A DNA stretch of 64,000 nt. Origin: an uncultured Candidatus Poseidoniales archaeon (GTDB lineage Archaea; Thermoplasmatota; Poseidoniia; Poseidoniales; Thalassarchaeaceae). Positions 1 through 64,000 of the stretch are shown here, in pieces (the first letter of the stretch is position 1; each line of letters begins with the position of its first letter). The stretch spans positions 1 through 64,000 of the forward strand of contig CACELO010000001.1 of NCBI GenBank assembly GCA_902560445.1, in the 5' to 3' direction. Below the pieces are notes generated by a model. The model saw nothing but the letters and a program-made list of their open reading frames with translations, did no database searches and was not told the DNA's origin. The position numbers were made by a program, and so were the translations under genes.

Positions 1-845
1 ACGCCGAAGTCAAGCGATTAACAGGCGCATTACAGTCGATGAAGCGAGCCAATAAGTACGATAAATCAATCTCTCAAAAGCGATTTTTATTGGCTAGAGC
101 ACAAGGTGAACTACGCTGGCTGAAGTCTCTAAAGCCCCGTCAGCGTAGAGGATTGAATTTCCGTCTCGAATCGACTGAAAAGAGCAGTTTAGAAGTTCTT
201 GATTTCCATGATGCCACATTGACATTTGAAGGACTCAATCGCCCGATAATCAAGGGCCTAGAAGTAGGCGTTTCCAGAGGCCAGAAAATAGGCATTGTCG
301 GCCCTAACGGAGCAGGAAAAACCACGATACTGCGGATTATTCAAGGAGAACTTGAACTCGATTCCGGTAGTATCGATGTAAAGCCCGGTGTTCAGATCGG
401 ATATTTCCATCAAGACCACCGATCACTAAATTTCGACTTAACTCCGGTAGACCAGATTAGAGCACTCAAACCAAGGATGGATTATGGCGACATTCGAGCT
501 CTGCTCGGCCGCTTCCAATTTACAAGTGAAATGGTGGAAACTAAGTTAGCAAAATTAAGTGGAGGGGAGAGGGCCCGAATAGCCCTCCTGAAATTACTAC
601 TCGAAGAGAACAATCTACTGCTTCTCGATGAGCCTACAAATCATTTGGACACCGATGCCAAAGAGGCTCTAGAGGAGGCTTTGGTAGAATATGATGGAAG
701 TATAATTACAGTCAGCCACGATCGATTTTTCCTAGACAGAATCTGTGATACGATTTGGGAATTACCGGCCGATGGAAGTATGTGGATTTGGCCTGGTAAT
801 TATTCGGATTACATACGACGTAAGCGCGCCTCGGAATCTCAGTGA
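1..845 (+). CDS. ABC-F family ATPase, C-terminal part (5' end truncated by the window)
   Basis: Walker A GPNGAGKTT, ABC signature LSGGERARIALLKLLL, Walker B LLLLDEPTNHLD, and H-loop VSHDRFFLDRI; this is the second nucleotide-binding domain of an ABC-F protein. The ORF is open upstream of 39. Confidence 0.9.
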   Translation, partial: AEVKRLTGALQSMKRANKYDKSISQKRFLLARAQGELRWLKSLKPRQRRGLNFRLESTEKSSLEVLDFHDATLTFEGLNRPIIKGLEVGVSRGQKIGIVGPNGAGKTTILRIIQGELELDSGSIDVKPGVQIGYFHQDHRSLNFDLTPVDQIRALKPRMDYGDIRALLGRFQFTSEMVETKLAKLSGGERARIALLKLLLEENNLLLLDEPTNHLDTDAKEALEEALVEYDGSIITVSHDRFFLDRICDTIWELPADGSMWIWPGNYSDYIRRKRASESQ

Positions 846-928
846 TAATGCCATAAACACCTCCAGAATTACAGTTATTCGGACCTGTCCGGCCCCCCCT
901 CTATCTGCTCACAAGGCTCTCGACCCCT

Positions 929-3900
929 ATGGTCGCAAGCCTAACCCCTCCTCTGACCACTGAAAATAACAGAATCGAAATCAATCAAGCACAACTCGCT
1001 GCTACCCTTGCTTTGCTAATGCTGAGTGCCCTTCTAGCACCATCGCTGTTAGCCGCTTCCGGCGAGGTAGAAGAGTTGGCAAATGAACCGACTCGGTTTC
1101 CAACGGCGAACGGAACTATCGATGATAGCGACGCTCAGACTCTACTTACCAACTTGAATGCAAACAATCCTATCGACGTCATGGGGGTAATGGATGACTC
1201 GAACAGGATACACCTTGTTTGGATTGAGAACACTAGCACACCACTTCTAAGGTATGCATTAATTCAAATTTCCACTGGCGTCGATACGGTCCTAATTTCG
1301 ACTACACAGGTTGGTGGTTCCAATGCCTCATCACTCTCTGGCCCTTCTATGGTAGTCGATTCACAAGGTAGAGCACACATCGTTTGGGAAGTCACTGATA
1401 CGGATATTCTCTACACATTATTGGATCCTTCAGAGGATGACCTAGACGGTTCCTCTGGTGATATACAGAACATGACTATTGCTTCCCATACCGTTGCCGA
1501 TGGCAGCGGAACTCGTAATTCTCCAGATATTGCTGTAGATTCATATGATGCGGTTCACATTGTCTGGGTCGATACATACGATCCACAGGGCTTGTACTTC
1601 GGTAGTCCGCTAATTTATTACTGCATGCTTTCCCATGATTCAAATAATGGCTTCCAAGTTCTAATCAATTCAACAATGGTCACTCCGGCGTTAGGCCATA
1701 GAGGCAATCCAGCAATTAGCATAGGTGCAAACAACACCGCAGTTATCGTTTGGGAAGATACCAGAGGTTCGATAGTTGAGTATGTGGGACTCATCGACTC
1801 CTCAGGTTCAATGACAACCGAGTGGGCCGATATGTGTGCAGTATTCTACGGTGGAGCTCTGACAACAGGTGAGAACTTTGCTGGGATTAAGCCAATGCTT
1901 GAAGCAGCTAGTATCACCGTTCTAGAAACATTATACACACTCAGTGGAAATATGCACAACGCGAATCAACATGCTAATTGCGCTAATGCAATTACAACAG
2001 GTGACGATGGTTCGAACGGCCCACGTTCGACATATCTTGGTCAGAACGCCACCGACACAACCGGTGGAATCAGACCTCTGACGGAAGTCATGTTCAATGG
2101 TTCAGCACTATCAATCCCATCCGATTGGGGATACAATTCTGAGATGTGGGGACCAGGTTCTACATGGGCGTGTGAATCTTGGAGAGATTCTTCAGGTTCG
2201 ATGCCGGGGAACCCTGCAACCGCTATAGACCACTCTTGGAATCCAAACGCCACCAAACTGATCCTTCCAGTATCGGACGAGGGTCCATTTGGAGGCTCGC
2301 CGGCTCTTTATGCGGATGATTACCAAAGTGTTGACGAGGCACACGATGCTTGCTTACAAGCAGGCATAACTCCAGTTCCTGTTGCTGGCACAACTTCTTA
2401 TGGTCCAAATACCAATACCTACGAAGACACAAGCGTACGTTACCACATGATGAACCTCGCTCATTGCCCGGACATGAATAATATCGGTATACACACACGT
2501 ACTTGCGATGGTACATCTGTAAGAAATACCAGTGCCGGTGGAGAACTATTTTACTATCCCACTGAAGAATTAACTGAATTCCACGGAGATTTCGAGGTCG
2601 GTTACATCGCTAATGGATGGACTCAAGTCGGCCCAAGCAGCTACTGGTGGTTCGCCCAAAGTGATCGAATCATTGATGGAAATTACACCGCTCAATCAGG
2701 GAACCTCACTCACAACCAACACTCAACTTTGGAATATGCTGGGGCAATGGCATCGGGAACACTATCTTTCAATTACTCAGTATCTAGCGAGGCAAACTAC
2801 GACTATCTATTGTTCTGTATAGATAACCCAAATTGCTCGAGAAGCTCGTTTACCTCAGCTTGGTCTGGAGAAAGTAACGGCACCTATACAGCAACGGTTT
2901 CACCAGGATATCACACATACACCTGGAAGTATGTCAAAGACGGTTCAGTGTCTCACGGAAATGACTCAGCCTGGATTGACAACGTACAGCTTCCAATTGC
3001 TTCATACACCGAAGAAATGAACAATATGGTGAGTGCAATAATCAACATAACAACAGGAAGTGGGGCAACCAATACATTCCTCACTGTCTTGAACCCCTAC
3101 TCTATTCTCTCGAACCCAAGGTCAAGTTGGTCCTTGGGAGATTCAGGACACACTATTGATGAAAATACAGGTCAATATCGGGAAGATATCGGACCAGATA
3201 CCGATTGGTACTGGAGAGAAGATGGTGGCGGCTGGGATACTGTCGGCCATCTAGTACTAATCAATGATACTCAAATCTCCAAAGGTCACGGATGGGCATT
3301 AAATCCAGATGTCAATGTAGACGAGGACGGTAATATCCACATTGTTTGGATTGATGGTAGAGGCGAATTCCCTTCCAAAGACGGGCCAAGTCAACTGCAC
3401 TACATGCAACTAGATCCAGACAGACAAGGGGAACTAGACGGAGAGCCCAATGGGCTTGTATTATCAGAAGTATCTACTGTCAAAGATACAGCAGTACTTT
3501 CCTCTAATCTTATTTGGGGAGCAAACCCAAGGGTCGATTTCGACCGCGATGATTCAATTCACATTACTTGGTTCGAATCCGGTGCAAAATGGGATGCAGA
3601 TGTGGTTGAGCTTCGCTGGACTAGAATCCAATCTCCAGTGATGAATGAATTTGAGGAATTACCATTGAATCGTTATCTTACTCAGGCATATAGTGTTGTT
3701 AATACACGAACAATCACGAGTAGTTCAGATAATTTGATGGGAATATTTGGTAGTGAATTTGATGCTAGCGCCCAACCGATAGTCAAGTTCGCTTGGCCCG
3801 AGCGAACAATCGCTTGGACTGCAAATGATTGCACTGATGAAGAATTTTTAGTTAACAAGTGGGATGTTTGTATGTGGAGCGAGGATTTGTACGATATGTC

Positions 3901-5794
3901 ACTAAATCTTGAGCCAACAGAAACAGGTTATGTCACAATTCAACCGGACCAATCGATAGAAGTAGAAATGAATCTTCGTGCAATCCAAATTCCGGGTGAG
4001 GTCGACATCGTTACAATTGATGTAGATGGCACACTGGATCTTTGGGACATTACCGCTGGATTCGGCGATAATTATCAACCCACGGCATCGATTGCAGAGG
4101 GCACCTCAGAAGAGGTCAACTTACAAATCCGAGCCCCAGATATACGGCAAGTCAATGAAGACCAGTCCTTTGATGTTGTAGTCAATATACAATCTTCCTC
4201 AGATCAGTTTGCAACTGCCGAGCAATTGGTAAGGATCAATCTAGTGAATAATAATGATTGGAATGACGATGATCAAGACGGAATCTTAGATGAATATGAT
4301 TTGTGCCAGTTCGGTGAGAGTGGTTGGGAATCTACTGCCATGACTGATTATGATGGAGATGGCTGTAAAGATGAATCAGAAGATGTCGACGATGATAATG
4401 ACGGAGTAGAGGATGCTCTAGATGAATGCCCAACCGGTGTAATGAATCCAGATAGAGTCGATGTAGACTTCGATGGTTGTGACGATATTCTGGAAGATAC
4501 TGATATCGACGGTGACGCGGTTCTAAACCACGAAGACCTATGTCCGGAAGGCGCGCAATACTGGAATACATTCTCAACCGATCACGATGGTGATGGTTGC
4601 CGAGATATGGATGAAGATGATAACGACGATAATGACCCTTATCTCGATGTATATGATGACTGCCCAACAGGGGTAATAGGTTGGACAGGAATAGCCTATG
4701 ACCACGATTCTGACGGTTGTCAAGATCATGAGGAAGATCCAGATGATGATAATGACGGGGTACTAGATAGAGAGGATTCCTGTCCATACGGAATGCTAGA
4801 TTGGACTTCAAATGAGATTAGTGACCAAGATGGAGACGGCTGCAATGATGTTTACGAGGATGCCGATGTAGATGCGGATGGAGTACTTGATATCGAGGAT
4901 TCTTGCATCTCAGGAAAATCTGGATGGGAATCCACGACTTTGAATGATTGGGACAGAGATGGTTGTCACGATACAGAGGAAGATGATGATGACGATAATG
5001 ACGGTTTCCTAGACTTCGAAGACTCTTGTATTCGTAGCTCGAGTCCAAACCTAGTTGATGCAGATATGGATGGTTGTGATGACCGTGGAGAAGATACAGA
5101 TTTGGATAACGATGGAATTGAATCATCAGAAGATAATTGTGAAATAAATCCAAATCCAGGGTGGGTATCGTCGCTTAATTCCGACCGTGATCGAGATGGT
5201 TGTGCAGATGCAACCGAAGACCTCGACGATGATGGTGATGGAGTTCTCGACGTCGAGGATGCATGCCCTACCAGCACTCGAATTACAATCGACCATGATA
5301 GCGATGGCTGCATGGATGAATACGATCTTGATGATGATAACGATGGAGTGCCGGACACCAAAGATCAGTGTGCCCATGGAGCAATCGCTTGGATTTCCAC
5401 AAAGGAAACAGATATCGATGGCGACGGCTGTCAAGATTCAATTGAAGACAAATCATTACCTCGAGGAATTGTTCAGACAATCACCGATTCACCTGTCCTG
5501 ATGGCAGCAATTTCGGGCTTAGCTCTAATTGTACTGTTGGGGGCAGTTCTACAGCGCCGTTCAGAACGCCGAGGTCAAGCCGGAGTTAGAGACAATACAC
5601 GAGACGTCATGGATTCTATGCGAGACGAGGACGAACTATGGAAGGTGAAGACTGAAGCTATACAGATTCCTAGTAAGGCAGAGGTAAAGGATGACAGCCA
5701 GTACCTTAGATTAGTCGAAACCGGTTATTCACCTGAAGTTGCGAGGGCAATCGTAGCCTCAGAGGATGCAGTGAGAAAACAGTCTGAGGAGTGA
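929..5794 (+). CDS. Giant secreted/membrane-anchored protein: N-terminal signal/TM segment, VWxDxRG-type propeller-like repeats, thrombospondin type-3-like Ca-binding repeats, C-terminal TM and cytoplasmic tail
   Basis: 1621 aa ORF. Recurrent IHIVWIDGRG/VHIVWVDTYD motifs; many DxDxDGxxD blocks between about 4255 and 5450; TM segment VLMAAISGLALIVLLGAVL followed by a charged tail. Confidence 0.85.
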   Translation: MVASLTPPLTTENNRIEINQAQLAATLALLMLSALLAPSLLAASGEVEELANEPTRFPTANGTIDDSDAQTLLTNLNANNPIDVMGVMDDSNRIHLVWIENTSTPLLRYALIQISTGVDTVLISTTQVGGSNASSLSGPSMVVDSQGRAHIVWEVTDTDILYTLLDPSEDDLDGSSGDIQNMTIASHTVADGSGTRNSPDIAVDSYDAVHIVWVDTYDPQGLYFGSPLIYYCMLSHDSNNGFQVLINSTMVTPALGHRGNPAISIGANNTAVIVWEDTRGSIVEYVGLIDSSGSMTTEWADMCAVFYGGALTTGENFAGIKPMLEAASITVLETLYTLSGNMHNANQHANCANAITTGDDGSNGPRSTYLGQNATDTTGGIRPLTEVMFNGSALSIPSDWGYNSEMWGPGSTWACESWRDSSGSMPGNPATAIDHSWNPNATKLILPVSDEGPFGGSPALYADDYQSVDEAHDACLQAGITPVPVAGTTSYGPNTNTYEDTSVRYHMMNLAHCPDMNNIGIHTRTCDGTSVRNTSAGGELFYYPTEELTEFHGDFEVGYIANGWTQVGPSSYWWFAQSDRIIDGNYTAQSGNLTHNQHSTLEYAGAMASGTLSFNYSVSSEANYDYLLFCIDNPNCSRSSFTSAWSGESNGTYTATVSPGYHTYTWKYVKDGSVSHGNDSAWIDNVQLPIASYTEEMNNMVSAIINITTGSGATNTFLTVLNPYSILSNPRSSWSLGDSGHTIDENTGQYREDIGPDTDWYWREDGGGWDTVGHLVLINDTQISKGHGWALNPDVNVDEDGNIHIVWIDGRGEFPSKDGPSQLHYMQLDPDRQGELDGEPNGLVLSEVSTVKDTAVLSSNLIWGANPRVDFDRDDSIHITWFESGAKWDADVVELRWTRIQSPVMNEFEELPLNRYLTQAYSVVNTRTITSSSDNLMGIFGSEFDASAQPIVKFAWPERTIAWTANDCTDEEFLVNKWDVCMWSEDLYDMSLNLEPTETGYVTIQPDQSIEVEMNLRAIQIPGEVDIVTIDVDGTLDLWDITAGFGDNYQPTASIAEGTSEEVNLQIRAPDIRQVNEDQSFDVVVNIQSSSDQFATAEQLVRINLVNNNDWNDDDQDGILDEYDLCQFGESGWESTAMTDYDGDGCKDESEDVDDDNDGVEDALDECPTGVMNPDRVDVDFDGCDDILEDTDIDGDAVLNHEDLCPEGAQYWNTFSTDHDGDGCRDMDEDDNDDNDPYLDVYDDCPTGVIGWTGIAYDHDSDGCQDHEEDPDDDNDGVLDREDSCPYGMLDWTSNEISDQDGDGCNDVYEDADVDADGVLDIEDSCISGKSGWESTTLNDWDRDGCHDTEEDDDDDNDGFLDFEDSCIRSSSPNLVDADMDGCDDRGEDTDLDNDGIESSEDNCEINPNPGWVSSLNSDRDRDGCADATEDLDDDGDGVLDVEDACPTSTRITIDHDSDGCMDEYDLDDDNDGVPDTKDQCAHGAIAWISTKETDIDGDGCQDSIEDKSLPRGIVQTITDSPVLMAAISGLALIVLLGAVLQRRSERRGQAGVRDNTRDVMDSMRDEDELWKVKTEAIQIPSKAEVKDDSQYLRLVETGYSPEVARAIVASEDAVRKQSEE

Positions 5795-5805
5795 ACTCCT
5801 ATGAC

Positions 5806-5900
5806 CGAGGGTTTGGATGGTATATCGCCATCCTTTCCCTCGCAACCAGTATTGAGCACCTTGAAAACTCCAAGGGGGGACTGAGGGTTGCGAGGCAACC
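5806..5900 (+). promoter_or_regulatory. Candidate cis-regulatory RNA leader with mutually exclusive hairpins upstream of the Bat-type regulator
   Basis: Perfect complementary arms: 5806-5820/5828-5842, 5838-5847/5886-5895, 5859-5863/5871-5875, 5886-5890/5896-5900. GAGG (5892-5895) lies 7 nt before ATG 5903. Confidence 0.4.
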
Positions 5901-5902
5901 AC

Positions 5903-6556
5903 ATGAGAGCGGTCAGAGTAGAGTGCGCATTCTCTGCTATCGAGCACGACTCTAGAGCCCAAGCAGGCTTGCAATGCATTTCTTGGGACTTCCGTTCGAT
6001 GCTTGGTATGGTAGATGGGAACCTGCGAATAATGGTTGAGTGTATTACCATCGATGGCAATTGTCCACGCGATGGGACTTATGTCGATGGGATTCGCGTG
6101 GTCCAAATCCTCGAAGAGTGGCAATCTGATATACTAACTCACCATCTCGTTGTTCTGGAATTTTCATCCGATTTTGTTGGTCATTATTTCCATGATGGAG
6201 ATTTGGCGATACTTGCTGGTTCAAACTTCACGGCCAATGGCTTGGTGTTACAAATCGCAGGTCGCCATGAATCAATGGTTCGATTCCTGTCGGATGTCCG
6301 GACTAAGATTTCCGTTGAGCGTGTAACCTCTGCGAAGGGCTCGGAAGGTTTGGTTCAGAACGGCCCTACTTTGCAACAACACCGAGTTGTACGACTAGCA
6401 CACGAAAGCGGCTGGTATGAGGTGCCAAAGCGCACATCAATTCGAGAATTAGCAGACAAGCTCGGCCTTTCCAAGTCAACAGTTGCAGAGCAATTGGTTA
6501 AGGGTGAGGGTGAGATAGTTGCGAGTTTCCTAGACTCATCCTTGGGTTCTGAATGA
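5903..6556 (+). CDS. Bacterio-opsin-activator-like (HTH_10) transcriptional regulator
   Basis: C-terminal HTH TSIRELADKLGLSKSTVAEQLVKGEGEIVASFL is typical of archaeal Bat/HTH_10 proteins. ATG at 5903 is preferred over TTG at 5888. Confidence 0.8.
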   Translation: MRAVRVECAFSAIEHDSRAQAGLQCISWDFRSMLGMVDGNLRIMVECITIDGNCPRDGTYVDGIRVVQILEEWQSDILTHHLVVLEFSSDFVGHYFHDGDLAILAGSNFTANGLVLQIAGRHESMVRFLSDVRTKISVERVTSAKGSEGLVQNGPTLQQHRVVRLAHESGWYEVPKRTSIRELADKLGLSKSTVAEQLVKGEGEIVASFLDSSLGSE

Positions 6557-6614
6557 AGCCGCAATAGTGGAGGTTCATATGGGCGAAATAATTCGCACAA
6601 ATTGAGAGTGTACA

Positions 6615-7046
6615 ATGAGTAAGATTCCTGCTGTCAAACTACAGCAATTAATGGGTCTTGAAGAGTATGAACAGACCTTAGCCATAGATAGGGTAGCGAG
6701 CGAATTGGGGATCTCTTCAGAAGAGGTTCAGGCAGAATTAGATTCGGTAAACCCAGAGTCTTCAACAAACCAAATTGGTGCGCCACCTCTCGTTGAATCA
6801 CCAAAACGAAAATCGATTTTCTCACGCAACAAATCAAATACAGTAGACGATTCTCCAACATTCGTATCCGATGTGTCAAAATTCAGGGTATCGTATGATC
6901 CAAGCCATGAAGGAAAGAAAAGACAGAAGCAAGTCAATCAAGTGATTGTCTGCACTAATTGTTCTGCCCCTCTTGGTATTCCGGATATTCGCCCAATCAA
7001 GGTAACCTGCCCCTCGTGTGGCGTTGAGACTACTTATGAGAGTTAG
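6615..7046 (+). CDS. Small zinc-ribbon protein with an N-terminal helical segment
   Basis: C-terminal CTNCSAPLGIPDIRPIKVTCPSCG zinc ribbon. Confidence 0.7.
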   Translation: MSKIPAVKLQQLMGLEEYEQTLAIDRVASELGISSEEVQAELDSVNPESSTNQIGAPPLVESPKRKSIFSRNKSNTVDDSPTFVSDVSKFRVSYDPSHEGKKRQKQVNQVIVCTNCSAPLGIPDIRPIKVTCPSCGVETTYES

Positions 7047-8263
7047 ATACCCCAGTACCGATTACTTCCATCGTCATCAGTTTCCGCAGTAACCGAATCA
7101 ATTGCAGTCTTCAGGAGATAGTAGAAGACAATCGCGATAATTGGGAATAACCAGGTGTCTGAGACGTTACCCGCGGTGATGTCGTAATCCTCACCACCCA
7201 ACTCAGCTAGTGTGACCTCAATAACAGCCTTGGTGATAGAATAGACTACTGCACCGAACCCTAGCAGAAGCATACTTTGACCGGTGAAAGAACCTTCCTT
7301 CCAACGTAGAACACCAAGTGAGAGAACAAAGGAGAAAGCCGCTACTAGAATCCATGTCAATGCTTGGTCGATTGCGATTATCCACACTGCAAAATCTCGA
7401 TTCACTGCGTCCAAGTCGAAGGAATCAATTCGAGTGAATGTATCTAAAACATAGGTATTCAATTCTGTAGTTTCGCCGTAAAAGACTGAAAAGAAAGTCA
7501 ATATAGAAAATAGCACCGAAACAATCGATAATCCCCATAACAAAGAGGACCAAATTCCTCCGGTAGCGCTTTCTCTCATATCTATCATCAGTCGCTCCAA
7601 TTGGTGTTCCCAACCCAACCCTTTGGCAAGAATCCAGATTCCAATAATCAATGGCATAGCCCCGATTAGAACGGCACCATTTGGCAAAATCAATCCAAGC
7701 CCGAAGATAATCAAAAATAAGGCCGCAGGGACCAGTAGACGGGCCCTCCAACGAGGGTCTTCGATAGCCTTGGCGATGTAGTAGTAGGTGCTCTCAATCC
7801 CCTTTGATTGTCTAACGATGATTTTCTCAACGTGATCTACTCTGACTCTAGAGGTTAGGATAGGTAGCGATGCCTCATCATCTGCTCCATCGGTGACCAA
7901 TACAGCCGTATCCGGTTGAAATTCCTGAATCACTTCGTCGAGTTGGCTAGCGATTACTCGATCGGACCGAGGGCCTACTCGAACATCGCCAGTTAGAATC
8001 GCGATTTCAATCTCATCATCACCTTCATTCCTTTCATTCAAACGGTCATGATGATGAAGTGCTCCTAGAATCGCGTTTGTATCGGATTCTTCTGGGTCAG
8101 CAATACCTAGCTTTAGGGCTGCAGTCAAGGTTGCTTTACGTCCGATGATAGGTCCTCGAATTCCAGCTTTAACACCGAGATCATTGTCTCTATCAATAGT
8201 GATAACGAGTATCCGCACCATACAGGAAGCCTCCGTTGCGAAGCGCAATGAACCCTTCCCCAT
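7043..8263 (-). CDS. DUF373 family membrane protein
   Basis: N-terminal MVRILVITIDRDNDLGVKAGIRGPIIGRKATL...VLVTDGADDEA and C-terminal TM helices match the archaeal DUF373 architecture. Confidence 0.85.
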   Translation of the reverse strand: MGKGSLRFATEASCMVRILVITIDRDNDLGVKAGIRGPIIGRKATLTAALKLGIADPEESDTNAILGALHHHDRLNERNEGDDEIEIAILTGDVRVGPRSDRVIASQLDEVIQEFQPDTAVLVTDGADDEASLPILTSRVRVDHVEKIIVRQSKGIESTYYYIAKAIEDPRWRARLLVPAALFLIIFGLGLILPNGAVLIGAMPLIIGIWILAKGLGWEHQLERLMIDMRESATGGIWSSLLWGLSIVSVLFSILTFFSVFYGETTELNTYVLDTFTRIDSFDLDAVNRDFAVWIIAIDQALTWILVAAFSFVLSLGVLRWKEGSFTGQSMLLLGFGAVVYSITKAVIEVTLAELGGEDYDITAGNVSDTWLFPIIAIVFYYLLKTAIDSVTAETDDDGSNRYWGI

Positions 8264-9489
8264 TATGAAGAATCGGCAGGATTGTTCGCTTCAGACGCAC
8301 CTTCGGTGCGTTCTTTGGTGTCTTCGGATTGAGAGGAATGACCTTCATTCTGGTATCGTCTTCGTTGCTTGGCTCTGAGATATTTTAGTGGATGATTCAT
8401 CCACTCTTGATCGCACAAACGGTCGTCTCCGGGATTTACAGGGCAGCGCGCCCCAGTCTTCAGTGCAGAGCATCCGTGAGGTGTGTATTGGTGTTCGTAG
8501 ATGTGGCCTACTTGGTATGATGTGGTCTCGGCATTGTAGTCGGGAGCGTTTGCAAAAAACGAGCAAGTGATTTCTGGCGTATGTCCCATTGCTCTTGACA
8601 TAGCGGCCAAAAATACTCGGCCAGTATGATTGACATTGATGCCTTGACTCAATTCAGCTACTGCAGATTCGAAACAAGGCGGCCAATCCTCTCGCACGGC
8701 CGCCGTCATAGGCATCTCTGCGCTTACTCGTTCAGATAGCAAGCCGAGAATTCGATCGACCGGATCTGCAAACAGACCTGCAAATGCATCGTCCATTTTA
8801 TCCATCCTGTCATTACAATCCTCAGTCAAAGATTGGCGAACTCGCTCCTTCAATAGGCGCGCAGTACGTTGTTGACTGTTTTCTCCGCTGGCTGGGTCCA
8901 TCTGTACCCAACCTTCTTTCACCGGTCGGTTAACCAGTCTCCAGTACCCTCCGGTTATTTTCGGACATAGTTCTAAGAAATCCACCATCGGAACATGATA
9001 GATGATTTCAGTCGTTCCGGCAACTGGTTCACTACGAATATCAGACAGATAGGTACGAGCGATAATTTCGAAGTGATATGCATCCATTCCAAAAAGTTGG
9101 TCAGCGCGACTAGATTCACCCTCCACCCAGCGGTTTAGCAATCGTTCTTCGAATGAAGCACAGACGACTAGCATTGCGTGTAAGAAGGATAGAGCCTCAG
9201 TCATACGGCCAACGTCAGAGGATAGGTCGACGGTAGTGTTCGAGTCCACTCCCTCCTTGTGTACTACCGATTCGACAAGACGTAAACTTCCACGCCGCCT
9301 GATATCTTCTAACCAAGGCTCTTCGATAAGCCCTTCAACAGAAATTCCATTGTCATTTAGTTGGTTACGAATGAAATTTCGACTCTGTGGCAGGAAGGGA
9401 TAGCGCGCTAATACAGACTCATCTTCGATGGCCGGTGGAGTGAGCGGCATTGGCATTGTAAGCCGCAATATATCGAGAGGGTATTTCAA
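8263..9489 (-). CDS. priL: DNA primase large subunit PriL
   Basis: Fe-S cysteines in a PriL-like context (PPCFESAVAEL...CSFFANAPDYNAETTSYQVGHIYEHQYTPHGCSALKTGARCP). The true start may be an internal Met near 9454. Confidence 0.85.
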   Translation of the reverse strand: MKYPLDILRLTMPMPLTPPAIEDESVLARYPFLPQSRNFIRNQLNDNGISVEGLIEEPWLEDIRRRGSLRLVESVVHKEGVDSNTTVDLSSDVGRMTEALSFLHAMLVVCASFEERLLNRWVEGESSRADQLFGMDAYHFEIIARTYLSDIRSEPVAGTTEIIYHVPMVDFLELCPKITGGYWRLVNRPVKEGWVQMDPASGENSQQRTARLLKERVRQSLTEDCNDRMDKMDDAFAGLFADPVDRILGLLSERVSAEMPMTAAVREDWPPCFESAVAELSQGINVNHTGRVFLAAMSRAMGHTPEITCSFFANAPDYNAETTSYQVGHIYEHQYTPHGCSALKTGARCPVNPGDDRLCDQEWMNHPLKYLRAKQRRRYQNEGHSSQSEDTKERTEGASEANNPADSS

Positions 9490-9523
9490 GACTCACCGAA
9501 TCCTTCCACTGGAGAAGTGTCTG

Positions 9524-10282
9524 ATGCAGACTAAACCAACCGACCTTAATCCAGTTGACGAGCGTTTGCTCGAACTACAGAATGAGGTGCGTGAACACTT
9601 CGGTTGGGAACTACAAGCAGATATCAATAGCGCGCTTGCCTTAGTCTCTAAAGTGGATGATTCCGAGATAGAATCTTGGTCAAAACCTTGGAGGGTACAA
9701 ACAGTCGCTTCTTTGCATAGGAGATTGGTGCTCCGAGATACCAAGGTTGCTATTCTTGGCGCGGCGATAACAACAGATGAAGTCGAAGAGATACTCGAAA
9801 GTAACTGTCTCCTCATCGCCGCAGATGGCTCATGTGGTGTATTGGACACACTTCCTAATTCTGTCTCGGAGCGGGCTTGGTCGCGCTTGGTTTGCATCGT
9901 TAGTGATGCGGACGGCGGAGATGGTACAGTAGCCGCAGTTAAGCGGGGTGTACCGATAATTTTACACGCTCATGGCGATAATTCTAATTCATGGACGGAA
10001 TTGTTAGAATTAGCAAGTTCTCAACGCTCCCCCCCACCAATTGTACTGACTCATCAAACACCTGAATTGATTGAAGGAATGCACAATCCTGGCGGTTTTA
10101 CTGACGGCGATCGAGCGGTATGTTTCGCCCGAGCATTAGGTGTAAAAAGAGACGATATCTTACTTCTTGGAACTCGAACAGATCTAGTAGGGGAGTGGTC
10201 AGGAGCGACCGACCCCAAACGCAAATTGGTCAAACTTCAGTGGATGGCCGAGGTTCTACAACACTTGGGTTTCCTAGTCTAA
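9524..10282 (+). CDS. mptE: 6-hydroxymethyl-7,8-dihydropterin pyrophosphokinase MptE-like
   Basis: VAILGAAITTDEVEEI...LIAADGSCGVL...CIVSDADGG...HAHGDNS...GGFTDGDRAVCFA motifs; ATG at 9524. Confidence 0.8.
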   Translation: MQTKPTDLNPVDERLLELQNEVREHFGWELQADINSALALVSKVDDSEIESWSKPWRVQTVASLHRRLVLRDTKVAILGAAITTDEVEEILESNCLLIAADGSCGVLDTLPNSVSERAWSRLVCIVSDADGGDGTVAAVKRGVPIILHAHGDNSNSWTELLELASSQRSPPPIVLTHQTPELIEGMHNPGGFTDGDRAVCFARALGVKRDDILLLGTRTDLVGEWSGATDPKRKLVKLQWMAEVLQHLGFLV

Positions 10283-10285
10283 ACA

Positions 10286-13200
10286 TCAGAGGAAGTCGCT
10301 TAGTGTCATTACAGTCACAGTATCGTCATTGAACAGAGAATCTACGCTATCGGATAACCAATCTACTCGCTGTCTTGTGTAAAGGTCAACGCCGTAATTC
10401 TCCATAACGTGTTGAGTGACTTTGATATATTTTCTAACAGAACCTTCCGATACAGTCAGAACTACATTTCCGCCACACATAGAAGATGACTCATCTCGTC
10501 CATTGGATAGACCCCCCTCGTTCCTTTTTCGTTTAATGCACCGACCTGCCAAAGGCATTCTTCTGTAAGACTCACCACATTTAACACAGCGAACTTTTTG
10601 TCTAGTGAAAGCAACAAGATTTCCTCTCAAATCAGGTAAGAAGTGCGATTCAATCACCTGACTTGCGACCTTAGAAACATCAACCGGACGTAACATCGAT
10701 CCAAGTTCTAATTGAGCAGTCATCTTGTCGACCATCGTCTTCAGTGTCTTGTATGAGGAATTAGCGGGACCCGCATCAAGAGCACCAGAATCGTGAGTCC
10801 AGCCATATCCGCGGAGGTCACCATTTGTCCCGAGACGATGCTCCACAATCTCGATGTGAGACTTCAACTCGGCAGGGTGGGGCTTTCCTTGAGAAGCCTC
10901 GTAAAATGCCCTTGGATACTGCCATGAACAATCGACATTCAATGCCTCTTTGTCAATTTCGGAGGGATTCAGCCTAGTGGTCAATACGAGAGGTGCATCC
11001 ATTCTCCCTCCTCGATTAGCTGGAAGGATTGCTTTTGAAAAATTCAACAAGCCATCCATCAACATCATGATACTGTCCTCATCACCATCACAATTACGAC
11101 GCTTGGCTGCATGGAATAGTGGGTGGGCATAGCCGGCTGATGCATCGGTCCAACCAATGATTCGACACAAAACACCTCCAGAGGTGTGAGGAGCTAGACC
11201 AATTGCCAGATGGCCAACTAAATCATCAGCGGAGTTTACTCTGTAGAATGATTCCATTCCATAAAATCTAGTCAGCAACTCATCGACGAAATTACAAGTC
11301 GAAGTAAGATGCTCAATTGCTAGAGAGGAAGGAATGAAATCCTGAGGAAATAACTCAAGGATTTGTTCATCTCCGGTTAAGGGGTTGCCATCTACATCGT
11401 GCGAGTATCCTAATTTGCTTAGTATCTCCCAAGAAGTATGGATTTCAGAGGGTCGGAAATGAGTTACCGGCACATCAATCATATCGTATCTTGCAGTTCC
11501 ATCTCTGAACACTGAGAGCTCATTTCTTGCTCTCAGTATGCCTTTTTCCAATGGTTCAGGTGTTTGTTCATAGGACATTAGACCCTTTACTGACTTGATC
11601 TTTTCAGGTAATCTGTCTAGGCCAAGGGAGCGCCGCTTTACTTCAAGTAATCCTGCTACAGGAATGCTTGTCCTTTGGCCTAATCTTCGAGGAGTTCTAT
11701 TTCCTCTAATCGGCCGACGCCGAGTCTTCCCTCCACACTCTTCCGGAACAGAGGGGTCCGGCCGATTATGGCATCGTAACATTGGTGACTCCATTCCGCA
11801 TTTTACACATATTCGAGGACCAGTTTCAACTCGAATTCGGCCGCGCTTTGCGGCTTCCCCAAGCAAGCGCTGCGGGCCACCATGGTCACCAATTGGGAAT
11901 AAAGAGTGGACTAATGGTTTCATTTTACGTCTACTGGCCTTCTCAGGTCGACCCATTCTAGAACCAATTCTGCAGGGTACTGCATCTTCCCATCTCAAAT
12001 CGGATAATTTCCTGACCAGCCAAAGCGATCTGTCTACCTCATGATCATCTAGAAGATGCTGGGCTGCCATCAATTCCTTCGGGTTCGATGGACCTGGGTC
12101 TTCGATTGCTTCTGCCGCTTCGTCACCTTCTTTCTCGGTCTCGGCAATACTCATCCCTCTTTGCCGAGCGGCAGTTTGTGCCCTAATTCGCTCTACTTCA
12201 CGCTCCGCTTCAATCTCCCCCCTTCGAACTTCTTCCGCTCGTAGACTATCGGTCGCCGCTCGAATTTTGGCTACCCTATCCGTAACATGCGATACGGCGT
12301 CGGCACGCATTTTGATTTGCGAACCTTCTACCTCAAGTCCAAGCCCTTCCAATAGCGCTTCCCAATTCGATGGAATTACAATATCTCCACGTCGGTGGGT
12401 ATGTTGTATCCCCAGAACCAATAGTGAAGATTTGATTACTCCATGTGTCTCGACTTCAGTCCATCTTGGCCAAGCACCTGTTGAAGGTATATCGAGCCCG
12501 ATATCCTCGATTTTTTGTTCAGGGGACCAGCCTTGAACAACATCAGGAATTCTTAGACCCTTACTCTTGATTTTGGAATTCAACAGCGCCTCGATTAATT
12601 TCCCTGTAAAAGATAGTGGTAAGTCCGACCACCATGGATTGAATGGAGGAGGGGGGGCTGTTGCGAATTTGATACAAATTCGCTTAATTTGTTGCCAATC
12701 CATCTCAAGATTACGAAGATAGCGATTCCAATCCCTCCTACGACGGACACGGTCCAAAGCTGGCTCTCCACCACGACTAATCGCACCATTGAATGGCAAT
12801 CCAGGTGGCAAATGTTCTCTACTTACACCAATTATTGATGCGAATTCTTCTACCTTTTGCGGTAGATCGAGATTTTCTGCAAGGTCAGCCGCCCACCAGT
12901 CTTTATTGTAAGGAGACGGAACCAATTTCTTGTTATTCTCCAGGAACTCCCCAAAGCCAACTAACATCTCGCCAGAATCCCAGATGCAGACAACATCATC
13001 CTTGATACTATTCCATTCCTCCATCGAATCTATCCTATGGAACCCTCCATCTTCAAGCAATACCATTGGCCCTTCGATATCGACGGTAGGAGTCACCGCA
13101 GCCGCCTTTCCGGGCCGCTCGACTTTCATCTGGGTTCCAACTGCAAGGAATCCTTGCATTGCTTCCATAGAAACGGGATTAATTCCTGCCGCGGCCAATC

Positions 13201-14311
13201 CGGACGCCCTACTGCGGCCATACCTTATACGAAAAGCACCAGGCTGGCTGGGTTCGCCAAAAACAGGCCGACCAGCTATTACATCTTCCATGAATCGAGA
13301 ATCAGTTTTGATTACTCTACGCTTGAAAGAGTTCTCCTGCTCCTCAGTTTTTCCTTTTGAGGCAAAGTGAGCGATGAAATCCCACCCAGGAATGTTTAGT
13401 CGGTCTGTGTGTTTCTGAACTTTAGGAGCCTTGAGACATAAACCCTCTCCAATTACCAGTAGAACCCCTCCCCTAACTCGGGCCCCATCGATATTACGAA
13501 CTTCCTTGAATCCAGAACATTCGATATCTTCTGTTGACTCTCCGTTAATCATCACTGGACAGGCCCTTACAATCATCTCAATTTCTTCTGGTGGAGGCTT
13601 GTATTGCAATCCCTTTCGATAGAGGCCAAATTCCTCCTTTACCCTCTCAACTTCTGGTGTACTAGGAATATATCGATTCAATCCTAGTTCACGCCTGACC
13701 ATGTCGCCAATCAGCACACCAAGAGCCTGCGCAGTACCTCCCGCGGCCCTAATTGGTCCACAGAACTCGATTGATAGGAACTCAGTTCCATCCTCATTAT
13801 TGAGAATCTTAACATCTCCTATACCCTCCAGAGGGGCAACTAGAACGGCCTCAGTAAGTACCGCCAATCCTACACGAAGGCCTGTGTCGATTGATTGCCG
13901 AACATCGGCCGTTAGTTTGTGCATTCTTTTTCCAACTTCGACGGCGATTTGAATCGAAGCAGTCTCACGGTCTACCTTACTAAGCAATTTACGTAAATCA
14001 TCCTCAATTCTAATTGGATCTTCATCTGGAGTTGGTTTGAGGTATTCCTCAAGCAATTTTTCAGTCCTACTCGCCAAGTCCGCAGCACGCGGAATTTCAA
14101 CATAATCCTCAAAGTCCAACCCTTTTGAGCGAGCCTCTTCTGCGATTTGGTAAGCCTTCTCCGTATTTTCATCAAGCCAGTCTCTGTATGACTCCAGCTC
14201 GCTAGAAATGCGACCCTCATCTACTACGATTTCTGGACTCTCAGGACCTACCATGTCGCATACGCTCCGTTGCTGAACATTCAACGACCGCACGAGACCG
14301 TCCAAGAACAT
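10286..14311 (-). CDS. polC: Archaeal family D DNA polymerase large subunit DP2
   Basis: 1341 aa with DP2 motifs (FCGPIRAAGGTAQALGVLIGDMVRRELGL, LTTRLNPSEIDKEALNVD, C-terminal zinc-finger cysteines CVKCGESYRRMPLAGRC). No intein seen. Confidence 0.95.
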   Translation of the reverse strand: MFLDGLVRSLNVQQRSVCDMVGPESPEIVVDEGRISSELESYRDWLDENTEKAYQIAEEARSKGLDFEDYVEIPRAADLASRTEKLLEEYLKPTPDEDPIRIEDDLRKLLSKVDRETASIQIAVEVGKRMHKLTADVRQSIDTGLRVGLAVLTEAVLVAPLEGIGDVKILNNEDGTEFLSIEFCGPIRAAGGTAQALGVLIGDMVRRELGLNRYIPSTPEVERVKEEFGLYRKGLQYKPPPEEIEMIVRACPVMINGESTEDIECSGFKEVRNIDGARVRGGVLLVIGEGLCLKAPKVQKHTDRLNIPGWDFIAHFASKGKTEEQENSFKRRVIKTDSRFMEDVIAGRPVFGEPSQPGAFRIRYGRSRASGLAAAGINPVSMEAMQGFLAVGTQMKVERPGKAAAVTPTVDIEGPMVLLEDGGFHRIDSMEEWNSIKDDVVCIWDSGEMLVGFGEFLENNKKLVPSPYNKDWWAADLAENLDLPQKVEEFASIIGVSREHLPPGLPFNGAISRGGEPALDRVRRRRDWNRYLRNLEMDWQQIKRICIKFATAPPPPFNPWWSDLPLSFTGKLIEALLNSKIKSKGLRIPDVVQGWSPEQKIEDIGLDIPSTGAWPRWTEVETHGVIKSSLLVLGIQHTHRRGDIVIPSNWEALLEGLGLEVEGSQIKMRADAVSHVTDRVAKIRAATDSLRAEEVRRGEIEAEREVERIRAQTAARQRGMSIAETEKEGDEAAEAIEDPGPSNPKELMAAQHLLDDHEVDRSLWLVRKLSDLRWEDAVPCRIGSRMGRPEKASRRKMKPLVHSLFPIGDHGGPQRLLGEAAKRGRIRVETGPRICVKCGMESPMLRCHNRPDPSVPEECGGKTRRRPIRGNRTPRRLGQRTSIPVAGLLEVKRRSLGLDRLPEKIKSVKGLMSYEQTPEPLEKGILRARNELSVFRDGTARYDMIDVPVTHFRPSEIHTSWEILSKLGYSHDVDGNPLTGDEQILELFPQDFIPSSLAIEHLTSTCNFVDELLTRFYGMESFYRVNSADDLVGHLAIGLAPHTSGGVLCRIIGWTDASAGYAHPLFHAAKRRNCDGDEDSIMMLMDGLLNFSKAILPANRGGRMDAPLVLTTRLNPSEIDKEALNVDCSWQYPRAFYEASQGKPHPAELKSHIEIVEHRLGTNGDLRGYGWTHDSGALDAGPANSSYKTLKTMVDKMTAQLELGSMLRPVDVSKVASQVIESHFLPDLRGNLVAFTRQKVRCVKCGESYRRMPLAGRCIKRKRNEGGLSNGRDESSSMCGGNVVLTVSEGSVRKYIKVTQHVMENYGVDLYTRQRVDWLSDSVDSLFNDDTVTVMTLSDFL

Positions 14312-14394
14312 TCACTGTCTTCCCACTCTTCTAACTCCTTCCGAGTGCGAACCTTCATCCGATTACCACCAAGCCGAAATGGGAGGGAAGAGGC

Positions 14395-14979
14395 ATGTCG
14401 ACTACGGTTGCCGAAGCAAAACAACGTCTAATCGAGCGTGTTCGTGATTTGGCATATCTACACTCTCCTGACGAATTATTCACTCTTGCCAGTGGCCGAC
14501 AGAGCCCACATTTCTTTGATATGAAGCCAGTAATGATGGATCCAGAGTGTGCTCATCTAATCGGTGTACTACTCCACGCAGAAATAGAATCAATCGGTGG
14601 CGTTGACGCGATCGGGGGACTCGAATTAGGGGCGGTACCACTCACTGGTATTGCGATTGCTAAGGCAGGAAAAGGATCTGATCTCCGAGGCTTCCTAGTT
14701 CGCAAGGAAGCAAAAGGTCGAGGCGGTCGAAAAACAGGAAACCCACCTGGGATTGAAGGGTCAACTCTGCGAGGAGGCGACAGGGTAGTGTTATTGGAAG
14801 ATGTAACTACAACCGGAGGTTCCGCTCTCAAAGCCGCTAATCGACTAATCGATATGGGGTGCGATGTCGCGGCTTGTATTACTATTCTAGATCGAGAGGA
14901 AGGTGGTCAAGACGCCTTCCAATCTGCCGGAATTAGCTTGCATCCACTCATTCTTCGCTCGGATGTAACGGGTGAGTGA
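14395..14979 (+). CDS. pyrE: Orotate phosphoribosyltransferase
   Basis: PRPP motif VVLLEDVTTTGGSALKAA; LASGRQSPHFFDMKPVMMDP. Confidence 0.9.
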   Translation: MSTTVAEAKQRLIERVRDLAYLHSPDELFTLASGRQSPHFFDMKPVMMDPECAHLIGVLLHAEIESIGGVDAIGGLELGAVPLTGIAIAKAGKGSDLRGFLVRKEAKGRGGRKTGNPPGIEGSTLRGGDRVVLLEDVTTTGGSALKAANRLIDMGCDVAACITILDREEGGQDAFQSAGISLHPLILRSDVTGE

Positions 14980-15375
14980 ATGTCGGAACATGTAATTGAT
15001 TCCAGCGAGCCGTATCATCCCGAGAAACTCGAGAAAAAGGACTACGTCGGGGCCGCTGCTTACTTTGAATTAGATTTGAGGTCAGGAATAATTCTCAAAG
15101 TCGAAGAATTCCCTGAGATGCGTAAACCCTCTTACAAAATTGAAGTTGATTTCGGTCCTATTATTGGTAGGCTTTGGAGCTCGGCCCAGATTACCAACTA
15201 TTCCCGAGCAGAGTTGGTCGGACGACGTGTAGTTGGAGCATTGAATCTCGGCGATAAGACATTACCGACGGGTTTTGTCAGTCAATTCCTAGTTTTAGGG
15301 GCTCTAGATTCAGATGGTACTGTTAGGCTATTAGAACTTCCAGAAGAAGTCAAGCCCGGGTCAATGGTTGCTTAG
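14980..15375 (+). CDS. tRNA-binding-domain (CsaA-like) protein
   Basis: FELDLRSGIILKVEEFPEMRKPSYKIEVDFG...SSAQITNYSRAELVGRRVVGALNLG matches the CsaA/EMAP-type OB fold. Confidence 0.85.
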   Translation: MSEHVIDSSEPYHPEKLEKKDYVGAAAYFELDLRSGIILKVEEFPEMRKPSYKIEVDFGPIIGRLWSSAQITNYSRAELVGRRVVGALNLGDKTLPTGFVSQFLVLGALDSDGTVRLLELPEEVKPGSMVA

Positions 15376-15380
15376 GGACA

Positions 15381-15944
15381 TTGAATAACCAAGTCGTAGT
15401 TCTGGTAATTATGCAGGACCAGGCGGGTTACGCAGATAGCGGCCAAATTATGTCTGTAGAATTCGACAAAAAAATCATCATTTATTGGTGGTTAATGGCT
15501 AATTTAGGTCTCCTGACATCATTTGTAGGAATTCCATTGATGCTAATTTGGCTTCCATTTGGTTGGATAGTTCACCAGAAGCAGTACGAGCATATGAGCG
15601 GAGCACTGACTGCTCGTTCGCTAAATATGCGCATGGGTTGGTTATTCAAGAAGCAACAGAACATCGCTTTAGACAAACTTACTGACGTATCAATTTCTGA
15701 AGGCCCAATTCTGAAAGCACTCGGGGTTGTCAAGATGCAATTCGAGACAGCCGGAGCTGCGCCTTTCATACTGTCTGGGGTGAAAAACGCGGATCAATTC
15801 CGCGATGTCGTTCTCCAACACAGGGACTCGTTGATGGCAACTCCAACTCAACAGACTAGCTCTTCAACGGAATCCGGTAACGTTCTAATTGAAATCAGAG
15901 ATTTACTCAAGGAAATCAATACTAATCTATCCAGCGAAGAGTGA
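15381..15944 (+). CDS. Bacterial PH-domain (DUF304-like) membrane protein
   Basis: Two TM segments followed by YEHMSGALTARSLNMRMGWLFKKQQNIALDKLTDVSI. Confidence 0.75.
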   Translation: MNNQVVVLVIMQDQAGYADSGQIMSVEFDKKIIIYWWLMANLGLLTSFVGIPLMLIWLPFGWIVHQKQYEHMSGALTARSLNMRMGWLFKKQQNIALDKLTDVSISEGPILKALGVVKMQFETAGAAPFILSGVKNADQFRDVVLQHRDSLMATPTQQTSSSTESGNVLIEIRDLLKEINTNLSSEE

Positions 15945-15990
15945 AGACTCAATCGTCATACTATTGGACTAGACTCCACTCGTTGACATC

Positions 15991-16482
15991 ATGCCTACTA
16001 TGGTTAGAATGACTACAAGCGCCGGAGATATTGACATTGCACTGTATACAGAGGATTGTCCTGAGACAACAGGCAACTTCCTCAAATTGGTCGATGAGGA
16101 ATTCTACAACGGATTACACTTCCACCGCGTAATTAAGAATTTCATGATTCAAGGCGGATGTCCAAGATCAAAGGATCCGTTCGATGGAAGAGCAGGAACA
16201 GGTGGCCCTGGTTGGAAGATTCCTTGCGAACCATCCGCTTTGGCAAAAAAACACGACAGACCAGGCTTGTTTTCAATGGCAAACGCAGGACCTAACACTG
16301 GCGGCTCCCAATTCTTTCTAACCACCGTTCCAACACCTTGGTTAGACGGAAATCACGCGGTTTTTGGAGAGGTTATCGAGGGTATGGAGAATGTCTACAA
16401 GATTGAGAACTGTGACACTAAGCCTGGAGATAGGCCTTATGACCCACAAAAAATCATCTCCGTTCAGCGCTTAGAAGAGTAA
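15991..16482 (+). CDS. Cyclophilin-type peptidyl-prolyl cis-trans isomerase
   Basis: YNGLHFHRVIKNFMIQGGCP...GSQFFLTTVPTPWLDGNHAVFGEV. Confidence 0.95.
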   Translation: MPTMVRMTTSAGDIDIALYTEDCPETTGNFLKLVDEEFYNGLHFHRVIKNFMIQGGCPRSKDPFDGRAGTGGPGWKIPCEPSALAKKHDRPGLFSMANAGPNTGGSQFFLTTVPTPWLDGNHAVFGEVIEGMENVYKIENCDTKPGDRPYDPQKIISVQRLEE

Positions 16483-16501
16483 CCGTTATACGGAAAGCCA
16501 A

Positions 16502-16529
16502 TAATTAATTTTATTAATAACTAATTAAT
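16502..16529. promoter_or_regulatory. AT-rich promoter with three phased ATTAAT palindromes upstream of fumC
   Basis: ATTAAT at 16504-16509, 16513-16518 and 16524-16529, directly upstream of ATG 16539. Confidence 0.4.
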
Positions 16530-16538
16530 CGGCTGTTT

Positions 16539-18140
16539 ATGGCGAAACACAGAGCGGGAGACCGCCGAATAATCAGTATCAGTATACCCGAAGAGCTTGC
16601 AAGGAAGCTAGATAGAAGGGTCGGAAAAGGCCGAAACGATGGCAGATCAGCTACAATAACGAAAATGATTCAAAATGGTTTGGAAACTGAGCAAATTACA
16701 ACATTACAAGACACCTCAATCGAGAAAAGAAATGCATCCGGAGTAACTGGTGAAATTAGAATCGAAAGAGACACCATGGGGGAGTTAGATGTTCCAGCAG
16801 ATCGATACTTTGGAGCACAAACCGCCCGTTCACTAATCAACTTCGATATAGGTACAGATAAGATGCCGCCATCAGTAATCAGAGCCTTCGGGATCCTAAA
16901 ACAAGCAGCAGCCGAAACTAATGTCGAACTCGGTCAACTCGACCCCCAGATCGGCGCTCTAATCTCTTCTGCCTCTGACGAGGTGATATCAGGTTCAATG
17001 GACGAACATTTCCCACTCCGAGTTTGGCAAACGGGATCTGGAACACAGACTAACATGAATAGTAACGAAGTCATTGCTAATCGAGCAATAGAGATGGCAG
17101 GAGGAGAGTTAGGTAGCAAATCACCAGTACACCCTAATGATCATGTAAATCGTGGCCAATCCAGCAACGATACTTTCCCCACAGCCATGCACATCGCAGC
17201 CGCCGAGGAAATCCACCATCGATTATTACCTGCAGTGCGATTACTACACAACTCTCTCGCTGTAAAGGCCGATGAGTTTGAGAATATAGTGAAAATTGGT
17301 CGAACTCATCTAATGGACGCAGTCCCACTCACTCTCGGTCAGGAGTTTGGGGGCTATGTTTCGATGCTTTCATCCGATATCCGCCGAATTGAAGCTGCAT
17401 GGGATGATTTACTGGAGTTAGCATTAGGCGGAACGGCAGTTGGAACGGGGCTAAATACCCATTATGAATTCGCTGACAAGGTCGCCGATAGAATTGCCGA
17501 GAAGACCCAATTACCATTCGTCTCGGCTGAAAACAAATTTGCACAACTAGCGGCTCATGATGCAATTGTTGCTGCATCAGGGGCACTAAACACTCTCGCT
17601 GCAAGCCTAATGAAGATTGCAAACGACATCCGTTGGATGGGTTCAGGACCACGCTGTGGCTTTGGAGAATTATCTCTACCAGCAAACGAACCAGGTTCGA
17701 GTATCATGCCTGGAAAGGTCAATCCAACACAGTCCGAAGCTATGACTATGGTGTGTTGCCAAGTAATGGGCAATCATACAGCAATTAGCGTAGGCGGCAG
17801 CCAAGGAAACTTCGAACTCAATGTGTACAAGCCCTTGATGATACATAATTTACTACACAGTACCAGATTACTTGCAGATACTTGCAGGGCCTTTACCGAG
17901 AAATGTGTTGATGGACTTGAGGCCAATGAAGGGGTGATTGCATCCCATCTTGAAAATAGTTTGATGCTGGTAACGGCTCTAAACAATCACATCGGGTACG
18001 ATGGTGCAGCAAAGATTGCTAAACATGCACACTCAAGCGGTTGTACTCTTAGAGAGTCGGCCCTTGAACTTGGCCTGGTTACAAACGATCAATTCGACCA
18101 ATGGGTGAAACCTAGAGAGATGATTGGGCCTAAAGAGTAG
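16539..18140 (+). CDS. fumC: Class II fumarate hydratase with an N-terminal ribbon-helix-helix-like domain
   Basis: Fumarase signature [16 protein letters not shown] and [19 protein letters not shown]-terminal [41 protein letters not shown] resembles RHH/CopG. Confidence 0.95.
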
Positions 18141-18212
18141 TCTGACTGGATATTGCTCGCACCAAGTGAAATCTAACTTTGAGAGATGAAATACTCCGCA
18201 ATGATTGATAAT

Positions 18213-18895
18213 TAGATGGAATAGGGCTCAGCCGTACTTTGGTACAAGGTGGGAGCAGCAGGGGGTTCTGCACATGGGGGAGCATCCCCCCCTGCTATCT
18301 CCGCAGGGTCCGGTTCCATCCGGGCTTGCGCCCTTTTTTTCCCGGGTAGATGACTACATTGCTCCGAGGAGCCTTTTCGTCGTTTTCCGCTTCTTCAAGG
18401 ATCGCTCCCCGTTTCTGCGTTTCCATTTCCCTCCCCGGCTCTCACCGGTTTGTTCTTTGGAATGAGTGCCGGTCCTCCACGCGTCTCCGCGCTCTTGTTC
18501 CCGCTGTGTTTCCCTCCGGTTTCTTTTCCCCTTCCTTACGTCCAGTTTTTGTCTTCCTTTGTTCCCCACAGATCTGCCTCAAGCTTTTCCCATCTCTGGT
18601 TCTCTCGCTCTTCGCTTATGCACTCACGGTCTGGTTAGTTGGCACGGTATGCGTTTTCCCTGCCTAAGCAGTGCGGTTGTGTTTTCCCCAACTTTCCCTG
18701 TGGCTTCTTTCCCCTTTCTTTCGTCCGGTTTTTTCAACCTCAGTTCGACCGTATCTCCCCAAGCCCAAGTGCCTGGTTCGATTATCCCCGGTCCCCTTTC
18801 GGTTTCCGGTTCTACCACCCCGAGTTCGGGGTTCGGTTCTGTGGCCCGCGGTGTTTGCCGAAGCTCGCACCACACCACTCTCCCAGAGCGGCATC
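18213..18895 (-). ncRNA. Candidate large structured noncoding RNA of unknown family
   Basis: Minus strand is purine-rich with GNRA-capped hairpins at 18322-18333, 18435-18448, 18480-18491 and 18788-18809, a cUUCGg loop at 18857-18864, adjacent helices 18840-18874 and 18875-18891, and a BRE/TATA-like promoter at 18917-18931. Confidence 0.5.
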
Positions 18896-18916
18896 TTTGG
18901 TCTGAACGTCGGGAGT

Positions 18917-18931
18917 CAATAAACCTTTCGC
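18917..18931 (-). promoter_or_regulatory. BRE/TATA-like element for the candidate ncRNA
   Basis: Minus strand GCGAAAGG-TTTATTG; TATA centre about 25 nt before the predicted RNA 5' end near 18895. Confidence 0.4.
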
Positions 18932-19001
18932 TAAATGAGGTACTGTGGACTGGAAATAGGGGTGACCGAGTGTTAATTTCCAGTGCACATAAAGATGTAA
19001 T

Positions 19002-20045
19002 TTATCTATTTCTTAACATCCTTAGACGTGCTCTTAGCTCAGAATTCTTCGGATCATATTCAGATTTATCTAGCTGTGAATCCAATCTTCTTTGCATAAC
19101 TCCAGATTCAACAAAGTAGACTCTTCCCAGGTCATCACCGAGTACTATTCCACTGGATGAGCAATCCATCTGACGTACTCTAGAATCATGGGATATTGTT
19201 TCCGATTCTTCGCCTAGAATCATTATTTGCACATTCAACCCATCGAATGAAGATGCCCAGCCAATAGAGTCGACAATTTCTACGGAATCGATCGAACCAG
19301 GAAGAATTTCTGATTTGGTTTTCATTGAAATGCTACCATCTTCGTGACCAGATATCCAACCATAGGCGCTTGATGCAATTGAGGTTACCAATGACTCCCC
19401 CTCAAGGATTGAATCCTCCAATGCACTTACTGAGCCATCAGCATGTCCAAAAATTAGTTCTGTATCATTTCCAGAACCACAAGTAACTGGACTGTTTGAT
19501 GGTAGTTGAATATGTTCGATACCTAGTTTAGGACTTACTCTGACATAACCACACCTCGGTCGACCTAATCCTAGAAGAATTCCGTCTGAACCATCTGAGG
19601 CAATATGCCAAGGTCGTTCAGCCATTACCCATCTCCCTAATTCATCTCCCGAACGATCAAATCTCCAAATGGTTGCTTCGATGAAGTCCGCGACCTCTAA
19701 CTCGTAAACTGAGGAGGTCGCCCAAACAATTCCATCGACTGCAAAAACGTAATCACTCGCCCCCTCCAATTGTTTACTCCAAAGAATAGAACCTTTCTCC
19801 TGGTCAATTGCATGAAGAGAATCAGAGGCTGTGACATAGATGATGTCCGAATCTAAAGAAATATCAGAAATTGGGCCTTCAATCGAAACTCTCCAGTTCT
19901 CAATCCCGCTGGAAGCATCCCAGGAAGCAAGTAATCCATCGTGTGAGCCTGCCAATAGTGAATCCTCGCTTAGTCTAACTGTGGAACAGGAGCTGGAAAG
20001 GTCTCGCACATAGGACGAGATTACCTCAAGGGAAAGTCCGGCCAC
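19002..20045 (-). CDS. Beta-propeller (PQQ/WD40-like repeat) protein
   Basis: Repeats such as GSHDGLLASWDASSGIENWRVSIEGPISDIS, HAIDQEKGSILWSKQLEG, SGHEDGSISMKT. Confidence 0.65.
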   Translation of the reverse strand: MAGLSLEVISSYVRDLSSSCSTVRLSEDSLLAGSHDGLLASWDASSGIENWRVSIEGPISDISLDSDIIYVTASDSLHAIDQEKGSILWSKQLEGASDYVFAVDGIVWATSSVYELEVADFIEATIWRFDRSGDELGRWVMAERPWHIASDGSDGILLGLGRPRCGYVRVSPKLGIEHIQLPSNSPVTCGSGNDTELIFGHADGSVSALEDSILEGESLVTSIASSAYGWISGHEDGSISMKTKSEILPGSIDSVEIVDSIGWASSFDGLNVQIMILGEESETISHDSRVRQMDCSSSGIVLGDDLGRVYFVESGVMQRRLDSQLDKSEYDPKNSELRARLRMLRNR

Positions 20046-20084
20046 AAAGCTGCCACTCGACTGCCAAATATCGAAGTTTTGTGT

Positions 20085-21587
20085 CTATGTGGTCAATCCA
20101 TAGAGTCGCTCGACCTTATCGCGGAGGTATTCTACGAATGCGTCCGGAGATGGCGGTGAACCGGTCGCCTCTTCGATTAAGGCGGCTGGCTCAAGGATAC
20201 TCCCTCGCGCGTGCACACGCGCGCGCATCCAGTCCAAAATTGGCATGAAGTCTCCATTGCGGATTTGTTCATCATGACCTGGAAGATCTTCTCGTGCCTT
20301 GGCAAGAAGTTGCGCTGCGTAGAGGTTACCGAGCGTATAGGTCGGGAAATATCCGAAGGCACCCATAGACCAGTGTATGTCTTGTAGAACCCCGAGAGTT
20401 CGATTTGGCGCTCTGATTCCTAGGAATTCTTCGTACATATCGTCCCAAACATCTGGTAGATCATCGACTTCTATTTCACCAGCGATTAACCTCTTCTCGA
20501 CTTCATATCGAATCATTATATGGAGATTGTAGGTAGCCTCGTCAGCTTCCACACGAATCAAACTAGGCTCGACTAGATTAACAGCCCTCCAAAGATCTTC
20601 TGCACTAACTCCATCCATATTTTCTGGAAAATTTTCCTTCCAAATTGGCAATGCCCATTCACAGAATTCCCTGCTTCGACCAACTTGATTCTCGAATAGT
20701 CTACTTTGACTTTCATGTACACCCAGTCCATTAGCCTGTCCAGCAGGTTGGAAGTCTAGGTTACGCGGTCTACCTTGTTCGTACAGACCGTGCCCAGTCT
20801 CGTGCATTGACCCATATAGCGACCCAAATGGGTCACTCTCTGAATACCGAGTAGTCCAACGTACATCGTCAGGATTTGGGCCGCCACAGAAGGGATGAGT
20901 AGATGCATCACGACGCCCCGCAGCAAAGTCAAAGCCAAGGGCTTCGGAGACAGTTTGGGAAAGAGCTTCTTGCCCTGACTGACTCCAAGAATTGTTCTCG
21001 ATGAAACTCATTTCTGGGCGCTTCCCTCGTTCAATGACCGCCTTTACAAGAGGTGCAACATTCTCTCTTAATCCAGCGAATAACGGATCTACTCGTGACA
21101 CACTAAGACCGGATTCATAGATATCCAAAAGAGCATCGTAGCGAAGTTCCTCATATCCCAAATAGTCGGCTTTTTGTCGAGCCAAATCAACCATTTTTGC
21201 AAGGTCGTCCCGAAAAACCGAGAAATCGTCTTCTGCTCTAGCCTTCTGCCAAGATATCAGAGATTGGGATTTGTGCTTTGCCATCTCTTCGACGAATTCA
21301 GTTGGTAGTTTTGTGGCTTTATCATACGAGTCGCGCGCCAACCGAACGTTGGCTGCTTGCACGTCATTTAGATTGTCACGGCCCTCCAACTCAGTGAGTA
21401 ATTCTCCAATTCTAGGATTAGTTGTTGCTTCGTGTCCAGTTTTTGACATCCAAGCCAATTGTTCGGCTCTGAGAGCAGCAGCTTTTGGGGGCATCAATAC
21501 TTCTTGATCCCAACCGAGTAAACTACCGATTTGTGAAATTAATTCAATGTTCTTCAGACGTTCAAGTAACTCATCGTAAGCATCCAT
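20085..21587 (-). CDS. M32 family carboxypeptidase (Taq-type)
   Basis: HEXXH motif SMHETGHGLYEQGRP; HESQSRLFENQVGRS; full-length family similarity. Confidence 0.95.
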   Translation of the reverse strand: MDAYDELLERLKNIELISQIGSLLGWDQEVLMPPKAAALRAEQLAWMSKTGHEATTNPRIGELLTELEGRDNLNDVQAANVRLARDSYDKATKLPTEFVEEMAKHKSQSLISWQKARAEDDFSVFRDDLAKMVDLARQKADYLGYEELRYDALLDIYESGLSVSRVDPLFAGLRENVAPLVKAVIERGKRPEMSFIENNSWSQSGQEALSQTVSEALGFDFAAGRRDASTHPFCGGPNPDDVRWTTRYSESDPFGSLYGSMHETGHGLYEQGRPRNLDFQPAGQANGLGVHESQSRLFENQVGRSREFCEWALPIWKENFPENMDGVSAEDLWRAVNLVEPSLIRVEADEATYNLHIMIRYEVEKRLIAGEIEVDDLPDVWDDMYEEFLGIRAPNRTLGVLQDIHWSMGAFGYFPTYTLGNLYAAQLLAKAREDLPGHDEQIRNGDFMPILDWMRARVHARGSILEPAALIEEATGSPPSPDAFVEYLRDKVERLYGLTT

Positions 21588-21721
21588 GTAAGCACCGAGT
21601 CGACGCCCCTCATCAAACCCTTCGATACGGCCTATTCAAAATCCCATTTCTCAATTTTTGTCCTTTTTCCTTCGCACTATGCGTCAGAACTCTCTTGAGT
21701 AATTGAGCACGCGCGTAGCGC

Positions 21722-23545
21722 GTGTCTCGACCCACCACCAGTCTTCTATTGGCGTTGTTATTCACAGCCCCAATGTTGTCAGGTTGTTTTGGTGGTGGCA
21801 TAAATATTGGAGATTCGGAAGACTCAGAACATTGGCTTCCTTCCGTCGAAGAGCGGGAAAATTTGGTTTATGATAACAGTGATGTATTCAGTCGAGTATC
21901 TTGGAATGGAACGTATGGAATCGATATCGTACGTTCTATTTACGTCTCTGTTCCAACAATTACAACCGCTGACGGAGGAGCAGGTGTAACTGGCGGTGCA
22001 GAGGTGCATCTCGGACTCTGGCTCCCTCAGATAGAAGGTTGCGATTACGATGCAACAGAACTTCCTGAGGAATGCAAAGTACCCGTAATCGCCGAAATTG
22101 GGCCCTATTATGATGATGGGGATGTCGATGCACTAACTCCTGCTAATCGTCTAGGTCGATTCTTAATCGAAAACTTCGTTCCACATGGATATGGGGTAGC
22201 TCAGGTTAGCGTATTTGGAACCGGCAACTCGAATCATTGCATGGATCTAATGGGTCTGGATGAACAAGAGGGGATACACGCCGCAGTGGAATATCTTGGA
22301 AGCGCTCCATTCTCTAATGGTGCTGTCGGAATAATCGGTAAATCCTACGACGGCTCAACTCCTTGGGAAGCTGCAGCCATGGGTTCTGAATACCTGAAGA
22401 CCATAGTGCCAATGTCCGGACTTATCGGAGTGCAGGATCTAATGTGGCGTAATGGAAGCATGGAAGCCAGAGGAGCCATAATGCACAATGGAGTGTATGG
22501 CAGTTTTGGTCTAGATGGTGACTCCGAAGATATTGAGAATGCTTGCGAAGGTTATGTCGAAGGCTACTACGCTGGACCATTAGCATATGTGACAGGCGAT
22601 AACTTGGCTTGGTTAGGCTCAGATTATTGGCAGGAACGTCACTTCCTTGAGCGAGCGATTCAGAATTACAAAGGCTCTGTATACATCATTCATGGTTTGC
22701 AAGATTGGAACGTAGACCCTCACATGGCCTTCCCAGTTCACCGTATGATGGAAGATGCCGGCTTCGAAGTAAAGGGCCTTTACGGCCAGTGGGGGCATGA
22801 TTACCCAGACCGTATTAGCGGCCACCAAGGACTTTCCAGCGGCCGCGGTGGGGAAGCCTTTCCATTCACTTTGAGGTGGGACTGGGCTGATGATTTGCTC
22901 GAATGGTTCGATTACTATCTATTGGAAAAGGGACCTCAGCCTAGATTGATTGCAGAGGTTCAGGATAATATGGGTGGCTGGAGAGTAGAAGAGACATATC
23001 CACCAGCTAACCAAGATTGGATTCGATTCGGAATGGATGAATGCAATATAATCGGTGGAGGAGAGACAATTTCGTCTAGTTCATTCATGAGAATCGAATG
23101 TCCAGAATTCGAAGAGGACACTCGAATAGTAGGAACTCCAACCTTCCATGTAGATGCAACCGTTTCCGCATTCTCTACTAGTGGCCATCTATTCGTCGAG
23201 ATGGTTCAGGCTAGCAATGACATGCATCTCGGACACGCAGTAATGGATCTTCGATTCCACGCTGGCGGAAAAGATGGAGAAGTGCTTGGACCAGGCGAAA
23301 CGGTCAATGCAAAGATGGAATTCTTCGGAATGGATGTATTGATTCCTGCCGGCGACGGGATTCATCTCATTATCACTCAAACTGGTGAGGACTACATCCC
23401 AAGTCCAGTATCTATGCAAGCAGTAACCGTTGGTGTAGGCGCAACTAGCATCCTTTCTCTTTCAACCGTTAATCGCGGTTGCGATGATTTGTTTATGCCA
23501 CCTATGATGACCGACCCCTACCCTCAGTGCGTTGTGGAGGATTAA
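21722..23545 (+). CDS. Secreted lipoprotein of the CocE/NonD or X-Pro dipeptidyl-peptidase (S15) family
   Basis: Lipobox LSGCFGGG; nucleophile elbow GIIGKSYDGSTPWEAA; ...IHGLQDWNVDPHMA; C-terminal jelly-roll domain. GTG start. Confidence 0.85.
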   Translation: MSRPTTSLLLALLFTAPMLSGCFGGGINIGDSEDSEHWLPSVEERENLVYDNSDVFSRVSWNGTYGIDIVRSIYVSVPTITTADGGAGVTGGAEVHLGLWLPQIEGCDYDATELPEECKVPVIAEIGPYYDDGDVDALTPANRLGRFLIENFVPHGYGVAQVSVFGTGNSNHCMDLMGLDEQEGIHAAVEYLGSAPFSNGAVGIIGKSYDGSTPWEAAAMGSEYLKTIVPMSGLIGVQDLMWRNGSMEARGAIMHNGVYGSFGLDGDSEDIENACEGYVEGYYAGPLAYVTGDNLAWLGSDYWQERHFLERAIQNYKGSVYIIHGLQDWNVDPHMAFPVHRMMEDAGFEVKGLYGQWGHDYPDRISGHQGLSSGRGGEAFPFTLRWDWADDLLEWFDYYLLEKGPQPRLIAEVQDNMGGWRVEETYPPANQDWIRFGMDECNIIGGGETISSSSFMRIECPEFEEDTRIVGTPTFHVDATVSAFSTSGHLFVEMVQASNDMHLGHAVMDLRFHAGGKDGEVLGPGETVNAKMEFFGMDVLIPAGDGIHLIITQTGEDYIPSPVSMQAVTVGVGATSILSLSTVNRGCDDLFMPPMMTDPYPQCVVED

Positions 23546-23549
23546 TCCA

Positions 23550-25097
23550 ATGGGACCTCCCTCCAGTAAGGTCAACATCGCTGTCGCTGACCGAATTTTG
23601 TTACATCTTTGGGAACAGGACCATCAGGCGGATCACTATTTGGTCAGTCGTGAAGTGACTAGGCCCGGCATAGCTGAAATTTGTGCACTCCATCCTCCTA
23701 ATGTCTCACGATCAATGCGTGAATTGGCAACCGATGGAATGGTAAGCGAACATACTCGAGTAGTTCGAGGAGATGAGCGTAGGCAGAAGACTTGGCAATT
23801 GACGGAAGAAGGCCGAGACAATATACAACATAGATTACCAGAACTACGATCCACCAAGGTACTGTTACGAGAACGTAATGGGGGTCTCCTGGAGGTACGA
23901 GCAGATGAGGCAGGCTCTCGCTTGGAGACCGGACTTACTCTGTTACAAGTATTGATGCACGCCCAACACGAAGGTGTACTCAACTTCGGCGATATTAGAT
24001 TTGGTGCAATCGTTCGAACCGACCCAGATGAATCACCGTCTCCGGGGTCTCTGAAGTTACTCTCAGGAGCTCACTCGACATATCACACAAGACCACCAGA
24101 AACTCGTACGGTTCATGGAAGAGATAGCGAGGTTGCTGCACTAGACGAATGGTTCACTGGCAATGCATCTATGGCGGTAATATCGGGTATAGCAGGATGT
24201 GGAAAAACCACCCTGACAAGCCATTGGCTTGAACTAGCCCTAGAAAATAATCCTAAACTCGATGTGATGTATTACCCCTGTCAGCCTTGGGATAGCAGCT
24301 TAGGTATCGCAACGAGCCTTTTACACAGGCTGCAAATTAATTCTGATGAAGAAAATCAAGACCCATACGGAGTCTTGGATAGCCTTCCAATGAAGCCTGG
24401 AGCACATTTAGACCTCGATCAATATCGTCGCCGTCTAATTGCTCACTTAGTAGACGAGGAAGGTAAACGAGGAGAGAGAGTTGACGATTTCCTTGTCATA
24501 CTGGATGATGTTCACAATCTAACTTCAGATGGCAACTATTTGTTTGGTGCTCTTCTTCAGGTTGCAGAATCGAGCAATATGCGATTACTTCTAGTATCCA
24601 GAACTAATTTGGCATTCTACGATCGCCGAGATGTACATACTCGCGGTAGGGTCGTCGAACTCAGATTAACGGGGCTTTCGTTGGAGGAAGTCGTCGAATG
24701 GATTGCTTCAATTAACCTACCATCAGAAGCTCCGGCGGAAGAAATTTACCGAGCCACAGGAGGCCATCCCCTTGCCGTCGAACTTCTGGAATTATACGGT
24801 CAGACACTACACGATGATTGGCTCAGATTCCTAGATGAGGAAATTCTAGATGTTCTACCTGAAGACCATCGGGAACTACTCGCACTGCTGGCAGTAGCAG
24901 ACCGACCCATTCCCTGGGAAAAATTGGCATTAGCAGCAGGATACAATGGAAAGCCACCAGAAGCGCTAGTCGCTCGCGGTTTAATGCTGGAACTCGATAG
25001 TGGAATGTGGTTACATGAAGCCCTACGTTCACGTCTTCTAAGAGAGGTTGGCCAACCACTTGAAGAGCGAGCAACAAAACTGAGAGAATCAGTTTGA
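23550..25097 (+). CDS. Winged-helix plus STAND-like P-loop NTPase regulator
   Basis: N-terminal wHTH (GIAEICALHPPNVSRSMRELATDGMV), P-loop ISGIAGCGKTTL, Walker B FLVILDDVHNL, GGHPLAVELL motif. Confidence 0.8.
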   Translation: MGPPSSKVNIAVADRILLHLWEQDHQADHYLVSREVTRPGIAEICALHPPNVSRSMRELATDGMVSEHTRVVRGDERRQKTWQLTEEGRDNIQHRLPELRSTKVLLRERNGGLLEVRADEAGSRLETGLTLLQVLMHAQHEGVLNFGDIRFGAIVRTDPDESPSPGSLKLLSGAHSTYHTRPPETRTVHGRDSEVAALDEWFTGNASMAVISGIAGCGKTTLTSHWLELALENNPKLDVMYYPCQPWDSSLGIATSLLHRLQINSDEENQDPYGVLDSLPMKPGAHLDLDQYRRRLIAHLVDEEGKRGERVDDFLVILDDVHNLTSDGNYLFGALLQVAESSNMRLLLVSRTNLAFYDRRDVHTRGRVVELRLTGLSLEEVVEWIASINLPSEAPAEEIYRATGGHPLAVELLELYGQTLHDDWLRFLDEEILDVLPEDHRELLALLAVADRPIPWEKLALAAGYNGKPPEALVARGLMLELDSGMWLHEALRSRLLREVGQPLEERATKLRESV

Positions 25098-25415
25098 TTA
25101 TGCCATGTGTCGATCAAGCCATTGGTCGAACATTGGTTTTGGCATGGCTCCTGCTTGCTGATCAACCAATTGTCCGTTGTGGAATAGAAGCAAGGCTGGA
25201 ATTCCACGAATACCGAATTTTCCAGCCGATAGAGGGTTAATGTCGGTGTTGACCTTTGCAATTGTCATCTCTCGCTCACCAGATAATTGCTCAAGTACAG
25301 GGGCGATAGCCCTGCATGGTCCACACCAAGGTGCCCAGAAGTCAACTAAGACCCATTCATCGCTCGTTGTTACTGCGTCAAAATCACCATCGCTTGCCTG
25401 AATCAGCCTTCCCAT
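25098..25415 (-). CDS. trxA: Thioredoxin
   Basis: VDFWAPWCGPCRAIAPVLEQLS active site. Confidence 0.95.
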   Translation of the reverse strand: MGRLIQASDGDFDAVTTSDEWVLVDFWAPWCGPCRAIAPVLEQLSGEREMTIAKVNTDINPLSAGKFGIRGIPALLLFHNGQLVDQQAGAMPKPMFDQWLDRHMA

Positions 25416-25474
25416 TATGTCTCCCCGTAGTTCGTGTGGATGACCGTTTTATCAATGCTAGTATCTTAGTTTGA

Positions 25475-26206
25475 GTGATAACTGTTGAGAACCCCCCTCC
25501 ACTCGCGAAGAGCGAGGGGAGTATCATCGAAATCACTCCAAGCATTCTGACAGCGGATTTCTCCCGTCTCGGTGAGACACTGGAAGATGCCATAGATGCG
25601 GGAATAAATTGGATTCACATGGACGTAATGGACGGTAATTGGGTTGTCAACAAGACAATCACTTTCGGACCTGCGCTCATTCGCTCTATTCGAGATAGAT
25701 TTGGCCCGAATGTCTTCATCGATTGTCACTTAATGATAACAAACGCTGAACAAACTTGGATGCAGTATGTTGATGCAGGCGTAGATCTAGTAATCGCTCA
25801 CATCGAAGCTATCGATAACCCGGCTGCACTAATCTCCTCTATACAAGCGGCTGGTAGTCAGGTAGGATTAGTCCTAAATCCAGATACTCCAGCAAATACA
25901 ATTCTACCTTATCTCACAGATTTAGATCTAGTATTGGTGATGTCTGTAGTCCCTGGAAAAGGAGGGCAATCCTTCATGCCAGAAGTAGAAGACAAGGTAA
26001 GAGAATTCCGTGCAGCCATCGATCGACAGATAAGTGATGGAGGAAGAGCAACAAAATTGATGATTGATGGTGGTATCAAGCATCATAATTCCGCCATGGT
26101 TTCAGATTGGGGAATCGATGTGGCAGTCGTTGGAAGCGGTCTCATTAATGACAAAGCTAGCATTGCAGAAAATCTCGCAGAAATCAATACGGCCATGGGG
26201 CTTTGA
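25475..26206 (+). CDS. rpe: Ribulose-phosphate 3-epimerase
   Basis: ITPSILTADFSRLGE; HMDVMDGNWV; VMSVVPGKGGQSFMPEV; MIDGGI. Confidence 0.95.
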   Translation: MITVENPPPLAKSEGSIIEITPSILTADFSRLGETLEDAIDAGINWIHMDVMDGNWVVNKTITFGPALIRSIRDRFGPNVFIDCHLMITNAEQTWMQYVDAGVDLVIAHIEAIDNPAALISSIQAAGSQVGLVLNPDTPANTILPYLTDLDLVLVMSVVPGKGGQSFMPEVEDKVREFRAAIDRQISDGGRATKLMIDGGIKHHNSAMVSDWGIDVAVVGSGLINDKASIAENLAEINTAMGL

Positions 26207-26257
26207 TTGATTCACCCGCGCGAGCATTAAAATCACAGCGTCCCGAGCAGACGATTG

Positions 26258-26584
26258 ATGGTCACGGAGGAGTGGGTAGTCGAGGAAGTTCTGAAAGTCG
26301 TTTCAGATGCTATCGTAGAAGCCAAGGACTTGCATGGGAGTGGTGACCACTTCCATGTTCGAGTGATATCGGAGAGTTACGAAGGAGTTCGTCCATTACA
26401 AAGACAACGCCCGATTCTTAGCCACTTCAAGCCATTTATTGCACAAAACACCGTGCATGCCTTGGATTTGAAATGTATGACACCAGAACAGGCAAAGAAT
26501 TCAGGAGATACATCTTTTGACCCCCACGGGGAAAAAGAAATGCAATTCTTTGGAGTACATATCCGCCGACCAGATCAGGAGTGA
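26258..26584 (+). CDS. BolA family protein
   Basis: GDHFHVRVISESYEGVRPLQRQRPI...VHALDLKCMTPEQ. Confidence 0.9.
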   Translation: MVTEEWVVEEVLKVVSDAIVEAKDLHGSGDHFHVRVISESYEGVRPLQRQRPILSHFKPFIAQNTVHALDLKCMTPEQAKNSGDTSFDPHGEKEMQFFGVHIRRPDQE

Positions 26585-26588
26585 TACA

Positions 26589-26921
26589 ATGAGTTTTAAT
26601 TGGACCCCAGACGAACTTGATGCCCTAGTCAACGAACACCGAATAGTTCTCTTCATGAAAGGAACACCAGAACAACCACAATGTGGATTTAGCAATAGGG
26701 CTGCAATGGTATTGAATCAACTCGGCGAACCTTTCGCAAGTGTGAATGTACTCGCCGATCCACGAGCAATCCCATCCGTTTGTACTTGGGCGGACTTCCC
26801 AACAATGCCTCAAGTATACATTCATGGAGAACTCATTGGCGGGTCTGATATTGCGCTCGAAATGTCTCAATCTGGAGAGCTTCAGCAAATGATTGCTGAT
26901 GGCGATACAGCCTCTGAGTGA
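26589..26921 (+). CDS. Monothiol (CGFS) glutaredoxin, Grx4/GrxD family
   Basis: RIVLFMKGTPEQPQCGFSNRAAMVLNQLG...DFPTMPQVYIHGELIGGSDI. Confidence 0.95.
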   Translation: MSFNWTPDELDALVNEHRIVLFMKGTPEQPQCGFSNRAAMVLNQLGEPFASVNVLADPRAIPSVCTWADFPTMPQVYIHGELIGGSDIALEMSQSGELQQMIADGDTASE

Positions 26922-26930
26922 GGCGATTGG

Positions 26931-27863
26931 ATGTCGACGGTGGAAGACCGTCGCACTATGATTATCGCACTCGCAGGTGCGACGGCGATTTCATTCGCTC
27001 CTCTTCTGTATATTCGCTCTGATACGACAGCATTAACAGGTGCATTCTATCGAATGTTCTACGCTCTCCCTATCTTGGGAGTATTGGTATTGTTATCCAA
27101 AAAGGAAGACCATAGAGATACAAATTCTCGATGGCTTGCATTTGGGGCAGGGATTCTATTAGCAATCGATTTCGCTGGATATCATACTGCTATCGATTAT
27201 ATCGGTAGCGGAATTGCAACAATGATTGGCAACTCTCAGGTAATTATCGTCACATTGGCGAGTTGGTGGCTATTTGGTGAACGCCCAAACCGCTTCATTC
27301 TTCTTTCATTACCAATGGTAATGCTCGGATTATTGCTTATTTCTGGAATTTGGGATGACGACCCCTTTGGCGATGATCCGGTAAAGGGCGTAATCGGAGG
27401 AATAGTAGCAGCGGTGTTCTATTCCTCCTTCTTAATCGCTTATCGTCAATCGAATAGGATTGCAGCGCCAGCAGTAAATGCACAGTTCGACGCGACCGCC
27501 GGAGCGGCCCTTGGGATTCTAATTCTAGGAACTATACCTCCAACCTCTCTAGGAATCGAAGCAATCGATCATTCCATTACTTGGCCGAGTCATGGTTGGT
27601 TGCTATTTCTAGCAATATTTTGCCAAATAATCGGTTGGATTGCTATTACCTACGCTCTCCCTAGACTTCCGGCCGCCCATACCTCTTTCGCAGTGCTATT
27701 GCAGCCGATATTGACCATCATTTGGGGTGTGATTATACTCAATGAATCTCCATCCTTACAACAATCTGCAGGAATGGTACTAATCTTCGCCGCAATCATA
27801 GCAGTTACACTGTTTGGAGATACTGAGGATTCAACACCCTCAATTGAGAATTTAGAATCCTAA
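26931..27863 (+). CDS. EamA/DMT family transporter
   Basis: Ten-TM EamA-like hydrophobic pattern; two EamA halves. Confidence 0.85.
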   Translation: MSTVEDRRTMIIALAGATAISFAPLLYIRSDTTALTGAFYRMFYALPILGVLVLLSKKEDHRDTNSRWLAFGAGILLAIDFAGYHTAIDYIGSGIATMIGNSQVIIVTLASWWLFGERPNRFILLSLPMVMLGLLLISGIWDDDPFGDDPVKGVIGGIVAAVFYSSFLIAYRQSNRIAAPAVNAQFDATAGAALGILILGTIPPTSLGIEAIDHSITWPSHGWLLFLAIFCQIIGWIAITYALPRLPAAHTSFAVLLQPILTIIWGVIILNESPSLQQSAGMVLIFAAIIAVTLFGDTEDSTPSIENLES

Positions 27864-27878
27864 ATCATTGGAGAAAGC

Positions 27879-28024
27879 CTTCGCGTACCCCGAATAGGTG
27901 TACAGGGCGAGAGACACAAGCGAGGGGATGGGATGCACTCAGCGAGAACCTCAACGGCCCCGTACGGTAAGAATTTGGAGCAGACGATAAATAATCGTTG
28001 TGCGAAATGGGCCTCTATGCCCCA
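27879..28024 (+). ncRNA. Candidate small structured RNA between convergent genes
   Basis: Long-range stem 27879-27888/27962-27971, hairpin ACGAT-AAATA-ATCGT at 27984-27998, hairpin TGGGC...GCCCCA at 28008-28024. Strand uncertain. Confidence 0.25.
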
Positions 28025-28104
28025 ATAACGCTATACTGAGTTGGGTTTTATTGATTTAATCAATACATTCGATTTGTTTACAGAATCGTCAAGAATTAAC
28101 AATA

Positions 28105-29118
28105 TCATTCGACTGTAAGTACTTCAGGTCCACCTTCTGTAATCCAAACCGTGTGCTCGTATTGACCGACTAGCCCACGATCTTCGCAGCGTAGAGCAGC
28201 ATATGTTTCGAGGAATCTTATTGAGATTAATTTCTTCACTAATGCATTCCATTTCTTCCGTAGAATTTCTTCCTCTTCCCCTGGGAATGGCTTCTCTAGC
28301 AGAGGATATGCCCATCGTTCAGCGAATGGAAGGGTATGGTAGCGCTCTTCGATATACCTCGCCATTGTCGCACCGATTGGTTTCAGTTTATTTTTCGCCA
28401 TGGCCTTGCGTATTGTTATATCTCCTGTGACTCTGTAGATATTACTGGAATTACTAGGAGGAATATTTTCAACCATTCCTGATTTTCCTGTTGTGTTAAA
28501 CGGTTCAACTGCGTATATCGAACCTAATTCAACCTCGCCTTTGAATCCCGGATTTTCAGCGCCACATGCATGGGCAGGAATGGAAGTGCCTGCATGTAAG
28601 TTCCAACGAGTCAATTCATGTCCGCATAAGTTACGAATAGGCTCGAAGCCAGCGTCTTTGTGAACCTGTTCTGCAGCGGCACCGATTTCATACCACGGAG
28701 TTCCTGGATGCATCTTCTCAATCGACGCATCCCTTGCTTCCTCTGCTGCCTTAATTTGCTCTGTATGTTTGCCGCCATTGCCAACTTCAATCGTCATGGC
28801 ATTATCCGCAATTGCTCCGGCAACATGAACTCCAACATCGAGTTTCACCAGGTCACCTTTCTGAAAAACCATCTCATCCTCCCAACCCTTAGGAGTAGTA
28901 AGTCGATGGTCACTTGTGTAGTGGGCGGCAATATCATTTACAGAAATAGTAACAGGAAACGCAGGCGTTCCACCGTGCCTATGGATGAACCGCTCTGCTG
29001 AGTCAATAACCTCGTCCCAAGCCTTACCTGCGACAATCTCTCCTTTGATTCCTTCAAGGGTTCGTCGAGCTACATGCCCGGCGTCTCGCCATTGTTTGAG
29101 ATCCGACTCTTCCACCAT
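28105..29118 (-). CDS. map: Methionine aminopeptidase (type II, archaeal)
   Basis: VSVNDIAAHYTSD, KLDVGVHVAGAIADNAMT, CGHELTRWNLHAG. Confidence 0.95.
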   Translation of the reverse strand: MVEESDLKQWRDAGHVARRTLEGIKGEIVAGKAWDEVIDSAERFIHRHGGTPAFPVTISVNDIAAHYTSDHRLTTPKGWEDEMVFQKGDLVKLDVGVHVAGAIADNAMTIEVGNGGKHTEQIKAAEEARDASIEKMHPGTPWYEIGAAAEQVHKDAGFEPIRNLCGHELTRWNLHAGTSIPAHACGAENPGFKGEVELGSIYAVEPFNTTGKSGMVENIPPSNSSNIYRVTGDITIRKAMAKNKLKPIGATMARYIEERYHTLPFAERWAYPLLEKPFPGEEEEILRKKWNALVKKLISIRFLETYAALRCEDRGLVGQYEHTVWITEGGPEVLTVE

Positions 29119-29780
29119 AACAAAACCTCATCAGCCGGAACTATTCCTTCTCTCAGCACCTCTATGCTCGCGTTATCGGATGAATCACAGACCGAATACC
29201 ATGCTATCAAAGTACTGGGTGAGCCTCCGGGCGTTTTTCCTTCTACTAAACCAACTTCATGACCGGCTTTTTCTAAAACATCAACAGCATCAGGACAGTT
29301 GGACTCCGGCTCAGTACCACTAATATTTGCGGATGTTGCTGTAAGCGGACCTATGACTCGCAGTAGTGCTTTTGCGACAGGATGGGCGACGACTCTTATA
29401 GCAATTTTATCCCCTCCCAGCCGACTATCAAGGGTCTCTTTTGCTGGAAGTAGTAAAGTTAGAGAACCCTCTGGAAATGAAGCCAATAGATCAGGAATCT
29501 CATCAGTTAACTCAACCAGATCAGAAGCCTGTTCTAAATCGGCCACACCAATACTTACGGGCATATGAGATGGCCTGTTTTTGATCGTATACAAACCATC
29601 CAAGGCGGTATTTATTGGTAGACAACCTAGAGCTGGTTGGGTTGAGGTGGGGTAGACAACACAACCTCCAGAAGCGATTATCGATTGAACCTTGGAAGTA
29701 ATTATCTTCGAATCTGCAGCCAAACTTTGACCCACCTCACTTGATGTGCTTCCTATTTGCAGGAGGTAGGGAATCCGCAT
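29070..29780 (-). CDS. Sua5/YrdC-type L-threonylcarbamoyladenylate synthase
   Basis: GGCVVYPTSTQPALGC; LYTIKNRPSHMPVSI; GPLTATSANISG. Confidence 0.9.
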   Translation of the reverse strand: MRIPYLLQIGSTSSEVGQSLAADSKIITSKVQSIIASGGCVVYPTSTQPALGCLPINTALDGLYTIKNRPSHMPVSIGVADLEQASDLVELTDEIPDLLASFPEGSLTLLLPAKETLDSRLGGDKIAIRVVAHPVAKALLRVIGPLTATSANISGTEPESNCPDAVDVLEKAGHEVGLVEGKTPGGSPSTLIAWYSVCDSSDNASIEVLREGIVPADEVLLWWKSRISNNGETPGM

Positions 29781-30312
29781 GTGCGACTATCGAGCCGACG
29801 TGTAGATCAATATTTGATTGGTGAGTATGCCTCTGGGATATTCGCATTAACTCTCGAATGCCTTGCAGTATGCCTATGATTGGAATTAGAAAAATCAACT
29901 TCCTCAAGGCGCGTAGATCCCACATTTTGCTTGTCATCGCCGAACCATCCTCGGCAAGTACAGCGATACCGAACATTCTCTGACCTAATGAGCGAGAATA
30001 CCTTAGTCCAGTCAACCGCCAGTATAACCAATGTGCAACGAAGATTATTACCGCCATTGCTAAGGAATAATGAAAGTCCGATGAACTCCAAAAAGTGAGA
30101 TTCCACGCATCGATAATTTGACCTCCAGTGACTACCATAAGAATCGTTGTAACAATTACAATATCGACTGTTAGCGCAGCGATTCTACGCACTCCTGAAG
30201 CTAAAATTGTACCCTCTGGAACTGGCCAATGGCCACCTTCCTCAGCCGTTACAATTTGTTTTGCAAGAGTGCCGCCTCCTTGCATAGAAATAGGAGAGTC
30301 GTGTTCCGCCAT
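29737..30312 (-). CDS. RDD family membrane protein
   Basis: GVRRIAALTVDIVIV...LTGLRYSRSLGQRMFGIAVL. Confidence 0.8.
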   Translation of the reverse strand: MAEHDSPISMQGGGTLAKQIVTAEEGGHWPVPEGTILASGVRRIAALTVDIVIVTTILMVVTGGQIIDAWNLTFWSSSDFHYSLAMAVIIFVAHWLYWRLTGLRYSRSLGQRMFGIAVLAEDGSAMTSKMWDLRALRKLIFLIPIIGILQGIRELMRISQRHTHQSNIDLHVGSIVAHADSLPPANRKHIK

Positions 30313-30320
30313 GGGTATCC

Positions 30321-32282
30321 TCAAGCCATCCCGAGAATGTGCCACGCCTCAAGGTTCCGATTCCTTATGTGTTCCAACCAAGAAGCCCAAGTTTCATCAT
30401 TACGCAAAGTTTCAGGGTCTCCAATTACAATTAATCCACGCTTGGCTCGAGTCAAGGCGACATTTAGACGACGTGGATCGGCGAGAAATCCGACGTTTCC
30501 ATCGGAATTTGAGCGTACACAGGAGAAGATGATGACTTCTTTTTCCCTTCCTTGATAACCATCAACGGTTTTAACTTCCACAGAATCATTTCGTTCCGTA
30601 AGGGCGTCACGGATTGCTCTAACTTGACCAGCGTAAGGCGTAATAATTCCGATATCAGATTGATTTAGATCTCCTGCTTCTAGAAGACTCTCGAGAATTC
30701 TAGCCGCCCAACCAGCTTCTGATGGATTCTCCTTAGATGCTCCGTCCGATGAGAGAATCTCATCTCCATTAAGTGGTAGAAATGCTATTGGTACTTCCCA
30801 GTCATTCCAAAGTAGCCCAGCCGGATTTGGCCTCTCGGCTGCAGCGATACCATCGACTAACTGTCCTTCGTAGAAGCTTCGATTAGGAAAATCAGAGATT
30901 GCAGGATGCATTCTGTATTGGGTGTCTAGAAGTTTCGGTTCAATCCCCATAGCAACCAGTCTTTCGAATAAAGAGCGCCGCAGTCCACCATTTTCGGCTC
31001 TTTGACTAATTACAGTTGGAGGTAGTTGTCGATGATCCCCAACCAGGACGATTTGTCTTGCTCCTCGAACAAGAGGAACAAGGCTAGCAGGTTCTGTTGC
31101 TTGAGTCGCCTCATCAAGCAAAACACGAGTAAATTTCCTTCCTTCCAATAGTTGGTGGCCTACACCGATACAAGTGCAACAGAGGACCTGCGCTCGATCC
31201 AAAATATCGTCGCGCATTTGTCTTTCAATTCTCCTAACCTCCTTCCAACCCCTATTCAAATCTCGGTGTGCCAATCCCTTTTCCTTCCCCTTCATTCCAG
31301 AAATACGGCGTGCTAATTTTTCATTCAATTCCAAATGCTCCTCAAGGTCACGACGAAGTGGATGATCTTCCATCTGAGCATCGACCGTTGCTTCGCGTAA
31401 TGATTCTCTGACCTTGACCGGCTGACCAAGTCTAACCGCCCCTACTCCTAGGCCAAGGAGACCTTCTAGGAGATTGTCTACCGCTACATTTGAATCAGCA
31501 ACGGCAAGGATTGTTCCAGCATTTTGACTCGACCAAGATTGCAAAATACGTACCGCAGTATGTGTTTTTCCAGTACCAGGGGGCCCCTGAATGAGGGTAA
31601 GACGTTCAGATATTGCGGCATCGCAGGCGACTTGCTGTGACTCATTGAGCCCTCCTGGTCTGCTCGCAGGTCTTCGATTCGTTCCACCTAATTCTGGACC
31701 TAGCCCCGCCGTTGTAATGGGGTCGTGAACCAATCCAAGAAGTAGGTCCCTTAGAGGCGCACCTCCTTCCTCTGCAAAGATCGAATTCAGAGCATCACGC
31801 ATCCGATCAAAGGCCACTTTATTGGCAGCTCTATCCATCCTCCAATACCCACTACGAATTCCACTTGGTAATTCTGGCAAGACTATTCGAATACGATTCC
31901 GCGAACGATCCGATACTATTGCCTCAATCGTTTTCTCACCGATTGGGTCACCTCGACTCAACATTACTATGTCTCCCTGACGAAATCGGTGTTGACCCAT
32001 ATCTCCCCGACCGTCTAACTCTAGTTTGACAATCCTCTGACCGAATAGCCATCCATCCGGTCGAGCCCTCAAATCGAATAGAGCCAATCCGTGAGCGGCT
32101 AACTTCGCGCGCGACCAATTACGCAATCTTTCATCGGTTGCATCCAATTCATCGTCCAGTTCCCATTGAATTAATGGCAGATATGCCTCATGATGATCCT
32201 GGCTACGAGTGAACCTCGCAGGGAGCCCGCCGCCAGATTCCATATCACCACTGCAACAGTGGCGACACATCAGATTTCGCAA
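30321..32282 (-). CDS. Superfamily 1 helicase (Dna2/IGHMBP2/Upf1-like)
   Basis: Walker A LIQGPPGTGKTHTAV, VLLDEATQATEPASL, VGDHRQLPPTVIS, DTQYRMHPAIS, VDGYQGREKEVIIFSCVRSN, LNVALTRAKRGLIVIGD. Confidence 0.95.
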   Translation of the reverse strand: MRNLMCRHCCSGDMESGGGLPARFTRSQDHHEAYLPLIQWELDDELDATDERLRNWSRAKLAAHGLALFDLRARPDGWLFGQRIVKLELDGRGDMGQHRFRQGDIVMLSRGDPIGEKTIEAIVSDRSRNRIRIVLPELPSGIRSGYWRMDRAANKVAFDRMRDALNSIFAEEGGAPLRDLLLGLVHDPITTAGLGPELGGTNRRPASRPGGLNESQQVACDAAISERLTLIQGPPGTGKTHTAVRILQSWSSQNAGTILAVADSNVAVDNLLEGLLGLGVGAVRLGQPVKVRESLREATVDAQMEDHPLRRDLEEHLELNEKLARRISGMKGKEKGLAHRDLNRGWKEVRRIERQMRDDILDRAQVLCCTCIGVGHQLLEGRKFTRVLLDEATQATEPASLVPLVRGARQIVLVGDHRQLPPTVISQRAENGGLRRSLFERLVAMGIEPKLLDTQYRMHPAISDFPNRSFYEGQLVDGIAAAERPNPAGLLWNDWEVPIAFLPLNGDEILSSDGASKENPSEAGWAARILESLLEAGDLNQSDIGIITPYAGQVRAIRDALTERNDSVEVKTVDGYQGREKEVIIFSCVRSNSDGNVGFLADPRRLNVALTRAKRGLIVIGDPETLRNDETWASWLEHIRNRNLEAWHILGMA

Positions 32283-32379
32283 ACATTGGAATCCTAATCG
32301 CTGAAGGATGTAGTTTACAACAGGACGTGAGGGTTATACGCAGAACGCGGCCGAAAGGGCTCATCTTTGGTGACTTGAG

Positions 32380-33729
32380 ATGGTATTTGACAAGTTCAAA
32401 GGCTGGCGAAAGAAAGAAGCCGGTCTAACCATAGAATGCCCCCTTTGTCAAACAAAAAATTCCGAAGATGCTTTGCAATGCTCCCAATGTATGTACCAAT
32501 TAGGTAAGGCCGGCTTTGAACAAGTCGCATCGATTGACGAGAAGGAAGCCGGAAGTTTATTCGATGAACTACTCGCTGATGCTGAGGAAGATGAAGAGGA
32601 ACAAGTAATTGACTGGTCAAAAGGCACCTTCACCATGGATGACGTCACAATAGATGTCGAACAATATGGCGATGATGATGGAATAAAACTCAGTGATAAC
32701 CCAACTTTTGCAATGACCGTCGACCATCCAGATCCCGTTGATGAGGATGAGGAAGAAGATTACCAATTGACATCTTCAGACGCTCCAAAATTCGTAACAA
32801 AATTTGAAATTCCCGAAACAGAATTAGAGCCGCTAGAAGAAGTTCAGCCTAAGCAAGTAGAATTGATACAACCAATTGCAGCCGCACCAGAGACTCCGCC
32901 GATTGTTTCGGCTACTGAAAAATCGGAAGACAATACTGAGTTTTTGGATAGTGAGCAAATCTCAGAAGTTGAGCATCAAGTCGAACAGATGGCGGAACAA
33001 GAGACAACTCCAGAATTAGAAGAAGGAGCTCAGGAGATTAGTGAGGGGGAAAAATTACTCAGTCTAAAGAAGGTGGAACTGGTCGAAATAGCCTCGAAAA
33101 AAGGTCTAGCGATCTCTGGGACCAAAGCAGAATTAGTTTCTCGAATTGTAGACACTGAGTCGTCGATAGAAGATGAAGTAGAACCCGAAATTCAGGAAGA
33201 AATAGTTACTGAGCCAGAATCAGCACCACCTACACCAATCGCAGTACCTTCCACACCAGCAGGATTACCAATTCCCCCACCAGTATCGGCTAGGCCGGTA
33301 GACCCAATGGACGCCGTATTCGATGGTAACACACCGGAACCAATCGTTCCTTCCACACCACCACCACCAAAAATACCTCAAATACCGAAATTACCCCATA
33401 TCGAAGAAGTAAATTCTGGTGAAAATCAATCTATGAGCAACGGAATTTGGCCATGGCCTCAGCAGGAAGAATGGTCCAATCGGGATGTTGCATTGAAAAT
33501 CAAAGAGGCTATGGAAGCTGCAAAGAGCCGTAACATGGCACAGTGCACGGTATTGTTGGACGAGGTAGGACCTCATCTTGGTGATCGAACAAAACTAATC
33601 TATCCTGTTGGTGCTTTATTACAAAGAATAGGTAGAGCCGCAGCTGTCGATAGAATATTGGAAGTAGCGATGAAGAATTCTCCTGAAGACCCTCATGTTC
33701 AGACTGCAAAGGCTAAGTTAAGGCCGTAA
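32380..33729 (+). CDS. Acidic protein with N-terminal zinc ribbon and SAP-like motif
   Basis: ECPLCQTKNSEDALQCSQCMYQLG; SLKKVELVEIASKKGLAISGTKAELVSRIV; Pro-rich linker. Confidence 0.65.
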   Translation: MVFDKFKGWRKKEAGLTIECPLCQTKNSEDALQCSQCMYQLGKAGFEQVASIDEKEAGSLFDELLADAEEDEEEQVIDWSKGTFTMDDVTIDVEQYGDDDGIKLSDNPTFAMTVDHPDPVDEDEEEDYQLTSSDAPKFVTKFEIPETELEPLEEVQPKQVELIQPIAAAPETPPIVSATEKSEDNTEFLDSEQISEVEHQVEQMAEQETTPELEEGAQEISEGEKLLSLKKVELVEIASKKGLAISGTKAELVSRIVDTESSIEDEVEPEIQEEIVTEPESAPPTPIAVPSTPAGLPIPPPVSARPVDPMDAVFDGNTPEPIVPSTPPPPKIPQIPKLPHIEEVNSGENQSMSNGIWPWPQQEEWSNRDVALKIKEAMEAAKSRNMAQCTVLLDEVGPHLGDRTKLIYPVGALLQRIGRAAAVDRILEVAMKNSPEDPHVQTAKAKLRP

Positions 33730-33776
33730 TTCATCACGCCGCAGACCTCATTCGTTCAGTACTCTGAGGTAATATT

Positions 33777-34346
33777 ATGCAGCGACGCGCGACGACGACT
33801 ATCAAAGTCGACGACGAACTAATTATGCGACCTGCAAATACAACACATACCAACAACCTACTAGAGGCGTTCGAGGAAACTTGGCCTGAGGTTAGCAGAG
33901 CTATGCCTTGGATTCTTCCAGAGAAGGATATTGAGCCGCAGTTAGCCGATTTCCTTGATGAAACTGAGCGGACTGGAAGAGTAGGTAGAATGCACCATTG
34001 GATACTTATTCGACCTTGGGATGAGGCGGTCCTCGGGCTTTTAGGATTCGACAGGGTTACACGCTCAGGAATTGCTGAATGGAATCTTGGATATTGGGTA
34101 CGATCTTCGGAACAAAGGAGAGGCATTGCCAGCCGTGCAATTGAGGCGGCTTTGTCTTGGCTTGCTGAATTAGAGCCGGTATCAGTTGAGCTAAAAGTCG
34201 ACCCGAATAATGCGGCGGGAAAAAGGACTGTAGAGAGAACGGTTAGGCGTTGGAAGGGTAGTCGCTGTGTAGCTGGAGATTCGGCGATAACGGTCGCTGG
34301 AGTCCGTACTATACACGAATGCCACCTCATTGAAATTAGACCCTAA
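33777..34346 (+). CDS. GNAT family N-acetyltransferase (RimJ/RimL-like)
   Basis: LGLLGFDRVTRSGIAEWNLGYWVRSSEQRRGIASRAIEAALSWL. Confidence 0.9.
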   Translation: MQRRATTTIKVDDELIMRPANTTHTNNLLEAFEETWPEVSRAMPWILPEKDIEPQLADFLDETERTGRVGRMHHWILIRPWDEAVLGLLGFDRVTRSGIAEWNLGYWVRSSEQRRGIASRAIEAALSWLAELEPVSVELKVDPNNAAGKRTVERTVRRWKGSRCVAGDSAITVAGVRTIHECHLIEIRP

Positions 34347-34434
34347 TCCGGTCCTCTTAGAGGACCGGTCTCCAACGCGACCATTCAAATCGGTCGGTAT
34401 GTTCGCAAGTTTGCCCAGAGGGCAGGTGTTAGCG

Positions 34435-37089
34435 ATGTCAATCAATCATAGACAACGACTTCCGGACCTCGACTCAGAGGAAACCGATGAGTGGCTGGAA
34501 GCCCTGCGTTCGGTAGTCGAAGCTCATGGGGTTGAGCGAGCGCGTTTGCTATTACACGAATTGATGGCAGAGTCCGAAGACCTAGATGTGAAAATCGCTC
34601 CAATTGCCAAAACCCCCTACGTCAATACCATCTCTTGGGACCAGCAACCATCATACCCCGGAAATCTTGAAATCGAGCGACAAATCCAGAACTCAATTCT
34701 TTGGAATTCTGCTCTTATGGTCTCAGATTCGAATCGTAGAATCGATGGACTTGGGGGGCATATCTCCACTTATGCCTCCTCCTCAACACTTTACGAAGTA
34801 GGATTCAACCATGTATTCCGTGGTAAGGATAGTAATGGTATTGGGGATGCTCTGTACATTCAAGGTCACGGAAGTCCTGGGATTTATGCCAGAGCCTTCC
34901 TAGAAGGAAGACTGAGCCGAGAACAACTGGCCAACTTCCGTCAAGAAGCATTTGCCGATGGCCTTTCCTCCTATCCACACCCTCGATTGATGGCTGATTT
35001 CTGGGAGTACCCAACAGTCTCAATGGGGCTAGGGCCTCTAGCGGCTGTGATGCACGCTCGATTTTGGAAATACCTTCACAATCGAGGCTTGGCTGATACA
35101 TCAGAATCAACGGTGTTTGCTTTCCTCGGCGACGGTGAGATGGATGAGCCGGAATCCATCGCCGCAATTGCAGTTGCAGGTAGAGAAAAACTGGACAATC
35201 TAATCACAATCGTAAACTGCAATCTACAACGATTGGATGGACCTGTCCGTGGTAACTCGAAGATAGTTCAAGAGTTGGAAGGTCTCTACAGAGGAGCCGG
35301 GTGGGATGTATTCAAAGTTCTCTGGGATTCTAATTGGGACCGAATCTTTTCACAAGATCGAGACGGAATTTTACTCGCTCGTCTTGAGGAAATAACCGAT
35401 GGTGACTTCCAACGAATGAGCACCCTTGAACCAGCGGACTTCCGAAATGAATTATTCACAGGAAATCCGGCATTAGTTGAAATGGGACAAAAAATATCTG
35501 ACCAAGAAATCGGCTTATTACGAAGGGGCGGACATGATTCAATCAAGGTCTGGGCTGCCTACCATGCGGCCAAACAGTCCGACAAACCTGCAGTAATTCT
35601 AGCCCATACCGTGAAAGGTTGGGGTATCGATTCCTTCGAAGCTAGAAATACCACCCATCAGAAGAAGAAAATGAGCCTTGAAGATCTCAAACAATACAGG
35701 GATGACCTAGGAGTAACTGTAGCCGATGAGAACCTAGAGAATGACCCATTCCATGAGTTTGAACAGGATAGCGATACACTTGCATATCTTCACCAAAGAA
35801 GGAATACATTGGGCGGATATCTTCCTAGTCGACTTTCTCCAAGTATCGATGAGACCCTACCCGGTAACGAGACTTACGCAGCCTTCGATGAGGGGACTCC
35901 AGCAGGACAAGAAGTTTCTACAACTATGGTGTTCGTTCGCCTCTTGAGAAACCTAATGAAATCGGAAATTGGTGAGAAAGTAGTTCCAATTATTCCTGAT
36001 GAAGGTAGGACATTCGGTATGGACCCACTCTTCAGCGAGTTCGGTATTTATTCTTCATTCGGTCAACTCTACACTCCAGTTGATCATAAGATGTTGATGA
36101 ATTACAAGGAATCGACAAGCGGACAGATTCTCGAGGAAGGTATCTCAGAAGCTAACTCGATTGCATCTTGGATAGCCAGTGCAACATCCTACTCACACGC
36201 CGGAACTCCAACTTTACCATTCTATGTATTCTACTCGATGTTTGGATTCCAACGTGTCAACGACCAGATTTGGGCGGCGGCAGATGCTCGAGCGCGCGGC
36301 TTCCTGATGGGTGCAACAGCCGGGCGAACAACGCTGAATGGAGAAGGTCTACAACATCAGGATGGGCACTCTTTGTTACATGCTAGTACCGTACCATCCT
36401 GTCGCGCTTGGGATCCTGCATATGCTTACGAGTTAGCAACAATTATCGAGCACGGCATTGATGAAATGTGGGCTAAGGATAAGGATATCTTCCATTACAT
36501 CATGCTCTATAATCAGAATGAACAACAGCCACCTAAACCAAAGGGAATTGATGCCGACTTAATGCGTGGAGCTTACCTCTTTAGTGAGGCTGCTGATGGA
36601 GACGGTCCAGTAATTCGCTTACTTGGTTCAGGGCCAATACTTTCTCATGTACGAGAGGCGGCTGAACTATTGTTAGAATATGGAGTGAGATCAGAGGTCT
36701 GGTCAGTACCTTCCTATGGGGAACTGCGAAGAGCAGGATTAGCAGCGGAGAGAGCAACTCGACTTGACCCCCAAAACCCTCAATCAGCATTTGTTTCAGA
36801 TTGTTTTGGCGATGATGTAACAACCGTTGCAGCTTCAGATTATATCGCGGCCGTGCCGGAGATGATTCAACGCTGGGTCGGAGGACGTTTCGTAGTGCTT
36901 GGAACGGATGGTTACGGTCGTTCAGATACCCGCGAATCACTCCGCAGATTTTTTGAAATCGATACTGCCAGCATTGTTACCGCTTCTCTATCTGCGTTGG
37001 AGCAAGAAGGCTCTCTTGACGCTGGAACTACAAAGAAGGCGGCGGAAGAATTAGGTATCTCAACCGAAAGATATGACAAAACGGAGTGA
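34435..37089 (+). CDS. aceE: Pyruvate dehydrogenase E1 component, homodimeric type
   Basis: GGHISTYASSSTLYEVGFNHVFRG; FLGDGEMDEPES; NCNLQRLDGPVRGNSKIVQELEG; start ATG 34435 preferred. Confidence 0.95.
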   Translation: MSINHRQRLPDLDSEETDEWLEALRSVVEAHGVERARLLLHELMAESEDLDVKIAPIAKTPYVNTISWDQQPSYPGNLEIERQIQNSILWNSALMVSDSNRRIDGLGGHISTYASSSTLYEVGFNHVFRGKDSNGIGDALYIQGHGSPGIYARAFLEGRLSREQLANFRQEAFADGLSSYPHPRLMADFWEYPTVSMGLGPLAAVMHARFWKYLHNRGLADTSESTVFAFLGDGEMDEPESIAAIAVAGREKLDNLITIVNCNLQRLDGPVRGNSKIVQELEGLYRGAGWDVFKVLWDSNWDRIFSQDRDGILLARLEEITDGDFQRMSTLEPADFRNELFTGNPALVEMGQKISDQEIGLLRRGGHDSIKVWAAYHAAKQSDKPAVILAHTVKGWGIDSFEARNTTHQKKKMSLEDLKQYRDDLGVTVADENLENDPFHEFEQDSDTLAYLHQRRNTLGGYLPSRLSPSIDETLPGNETYAAFDEGTPAGQEVSTTMVFVRLLRNLMKSEIGEKVVPIIPDEGRTFGMDPLFSEFGIYSSFGQLYTPVDHKMLMNYKESTSGQILEEGISEANSIASWIASATSYSHAGTPTLPFYVFYSMFGFQRVNDQIWAAADARARGFLMGATAGRTTLNGEGLQHQDGHSLLHASTVPSCRAWDPAYAYELATIIEHGIDEMWAKDKDIFHYIMLYNQNEQQPPKPKGIDADLMRGAYLFSEAADGDGPVIRLLGSGPILSHVREAAELLLEYGVRSEVWSVPSYGELRRAGLAAERATRLDPQNPQSAFVSDCFGDDVTTVAASDYIAAVPEMIQRWVGGRFVVLGTDGYGRSDTRESLRRFFEIDTASIVTASLSALEQEGSLDAGTTKKAAEELGISTERYDKTE

Positions 37090-37094
37090 ATTAC

Positions 37095-37187
37095 ATGCCA
37101 AAGATCTTCAGAGCAATTTGGGGAGCGTTCAAATTCATGGGTAAAATTGGCATGCTCCTTGGTTTCCTAAAGCGCCTTCGACGTTAA
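37095..37187 (+). CDS. Unlisted 30-aa cationic amphipathic mini-protein downstream of aceE
   Basis: ATG 37095 to TAA 37187: MPKIFRAIWGAFKFMGKIGMLLGFLKRLRR; starts 5 nt after the aceE stop. Confidence 0.5.
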   Translation: MPKIFRAIWGAFKFMGKIGMLLGFLKRLRR

Positions 37188-37193
37188 TCGGAT

Positions 37194-37946
37194 TCAAGCG
37201 GCTATATCGTCATCGAATCGTTGGAATGGTAAGTTTTCGAAGACTTCCAATTCCCTTGCATTCAAAGCATAATTGTGTGCTAATGCTTCAGCTACTGATA
37301 CCCAATCTGGAGTAGAACCGTCAATCCAGTCATATCGATGGCCAGGAATTAATCTCCAATCCATTGGAAGTTCTCTGAGAATCCCTCGCGCGAATAATAC
37401 AGACCACCACTGTGCAGTTGGGTCAGAGCCTGGAAGGTCCACTCGACCTGAGGCGGCTGTGAAAAGCAGGTCTCCCGCGTGGTAGACTCCGTGTCCATGG
37501 AATGTGCAGTGCCCCGGTGCATGACCGGGAGAGTGTGTGATACTGAGAGTAATTCCTCCTACCGACCATTCAACGCTGGAGTTAGGATGATGCTTCCACT
37601 CATTAGTCAAAGAAACATTCCCGAATACGAAACGTCCGAGCAGCGATTTGTGAATGGAATCATGATGCCCCCAGACCTCGATATCTGGAATTAATTCCAT
37701 CATTTTGGTATATCCTGCAGTATGATCTCTGTGGGTATGTGTGTAGAGTATGTGGGTAGGGCGCAATCCCTCATTTGCAAGCGCTTCGACCCAACGCTCT
37801 GAATCGAATGGGTCGGTAATTGCAACGACTCCATTTTCTCGGTCAATCCATGCAGTATTCATATTCATGAAATCACCCATTTGGGTGACCCAAACCTCGA
37901 TTCCTGCCTCATCAATACAGATATCGAACTCGCCATCGGCTAGCAT
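37194..37946 (-). CDS. Metallo-beta-lactamase fold hydrolase
   Basis: ILYTHTHRDHTAGYTKM; ITHSPGHAPGHCTFH; VYHAGDLLF; GHRYDW. ATG at 37946 preferred over TTG 37979. Confidence 0.9.
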   Translation of the reverse strand: MLADGEFDICIDEAGIEVWVTQMGDFMNMNTAWIDRENGVVAITDPFDSERWVEALANEGLRPTHILYTHTHRDHTAGYTKMMELIPDIEVWGHHDSIHKSLLGRFVFGNVSLTNEWKHHPNSSVEWSVGGITLSITHSPGHAPGHCTFHGHGVYHAGDLLFTAASGRVDLPGSDPTAQWWSVLFARGILRELPMDWRLIPGHRYDWIDGSTPDWVSVAEALAHNYALNARELEVFENLPFQRFDDDIAA

Positions 37947-37987
37947 CAATAGCCCCGAGAGGCTTCTGGGGCATAGCAATGGCGATT

Positions 37988-38001
37988 GTTTGACGTCAAA
38001 C
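37988..38001. promoter_or_regulatory. 14-bp perfect palindrome GTTTGACGTCAAAC between divergent MBL and leuS genes
   Basis: Direct reading of the sequence. Confidence 0.4.
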
Positions 38002-38153
38002 TTGCTTTCTCAATCCAATGATTGAAAGAGAGAAGGCCTGACGGACAAGTATGGCGCCAATGCCTGCTTCACCTAACTTCGCGGCGGGCTACTCGCTCGA
38101 CCTGCTGCTTAGCTTGGGAGTCTAGGGACTCCCATTTAGAATAAGGTGAAGAA

Positions 38154-41027
38154 ATGGTATACGATTCGGCGGAAATTGAGACGCGCTGGCAGACACGCTG
38201 GCGTAACGCGCGCGTATTCGATGCAGAAGTAGACGATTCTCGTGAGAAATTCTACTGTCTCGAGATGTTTCCATATCCATCAGGATACATGCATATGGGT
38301 CACGTAAGAAATTACTCGATTGGCGATGCCATGGCACGATTCCAGCGCTTGATGGGAAAGAATGTCCTCTATCCGATGGGATACGACTCATTCGGAATGC
38401 CCGCCGAGAACGCTGCCAAGAAGGAAGGAGGCCACCCTCACACCGTTACTGAGAGAAATATCGAGATGATTAGAGCTGATCAGGAGAGAATGGGGTATTC
38501 ATATGACTGGCGACGAATGTTTGCAACTTCGACACCAGAATATTATCGCTGGAATCAAGAATTATTCCTTCGGTTCTACGAAGCCGGTTTGGTAGAAAGA
38601 CGATTCGCACCAGTCAATTGGTGTGATGATTGTGACACAGTTCTTGCAAATGAGCAAGTCAAGAATAATCGTTGTTGGCGTTGCGGTCTTGAGGTAGTTC
38701 AGAAGGATATGGCGCAGTGGTTCTTGCGTATGACAAAGTATGCTGATGAATTACTCGATGAATTAGATCATATCGAATTTCCAGAGAATGTAAAAGCGAT
38801 GCAGCGAAACTGGATTGGCCGTTCACATGGCGCCCATATCGAATTCCCTGTTGTTGGTGATGTAGACGACGAATCCGCTAGCATTGGTGCATTTACAACC
38901 CGTCCAGATACAATCTTCGGAGTCACTTTCGTTACTCTGTCACCTGAACATCCCCTTTGTGAGTCATTAGTAAGCGGGACTAAGTATGAACAGGCTTGGA
39001 AAGATTTGGCAGAAGAATGCGCCCGAATGACTGAATTTGAGCGAATTAATATGCTGAAAGAAAAGAAAGGAGTCCCTCTTGGTAGATTTGTAACTAATCC
39101 AATCACCGGAGAAGAAGTGCCAATTTTTGCTGGTAATTTTGTTGTTGCTAGCTATGGAACCGGTGCTGTGATGGGGGTTCCGGGACACGATCAGCGAGAT
39201 TACGACTTCGCCAATAAATACGGACTTGAAATAAAACCTGTTCTATCAAGGGATGAGGGTTGCCAAGGAGTTGAGGAGAATCCTGTATTCGATGGATTAG
39301 GATGGATGGTCAACTCGACCATAGAAGGATTCGATGGTCTATTCGGTAATGATGCAAAGACCGCGGTAATTTCAACCTTAGAGGAAAAAGGAGCGGGCCA
39401 CGGCTCCACTGAATATCGACTGAAAGATTGGCTACTTAGCCGTCAGCGGTTCTGGGGAACTCCAATTCCAATGATACATTGTGATACTTGTGGAGTAGTT
39501 CCCGTTCCCTACGAACAACTACCTGTAGAGCTACCTTTGGATGTGACTTTTAGTTGGGAAGAGAGCGGTAATCCACTAGCTCGAAGTGAATCCTTCCTTA
39601 CTACAACTTGTCCGCAGTGTAACGGTCCTGCACGCAGAGAGACCGATACAATGGACACATTTTATGATTCATCTTGGTACTTTATGAGATTCGTTGATTC
39701 ATCAAATGACTCTGCCCCATTCGATCGTGAAGCAGTAGATTACTGGATGAATGGAGGTGTTGACTTGTACATTGGTGGTATTGAACACGCTGTCATGCAT
39801 CTTCTGTATGCTCGATTCTTCACTAAGGCCACTCGTGATCTCGGCATGAATGAGGTCAGCGAACCATTCGGCCGCTTAGTCTGTCAAGGAATGCTAAATG
39901 CTCCCGCACCATTTTGTGTGGATTGTAATACCGAGTATCACATAGATTTTTTCGGAAGAGAATGCCCGAGCTGCGGTCAAGGTTTAACCTCACGTTCCGC
40001 TAAGATGAGCAAGAGTCTGGGGAACACTGTGAGTCCAGGAGAAATGGTGGACCGATTCGGCGCCGATACCGTACGCCTGTTCATCCTCTTCGGTGCAAAC
40101 CCGGAGGCTGGAATGGATTGGTCTGACAATGCTGTAATTGCAAATCATAAGCAAGTGTGCTCAATTATAGACGCCTTTAATCAGGGTATTTCATTTTCCG
40201 ATTCACCTAGCCCAATGGATTCTTGGTTATTGGCTCGTCTCAGAGTAAATCAGAATCGTTGGCGAGAATGTATGGAAGATGTAAGCCTTCGAGAAGGAGT
40301 CATGGCGAGCCATTTTGAGATGCTAGCAGATTGGCAATGGTATCTGCGAAGAGGCGGTTCAGACAGAGACACTGCACATCAATTCCTTTGTGGATGGGCG
40401 CCGATGTTGGCACCAGCAACTCCACATATTGCTGAAGAATTTTGGTCAGCCCTTTCGCAGGGTCAAGCGCCAGATATGTTGGCGACACATGAGATGGAGT
40501 TTTACTCGGTCGAGGAAAATGATGCTAGTATTCTTACTAGAGAATCTTACCTGCGTGAAGTCATTGAATCAGCACGTAATCTAAGGGGGCTAGCAGAACG
40601 TCATTCAGATACAGAAATTTCAGGAGTGGTAATTCAAACCGCACCTACTTGGAAAGTTGAGTTATCTCGTCAAGCGGTAAAATTGTCAAACGAAGGTTTT
40701 GATTTCAAAGGTAATGGTCAAAATCATCTAAAGTCAATGGCGATTTTTGAGAATGAATCTTTGAGAGGAGAAATATTCCAAACCTGGATGTCCTTGACCA
40801 TGGGGTCGAAGAAGAAACGTGGTAGAATACACACTTGGGATGAGGGTGAGAAACAATTGGTATTGAGCGGGATCGATGAAAGCGATGTTATCAATTCGGC
40901 TGGGGACTTTATCGCAACTGCTTTAGGAGTAAAATCGGTTATTGCATATCCGGTTGGAGAAGGTGAAGATATTGGAGGCAAGGCCCGCTTTGCCTTCCCA
41001 TTAGAACCCGGTATCGCCTTTGTCTGA
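38154..41027 (+). CDS. leuS: Leucyl-tRNA synthetase, bacterial type
   Basis: FPYPSGYMHMGHVRNYSIGDAMAR; YDSFGMPAENAA; GVPGHDQRDYDFA; AKMSKSLGNTVSP. Confidence 0.95.
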   Translation: MVYDSAEIETRWQTRWRNARVFDAEVDDSREKFYCLEMFPYPSGYMHMGHVRNYSIGDAMARFQRLMGKNVLYPMGYDSFGMPAENAAKKEGGHPHTVTERNIEMIRADQERMGYSYDWRRMFATSTPEYYRWNQELFLRFYEAGLVERRFAPVNWCDDCDTVLANEQVKNNRCWRCGLEVVQKDMAQWFLRMTKYADELLDELDHIEFPENVKAMQRNWIGRSHGAHIEFPVVGDVDDESASIGAFTTRPDTIFGVTFVTLSPEHPLCESLVSGTKYEQAWKDLAEECARMTEFERINMLKEKKGVPLGRFVTNPITGEEVPIFAGNFVVASYGTGAVMGVPGHDQRDYDFANKYGLEIKPVLSRDEGCQGVEENPVFDGLGWMVNSTIEGFDGLFGNDAKTAVISTLEEKGAGHGSTEYRLKDWLLSRQRFWGTPIPMIHCDTCGVVPVPYEQLPVELPLDVTFSWEESGNPLARSESFLTTTCPQCNGPARRETDTMDTFYDSSWYFMRFVDSSNDSAPFDREAVDYWMNGGVDLYIGGIEHAVMHLLYARFFTKATRDLGMNEVSEPFGRLVCQGMLNAPAPFCVDCNTEYHIDFFGRECPSCGQGLTSRSAKMSKSLGNTVSPGEMVDRFGADTVRLFILFGANPEAGMDWSDNAVIANHKQVCSIIDAFNQGISFSDSPSPMDSWLLARLRVNQNRWRECMEDVSLREGVMASHFEMLADWQWYLRRGGSDRDTAHQFLCGWAPMLAPATPHIAEEFWSALSQGQAPDMLATHEMEFYSVEENDASILTRESYLREVIESARNLRGLAERHSDTEISGVVIQTAPTWKVELSRQAVKLSNEGFDFKGNGQNHLKSMAIFENESLRGEIFQTWMSLTMGSKKKRGRIHTWDEGEKQLVLSGIDESDVINSAGDFIATALGVKSVIAYPVGEGEDIGGKARFAFPLEPGIAFV

Positions 41028-41032
41028 GAGGG

Positions 41033-41395
41033 TTGGTGATGGGCATTCAATACACTGTTCTCATAGATGGTCATTGTCCAGTTTGTACTGGATGGGCCGC
41101 TTTCATCAACAAGCGAGATTCATCCAATCGTTTCTTGGTTGTGGCCCAAGAGACTGCAGAGGGGGAAGAAGTCCTAAGCAATCGTCCGGCAAAGATGAGT
41201 GAACTTGACTCAGTGTTTCTGATCGATGAATCTGGGAAATGGTATGCTCAATCTACGGCGGTGATACATATCCTTCTTGGTCTTGGTTTCCCATATAATT
41301 TTGGGGCTATAATTTGGTTAATTCCGAGTCCAATGCGTAATTTTGCTTACGACCTATATGCCCGTAATCGAAAGAGAGATCCGAGTAATTCGTGA
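41033..41395 (+). CDS. DCC family thiol-disulfide protein (DUF393)
   Basis: VLIDGHCPVCTGWAAFINKRD; C-terminal IWLIPSPMRNFAYDLYARNRKR. Confidence 0.85.
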   Translation: MVMGIQYTVLIDGHCPVCTGWAAFINKRDSSNRFLVVAQETAEGEEVLSNRPAKMSELDSVFLIDESGKWYAQSTAVIHILLGLGFPYNFGAIIWLIPSPMRNFAYDLYARNRKRDPSNS

Positions 41396-41440
41396 TAGAA
41401 AATCGGCCTTCTTCTGCGCGAGGGTTCATGGACGTCCATC

Positions 41441-42511
41441 ATGTCGCAAGTCCCGTTGAGCGAGAAAAAGGAAGGCGGCGGGGCACGCAAAAGGCGTCGA
41501 CCTCGAAGAAAACCGGCCAATGCTACCGATTTCAGGCCATGGGCACAGGGAGATCACAATGCTGTTGAGCGTGCTCTAACCCGCTTTGATCAGTCGCCAC
41601 CTCCTATGGGTATACCGGAAATAATAGACCCTGCTCCAAGAGAAAAACAATTGAAATGGCAACCTAATGCAGTTCCCAAAAATATCCAAAAGAAAGTAGG
41701 TGACATCGTCTGTAAATCCGGTGAATTTGGATTCCTTCCTGAAGAAAGAGTCGACGAAATAAGAGGTCAAATAGACCATCTCCCCATAACCATTGAGCAA
41801 GCCCTTTCGCTTCGCGGTGCCTTGAATCAAGAAAAAAGTGTACATTCACACGGACGTCTGATGCGAAATGCAAACCAATTACGAAGACGGTACGATAAGG
41901 GCGAGGGAGTACTAACTCTTTCTCAACGATTTGATGCACCTCCCGTCAATACATTCAGGGCAATATTAACCGGCCGCGGATGGTCAAAGAACCGAATCAA
42001 AGAGACACTAAAAAATCCAGAGAGAATGAATGATCGTGATCAAGAAGAATTCGCTAAAGCAGAAGACGCTGATAAGGTAAGTTCGGTCAATCAATCAGAT
42101 ACTCAGACGGCCGCTGAGGTTTTCGAGGATATTTTATGCGCACATTTTGATTCTCTAGACGTACGTTTTCGAAGGCAAGAAGATTTACTGCGTGAGCAGA
42201 AGGAATCAGAAGGCCGAGCAGTGGTTACTCCTGATCTTCTGTTCCTTGATGACGTACGAATCAATGGAGTCCCTTGTGCTTGGATTGATGCAAAGCATTT
42301 CTACGGGGCAGACCTGAGATTTCCAAGAAAGAAGACTCAGAAACAAGTTGATCGATATGTCAAGGAATATGGCCAAGGAGCAATCGTGTATAGACACGGA
42401 TTTACTGGTTCTTTGATTCAAAGAGGAGCGATTTTACTCGACGCTAGCCCTCTAGATCTAACTCCACTAAATGAGTTTCACGAAAAGAGGTCCGGCGGCT
42501 CGCATTCATGA
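41441..42511 (+). CDS. CDIN1/C15orf41-like (TPD domain) putative nuclease
   Basis: TPDLLFLDDVRINGVPCAWIDAKHFYGADLRFPRKKTQKQVDRYVKEYGQGAIVYRHGF. Confidence 0.75.
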   Translation: MSQVPLSEKKEGGGARKRRRPRRKPANATDFRPWAQGDHNAVERALTRFDQSPPPMGIPEIIDPAPREKQLKWQPNAVPKNIQKKVGDIVCKSGEFGFLPEERVDEIRGQIDHLPITIEQALSLRGALNQEKSVHSHGRLMRNANQLRRRYDKGEGVLTLSQRFDAPPVNTFRAILTGRGWSKNRIKETLKNPERMNDRDQEEFAKAEDADKVSSVNQSDTQTAAEVFEDILCAHFDSLDVRFRRQEDLLREQKESEGRAVVTPDLLFLDDVRINGVPCAWIDAKHFYGADLRFPRKKTQKQVDRYVKEYGQGAIVYRHGFTGSLIQRGAILLDASPLDLTPLNEFHEKRSGGSHS

Positions 42512-43480
42512 TAGAGTTCCAATTTGAGTTAGTGTAGCATCTAACCCTTCTTGTATCAATTCAGACAGTAATTTCTCAAAGGAAATGTTTTTTGAAATAT
42601 TACGTGGTACGATGGCAATACTTTCCCCTAACATACACAACAAAACACATGTCTCTGAGTCTAAACCTGCTCTGAGTGCGGCATTTTCTCCTGCCTTTAC
42701 CAATGCGGAGCGAGATGCATCATCACTCAAACCAGATTGTTTTGAAAATACCTCTGCAGAATCAAGAAGTTCACCCCATCGTGATTTATCCCAATATCCA
42801 TCCGACAAGTGAGCCATCTGTTTTGTTCCGGCTTCTGTAATCGATTGCTTCCAAACATCGTCATCAATATACTCAGATGTATGTCGCCCGGGATTAGTGC
42901 GCCAAGCCAAAACCAAAGGTATCGATTCAGTCCAACCTTCCGCTTGACCCGGACCATTCAATAAATTCGGACCCGAATATGGTGATCCTGGGTTCAATCT
43001 GCGCTCAACACCCCCAGCGGCTAATGCTGTAACATCCCCAAGCCCTGTCGAATTACTCCTCTCAACCAAGTGAGCGATTGCAAGCGAACGTCGCAAACTC
43101 TCCTCATGTGGTAATCCAAGGGCTCTTTGGAATGCAGCGGCAGCGGCGATTGCACCAGCTGCGGACATTCCAAATCCTTGTGAGGCAGGTAATTTGTTTC
43201 GAACTGTAATTTCCCAACTATGGTCTGCAATCGAGGTAATTTCTTCACTCAACAGGTCTAACACTTGTTGGAACATTTTTTTATCGCCATTTCCATCTAT
43301 GAGTTTAACTTCTAAGGAATAATCACCCAACTTCCCTCTAGCAATGGCCTCTGCCCCATCATTAAGGCATAATCCAGCACCTAGGCTACCTTGCTTAATG
43401 GGGTCTTCATCGAGATCTTCGACCGTGAAAAGTAGTGTGATGTGACCCCCGCAGACACCTCTGCCCAATACCGCAGTCAT
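42506..43480 (-). CDS. Pantoate kinase (GHMP superfamily, archaeal CoA pathway)
   Basis: LPASQGFGMSAAGAIAAAAAFQRALG GHMP motif; GSLGAGLCLNDGAEA. Confidence 0.85.
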   Translation of the reverse strand: MTAVLGRGVCGGHITLLFTVEDLDEDPIKQGSLGAGLCLNDGAEAIARGKLGDYSLEVKLIDGNGDKKMFQQVLDLLSEEITSIADHSWEITVRNKLPASQGFGMSAAGAIAAAAAFQRALGLPHEESLRRSLAIAHLVERSNSTGLGDVTALAAGGVERRLNPGSPYSGPNLLNGPGQAEGWTESIPLVLAWRTNPGRHTSEYIDDDVWKQSITEAGTKQMAHLSDGYWDKSRWGELLDSAEVFSKQSGLSDDASRSALVKAGENAALRAGLDSETCVLLCMLGESIAIVPRNISKNISFEKLLSELIQEGLDATLTQIGTLS

Positions 43481-43522
43481 ATTTCCTCATCTCCGAGGCA
43501 CTGCAAGAATACTGCGCCGGCA

Positions 43523-44515
43523 TCAAAGGACAGCTTTCAGGTCCTCTCCAAGGGAATCGAATTTCTCCGATAGATAATTTGAAGCCATCTCAAGTGCAGT
43601 TTGCGGACTCATGGAACCATCGGTTTCGAAGCTGAAGATAAACTCCCCAGGAACGTCTTCGACTGTGATTGCTTCCTTGAATTCAGCCTTAGTCTCTGTT
43701 CCATCACCAACATGGTGTAGTTCCTTCGCAAGAGTCTCAACCTTCTCAATATCGTCAAGTTTTCCATCTTTATCGAAATCCTTTGCATTGATTGTCAGAT
43801 TCAAATCCCAAAGAATCTTCGCCTTAGTCTTGTTATTCAAGATTCCAACTTGACGTGGAGCGAAAGCGACACCACAAACAGGTGACCACTTTGCGTGCTG
43901 ACTTCCACGGCCCATTACCGCAGTAGCGTAAAATTCTAACATCTGTCCCTTGTACAACTTAGTGATAGGAATAGATCTGTAGTGTTCGGGGATCTCAAGA
44001 CTCTGATCGCCCAGGTAAATCATATCGCCAGCGGTAACTGTTGTCCCTTCTTCTGATCCAAATGCTTTGCATGTGTAAATCATATTACAGGTTGGACATC
44101 CACGATCTTCCGGAACCAAATCCTTGCAGGTAGGACAGGTTTCCTCGTAATGGAACATTTCGTGATCGGTTGGAATTGGAATCATTGCGAGGCGCTGCGC
44201 TACCATCTCATCAGGGATCGGTCCATTGGTTTCCCAAACGGTGTAGTCAACACCCTCTTTCTCCAACTTCTTTCCACACTGATTGCAGCCGCTACCTCCA
44301 GACGATTCGCGGGTTGCACCAGCAGGATTTAGATGACCGCATGACAAACATAAATCGAAGGACCCCATTTGGAATCGAACGGTCTCGATAGCCATCTTTG
44401 GAGTATCTGACAATAGTGTTCGGCGTAGTGCATTTGCAAATGCTCGGTCGCAATCCTTGAGCAAGAGTTTAGCATTCTCCGGTCCTATATCTAGAAATTC
44501 TATTTTCACCATCAT
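43523..44515 (-). CDS. rpoD: DNA-directed RNA polymerase subunit D, with extra CxxC...CxxC insertion
   Basis: DRAFANALRRTLLSDTPKMAIETVRF; MVAQRLAMIPIPTD; position next to uS11. Confidence 0.95.
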   Translation of the reverse strand: MMVKIEFLDIGPENAKLLLKDCDRAFANALRRTLLSDTPKMAIETVRFQMGSFDLCLSCGHLNPAGATRESSGGSGCNQCGKKLEKEGVDYTVWETNGPIPDEMVAQRLAMIPIPTDHEMFHYEETCPTCKDLVPEDRGCPTCNMIYTCKAFGSEEGTTVTAGDMIYLGDQSLEIPEHYRSIPITKLYKGQMLEFYATAVMGRGSQHAKWSPVCGVAFAPRQVGILNNKTKAKILWDLNLTINAKDFDKDGKLDDIEKVETLAKELHHVGDGTETKAEFKEAITVEDVPGEFIFSFETDGSMSPQTALEMASNYLSEKFDSLGEDLKAVL

Positions 44516-44522
44516 AATCACC

Positions 44523-44906
44523 TCAGACCCTACGGCCTCTTCGACCGCCCTTTGCCTTTGTCCCATTGGTTGGGATTGGAGTTACATCTTCGATGCGAGT
44601 GATTTGAACACCCGCACGAGTTAGTGCACGTATAGCAGCAGTAGCACCAGGCGCACTGTGCGATCGGTTTCCACCAGCTCCTCGATACTTGACGATAACT
44701 TGGTCAAATTCCTTCTCTGCTAGCATTTCAGCAATCTTCTCAGCAGCTCTTGTTGCTGCAAACTGACCACCGGCATCACTGCCCTTCTTGGTAACCTGTC
44801 CACCTGAAACCTTTGCCAGAGTCTCAGCTCCGGTAAGATCAGTTGCAGTAATTAGCACATTGTTGTATGTGCTGAAAATGTGTAAAACAGCCTTGTGACC
44901 CATCAC
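44523..44906 (-). CDS. rps11: 30S ribosomal protein uS11
   Basis: HIFSTYNNVLITATDLTGAE...GGNRSHSAPGATAAIRALTRAGVQITRIEDVTPIPTNGTKAKGGRRGRRV. Confidence 0.98.
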   Translation of the reverse strand: MMGHKAVLHIFSTYNNVLITATDLTGAETLAKVSGGQVTKKGSDAGGQFAATRAAEKIAEMLAEKEFDQVIVKYRGAGGNRSHSAPGATAAIRALTRAGVQITRIEDVTPIPTNGTKAKGGRRGRRV

Positions 44907-45598
44907 TCATCGCCCCCCTCTTCTGGGATTGTTTCCTCAATAGTGGGTGCTTCCTCAGCATCAGCCTTGATCTGTTGAACAAAGTCATCATTGTCTGTGG
45001 TTGCTCTAACTCCACCGACTTCTTCCAGTTCCTCTTCTTCAGTTTGTCGAGTCATTCGGAGTTGCTCCATCTCGACACGGAAGGGATGATTCTCATCTAG
45101 GTAGGGTGATGTTGCACTGTACTGGAGGATTTCTTCCTCTTGTCGCAGAATTTTATATCCAGGAACAGTCATCCTCTGTTCACCAATTGCGATGTGTCCA
45201 TGGACAATCATATTTCGAGCAGCGCGCATAGATGGTGCTAGTCCGCGGTAGTAAACCACCGATTGTAGTCTTCGAGCAAGCATGTGCTCAACAGAAATCT
45301 GCAGAACATCGTCTATGATAGATCCCTCGGCTAGTAGTCCCTTGCGAACAAGAGAACCAACCAAATCAGTCTTCTCTTGAGCGAAGTGACCTTCTGATGA
45401 GTCAACCCTTCCGATGAGTTTCATCGCTTGGTTTCGATGGCGCCTTAGGGCCGATTTTTCTCGCCAAATTTCACGCATTCCACCGACTTTCTTCAGGCCA
45501 AATTGTTCCTTTAGAGCGTGTTCTTCCTCAATTCTAGCAGCCTTCCAAGGATGAGTAGGAGTCTGTGTCTTAGGTCGTGCAAACTTAGGATGTCCCAT
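44903..45598 (-). CDS. rps4: 30S ribosomal protein uS4 with acidic C-terminal extension
   Basis: MLARRLQSVVYYRGLAPSMRAARNMIVHGHIAIGEQRMTVPGY; C-terminal EEEELEEVGG...EEGGDE. Confidence 0.98.
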   Translation of the reverse strand: MGHPKFARPKTQTPTHPWKAARIEEEHALKEQFGLKKVGGMREIWREKSALRRHRNQAMKLIGRVDSSEGHFAQEKTDLVGSLVRKGLLAEGSIIDDVLQISVEHMLARRLQSVVYYRGLAPSMRAARNMIVHGHIAIGEQRMTVPGYKILRQEEEILQYSATSPYLDENHPFRVEMEQLRMTRQTEEEELEEVGGVRATTDNDDFVQQIKADAEEAPTIEETIPEEGGDE

Positions 45599-45609
45599 AC
45601 TTTACCACC

Positions 45610-46077
45610 TCACTTCTTCCTCTCGACACCTAATGTGCTACCACTGCGGCCATTACTTCGAAGGCGCTGACCTCGGACCTTGTGTCCGCTGCGGTGGCGT
45701 ATTCCTCGGTAAGTCTTGATTGAAGCCAAGCGTGCTACATCATCGTTACGAGTCAGTCGGACTTCTGTCCCGATGATGTGTGCATCCTCATTGGACTGCA
45801 AATCTCGTTGTCTATTGACCAGCCACCATGGTACATTCAATGCGTATTCGTCAATTGTCGTTCGAATCCTGTCTTGCTCCTCTTCGGTCAGATGACCGCC
45901 GAGTTTGTTTCCATCGATTTTTGCCATGCGGCAAATCTGACCGGCCGATCGCTGTCCAACTCCGTTAATCGAAGTAAGTCCCTGTGCAATCGGTCGAAGA
46001 CCATCGATATCAGAGTCAGCAAGTCTCAGGATGTAGGAGAAGTCATCTCCTAGTTCAGTTTCATTCACTTTTGCCAT
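45610..46077 (-). CDS. rps13: 30S ribosomal protein uS13
   Basis: LTSINGVGQRSAGQICRMAKID...YRGIRHRSGHKVRGQRLRSNGRSGSTLGVERKK. Confidence 0.98.
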   Translation of the reverse strand: MAKVNETELGDDFSYILRLADSDIDGLRPIAQGLTSINGVGQRSAGQICRMAKIDGNKLGGHLTEEEQDRIRTTIDEYALNVPWWLVNRQRDLQSNEDAHIIGTEVRLTRNDDVARLASIKTYRGIRHRSGHKVRGQRLRSNGRSGSTLGVERKK

Positions 46078-46096
46078 AATACGGTTCCCCCGTGTT

Positions 46097-46128
46097 CATC
46101 GGTTGTCCGATGGCCCTCATAGGGCATC
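46097..46128 (-). promoter_or_regulatory. Mutually exclusive hairpins in the uS13-operon leader
   Basis: CATCGG(46097-46102)/CCGATG(46107-46112) versus GATG-CCCT/AGGG-CATC (46109-46128); shared nucleotides 46109-46112. Confidence 0.4.
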
Positions 46129-46163
46129 CCGCCGACCTACCCTCTATATTTGAAGAAGACGGC

Positions 46164-46178
46164 CGCCCCTATGGGGCG
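46164..46178 (-). terminator. Hairpin CGCCCC-TAT-GGGGCG downstream of the methyltransferase gene
   Basis: Perfect 6-bp stem just past the stop at 46197 on the minus strand. Confidence 0.4.
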
Positions 46179-46196
46179 TTAAATGTCCTAATCGAC

Positions 46197-47501
46197 TCAC
46201 TGCTCCTTACAAACTATGTATAGGGTATGACTTCCACTACCCCTTTCCAAATCTAGGTCGATCATGAATCCATTTGCGCCTTCAAATTCCTTCATGGCCT
46301 TGTGTAATCTCCGTTGAAGAGTTGGATGCTCGCCAGGGTCGAGGCTACATCGAAGAGTCACCTTTCCAATCCCATTACGGGCAGCAGAAGCAGCAGTCTG
46401 TTCAATTGTGTGAAGTTCTGGAGGAGTTAGTCTGTGCTGAACAATTTCTCCACTTGCAATTACGAAGGCATCTATTTCATCATCTCTGGTTAGGGGATTT
46501 GTGCTGATTAAGAGCGGCCTTCTACCTTCTAGCTTAAGCCATGAATGCCCTGCATTTTCTGGAAGTGCCCTATCAAGCCAGGTCTCATGTAGCCCGGATT
46601 GAACAAGTGCAGGATCGACAATAGTTAGGTGTGCACCAAATGGTGGAGGGGAGCTCATGCTAACCAATTCCGATTCAGCCATCTTGCCCTCTATCGTAGC
46701 CATGATTTTCTTCTTACCCATTCTGATACATCGAGAGGGTTCTTTGGAGGAAAGAGAACCAATCCAAACCGATAGTCGGTCAATTCTGCCTCCGCCTTGG
46801 CTGAGGTATTCCCAAGTCCTTTGGATTCCTGGAAATGTCGTCTCGATAATCGCATCAACAAGTGAACGTTGATCCTCGTTTAGTCTAGGGGATAAATCCA
46901 GTAAAATCGCCGGACCTCGTGGTCCCGTTTCAAGATGATTAGCCCAGGCCTTTAGTAACGGGCCAATCGCAGGCTCCATCTCATCAATTTCATGTCTTTG
47001 CGCATCCCTTGGCCGAGCCGGATCAAGATGTAACATACCAATCGGTGGATGTGCCCTAGTCCCTGCATCCCTGAGGCTATTCCAATAGGCGACGATTGCA
47101 TTCTCAGCATCTACACCATCTCCTATCAGAACGCGATCCATTGTTCTCTGTAAATCACCCTCATCTCCATTAATTTGCATGTTTGCAGCACATAGTAATC
47201 CTACATTCGGGTCCAATTCTATGGCTAACCCAGGACGCTTCAGACCAGTGGTCAATGCGATAAGTTGTACCCCACTTCCAGCCGCTGCATCTAGGATTAC
47301 TCCAGCTGGTAGGTCGATAGCTTGAATTTGCTTAGCTCTGACCTTAGAAACAGACCAAGGTGTGGACAACCTCCGCATCTCTTCAGTCATATGGAATTCA
47401 GGTTCACCCTTGCGTGCTGATTCAGACTTAACAACCTTAGAAGCCCTCTTTACAAGATCAGATGACGGGTTCAGAGCATAGTGGCTTGGCTCCTCGTTCA
47501 T
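46197..47501 (-). CDS. Class I SAM-dependent methyltransferase with THUMP-like C-terminal domain
   Basis: GVILDAAAGSGVQLIALT; MLHLDPARPRDA; C-terminal region resembling THUMP_like. Confidence 0.75.
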   Translation of the reverse strand: MNEEPSHYALNPSSDLVKRASKVVKSESARKGEPEFHMTEEMRRLSTPWSVSKVRAKQIQAIDLPAGVILDAAAGSGVQLIALTTGLKRPGLAIELDPNVGLLCAANMQINGDEGDLQRTMDRVLIGDGVDAENAIVAYWNSLRDAGTRAHPPIGMLHLDPARPRDAQRHEIDEMEPAIGPLLKAWANHLETGPRGPAILLDLSPRLNEDQRSLVDAIIETTFPGIQRTWEYLSQGGGRIDRLSVWIGSLSSKEPSRCIRMGKKKIMATIEGKMAESELVSMSSPPPFGAHLTIVDPALVQSGLHETWLDRALPENAGHSWLKLEGRRPLLISTNPLTRDDEIDAFVIASGEIVQHRLTPPELHTIEQTAASAARNGIGKVTLRCSLDPGEHPTLQRRLHKAMKEFEGANGFMIDLDLERGSGSHTLYIVCKEQ

Positions 47502-47550
47502 GCACTCCGCTCCTTTGTTGAACTCAAGTCCTTTTCCCGTCTAGAGGTTC

Positions 47551-48558
47551 TCAAATGGTTGCTCTATCCACCTTCAACTCAAATCGCAACCAAGATTCTT
47601 GCAGTTCGTGCCCATCGCTGTTTCCGTAGGCAATTGGTGGAGGAAGTAATGTAACGTGCGTAGTTCCAGTATCGATACCAGGTATTAGCCCTCTATCTCC
47701 ATCGATATCTAGACCGATTGCTGACCAACCAAATCCCTGAATAAAGTTCGAATCATCACCAGCAGTGACGATTAAATCACCTTCGTCAAGAAGCTGTTCT
47801 GTATCCGCATCCCAAACCTTGTAATGAACCTCTAGATTATCTCCATTACTGGCGTGCAAATCTCTTGGATTAGAACCTTCGAAGATATGGACATCCAGTA
47901 AAACCTCCGCTTCTCGCACATTCAGATGTGATGCCTGAATCTGAATATCGTGCTCTGTTACTGCATTATTCAACTGAATTTCCACAATTGCAGTTTCATT
48001 TACGCCTATTTCATTCATGGTAAGGACAGTATCACCTTCCGAAGCAAAGACAACATCTCCACCGGTTATTTCAAGGACAATATCTAGGGTTTGGTCCCCT
48101 CTATTGTATACCGCCACGCTTGCCCTATCGCCATTTCCTTGATGCTCCCAGTCACAGCGTAATTCACCAGGATAGAGGAATGGATCATCTTGTTCAGATA
48201 GAACTTCTGGCCAATCCCAATCACCCAATCTTGAATCACAGGTGTCGAATAACAAGTCTACTTCCCAGTACCATCGATTGTTTTCGTCCTTCAGCAAGTC
48301 TTGATCTGTTACGGAGAACGCATCCTCATTTTCTTTAACGAAAACATAAACGCTGTAGCCAACCACTACAGTTGATCCGATTAGTAGGGCAGCGGTGGCC
48401 AATGAGAGCAAAATTGCGGCTCTTGGGATCGCCATTTGGTTGATGCCTAGCGGTACGGTAGGATGCTCGACCTCATCGGGAGTGTCTGATATCCAACTGC
48501 GGGACACGATATCCGACCGCACGCCGTCAGTCATCAAGGTTAGTACTGTCCAACTCAA
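47551..48558 (-). CDS. Membrane-anchored protein with C-terminal FKBP-like domain
   Basis: TM segment AAILLSLATAALLIGSTVVVGYSVYVFV; C-terminal LEVHYKVWDADTEQLLDEGD...GLIPGIDTGTTHVTLLPPPIAYGNSDGHEL...WLRFELKV resembles FKBP. Confidence 0.6.
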   Translation of the reverse strand: MSWTVLTLMTDGVRSDIVSRSWISDTPDEVEHPTVPLGINQMAIPRAAILLSLATAALLIGSTVVVGYSVYVFVKENEDAFSVTDQDLLKDENNRWYWEVDLLFDTCDSRLGDWDWPEVLSEQDDPFLYPGELRCDWEHQGNGDRASVAVYNRGDQTLDIVLEITGGDVVFASEGDTVLTMNEIGVNETAIVEIQLNNAVTEHDIQIQASHLNVREAEVLLDVHIFEGSNPRDLHASNGDNLEVHYKVWDADTEQLLDEGDLIVTAGDDSNFIQGFGWSAIGLDIDGDRGLIPGIDTGTTHVTLLPPPIAYGNSDGHELQESWLRFELKVDRATI

Positions 48559-48597
48559 CTAATCCACTATTCGAAATCAATGTCGAGTCGCCAATAG

Positions 48598-51500
48598 TCA
48601 ATCCTGTAACAATGCTTCTTGATGTCTTTGCCCCAGCCAAGTCACTAGAGCGAGCTCGGCGCCAACTACTGTTAGCAATAGGAATAATCCGATTGCGTTA
48701 ATCGATGAAGCAGCACCTAACATCAGGAGTGACGCAGCGATTCCCAGAATGAGATCCACGAATCCCCAAATTCGTAAAACACGCCGTAAATGGAATATTC
48801 CAACGACCCACAAGGTCGTTGATATGGCAAACAAAGCGATTGGATAAATTATCCACATATTGACTAAAATTAGTCCAGCGAACATCAAAACGTGACTATC
48901 AATGGCTGCCATCATCGTCCAATGACCATTTCTCATTGGCACAGATGCCGCCACTAATCCAAGCATGACAAATCCGCCAGCAAGCATAATCCAATCTAGA
49001 TACTCGATAAACTGTGGAATGAGTGTACCCATCGAGAATAGTGCTAAAGGTAGGCAAATTATTGCCAACCCTACAGCCTCCACTTGCCGATGTTTACGTC
49101 CTGTATATATGGCATTAGCAACCGCAAGAATTCCAGCAGGACCCCAAGAAATCATCACGTATCCCAAGGCACGTAGGCCTCTTCCTGAACTACTCAAATG
49201 AGTATCTCGTCCGACACTCGACCTCCGTTGATCAATCATCAAATCAATGACGATTGTGAGGATTAACAATGCCTCAAGGAGCAACCAAGGAATCTGCCAT
49301 CCAATCAGACCTCCATCGAATGGATTAACGGTGAATGGGAATGGTAGAGATTCAACAAGAAGTGCTCCGGCTATTCTACCAAGAACTAGAGGTAGAACAA
49401 ACCAGTCTATTGCAATAGGAATTCTATCTAGCAGGTTATCCCTTTGGTATAAGGAAATAATCACAAATTGCAAAATCAGAATCGTAACCACTGCTAAATC
49501 TAGTAGTTCCCTATTACTGGCTCCAGGGCCTAAATGACCTGAAATCAATGCAATAATCAGTCCAATAATTGCGTATGCAATCGGCATCTCGATTCCCATT
49601 ACCGTGGGTAAATCGAGGTCGAGTTGTTTGGTTCGTAATCTAGCGATTGCAACCAATACGGTTGCGAAGATTCCGGTGCTGAGTAGAATGAGGGGTGAAG
49701 AGGAGAATAATAGACCCCAAACGATAACCGAACCAAGCACCAAAAAGAGAACTAGTAAAACAATTGTTGGTCGATGTGAAACATCCGTTGTATACAATTC
49801 GGAATCATCGTCGGTTGCTGTAAGCTCTCTTCTCTTCTTGCGCTTTTGTTGTAATTCAAGTCTCTTAGGATCGTAGGTGTCTAATTGCCCAGCCCCCAAA
49901 CTCAATTTTTTGCCGTTGTCCTGCCCTGCAATCGCCAAAAGTTGCTCTTTTTGGGTTATTGTTTTCAGTTCGGCTCTGATTTCCCCTCGTGCAACAAGCC
50001 ATAGTGTGCTGAAAACAAACAATCCTATACCAGCCATAGTAGAGGTTTGATTTTGCAATTGTATCGAAAGTCCGATTGTAATCATCAGTAACCAAAGAGC
50101 AGCCGCGGCTGGTTTGAGCAATTTTTCCATCTTCTCCGCGCGCGGGAGATAGAAACCCATCACCAAACCAGTACAAGTAACGGAAGTCAATGATAAGTCG
50201 ATATTTGGAATAGAATCGGTAGAATCTAGAATACGGCTAGGATCTTTTGTAGAAATTGCAATAATTAATGGAAGAGACATCAGAGCCATTCCATTGGTAA
50301 ATACCGGTTCGTTCCCAGGATCTCCCCGATAGAGGATTGAGGCTGTAGCGATAAGCAAGAGAATAATCCATATTTCATCTAATCCGTGCCTCCATCCTAG
50401 TACAGCGGCACTGACTGCAATTACGCCCAACAGAGCAATCGGGCCACCGAGTCTTTTACCGAAAAATTGTGCACCTAAGTGGGATAATGATACAACGGAA
50501 ACCACAGCCAAGAGTGTAATTGCGGTAAAACTACCGGCATGGGCCATGACTACGATTGTGACCATAGGTAACCACAATCCAATCGCCCACAATTGCAATA
50601 CTCCTGAATCTCGAATCGAGGCTGATACTTCCGTAATCCCAAGGAATCCCGCAGCCAGATTAACACCAGTTTTGCCTAATTGTAAATTGACGATTAGCAT
50701 CAATGCTACCGAGATAATGAGGTAGACGGCGAACGGAGTAGTAGCTAGGTCAATGATATTTCCAGGATCGCCCCACCCATTGGCAATCATCACGGTTCGG
50801 AATGATTCGACTACAAATTCCTGCAATAAAACCCAAGTCCAAGGAAGTAGTACTGTAGCACCTGCCAAAGAAGGGGCCTGTCGCATTATTGCAAGAATCG
50901 CAGTACCTATGTGGAGGGTAGTTAGGAGCCCTAAGAGAACCAACCCTCCATCTCCCCCATTTGCTTCGGATTGTGCAGGAATTAGTACGACTAAGAGTAC
51001 TAGAACACCAACCGAACCAACCCATAGTACTCGGTCAGTAACACGATTCTGATCCCTTAAGATGACAAGTCCAGTCAGAATAGCAGCAAAAATTGTGAAT
51101 GTCTCATAACGATCGAAGAGAGATATGGCTTCAGTAGTTTCTCCGAATATCAGCAATAGAGAAAATAATATGGCCCCAGACATTAGAGGAATCGCTATCC
51201 GGAGCCGTTCAACACCCCTTACTATGAGATATGAACCTCCAAATGCCCCTGCGAGAAAGGTAACCATTCCCAATGCATATCCTGAATCTTCCCGACTTGA
51301 TGCAACAGCCATTAATGCTCCAACCATACCTAAGGAAATAGATACGCCCCAAAGTCCAGGCTGACCAAGTCCGGCTGCTTTGAATCCCTGTGAGAACCAG
51401 TTGTCCTCACGCGCAAAACGCGCTGCCATACCAGAGTTGATTCCAGAAACAAGCATCAATAGTAGGAAGAGAATTAATGGTGTATCAAGAGGCTCAATAA

Positions 51501-52356
51501 CCAATGAACCCGCAGTAAATCCGTCCGTAATTGCATGCATACCTATCCACAGATTAGAAGCCGCCACTCCTAGTGCTGCTAGATTCCCAGATTTTCTGTG
51601 TAATGCAAGACCATGGAGTAGCAAAGTAGCCATTAGAATCATCACTGCGACCCCTAACTCCCCTCCAATCGAGCCAGCAGTAGAACCAATTGCTAACAAA
51701 ACGAGAGTTGCCTGCGCAGCGATTGCATCGTGATCGTGCCGATAGGCAATGAATACGTTAAGCGCAACGAGCAATAACAATATAATCGCTAGAAGTTCCA
51801 CAGAAATTGGAAGGAAACCACCTAATTCCCAACGATTTAGCTCAATTGCAAGACCATAGAGTACTTTCATTGAAATTATGACCCAAGAAACACCAAGCAA
51901 ATGCAGATTCTTATCCGGAATCCATCGTTCACCTAGAGTGAATCCAGTAATCGCTAGAATTAGGAGCAACACCAGTGAAATCAACGGGGAGAAAGCTGTT
52001 CCCGCAACTACACTTAGGAGACTGAAGACGAATATCATAGACACCATAAGTGACCAATTTACACGGCGCTCGCCATCTTTTGCCATCGAGGTAACAATGT
52101 CATCTTCCGGAGCACTGGTCACTGTTCCGTCAGAAGATATTGCTCCAGCCTCTTCTCCAGAGGCTTCTTTGAATGGGTCAAATACATCCCCTAGAGCCTC
52201 ATCCACTTCTACAGTTTCATTTTCGTCGAAAGCAGATTGATTTGAATCAGGTACTTCCTCAGAATCTTCCCCTAAACCTAGGTCACCGATGTCGATGTTA
52301 GCGCCGATTTTGAATCGACGTTCGCGAATCACGCTGTCGTCCTTCTCATCGCTCAC
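48598..52356 (-). CDS. Very large polytopic membrane protein of unknown function
   Basis: 1252 aa; acidic cytosolic N-terminus then a long series of hydrophobic TM segments; no family motif recognised. Confidence 0.8.
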   Translation of the reverse strand: MSDEKDDSVIRERRFKIGANIDIGDLGLGEDSEEVPDSNQSAFDENETVEVDEALGDVFDPFKEASGEEAGAISSDGTVTSAPEDDIVTSMAKDGERRVNWSLMVSMIFVFSLLSVVAGTAFSPLISLVLLLILAITGFTLGERWIPDKNLHLLGVSWVIISMKVLYGLAIELNRWELGGFLPISVELLAIILLLLVALNVFIAYRHDHDAIAAQATLVLLAIGSTAGSIGGELGVAVMILMATLLLHGLALHRKSGNLAALGVAASNLWIGMHAITDGFTAGSLVIEPLDTPLILFLLLMLVSGINSGMAARFAREDNWFSQGFKAAGLGQPGLWGVSISLGMVGALMAVASSREDSGYALGMVTFLAGAFGGSYLIVRGVERLRIAIPLMSGAILFSLLLIFGETTEAISLFDRYETFTIFAAILTGLVILRDQNRVTDRVLWVGSVGVLVLLVVLIPAQSEANGGDGGLVLLGLLTTLHIGTAILAIMRQAPSLAGATVLLPWTWVLLQEFVVESFRTVMIANGWGDPGNIIDLATTPFAVYLIISVALMLIVNLQLGKTGVNLAAGFLGITEVSASIRDSGVLQLWAIGLWLPMVTIVVMAHAGSFTAITLLAVVSVVSLSHLGAQFFGKRLGGPIALLGVIAVSAAVLGWRHGLDEIWIILLLIATASILYRGDPGNEPVFTNGMALMSLPLIIAISTKDPSRILDSTDSIPNIDLSLTSVTCTGLVMGFYLPRAEKMEKLLKPAAAALWLLMITIGLSIQLQNQTSTMAGIGLFVFSTLWLVARGEIRAELKTITQKEQLLAIAGQDNGKKLSLGAGQLDTYDPKRLELQQKRKKRRELTATDDDSELYTTDVSHRPTIVLLVLFLVLGSVIVWGLLFSSSPLILLSTGIFATVLVAIARLRTKQLDLDLPTVMGIEMPIAYAIIGLIIALISGHLGPGASNRELLDLAVVTILILQFVIISLYQRDNLLDRIPIAIDWFVLPLVLGRIAGALLVESLPFPFTVNPFDGGLIGWQIPWLLLEALLILTIVIDLMIDQRRSSVGRDTHLSSSGRGLRALGYVMISWGPAGILAVANAIYTGRKHRQVEAVGLAIICLPLALFSMGTLIPQFIEYLDWIMLAGGFVMLGLVAASVPMRNGHWTMMAAIDSHVLMFAGLILVNMWIIYPIALFAISTTLWVVGIFHLRRVLRIWGFVDLILGIAASLLMLGAASSINAIGLFLLLTVVGAELALVTWLGQRHQEALLQD

Positions 52357-52487
52357 GCGCTCGCGAGGAACGGCATTCTACGATAATCGCATCCCCATCA
52401 AGGGTTAGTTGAATCCCAATATCCTAGAGAAATCCTCTCAGCGGCTTATCCGTAATGGTTGAAAGGTAAACATCTGAGCCGTGATAC

Positions 52488-54104
52488 ATGGAGAGCACCT
52501 CGCGCTCGTCCACAACCACCGCCTCGATAACCCCTTTGTCTTCGCACGGATTGAATCCTAGCGGCTCAGTACATTGGAATCTGTCTTCCGATGAATTACA
52601 GGGAAGGGCAGTACAGGGCGGTGAAGCAGAGATGACTGCGCACGGTGTTTTACTTGCAACCACCGGAGAACGAACTGGGCGTTCACCAAATGACCGATTC
52701 ATAGTCGACGAACCAGGATATGCAGATCATGTTTGGTGGGGTAAGGTGAATCGTCCCACAAGTCGCTGGGTGTTTGAGAATCTTCTCAAGAAGGTGCAAT
52801 CACACCTTAACTCTGCAGACCAATTATTTGTCAAAGATGCGCATTGTGGCGCAGACACAAACTACGCAATGCCAGTACGTCTAGTTACAGAGAAGGCCTG
52901 GCACGCTGCATTCTTCCACAATATGTTCATTCGTAGTGAACTCTCTCAATTGAGCGAACACATTCCTGAATACACAATTCTACACGCTCCGGACTTACTT
53001 GCTGACCCCGAATTTGATGGAGTAAATTCAGGTGTCTTCGTGATATTAGCCTTAGATAGAGGTTTGGTAATTATCGGTGGAACTCATTATGCGGGAGAAA
53101 TCAAGAAAGCCATCTTCACAATAATGAATCATATTCTCCCAGAAAGAGGTATCATGCCAATGCATTGCTCGGCAAATACAGATGGTGATGATTCTGCCCT
53201 TTTCTTTGGATTATCCGGAACCGGAAAGACGACTCTTTCCGCAGATCCTCACAGGGCATTAGTCGGCGATGACGAACATGGTTGGTCAGATGATGGTGTA
53301 TTCAATTTCGAAGGAGGATGCTATGCAAAATTAATCGGTCTATCCAAGGAAGACGAACCAGAAATCTATGCTACAACTCGCATGCCCGGAACTATCTTAG
53401 AGAATGTAATCCTAGATTCAAATGGAGTTCCAGATTTTGATGATGGAACTCTTACTCAGAACACCCGAGCTTCCTATCCAATTGAAGCCATAGAAAATAG
53501 AACCGAAGATTCTACTGCAGGCCATCCAAAGAACGTGGTTTTCCTGACTTGCGATGCCTTCGGAGTACTACCTCCTCTTTCTCGGTTGACCCCAGATCAA
53601 GCCGCTTATCACTTCATGTCAGGTTATACAGCAAAGGTTGCTGGAACCGAAATTGGAGTAACTGAGCCTCAGGCAACATTCTCCACTTGTTTTGGTGCCC
53701 CATTTATGCCCCGTCATCCGAGCGTTTACGCTGATTTGTTATCGCAGAAGATTAGCGAGCAAAATGCTAATTGTTGGCTCATAAATACTGGATGGGTGGC
53801 CGGTGGATATGGCGAGTCCAATCGGATTAAAATTCGCTGGACACGTACGCTGTTAAATGCAGCACTGCGCGGTGACTTGGAAGAAGTAATCTTTGTACAA
53901 GATGAGCGTTTTGGCTTCTCAGTACCCCTAGAATGCGAGGGCGTCCCAAGTGAAATTCTACAACCTCGAGAGACATGGTCTGATAAGCAAAGATATGATA
54001 ATGTGGCAAACCTTCTAGCACAAATGTTTACCGAAAATTTCCAACAGTATGAAGATGGATGTAGTAAGGAAGTACTAGCCTCATCTCCAAAGGTCCTACT
54101 TTGA
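52488..54104 (+). CDS. pckA: Phosphoenolpyruvate carboxykinase (ATP)
   Basis: FFGLSGTGKTTLSADP; GDDEHGWSDDGVFNFEGGCYAK; RTGRSPNDRFIVDEP. Confidence 0.95.
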   Translation: MESTSRSSTTTASITPLSSHGLNPSGSVHWNLSSDELQGRAVQGGEAEMTAHGVLLATTGERTGRSPNDRFIVDEPGYADHVWWGKVNRPTSRWVFENLLKKVQSHLNSADQLFVKDAHCGADTNYAMPVRLVTEKAWHAAFFHNMFIRSELSQLSEHIPEYTILHAPDLLADPEFDGVNSGVFVILALDRGLVIIGGTHYAGEIKKAIFTIMNHILPERGIMPMHCSANTDGDDSALFFGLSGTGKTTLSADPHRALVGDDEHGWSDDGVFNFEGGCYAKLIGLSKEDEPEIYATTRMPGTILENVILDSNGVPDFDDGTLTQNTRASYPIEAIENRTEDSTAGHPKNVVFLTCDAFGVLPPLSRLTPDQAAYHFMSGYTAKVAGTEIGVTEPQATFSTCFGAPFMPRHPSVYADLLSQKISEQNANCWLINTGWVAGGYGESNRIKIRWTRTLLNAALRGDLEEVIFVQDERFGFSVPLECEGVPSEILQPRETWSDKQRYDNVANLLAQMFTENFQQYEDGCSKEVLASSPKVLL

Positions 54105-54160
54105 TTCTTGTAGAATGGAAGTGACTCTACATTGGAGAAGGTAAAATACGAGAGAATTTC

Positions 54161-56773
54161 TTGCCGGTCATGCGTAAAATACCCGCCATGGTAACAGTGA
54201 GCATTCTACTGTTGATGTCACTTTCTTCTGCGATTGAACAAACAAGAGAACTAAACTCAGATTCAATACAAATGAGAAGCGGAAATAATGTTCCATCTCC
54301 CTTGCATCTTGTTGATGATTCGTTGTATGCCGAGACTGTAAATGGAATGGATTACGATAATTCTGGAAATCTGTATTATGGTGGCTCATTATGTGGTCGT
54401 TCAAGTACTGAAGTAAGTTCTAATTTTGAGTGTGAATTAACCTCGCAATCTGGAACCGAAACTACACTGAGTTTCACTCCATCGTATGTTGCGGTAATGG
54501 ATAATGAAGGAATCAGAATCGCAGCTCATTTCTTTCACAGTGGTTACGGTGATAGAATCGATGAGATAATTGTTCTAGAGAATGGTGATATCCTCGTAGC
54601 CGGTGGTTTTTGTTGGCTTTCGAACGAATGTTATTTTCAAGGTGACAATATGCTGCTTGAGGCACCTGGAAGAAACTTGGATGCATTTGTGTTCAGAATG
54701 ACTCCTTCAGGAGAGGTCATCTGGTCTCGAGCATTTTGGTCAGCTGGAAATGATTTAATTCATAGCTTAGATGAGGGTCCAAATGGTGAAATATATGTTC
54801 AAGGAACATTTTGCGCAGATTATACTAGCCAATGTAGATTGAATTCAGTTGAGGGGGTTCAAGGCCCGCTCACTAAAGGCGGTGCAGATATTTTTATTGG
54901 TAAATTAACCTCTGACGGTTCTTTGGTTTGGATCAATACACTTGGGAGCTCTACAAACGATCATACTCTTGGAGGAGGTTATTGGTCTCTGCAGCAGATG
55001 GGGATTGTCGCAACATCTGATGGTGGCGTCTTAGCCTCCGGTTCAGTTTGTCATGATAGCACATTTTTAGATACCTGCTCATTCCGACTGTCCCCCGATG
55101 ACGTAATCACCAGTCAGGATGGTTTCGTGGCAAAATATTCTGCCAATGGGACTTACCAATGGTACGAAAAAATCGGAGGGGCCGGAGTTGATTATGTTCA
55201 AGTCATGGTACCACTAGATGATAACAGGGTACTTGTAGGTGGCAACCATTATTCTAGCAACTTCACAGTTACAGGATATTGGGTAAATAACTCAGGTAGT
55301 TCAGATGCTTGGTGGGCTATCTTGAACCATGAGAACCAGGAATGGGAGGGCCTTTGGGATTCTGATGAAACCGGAGATGCTTACATCCATTCAGCGTCTG
55401 TAGGTTCAAATGGTGAAATTATAGTTGCAGGTTCCGGTTGTTGGCAAATCACACCTTGTACAATCGAAGTTGCTGGGAAAACACACGATGGCCGTTCTTA
55501 CGGAATCGGTTGGGCATTGAAGGTTGATGATCAAGCAAACAGCGATTGGATTCGAGGAGTATACTCCACAACTAGGTCTGCTTCTCCAGTATCTCAAGTA
55601 TTGCAAAATGACTTTGGCGACATAGCAATGTCGATACCAAATTGTTACAGTGAAGATAATGAGAATGACTGTAGTATCACAATGGGGGGACATACTTTCA
55701 ACTCAGTTGAAAATGCCACCCTGATCCGAGTAATGATTCTAGATTTTGATAGAGATGGAGTAGTCAACGAATTGGACAACTGTCCTGCAGGAGATGAAGG
55801 TTGGACAAGTGATGCCTCTAACGATAATGACTTAGATGGCTGCAACGACATCACGGAAGACTTGGATGACGACAATGACGGTTGGTTAGATTCGGAAGAA
55901 ATTGCTTGCTCTCATTCACCAATAGATCCAACCTCAATGCCAACCGATAATGATGGTGATAATATCTGTAATAATCTCGACAATGATGATGATGATGACG
56001 GCTATCTTGACGTCGAAGACGCATTTCCTTACAACTCCGAAGAATGGGTAGACAATGATATGGATGGCATCGGAGATAATCAGGATGATGATGACGATAA
56101 TGATGATTGGAAAGATTATCAAGACGCCTTCTCGAATGAAGCATGCGCCTACATTGATTCGGATGGAGATGGTCGACCGGATTCTTTTGTGGTTCCAAAT
56201 TGCCCTACTTCTTTAGAGGAAGATATCGATGATGACGGAGATGGAGTAGAGGATATTGTAGATGCTTGGCCATTGGATCCAGCAATGGGTTTGGATACAG
56301 ATGGAGATGGCCTACCGGACAGGCACAAATCTGGGTTAACCGGTTCAATACAGGAAGATACAGATGACGATAATGATGGATACCTGGACACGGAAGACGA
56401 CTTCCCACTTGACGCTAATCGCTGGTTAGACACAGACGGTGATGGAATTGACGATTCAATAGATCCCGACAGAGATGGCGATGATTGGAGCGATTTGGAC
56501 GAAGAGAAATGTGGAACAGACTCAATGGATGGTGAAGATTGGCCGACAGATTCGGACAATGACGGAATCTGTGATGTGATGGATAAGCAAGGAATCACAG
56601 AACTATTTTCAGGTGGAATTGGAATCGCCTTCGTAATTTGTTTCTTACTGATTCTAGGTGCAATTGCCTATTCTAGAAACGAATCCTCCCTAATGGAATC
56701 AGAATATCAGATCCCTCCTCCTCCATCACTAGAAGAGGTATTGGAAGTAGAAGTCGAGGAAGATTCTGATTAG
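54161..56773 (+). CDS. Secreted, membrane-anchored protein with SBBP-like repeats and thrombospondin type-3-like repeats
   Basis: Signal-like N-terminus; GDILVAGGFC/GGVLASGSVC repeats; DxDxDG repeats at about 55738-56580; C-terminal TM GIGIAFVICFLLILGAIAY. Confidence 0.85.
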   Translation: MPVMRKIPAMVTVSILLLMSLSSAIEQTRELNSDSIQMRSGNNVPSPLHLVDDSLYAETVNGMDYDNSGNLYYGGSLCGRSSTEVSSNFECELTSQSGTETTLSFTPSYVAVMDNEGIRIAAHFFHSGYGDRIDEIIVLENGDILVAGGFCWLSNECYFQGDNMLLEAPGRNLDAFVFRMTPSGEVIWSRAFWSAGNDLIHSLDEGPNGEIYVQGTFCADYTSQCRLNSVEGVQGPLTKGGADIFIGKLTSDGSLVWINTLGSSTNDHTLGGGYWSLQQMGIVATSDGGVLASGSVCHDSTFLDTCSFRLSPDDVITSQDGFVAKYSANGTYQWYEKIGGAGVDYVQVMVPLDDNRVLVGGNHYSSNFTVTGYWVNNSGSSDAWWAILNHENQEWEGLWDSDETGDAYIHSASVGSNGEIIVAGSGCWQITPCTIEVAGKTHDGRSYGIGWALKVDDQANSDWIRGVYSTTRSASPVSQVLQNDFGDIAMSIPNCYSEDNENDCSITMGGHTFNSVENATLIRVMILDFDRDGVVNELDNCPAGDEGWTSDASNDNDLDGCNDITEDLDDDNDGWLDSEEIACSHSPIDPTSMPTDNDGDNICNNLDNDDDDDGYLDVEDAFPYNSEEWVDNDMDGIGDNQDDDDDNDDWKDYQDAFSNEACAYIDSDGDGRPDSFVVPNCPTSLEEDIDDDGDGVEDIVDAWPLDPAMGLDTDGDGLPDRHKSGLTGSIQEDTDDDNDGYLDTEDDFPLDANRWLDTDGDGIDDSIDPDRDGDDWSDLDEEKCGTDSMDGEDWPTDSDNDGICDVMDKQGITELFSGGIGIAFVICFLLILGAIAYSRNESSLMESEYQIPPPPSLEEVLEVEVEEDSD

Positions 56774-56819
56774 AACGGCAAACCATTTCTGTTAAATCAG
56801 GAATTGATTTGATTCAATC

Positions 56820-57590
56820 GTGCGCTTCAACCCAGTTGTGATATTGGCGGTACTCTTGTTGTCATATTCGACGGTTGGATGCCTCTCGAATTCGAAAGAA
56901 AATAGCGGTATTGAAATGGTGGTAAATTATGATTCAACAAATGGCACGATTGTTGAAACATATATCGACGGAGAGTTAGAATCCATATCGAACATCATCC
57001 TGGATTTCGATTTTTCAAAAACAATATCGGAGTACCAGCTAGTCAATTTTGGAATTGACCCCAATGATGGTCGAAGCCCGATAGTTGTAGCCCCAGACTC
57101 ATCACAAACGGTCTCGGTTGAATTCTCTGAACACGGAATATACTATCTAGAGGCATTTACTATTGATGAGATGGGAGCAAGAGAGAACCTGACAATTATT
57201 GTAAGAATCGAACTCAATATCGAATGGAATGAGGATACAACGAATGAGCCAAATTCACTTGAAATTGATTCTATACCCAAGAATGGGGGACTATATCCTT
57301 CGATGATAATCATAGACTCAGACGTAGAAAATCCAGAGCTGATAGAGAATGTGGGAGGCGGCAGAGAGGTGGAAATAACTTGGCGCCTTTTCGACGAAGC
57401 GGATGATGCTTGCTTGATTCGTCCAACCACTGTTGACGAGGGGGAAATCGCAAATTGGAAGGTACATCACAGAATAACAAACGAAGTTCATGACCTAAGA
57501 ATTAGTTATGATAGTGGCCAAGATTACATAGACATCGATCATTCGATATCAATTCTATATGAGAAAGTCGAATCTCCACCAAATCCTTGA
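56820..57590 (+). CDS. Putative lipoprotein
   Basis: MRFNPVVILAVLLLSYSTVGCLSN lipobox-like signal peptide; GTG start. Confidence 0.6.
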   Translation: MRFNPVVILAVLLLSYSTVGCLSNSKENSGIEMVVNYDSTNGTIVETYIDGELESISNIILDFDFSKTISEYQLVNFGIDPNDGRSPIVVAPDSSQTVSVEFSEHGIYYLEAFTIDEMGARENLTIIVRIELNIEWNEDTTNEPNSLEIDSIPKNGGLYPSMIIIDSDVENPELIENVGGGREVEITWRLFDEADDACLIRPTTVDEGEIANWKVHHRITNEVHDLRISYDSGQDYIDIDHSISILYEKVESPPNP

Positions 57591-57616
57591 GATAAAGATG
57601 GGTGTGGCCAATCAAA

Positions 57617-58546
57617 ATGTCTTCCGAACTTCATGTCGTAACGGGAGCCTTCGGTTATAGCGGCAGATGGATAGCTAAGCAACTCCTCTCTGAAGGCAAA
57701 CTGGTTCGCACCCTCACAAATGCCACCGCTCGAGATGACCCATTCGAAGGCGCTGTAGAAGTCCACCGATTGAATTTCGATGATTACGAATCTTTAGTCG
57801 AGTCTCTGAGAGGTGCAGATGTACTCTACAATACATATTGGGTGCGGTACAACGACAATCAGCGGAACTTTGACCACGGAATTGCTGTTGGAAATTGTAA
57901 GAAATTGTTCGATGCTGCCACCGAAGCAGGAGTTAGAAGAGTAGTCCATTTCAGTGTCGCAAAACCTGACCAAGCCCCTGGTTGGACTTACTTTTCAGGT
58001 AAGGTGGAGACTGAGAGATTGCTCAGGGAATCCGGACAATCCTATGCAATCGTCCGCCCAACGGTATTCTTTGGCGGTGGCCGGAATGTTCTGATCAACA
58101 ATATCGCGTGGATAATGAGAAAATTTCCAATATTCGGTGTCTTTGGTTTTGGTAAGTATCCAATCCAGCCAGTGCATATTCGCGATGTAGCAAGGGTGTC
58201 GATTGAACTTGGAGCAATTGATGAAAACCTAACTCGAGACATTGCCGGTCCTGAGAGATTTACCTACAGGGAATTTGTATCCTTGATAGGAAAGAGTATG
58301 CGAGTAAGGAGATTGATTATTCCAATCCCGCCAATAATCGGTTGGTTAGCAGGACAATTGATGGGAATATTCCTTCGCGACCGAGTAATTACCAGAGCAG
58401 AAATTCGCGGATTGATGAACGGCTTGGTAGCATCTGAGGAAGAGCCATTAGGAGACATTACATTCAGTCAGTGGATTGCAAAAAATGGCTCAGATTTGGG
58501 CCGAGAATATCAGAACGATTTGCAAGAAAGAAGGTATAAAAAATAA
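57617..58546 (+). CDS. NAD(P)-dependent epimerase / atypical SDR (NmrA-like)
   Basis: VVTGAFGYSGRWIAKQLL Rossmann motif; YAIVRPTVFFGGG. Confidence 0.85.
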   Translation: MSSELHVVTGAFGYSGRWIAKQLLSEGKLVRTLTNATARDDPFEGAVEVHRLNFDDYESLVESLRGADVLYNTYWVRYNDNQRNFDHGIAVGNCKKLFDAATEAGVRRVVHFSVAKPDQAPGWTYFSGKVETERLLRESGQSYAIVRPTVFFGGGRNVLINNIAWIMRKFPIFGVFGFGKYPIQPVHIRDVARVSIELGAIDENLTRDIAGPERFTYREFVSLIGKSMRVRRLIIPIPPIIGWLAGQLMGIFLRDRVITRAEIRGLMNGLVASEEEPLGDITFSQWIAKNGSDLGREYQNDLQERRYKK

Positions 58547-58612
58547 TTACAAAAAACCGCAGTGGAAATCATCCCACAACGGTAATATAAGAACCAAAAG
58601 TAATATCAAAAT

Positions 58613-58936
58613 ATGCCCAAATACATGTTTTCAGGGAGCTATACTAGTGAAGGCGTGGCTGGACTACTGGCAGAAGGTGGAACAGCTCGAAGAGATGAGG
58701 CCGCAAGGATTGCAGAAATGCTTGGCGGAACTCTAGAAACGTACTACTGGTGCTATGGAGATACAGACTTCATGTGCATCATGGACGTTCCAGATAGCGC
58801 AAAAATCGCTAAACTATCGCTTCATATCGGAGCCTCTGGTACCTTCAGTGGAAAGTTAACCCCTCTGATCTCAGTGGAAGAGATGGACGATATCTGCAAT
58901 GCAGACATCGGAGATTTCAGACTACCAGGTCAGTAG
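58613..58936 (+). CDS. GYD domain protein
   Basis: YMFSGSYTSEGVAGLLAEGGTARRDEAARIAEMLGGTLETYYWCYGDTDFMCIMDVPD. Confidence 0.85.
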   Translation: MPKYMFSGSYTSEGVAGLLAEGGTARRDEAARIAEMLGGTLETYYWCYGDTDFMCIMDVPDSAKIAKLSLHIGASGTFSGKLTPLISVEEMDDICNADIGDFRLPGQ

Positions 58937-58941
58937 ATTAG

Positions 58942-59064
58942 ATGCTAGAAGAGATTGTGGCAATTGCCGCCATTTTGCTAATAATTCCGGGCTGGGCCGT
59001 AGGCTTAGTGGCGATAATAGCCTACCTTTGGAGATTATTCTATAAACGAAAGAAAGCTGAATGA
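58942..59064 (+). CDS. Unlisted 40-aa single-TM mini-protein
   Basis: ATG 58942 to TGA 59064: MLEEIVAIAAILLIIPGWAVGLVAIIAYLWRLFYKRKKAE; begins 5 nt after the GYD-gene stop. Confidence 0.55.
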   Translation: MLEEIVAIAAILLIIPGWAVGLVAIIAYLWRLFYKRKKAE

Positions 59065-59116
59065 AGCCACTATGACTTCAAGCTATTCCCTACCCTCAGG
59101 CTATTGTACTTGAGGT

Positions 59117-60019
59117 CTACAAGAAATTCATTACTATCTCTGCAACCTTTTCATCTCTCAAGATCCTCCTGTGCCCAAGCCCTTCAGTCAGATGTAATGT
59201 AGAATTTTTCATGTCACTATGCAAATTGAGTGCAATTTCTTTCATCGCCTCCTTGTCATCCTCGCAATGAACAATCAGCGCCTCCGTCTCGATTCTTTCA
59301 GAGAATCGGTCTAAACCAAACTCCCCAGGGCTGGCACCGTATAGTGACTCAGCGAGGTCAAACAACCTATCTGCATAGTATTCCTCATCCAATCCAAAAA
59401 GGCCGACGAAGGTCTTGAACATCGGTTTGATTTCATAGACTCCCGGAGATATTAGAACTAATTTCTCAAAGTTATCTCCTAGCCTTACTGCGTTGAGCGC
59501 TGCTACACCCCCAAACGAGTGGCAGACAATTCCATGATAAGGCCCTCTAGATTTCGTAATCTCAGATATCAAATCTGTAATTTCTGGTAGGTTTGTGGTG
59601 CTCCTAGTTGACCGTCCATGACCCGGAAGATCAAAAGCTGTGATATCATAACCGTTATCAGAAAGTAATTCGATTATTCTGAAGAATTGGCTTGATCTCC
59701 CATTCCACCCATGTACAAAGAGGAGCTTATGGCCATCATTTGGAATCCGATAAAGCATAATTTCCTTACTCGTAGATTTCGCCTGTATTTTTTCCCGTTC
59801 GGTCTGTTTGTAAAACTCAGCCTCTCTAGAGGGGGTCTTGAATTTGATTGGCCCACAGAAAATTCTCCAGAGGAAACGAGTTGCTAGATTCTTAGAACAA
59901 TAATCTAATATTCTTGCAAAAGAAGTCAGAAACCAAGGTAACTTGTAATGTGCAGCTACTGATACCTTTCTTGGCTCCATGAAAGTAAATGATGAGATTG
60001 GTATATGATTTATACTCAA
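59117..60019 (-). CDS. Alpha/beta hydrolase
   Basis: LLFVHGWNGRSSQFFRI; DLPGHGRSTRST; GIVCHSFGGVAALNAV; LGHRRIL. Confidence 0.85.
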   Translation of the reverse strand: MSINHIPISSFTFMEPRKVSVAAHYKLPWFLTSFARILDYCSKNLATRFLWRIFCGPIKFKTPSREAEFYKQTEREKIQAKSTSKEIMLYRIPNDGHKLLFVHGWNGRSSQFFRIIELLSDNGYDITAFDLPGHGRSTRSTTNLPEITDLISEITKSRGPYHGIVCHSFGGVAALNAVRLGDNFEKLVLISPGVYEIKPMFKTFVGLFGLDEEYYADRLFDLAESLYGASPGEFGLDRFSERIETEALIVHCEDDKEAMKEIALNLHSDMKNSTLHLTEGLGHRRILRDEKVAEIVMNFL

Positions 60020-60079
60020 TGAATATCACACGAATCATAGGGTATGCGTTGTAATGTAAGTGTTGTATAGGGTTCCCTT

Positions 60080-60472
60080 GTGATAAGTAAGCACCTCAAA
60101 ATTTATCCATATCTAATCGATACACCCTCCATGGTCGAGGACCCAATACCAAAAAAACCGTCTGCAGTATTAGGCTGGCTTGGAATTTTGGTAATTATCG
60201 TGGGGTTCTTTGTTTACGTCAGCAGTATTAGTTGGACAGGCTGGTTCGTTCCAATTGTCCCTAAATGGGCTGACTACATGTGCTATTCTTCTTTATTTCT
60301 TGGGACGGGCTTAATGATCTGGTATCTCGCTCTTCAACATAGATACCAAGAAGCTATTGAATCCCATAATGGGAAAAAAAAATGGAAATGGTGGCAGATT
60401 ATTTTGGGTTTCCTTGCAATGGATGTTGTATTAGGGATTTTTCTACTATTGTATAATTCATTGACAAATTAA
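60080..60472 (+). CDS. Small membrane protein of unknown function
   Basis: Three hydrophobic segments in 130 aa. Confidence 0.5.
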   Translation: MISKHLKIYPYLIDTPSMVEDPIPKKPSAVLGWLGILVIIVGFFVYVSSISWTGWFVPIVPKWADYMCYSSLFLGTGLMIWYLALQHRYQEAIESHNGKKKWKWWQIILGFLAMDVVLGIFLLLYNSLTN

Positions 60473-60500
60473 CCATAAACCAGAGTCCTTTCTTCTGGCC

Positions 60501-60713
60501 ATGGAGGGCCTGATGGGAGGAATTATTCTTATCTTGGCCTTCTTCTACCTCCTGGGATTTCCTTTCGTCTCAAAGGAGTATGTAGAGAAAGTGGAATCGG
60601 AAAATCCGAGTTTGGTATATTGGCAATGGGCAATCATCTTGTTCGTATTATTCATTCTTGTGGCAGGCTTTTCACTCATACAGTCATTCACACTACTCTC
60701 TGGCCACGGGTAA
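60501..60713 (+). CDS. Small two-TM membrane protein of unknown function
   Basis: 70 aa with two hydrophobic segments. Confidence 0.45.
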   Translation: MEGLMGGIILILAFFYLLGFPFVSKEYVEKVESENPSLVYWQWAIILFVLFILVAGFSLIQSFTLLSGHG

Positions 60714-62996
60714 TCACAAACGCTGTCTTGCGTGCCTTTGTGCATCAACGGCTGTTATTGCGGCCATGTGTACGACTTGCCTGACCGAGTCGCCTCTCTG
60801 GAGAACGTGTGCCGGCTTGGATAGGCCTTCTAGAATAGGCCCGGTCATTTCTGCTCCTGCAATCCTCTGTAGTAATTTGTAGGCAATATTAGCCGAAGCA
60901 AGGTTTGGACATACCAATACATTTGCCGGCCCGTCAAATTCCATGAATGGGAACTCATTCTGACGGTCAGGAACAAGAGCAGTATCTGCTTGCATTGGGC
61001 CATCAATAACCAGACCACGATCTAAATCACGAGCCATAGCGATAGCCTCCTCAATCCTATCTGTTCGGAGTTCGTTTGAGGTTCCGAAGTTGGAGAATGA
61101 AAGCATAGCAACCTTTGGAGTGACTCCGAATCTTCGGGCCACCTTGGCAGTTTGAATAGCGATTTCTGCAAGAGTTCTAGCATCGGGATAAATATTAATC
61201 GTAGCATCAGCAATAAACATCAACTGACCATTCACAGTCATCATGTATAGACCCACAATTCGGTGAGACGAAGGGTCAGGGCCAATTGTTTGCAGGCATG
61301 GTTTGACGATATCTGGGTAATTGTGAGCAATGCCTCCTAGATAACCGTCAGCATCTCCGCAGTGCACCATCATTGGACCAAAGTAATTTGGTGACTTCAA
61401 TTGGTTAATAGCGTCTCCTCGAGTTAATCCCTTACGACCACGAAGTTTGTGTAATTCATCAGCATAATCTCCACGCCTGCGAGGATCATATCTGACATCG
61501 ATAACTTCGCAATCAAAAGTAAGTCCAAGCTCCTCCTTTACGGCTTCGATTCGTTCGGGATGCCCCAAAAGAATTGGATCACATATCCCTTCTACAAGAC
61601 ATTGTGATGCAGCCTTGATAATCGTTGGCTCTTCACCCTCTGAAAAGACAATTTTCTTGCGTTCTTTTCTTGCTTGATTGATAACGTGCCTCATAATTGA
61701 ACGAGTTAATCCCAATCTTGCCTCAAGATCCTCTCGGTACTTACTCACATCGAAATCCTCAGCGCGAATTCGGGCCATTCCCTCATCCACAGCCGCCTGA
61801 GCTACTGCGCTGGCTTCCCAAATTAATACACGAGCATCGAATGGTTTTGGAATCAGATATTCAGGCCCAAACTGCATTTGCTCCCCCGCATATGCAGCGG
61901 CGACCTCGTCCGGAACAGGCTCCTTCGCCAAAGCAGCCAAAGCCTTGGTTGCGGCCATTTTCATTCCTTCTGTAATTTCCGTGGCACGTACATCTAAGGC
62001 CCCACGGAAGATATATGGGAATCCGAGTACGTTGTTTATCTGATTCGGGTAATCAGAGCGTCCGGTAGCAATTATTGCATCATCTCGAACAGCTTGTACA
62101 TCGTTTGGTAATATCTCAGGGTCAGGGTTTGCAAGAGCGAATATCAATGGGCGTTCGGCCATAGATTCGACCATTTCCCCGGAGACTACTCCACCTTTCG
62201 AAAGACCGAGGAATACATCAGCATCAATCATTGCCTCTACCAATCCTCCATCATCGACATCTCTTGCAAAGGCTAGTTTGAATTGATTTAAATCACCAGC
62301 ATCACCACGTGATTTGGTAAGGATTCCCTTACTATCACACATCAGCAGATTATCCGCATTAACTCCTAGACGAAGATAGTGCTGAGCACAAGAAATCGCA
62401 CTAGCACCAGCGCCTGAAATCACTACCTTAACTTCTGAGACATTTTTTTCTACGACTTCCAACCCATTGATTAGAGCGGCACCGGAGATAATTGCAGTAC
62501 CATGCTGGTCGTCGTGCATTACCGGGATATCTAATTCGGCGACGAGTCTTCGTTCGATTTCGAAGCATTCTGGCGCCTTGATATCCTCGAGGTTGATTCC
62601 TCCGAAAGTAGGGGCAATCGCTTTCACCGCTTCGACAAATTCGTCAACATCAGTTCTGTCTACCTCGATATCAAAAACGTCGATATCTGCGAATGCCTTG
62701 AACAAGAGCCCTTTTCCTTCCATTACCGGTTTTCCGGCAAGCGCACCAATATCGCCTAACCCAAGTACTGCTGTACCATTGCTAACAACAGCTACCAAGT
62801 TCCCCTTCGAGGTGTACTTGTAAGCATCATCTGGGTTCTCGGCAATTTCCTCGCAAGGATATGCAACACCTGGAGAATACGCTAGCGAGAGTTCACGAGC
62901 AGTTCCATGTGGCTTTGTTGGCTCCACTCGGATTTTTCCGGCTGGCTCAGTAGCGTGATATTCTAACGCCTCCTGACGCAATCGGTCCTCGTCCAT
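60714..62996 (-). CDS. maeB: Malic enzyme-phosphotransacetylase fusion (MaeB type)
   Basis: Malic enzyme region [15 protein letters not shown]...[20 protein letters not shown]-terminal PTA-like region [18 protein letters not shown]...; ATG at 62996 preferred. Confidence 0.9.
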
Positions 62997-63100
62997 ACCT
63001 AACCCTCGAGAATCTTCGGGCCATACACCCCTCTTTGATGCTATCCTACACAATTCGAGTGTTTTATCGGCCCATTGAAATGCCCTTTTTAGGCACAACA

Positions 63101-63118
63101 CTCCCTCCTTAGAGGGAG
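63101..63118. promoter_or_regulatory. Hairpin CTCCCTC-CTTA-GAGGGAG in the divergent intergenic region
   Basis: Perfect 7-bp inverted repeat. Confidence 0.3.
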
Positions 63119-63184
63119 ACTTATGTACAAATCAACTAACCCACCCTTTCTTAATGGGAACAAGTAGGCCGATGGTTCGTAGCC

Positions 63185-64000
63185 ATGTCTAATCCTCGTC
63201 AATTGCTGAGCAAGCGCAGGTCTGCTTTGCTTCTTGCAACATTGATGCTTTTGTTACCCTGGTCTGCGTATTCTGCAGTAAATGAGTTAGATTCTGAGCA
63301 AGAAACCCGTGAGGTTTCGCAGGCTGCTTGGGGCGCCACAGGAAGCAACGATACCGGATGGATTGATTTGGTCGCCACTGGTGCCGATCCAGATAATGGA
63401 AGCTATGCCTACAGTGACTTATTCTTGCCATTTGCTCCGGGCGCTCAGATTTCGAATTTAACCTTCGAAATTGCAGTAAACGGATCGGCTGGATATTACG
63501 CTAATGAGCCGCAAATTACTCTCATGGATACTCAAACTCCTATTCTAGATTGGAGAGGTTATGGAGACTTAGGTCAGCAGAATGAGATGGAAAATAACCC
63601 ACCTAGCGTTCTCGATGGTACTCTAAGCACTCATCTCAAACCCAACTCAATTTCTGATGCCTCATGGGAATTACCGGGCGGAGTAACACTCACTGACATG
63701 GTAATTGAAGCCTTAAGGCCGGCCGACCCAATGGTATCCTACTCTTCAGTGAACATAGATATTCATGCATCAGCGGTAAATCCCCACGATGGCCGGTTGT
63801 ACATATTACTCGATGACGACCTAATCCACTTAGATGCCCGTTCTCAAAAGCCAATTGTAGATATTGAAACAGGAATCATGGGAAGATCGTTAGCTGTAGA
63901 CAGTGACGCTGGAACTTTACTAATTGGAACAGAAGACGGTTTAGTCCTTTCACGTAGTTTGTACGATTCCTCTACAATGCCAAATGAAAAGGGCCCTGCG
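63185..64000 (+). CDS. Secreted protein, 3' truncated by the window (not in the ORF track)
   Basis: ATG 63185 opens MSNPRQLLSKRRSALLLATLMLLLPWSAYSAVNELDSEQETREVSQAAWGATGSNDTGW..., open to the window end; signal peptide. Confidence 0.8.
   Translation, partial: MSNPRQLLSKRRSALLLATLMLLLPWSAYSAVNELDSEQETREVSQAAWGATGSNDTGWIDLVATGADPDNGSYAYSDLFLPFAPGAQISNLTFEIAVNGSAGYYANEPQITLMDTQTPILDWRGYGDLGQQNEMENNPPSVLDGTLSTHLKPNSISDASWELPGGVTLTDMVIEALRPADPMVSYSSVNIDIHASAVNPHDGRLYILLDDDLIHLDARSQKPIVDIETGIMGRSLAVDSDAGTLLIGTEDGLVLSRSLYDSSTMPNEKGPA

Follow-up and report, generated by a model that had tools for sequence, protein, structure and literature searches.

A large structured RNA gene conserved at one chromosomal locus in marine Poseidoniales archaea

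Introduction

OLE, GOLLD and ROOL are large ornate RNAs of bacteria and phages, which form RNA-only assemblies (PMC12286853). From marine group II archaea, an unknown non-coding RNA named Tan1 has been described, with a length of 229 nt, a reportedly high abundance and homologues that are 75-79% identical to one another (PMC5069720). The RNA considered here, of ~650 nt, likewise comes from marine group II archaea and is structured, but the length and identity range given in the description of Tan1 probably set the two apart.

Few archaea of the surface ocean are as abundant as the Poseidoniales. The order has, to our knowledge, no cultivated member, so that its biology is read from genomes. 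In a stretch of 64,000 nucleotides from one such genome (contig CACELO010000001.1, positions 1 to 64,000; hereafter the window), an initial annotation had proposed a large structured non-coding RNA on the minus strand, belonging to no recognised family. Covariation, a promoter-like element and the lack of any Rfam match support this proposal, and positions 18246-18895 of the minus strand almost certainly constitute a real and new structured RNA gene.

Results

Locus and promoter

The gap between the end of fumC at 18140 and the near edge of a WD40/PQQ-like gene at 19002 measures 861 bp, in agreement with the figure of about 860 bp given at the outset. The principal features are as follows.

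16539 to 18140, plus strand: fumC, the usual convergent neighbour (Pfam Lyase_1 and FumaraseC_C; synteny)
18246 to 18895, minus strand: conserved non-coding RNA gene of ~650 nt with an approximate 3' end (DNA homologues, shared synteny, covariation)
18917 to 18929, minus strand: predicted promoter, a BRE/TATA-like element GAAAGGTTTATTG (both GAAA and TTTA almost unchanged among 64 homologues)
19002 to 20045, minus strand: WD40/PQQ-like beta-propeller gene, the constant upstream neighbour (Pfam PQQ_2; synteny)

In the 64 homologues, GAAA and TTTA of the element GAAAG-TTTAT keep a constant distance upstream of the RNA's conserved 5' end; the sequence that separates GAAA from TTTA is variable and fast-evolving. 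A GAAA/TTTA pattern with a start at ~18893-18895 is what the anatomy of archaeal BRE/TATA promoters leads one to expect, and we infer from these sequences that the element is such a promoter, with its predicted start at that position. Its conservation in turn supports both the assignment of the RNA to the minus strand and the placement of its 5' end.

Two further observations concern the flanks. The stretch between the WD40-like gene and the promoter, at 18940-18990, contains repeats of a motif of the type TTTCCANTGGAAA / CTGGAAA, ~30 nt apart. The motif recurs in the same place in homologues of both families (e.g. L089, L129, L136) and is possibly a regulator site or a terminator. The FumC protein (16539-18140) carries an N-terminal extension ahead of its fumarase domain, with a weak ribbon-helix-helix match (RHH_1, E 0.0035, below the Pfam cut-off).

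Secondary structure and covariation

Alignment of the homologues reveals a constant 5' domain of ~109 nt and a 3' domain of ~102-134 nt, separated by a purine-rich middle of varying length; among Thalassarchaeaceae homologues, the core spans 542 to 1096 nt. Covariance models R1 and R2 were built from the alignments of the 5' domain (A2) and the 3' domain (A1), respectively. The elements of the RNA are listed from 5' to 3'.

18785 to 18893, minus strand: 5' domain (alignment A2, model R1)
18893-18890/18816-18813, minus strand: P1, 5' domain
18891-18885/18881-18875, minus strand: P2, 5' domain
18873-18870/18851-18848, minus strand: P3, 5' domain
18866-18863/18858-18855, minus strand: P3a, UUCG hairpin, 5' domain
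18832-18828/18821-18817, minus strand: P4, 5' domain
18809-18801/18796-18788, minus strand: P5 and P5a, GNRA hairpin, 5' domain
18385 to 18784, minus strand: variable purine-rich middle domain (length variation; internal repeats by BLAST)
18475 to 18494, minus strand: middle GNRA hairpin CGCG-GAGA-CGCG with flanking GUGGAG (stem variation across genera)
18247 to 18384, minus strand: 3' domain (alignment A1, model R2)
18345-18341/18314-18310, minus strand: P20, 3' domain
18336-18330/18325-18319, minus strand: P21/P21a, GNRA hairpin, 3' domain
18302-18299/18255-18252, minus strand: clamp P22, GGAG/CUCC, 3' domain
18295-18288/18265-18258, minus strand: P23, 3' domain
18284-18281/18272-18269, minus strand: P24 with the invariant CCCCCA loop, 3' domain
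within the 3' domain, minus strand: tail CUCCCACC, a conserved single strand

With z = -3.07, the fold of the minus strand is more stable than those of all 20 shuffles; for the plus strand, the value is z = -1.87 (20 shuffles). Comparison among homologues is the decisive test. In the 5' domain, 93.5% of the cells of its 28 pairs are paired across 38 homologues, 17 of these pairs have changed on both sides, and the 93 double-change cells compare with 21 in shuffles and with 32 at most when partners are slid. Similarly, 87.7% of the cells are paired for the 30 pairs of the 3' domain in 34 homologues, with 19 pairs changed on both sides and 66 double-change cells as against 17 in shuffles. An R-scape-like all-pairs G-test with a tree null, in our own rough implementation, yielded no individually significant pair, a result that we take to reflect limited power or the implementation itself. 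Counted on tree branches, by a comparison chosen after the G-test result had been seen, independent double changes number 30 in the 5' domain and 23 in the 3' domain, compared with no more than 6 and 8, respectively, in 2000 matched random pair sets. In wider alignments, which were fitted to the models, the counts are 48 and 69, compared with no more than 11 and 9.

The middle hairpin varies in the same manner, its stem reading GCG/CGC, GGG/CCC, AGG/CCU, GGA/UCC, GAU/AUC, GCA/UGC or GGU/ACC in different genera, with loops that are mostly GNRA. At the level of sequence, pairing in the 5' domain, the middle GNRA hairpin and the 3' domain has thus been kept through many compensatory changes, and the covariation that the initial annotation had suggested seeking in related Poseidoniales is strong relative to shuffles, slides and matched pair sets alike.

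Several of the individual elements first proposed are present where they had been placed, namely the GNRA hairpins, the C(UUCG)G loop, the composite CCGG-aaa-CC-GAAA-GG-gga-CCGG element and the AGCAGGGGG/CCCCCTGCT stem of the 3' domain. A proposed helix UGUGG/CCACA, on the other hand, is contradicted by one genus that has UGUGA while CCACA is unchanged, and an alternative GYGR/YCGC pairing covaries. The closing stem GATGGAA/TTCCATC finds no support either, as it is confined to close relatives. Conservation ends at ~18246; therefore, although the RNA is indeed large, its conserved length is ~650 nt rather than the 683 nt first suggested. P1 shares two bases with P2 at the lower end of the latter, and both helices are supported, so that either the junction is shared or the two helices alternate. 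A suspected long-range helix, CCGCGGG/CCCUGCGG, was discarded on account of its overlap with the covarying P3.

Distribution and inheritance

A DNA search recovered homologues in 78 of 195 related genomes, covering seven genera of Thalassarchaeaceae at identities from 97% down to ~60%. At every locus with both flanks, the gene order is M32 peptidase, WD40-like gene and RNA on the same strand, facing fumC. Model R1, which was trained on these seven genera, also matched, weakly, the untrained genera g3 and g4 and the sister-family genus g17, and R2 matched the untrained genus g7. These loci adjoin the same WD40-like gene, except for one g7 locus without a neighbouring gene in the available stretch. 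A third model, R3, built with the g3, g4, g17 and g7 loci plus g15, then found the sister-family genus g22, absent from its training, beside the WD40-like gene; this locus displays, in order, the promoter-like element, the 5' hairpin and the GCGGAG...CUCCCA 3' domain. Genus g2 was missed by the models, and the 3' domain is present there in the same gap.

Altogether, every one of the 11 Thalassarchaeaceae (marine group IIb) genera sampled has the RNA, as do three of 11 genera of the sister family (g15, g17, g22), at the same syntenic place. In several other sister-family genomes, the two neighbour genes abut and the gap is nearly absent, and fumC is reversed in some genomes of this family. Absence from eight of the 11 sister-family genera indicates that the RNA is not essential to the order.

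Public records that match the conserved pattern are titled Candidatus Thalassarchaeaceae, marine group II or related Poseidoniales labels, and include single-cell genomes. Two of the 73 matches, one from Verrucomicrobiales and one from Streptomyces, lack the neighbour genes and the other features of the RNA and were judged to be chance, the Verrucomicrobiales match lying within a coding gene. Outside the order, the sampled Thermoplasmatota contain no convincing relative, and two weak matches from outside the class (G336, G372) are probably chance. The plasmids and phages searched gave no match to the RNA, nor did viral contigs searched with one pattern, and a phage or plasmid origin was therefore rejected.

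Individual genomes hold two peculiarities. At L008 (G002:C94), the end of the WD40-like gene and the 5' domain of the RNA form a partial tandem duplication, seen in one assembly and either real or an assembly artefact. In a g6 genome (G095), a weak model match at L104:2960-3170, away from the WD40-like locus, marks a separate short RNA-like locus with a TATA-like element of its own and a 37-nt P3 module, GUGGUGUGG...CGCGGG, in common with the large RNA; this short locus was found in no other genome searched.

A second RNA locus and Tan1

The non-coding gaps of one relative were screened with a rough gene finder that misses small genes, such that the census serves as a screen only. A second structured-looking RNA locus of ~270 nt emerged at L287:18726-19082 (minus strand; G049:C2:138726-139082). 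It is present in 50 of 97 searched relatives from 11 genera, shows 71-85% identity between most genera and has no match in Rfam. Since its length and identity range are the better fit to the 229 nt and 75-79% of Tan1, Tan1 is probably this second locus rather than the ~650-nt RNA.

Discussion

Role of the RNA

Comparison of the loci establishes a promoter-like element, conserved 5' and 3' domains, compensatory changes and inheritance at one place. A predicted promoter of its own, combined with this inheritance and with the conservation of whole domains, points to a trans-acting RNA whose folded ends would be its working parts. As a whole, the evidence is probably best explained by an independently transcribed, trans-acting structured RNA, restricted to the Poseidoniales as far as they were searched and most likely serving as a scaffold. 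For the scaffold role itself, which is proposed by analogy, we consider the chances about even. The 5' multi-helix domain and the 3' clamp domain would then be the working parts, and the purine-rich middle, lengthened or shortened by lineage, would join them; a middle that varies in length while the ends stay constant is what might be expected of a scaffold with a tolerant middle. By the example of OLE, GOLLD and ROOL, such a scaffold might be built as a ribonucleoprotein or from RNA only; its invariant loops and unpaired stretches, GGGCCACA, CCCCCA and CUCCCACC, would be candidate partner-binding sites.

The main rivals to a scaffold among trans-acting roles are antisense-type regulation and catalysis. 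The segment GGGCCACA, the CCCCCA loop and the CUCCCACC tail are nearly invariant across genera though unpaired in the model, as would suit a regulator in which these segments pair with target RNAs and the remaining fold stabilises the molecule. Yet a length of 650 nt with many covarying helices far exceeds the usual need of such regulators, and GGGCCACA is absent from some genera, making this reading unlikely, if the strongest of the alternatives.

All carriers, even those with fumC reversed, have the RNA behind the WD40-like gene and in the same orientation, so that it could be a cis element, either a structured 3' UTR or a processed trailer of that gene. However, the promoter-like element intervenes between the two at a fixed spacing from the RNA start, and several sister-family genera have the WD40-like gene but lack the RNA. 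We regard a cis element as improbable.

A self-acting RNA, be it a ribozyme or an unknown catalyst, is slightly less probable still. Compact multi-helix domains and tetraloops suited to tertiary contacts would befit it, but no Rfam ribozyme family matches and no catalytic motif was recognised. More generally, a search with the covariance models of Rfam 15, a check that had been proposed from the start, matched no family anywhere in the window at the gathering threshold, nor did it do so at 14 loci, 13 of them with divergent relatives of the RNA; a permissive search of the gap gave chance-level matches only, all on the plus strand, with a best E of ~3-5.

A protein-coding gene or chance hairpins can practically be discounted: long stop-free frames do exist on both strands, but conservation is weaker in translated frames than in the DNA, and these frames contain stops, which refutes coding at the sequence level, and covariation excludes chance. 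Least credible of all is a highly diverged form of RNase P RNA or SRP RNA, which the size class and archaeal context might suggest and which the initial annotation had already set aside, given that standard copies of both (RF00373 and RF01857) are found elsewhere in the same genera, for the most part in the same genomes, and that of SRP RNA also in the window's own genome.

The preferred reading remains a trans-acting RNA, most likely a scaffold. Kept throughout one family and in part of its sister family, a ~650-nt RNA with a predicted promoter represents a gene that protein-based annotation has overlooked, and a large, probably important RNA of abundant marine microbes appears, to judge from genome sequences, to have gone undescribed so far. 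The novelty is that of a new RNA family, no known family having been matched, and not of a new mechanism. If confirmed, it would add an example of a large structured RNA from beyond the bacteria and phages, and the covariance models are ready for use on existing metatranscriptomes.

Comparison with known structured RNAs

Like RNase P RNA and SRP RNA, the Poseidoniales RNA is a single-copy structured archaeal RNA, but neither of those models matches in the window. Its closer resemblance is to OLE, GOLLD and ROOL, with which it has in common a large and elaborate covarying secondary structure, a transcription unit of its own (here predicted), purine-rich linkers, tetraloop hairpins and a function that is unknown or poorly known (PMC12286853). 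In Rfam, none of the three matches it in sequence or structure. The several hundred nucleotides and elaborate covarying fold by which ornate RNAs are recognised are nonetheless both found here, with a core of 542-1096 nt. Unlike those RNAs, it is archaeal and chromosomal, resides in one constant neighbourhood and has no phage or plasmid match. It is tempting, at somewhat less than even chances, to see in it a new class of large ornate RNA: a chromosomal, vertically inherited archaeal gene whose product would form an assembly, of RNA alone or of RNA with protein, that serves a role peculiar to the marine Poseidoniales.
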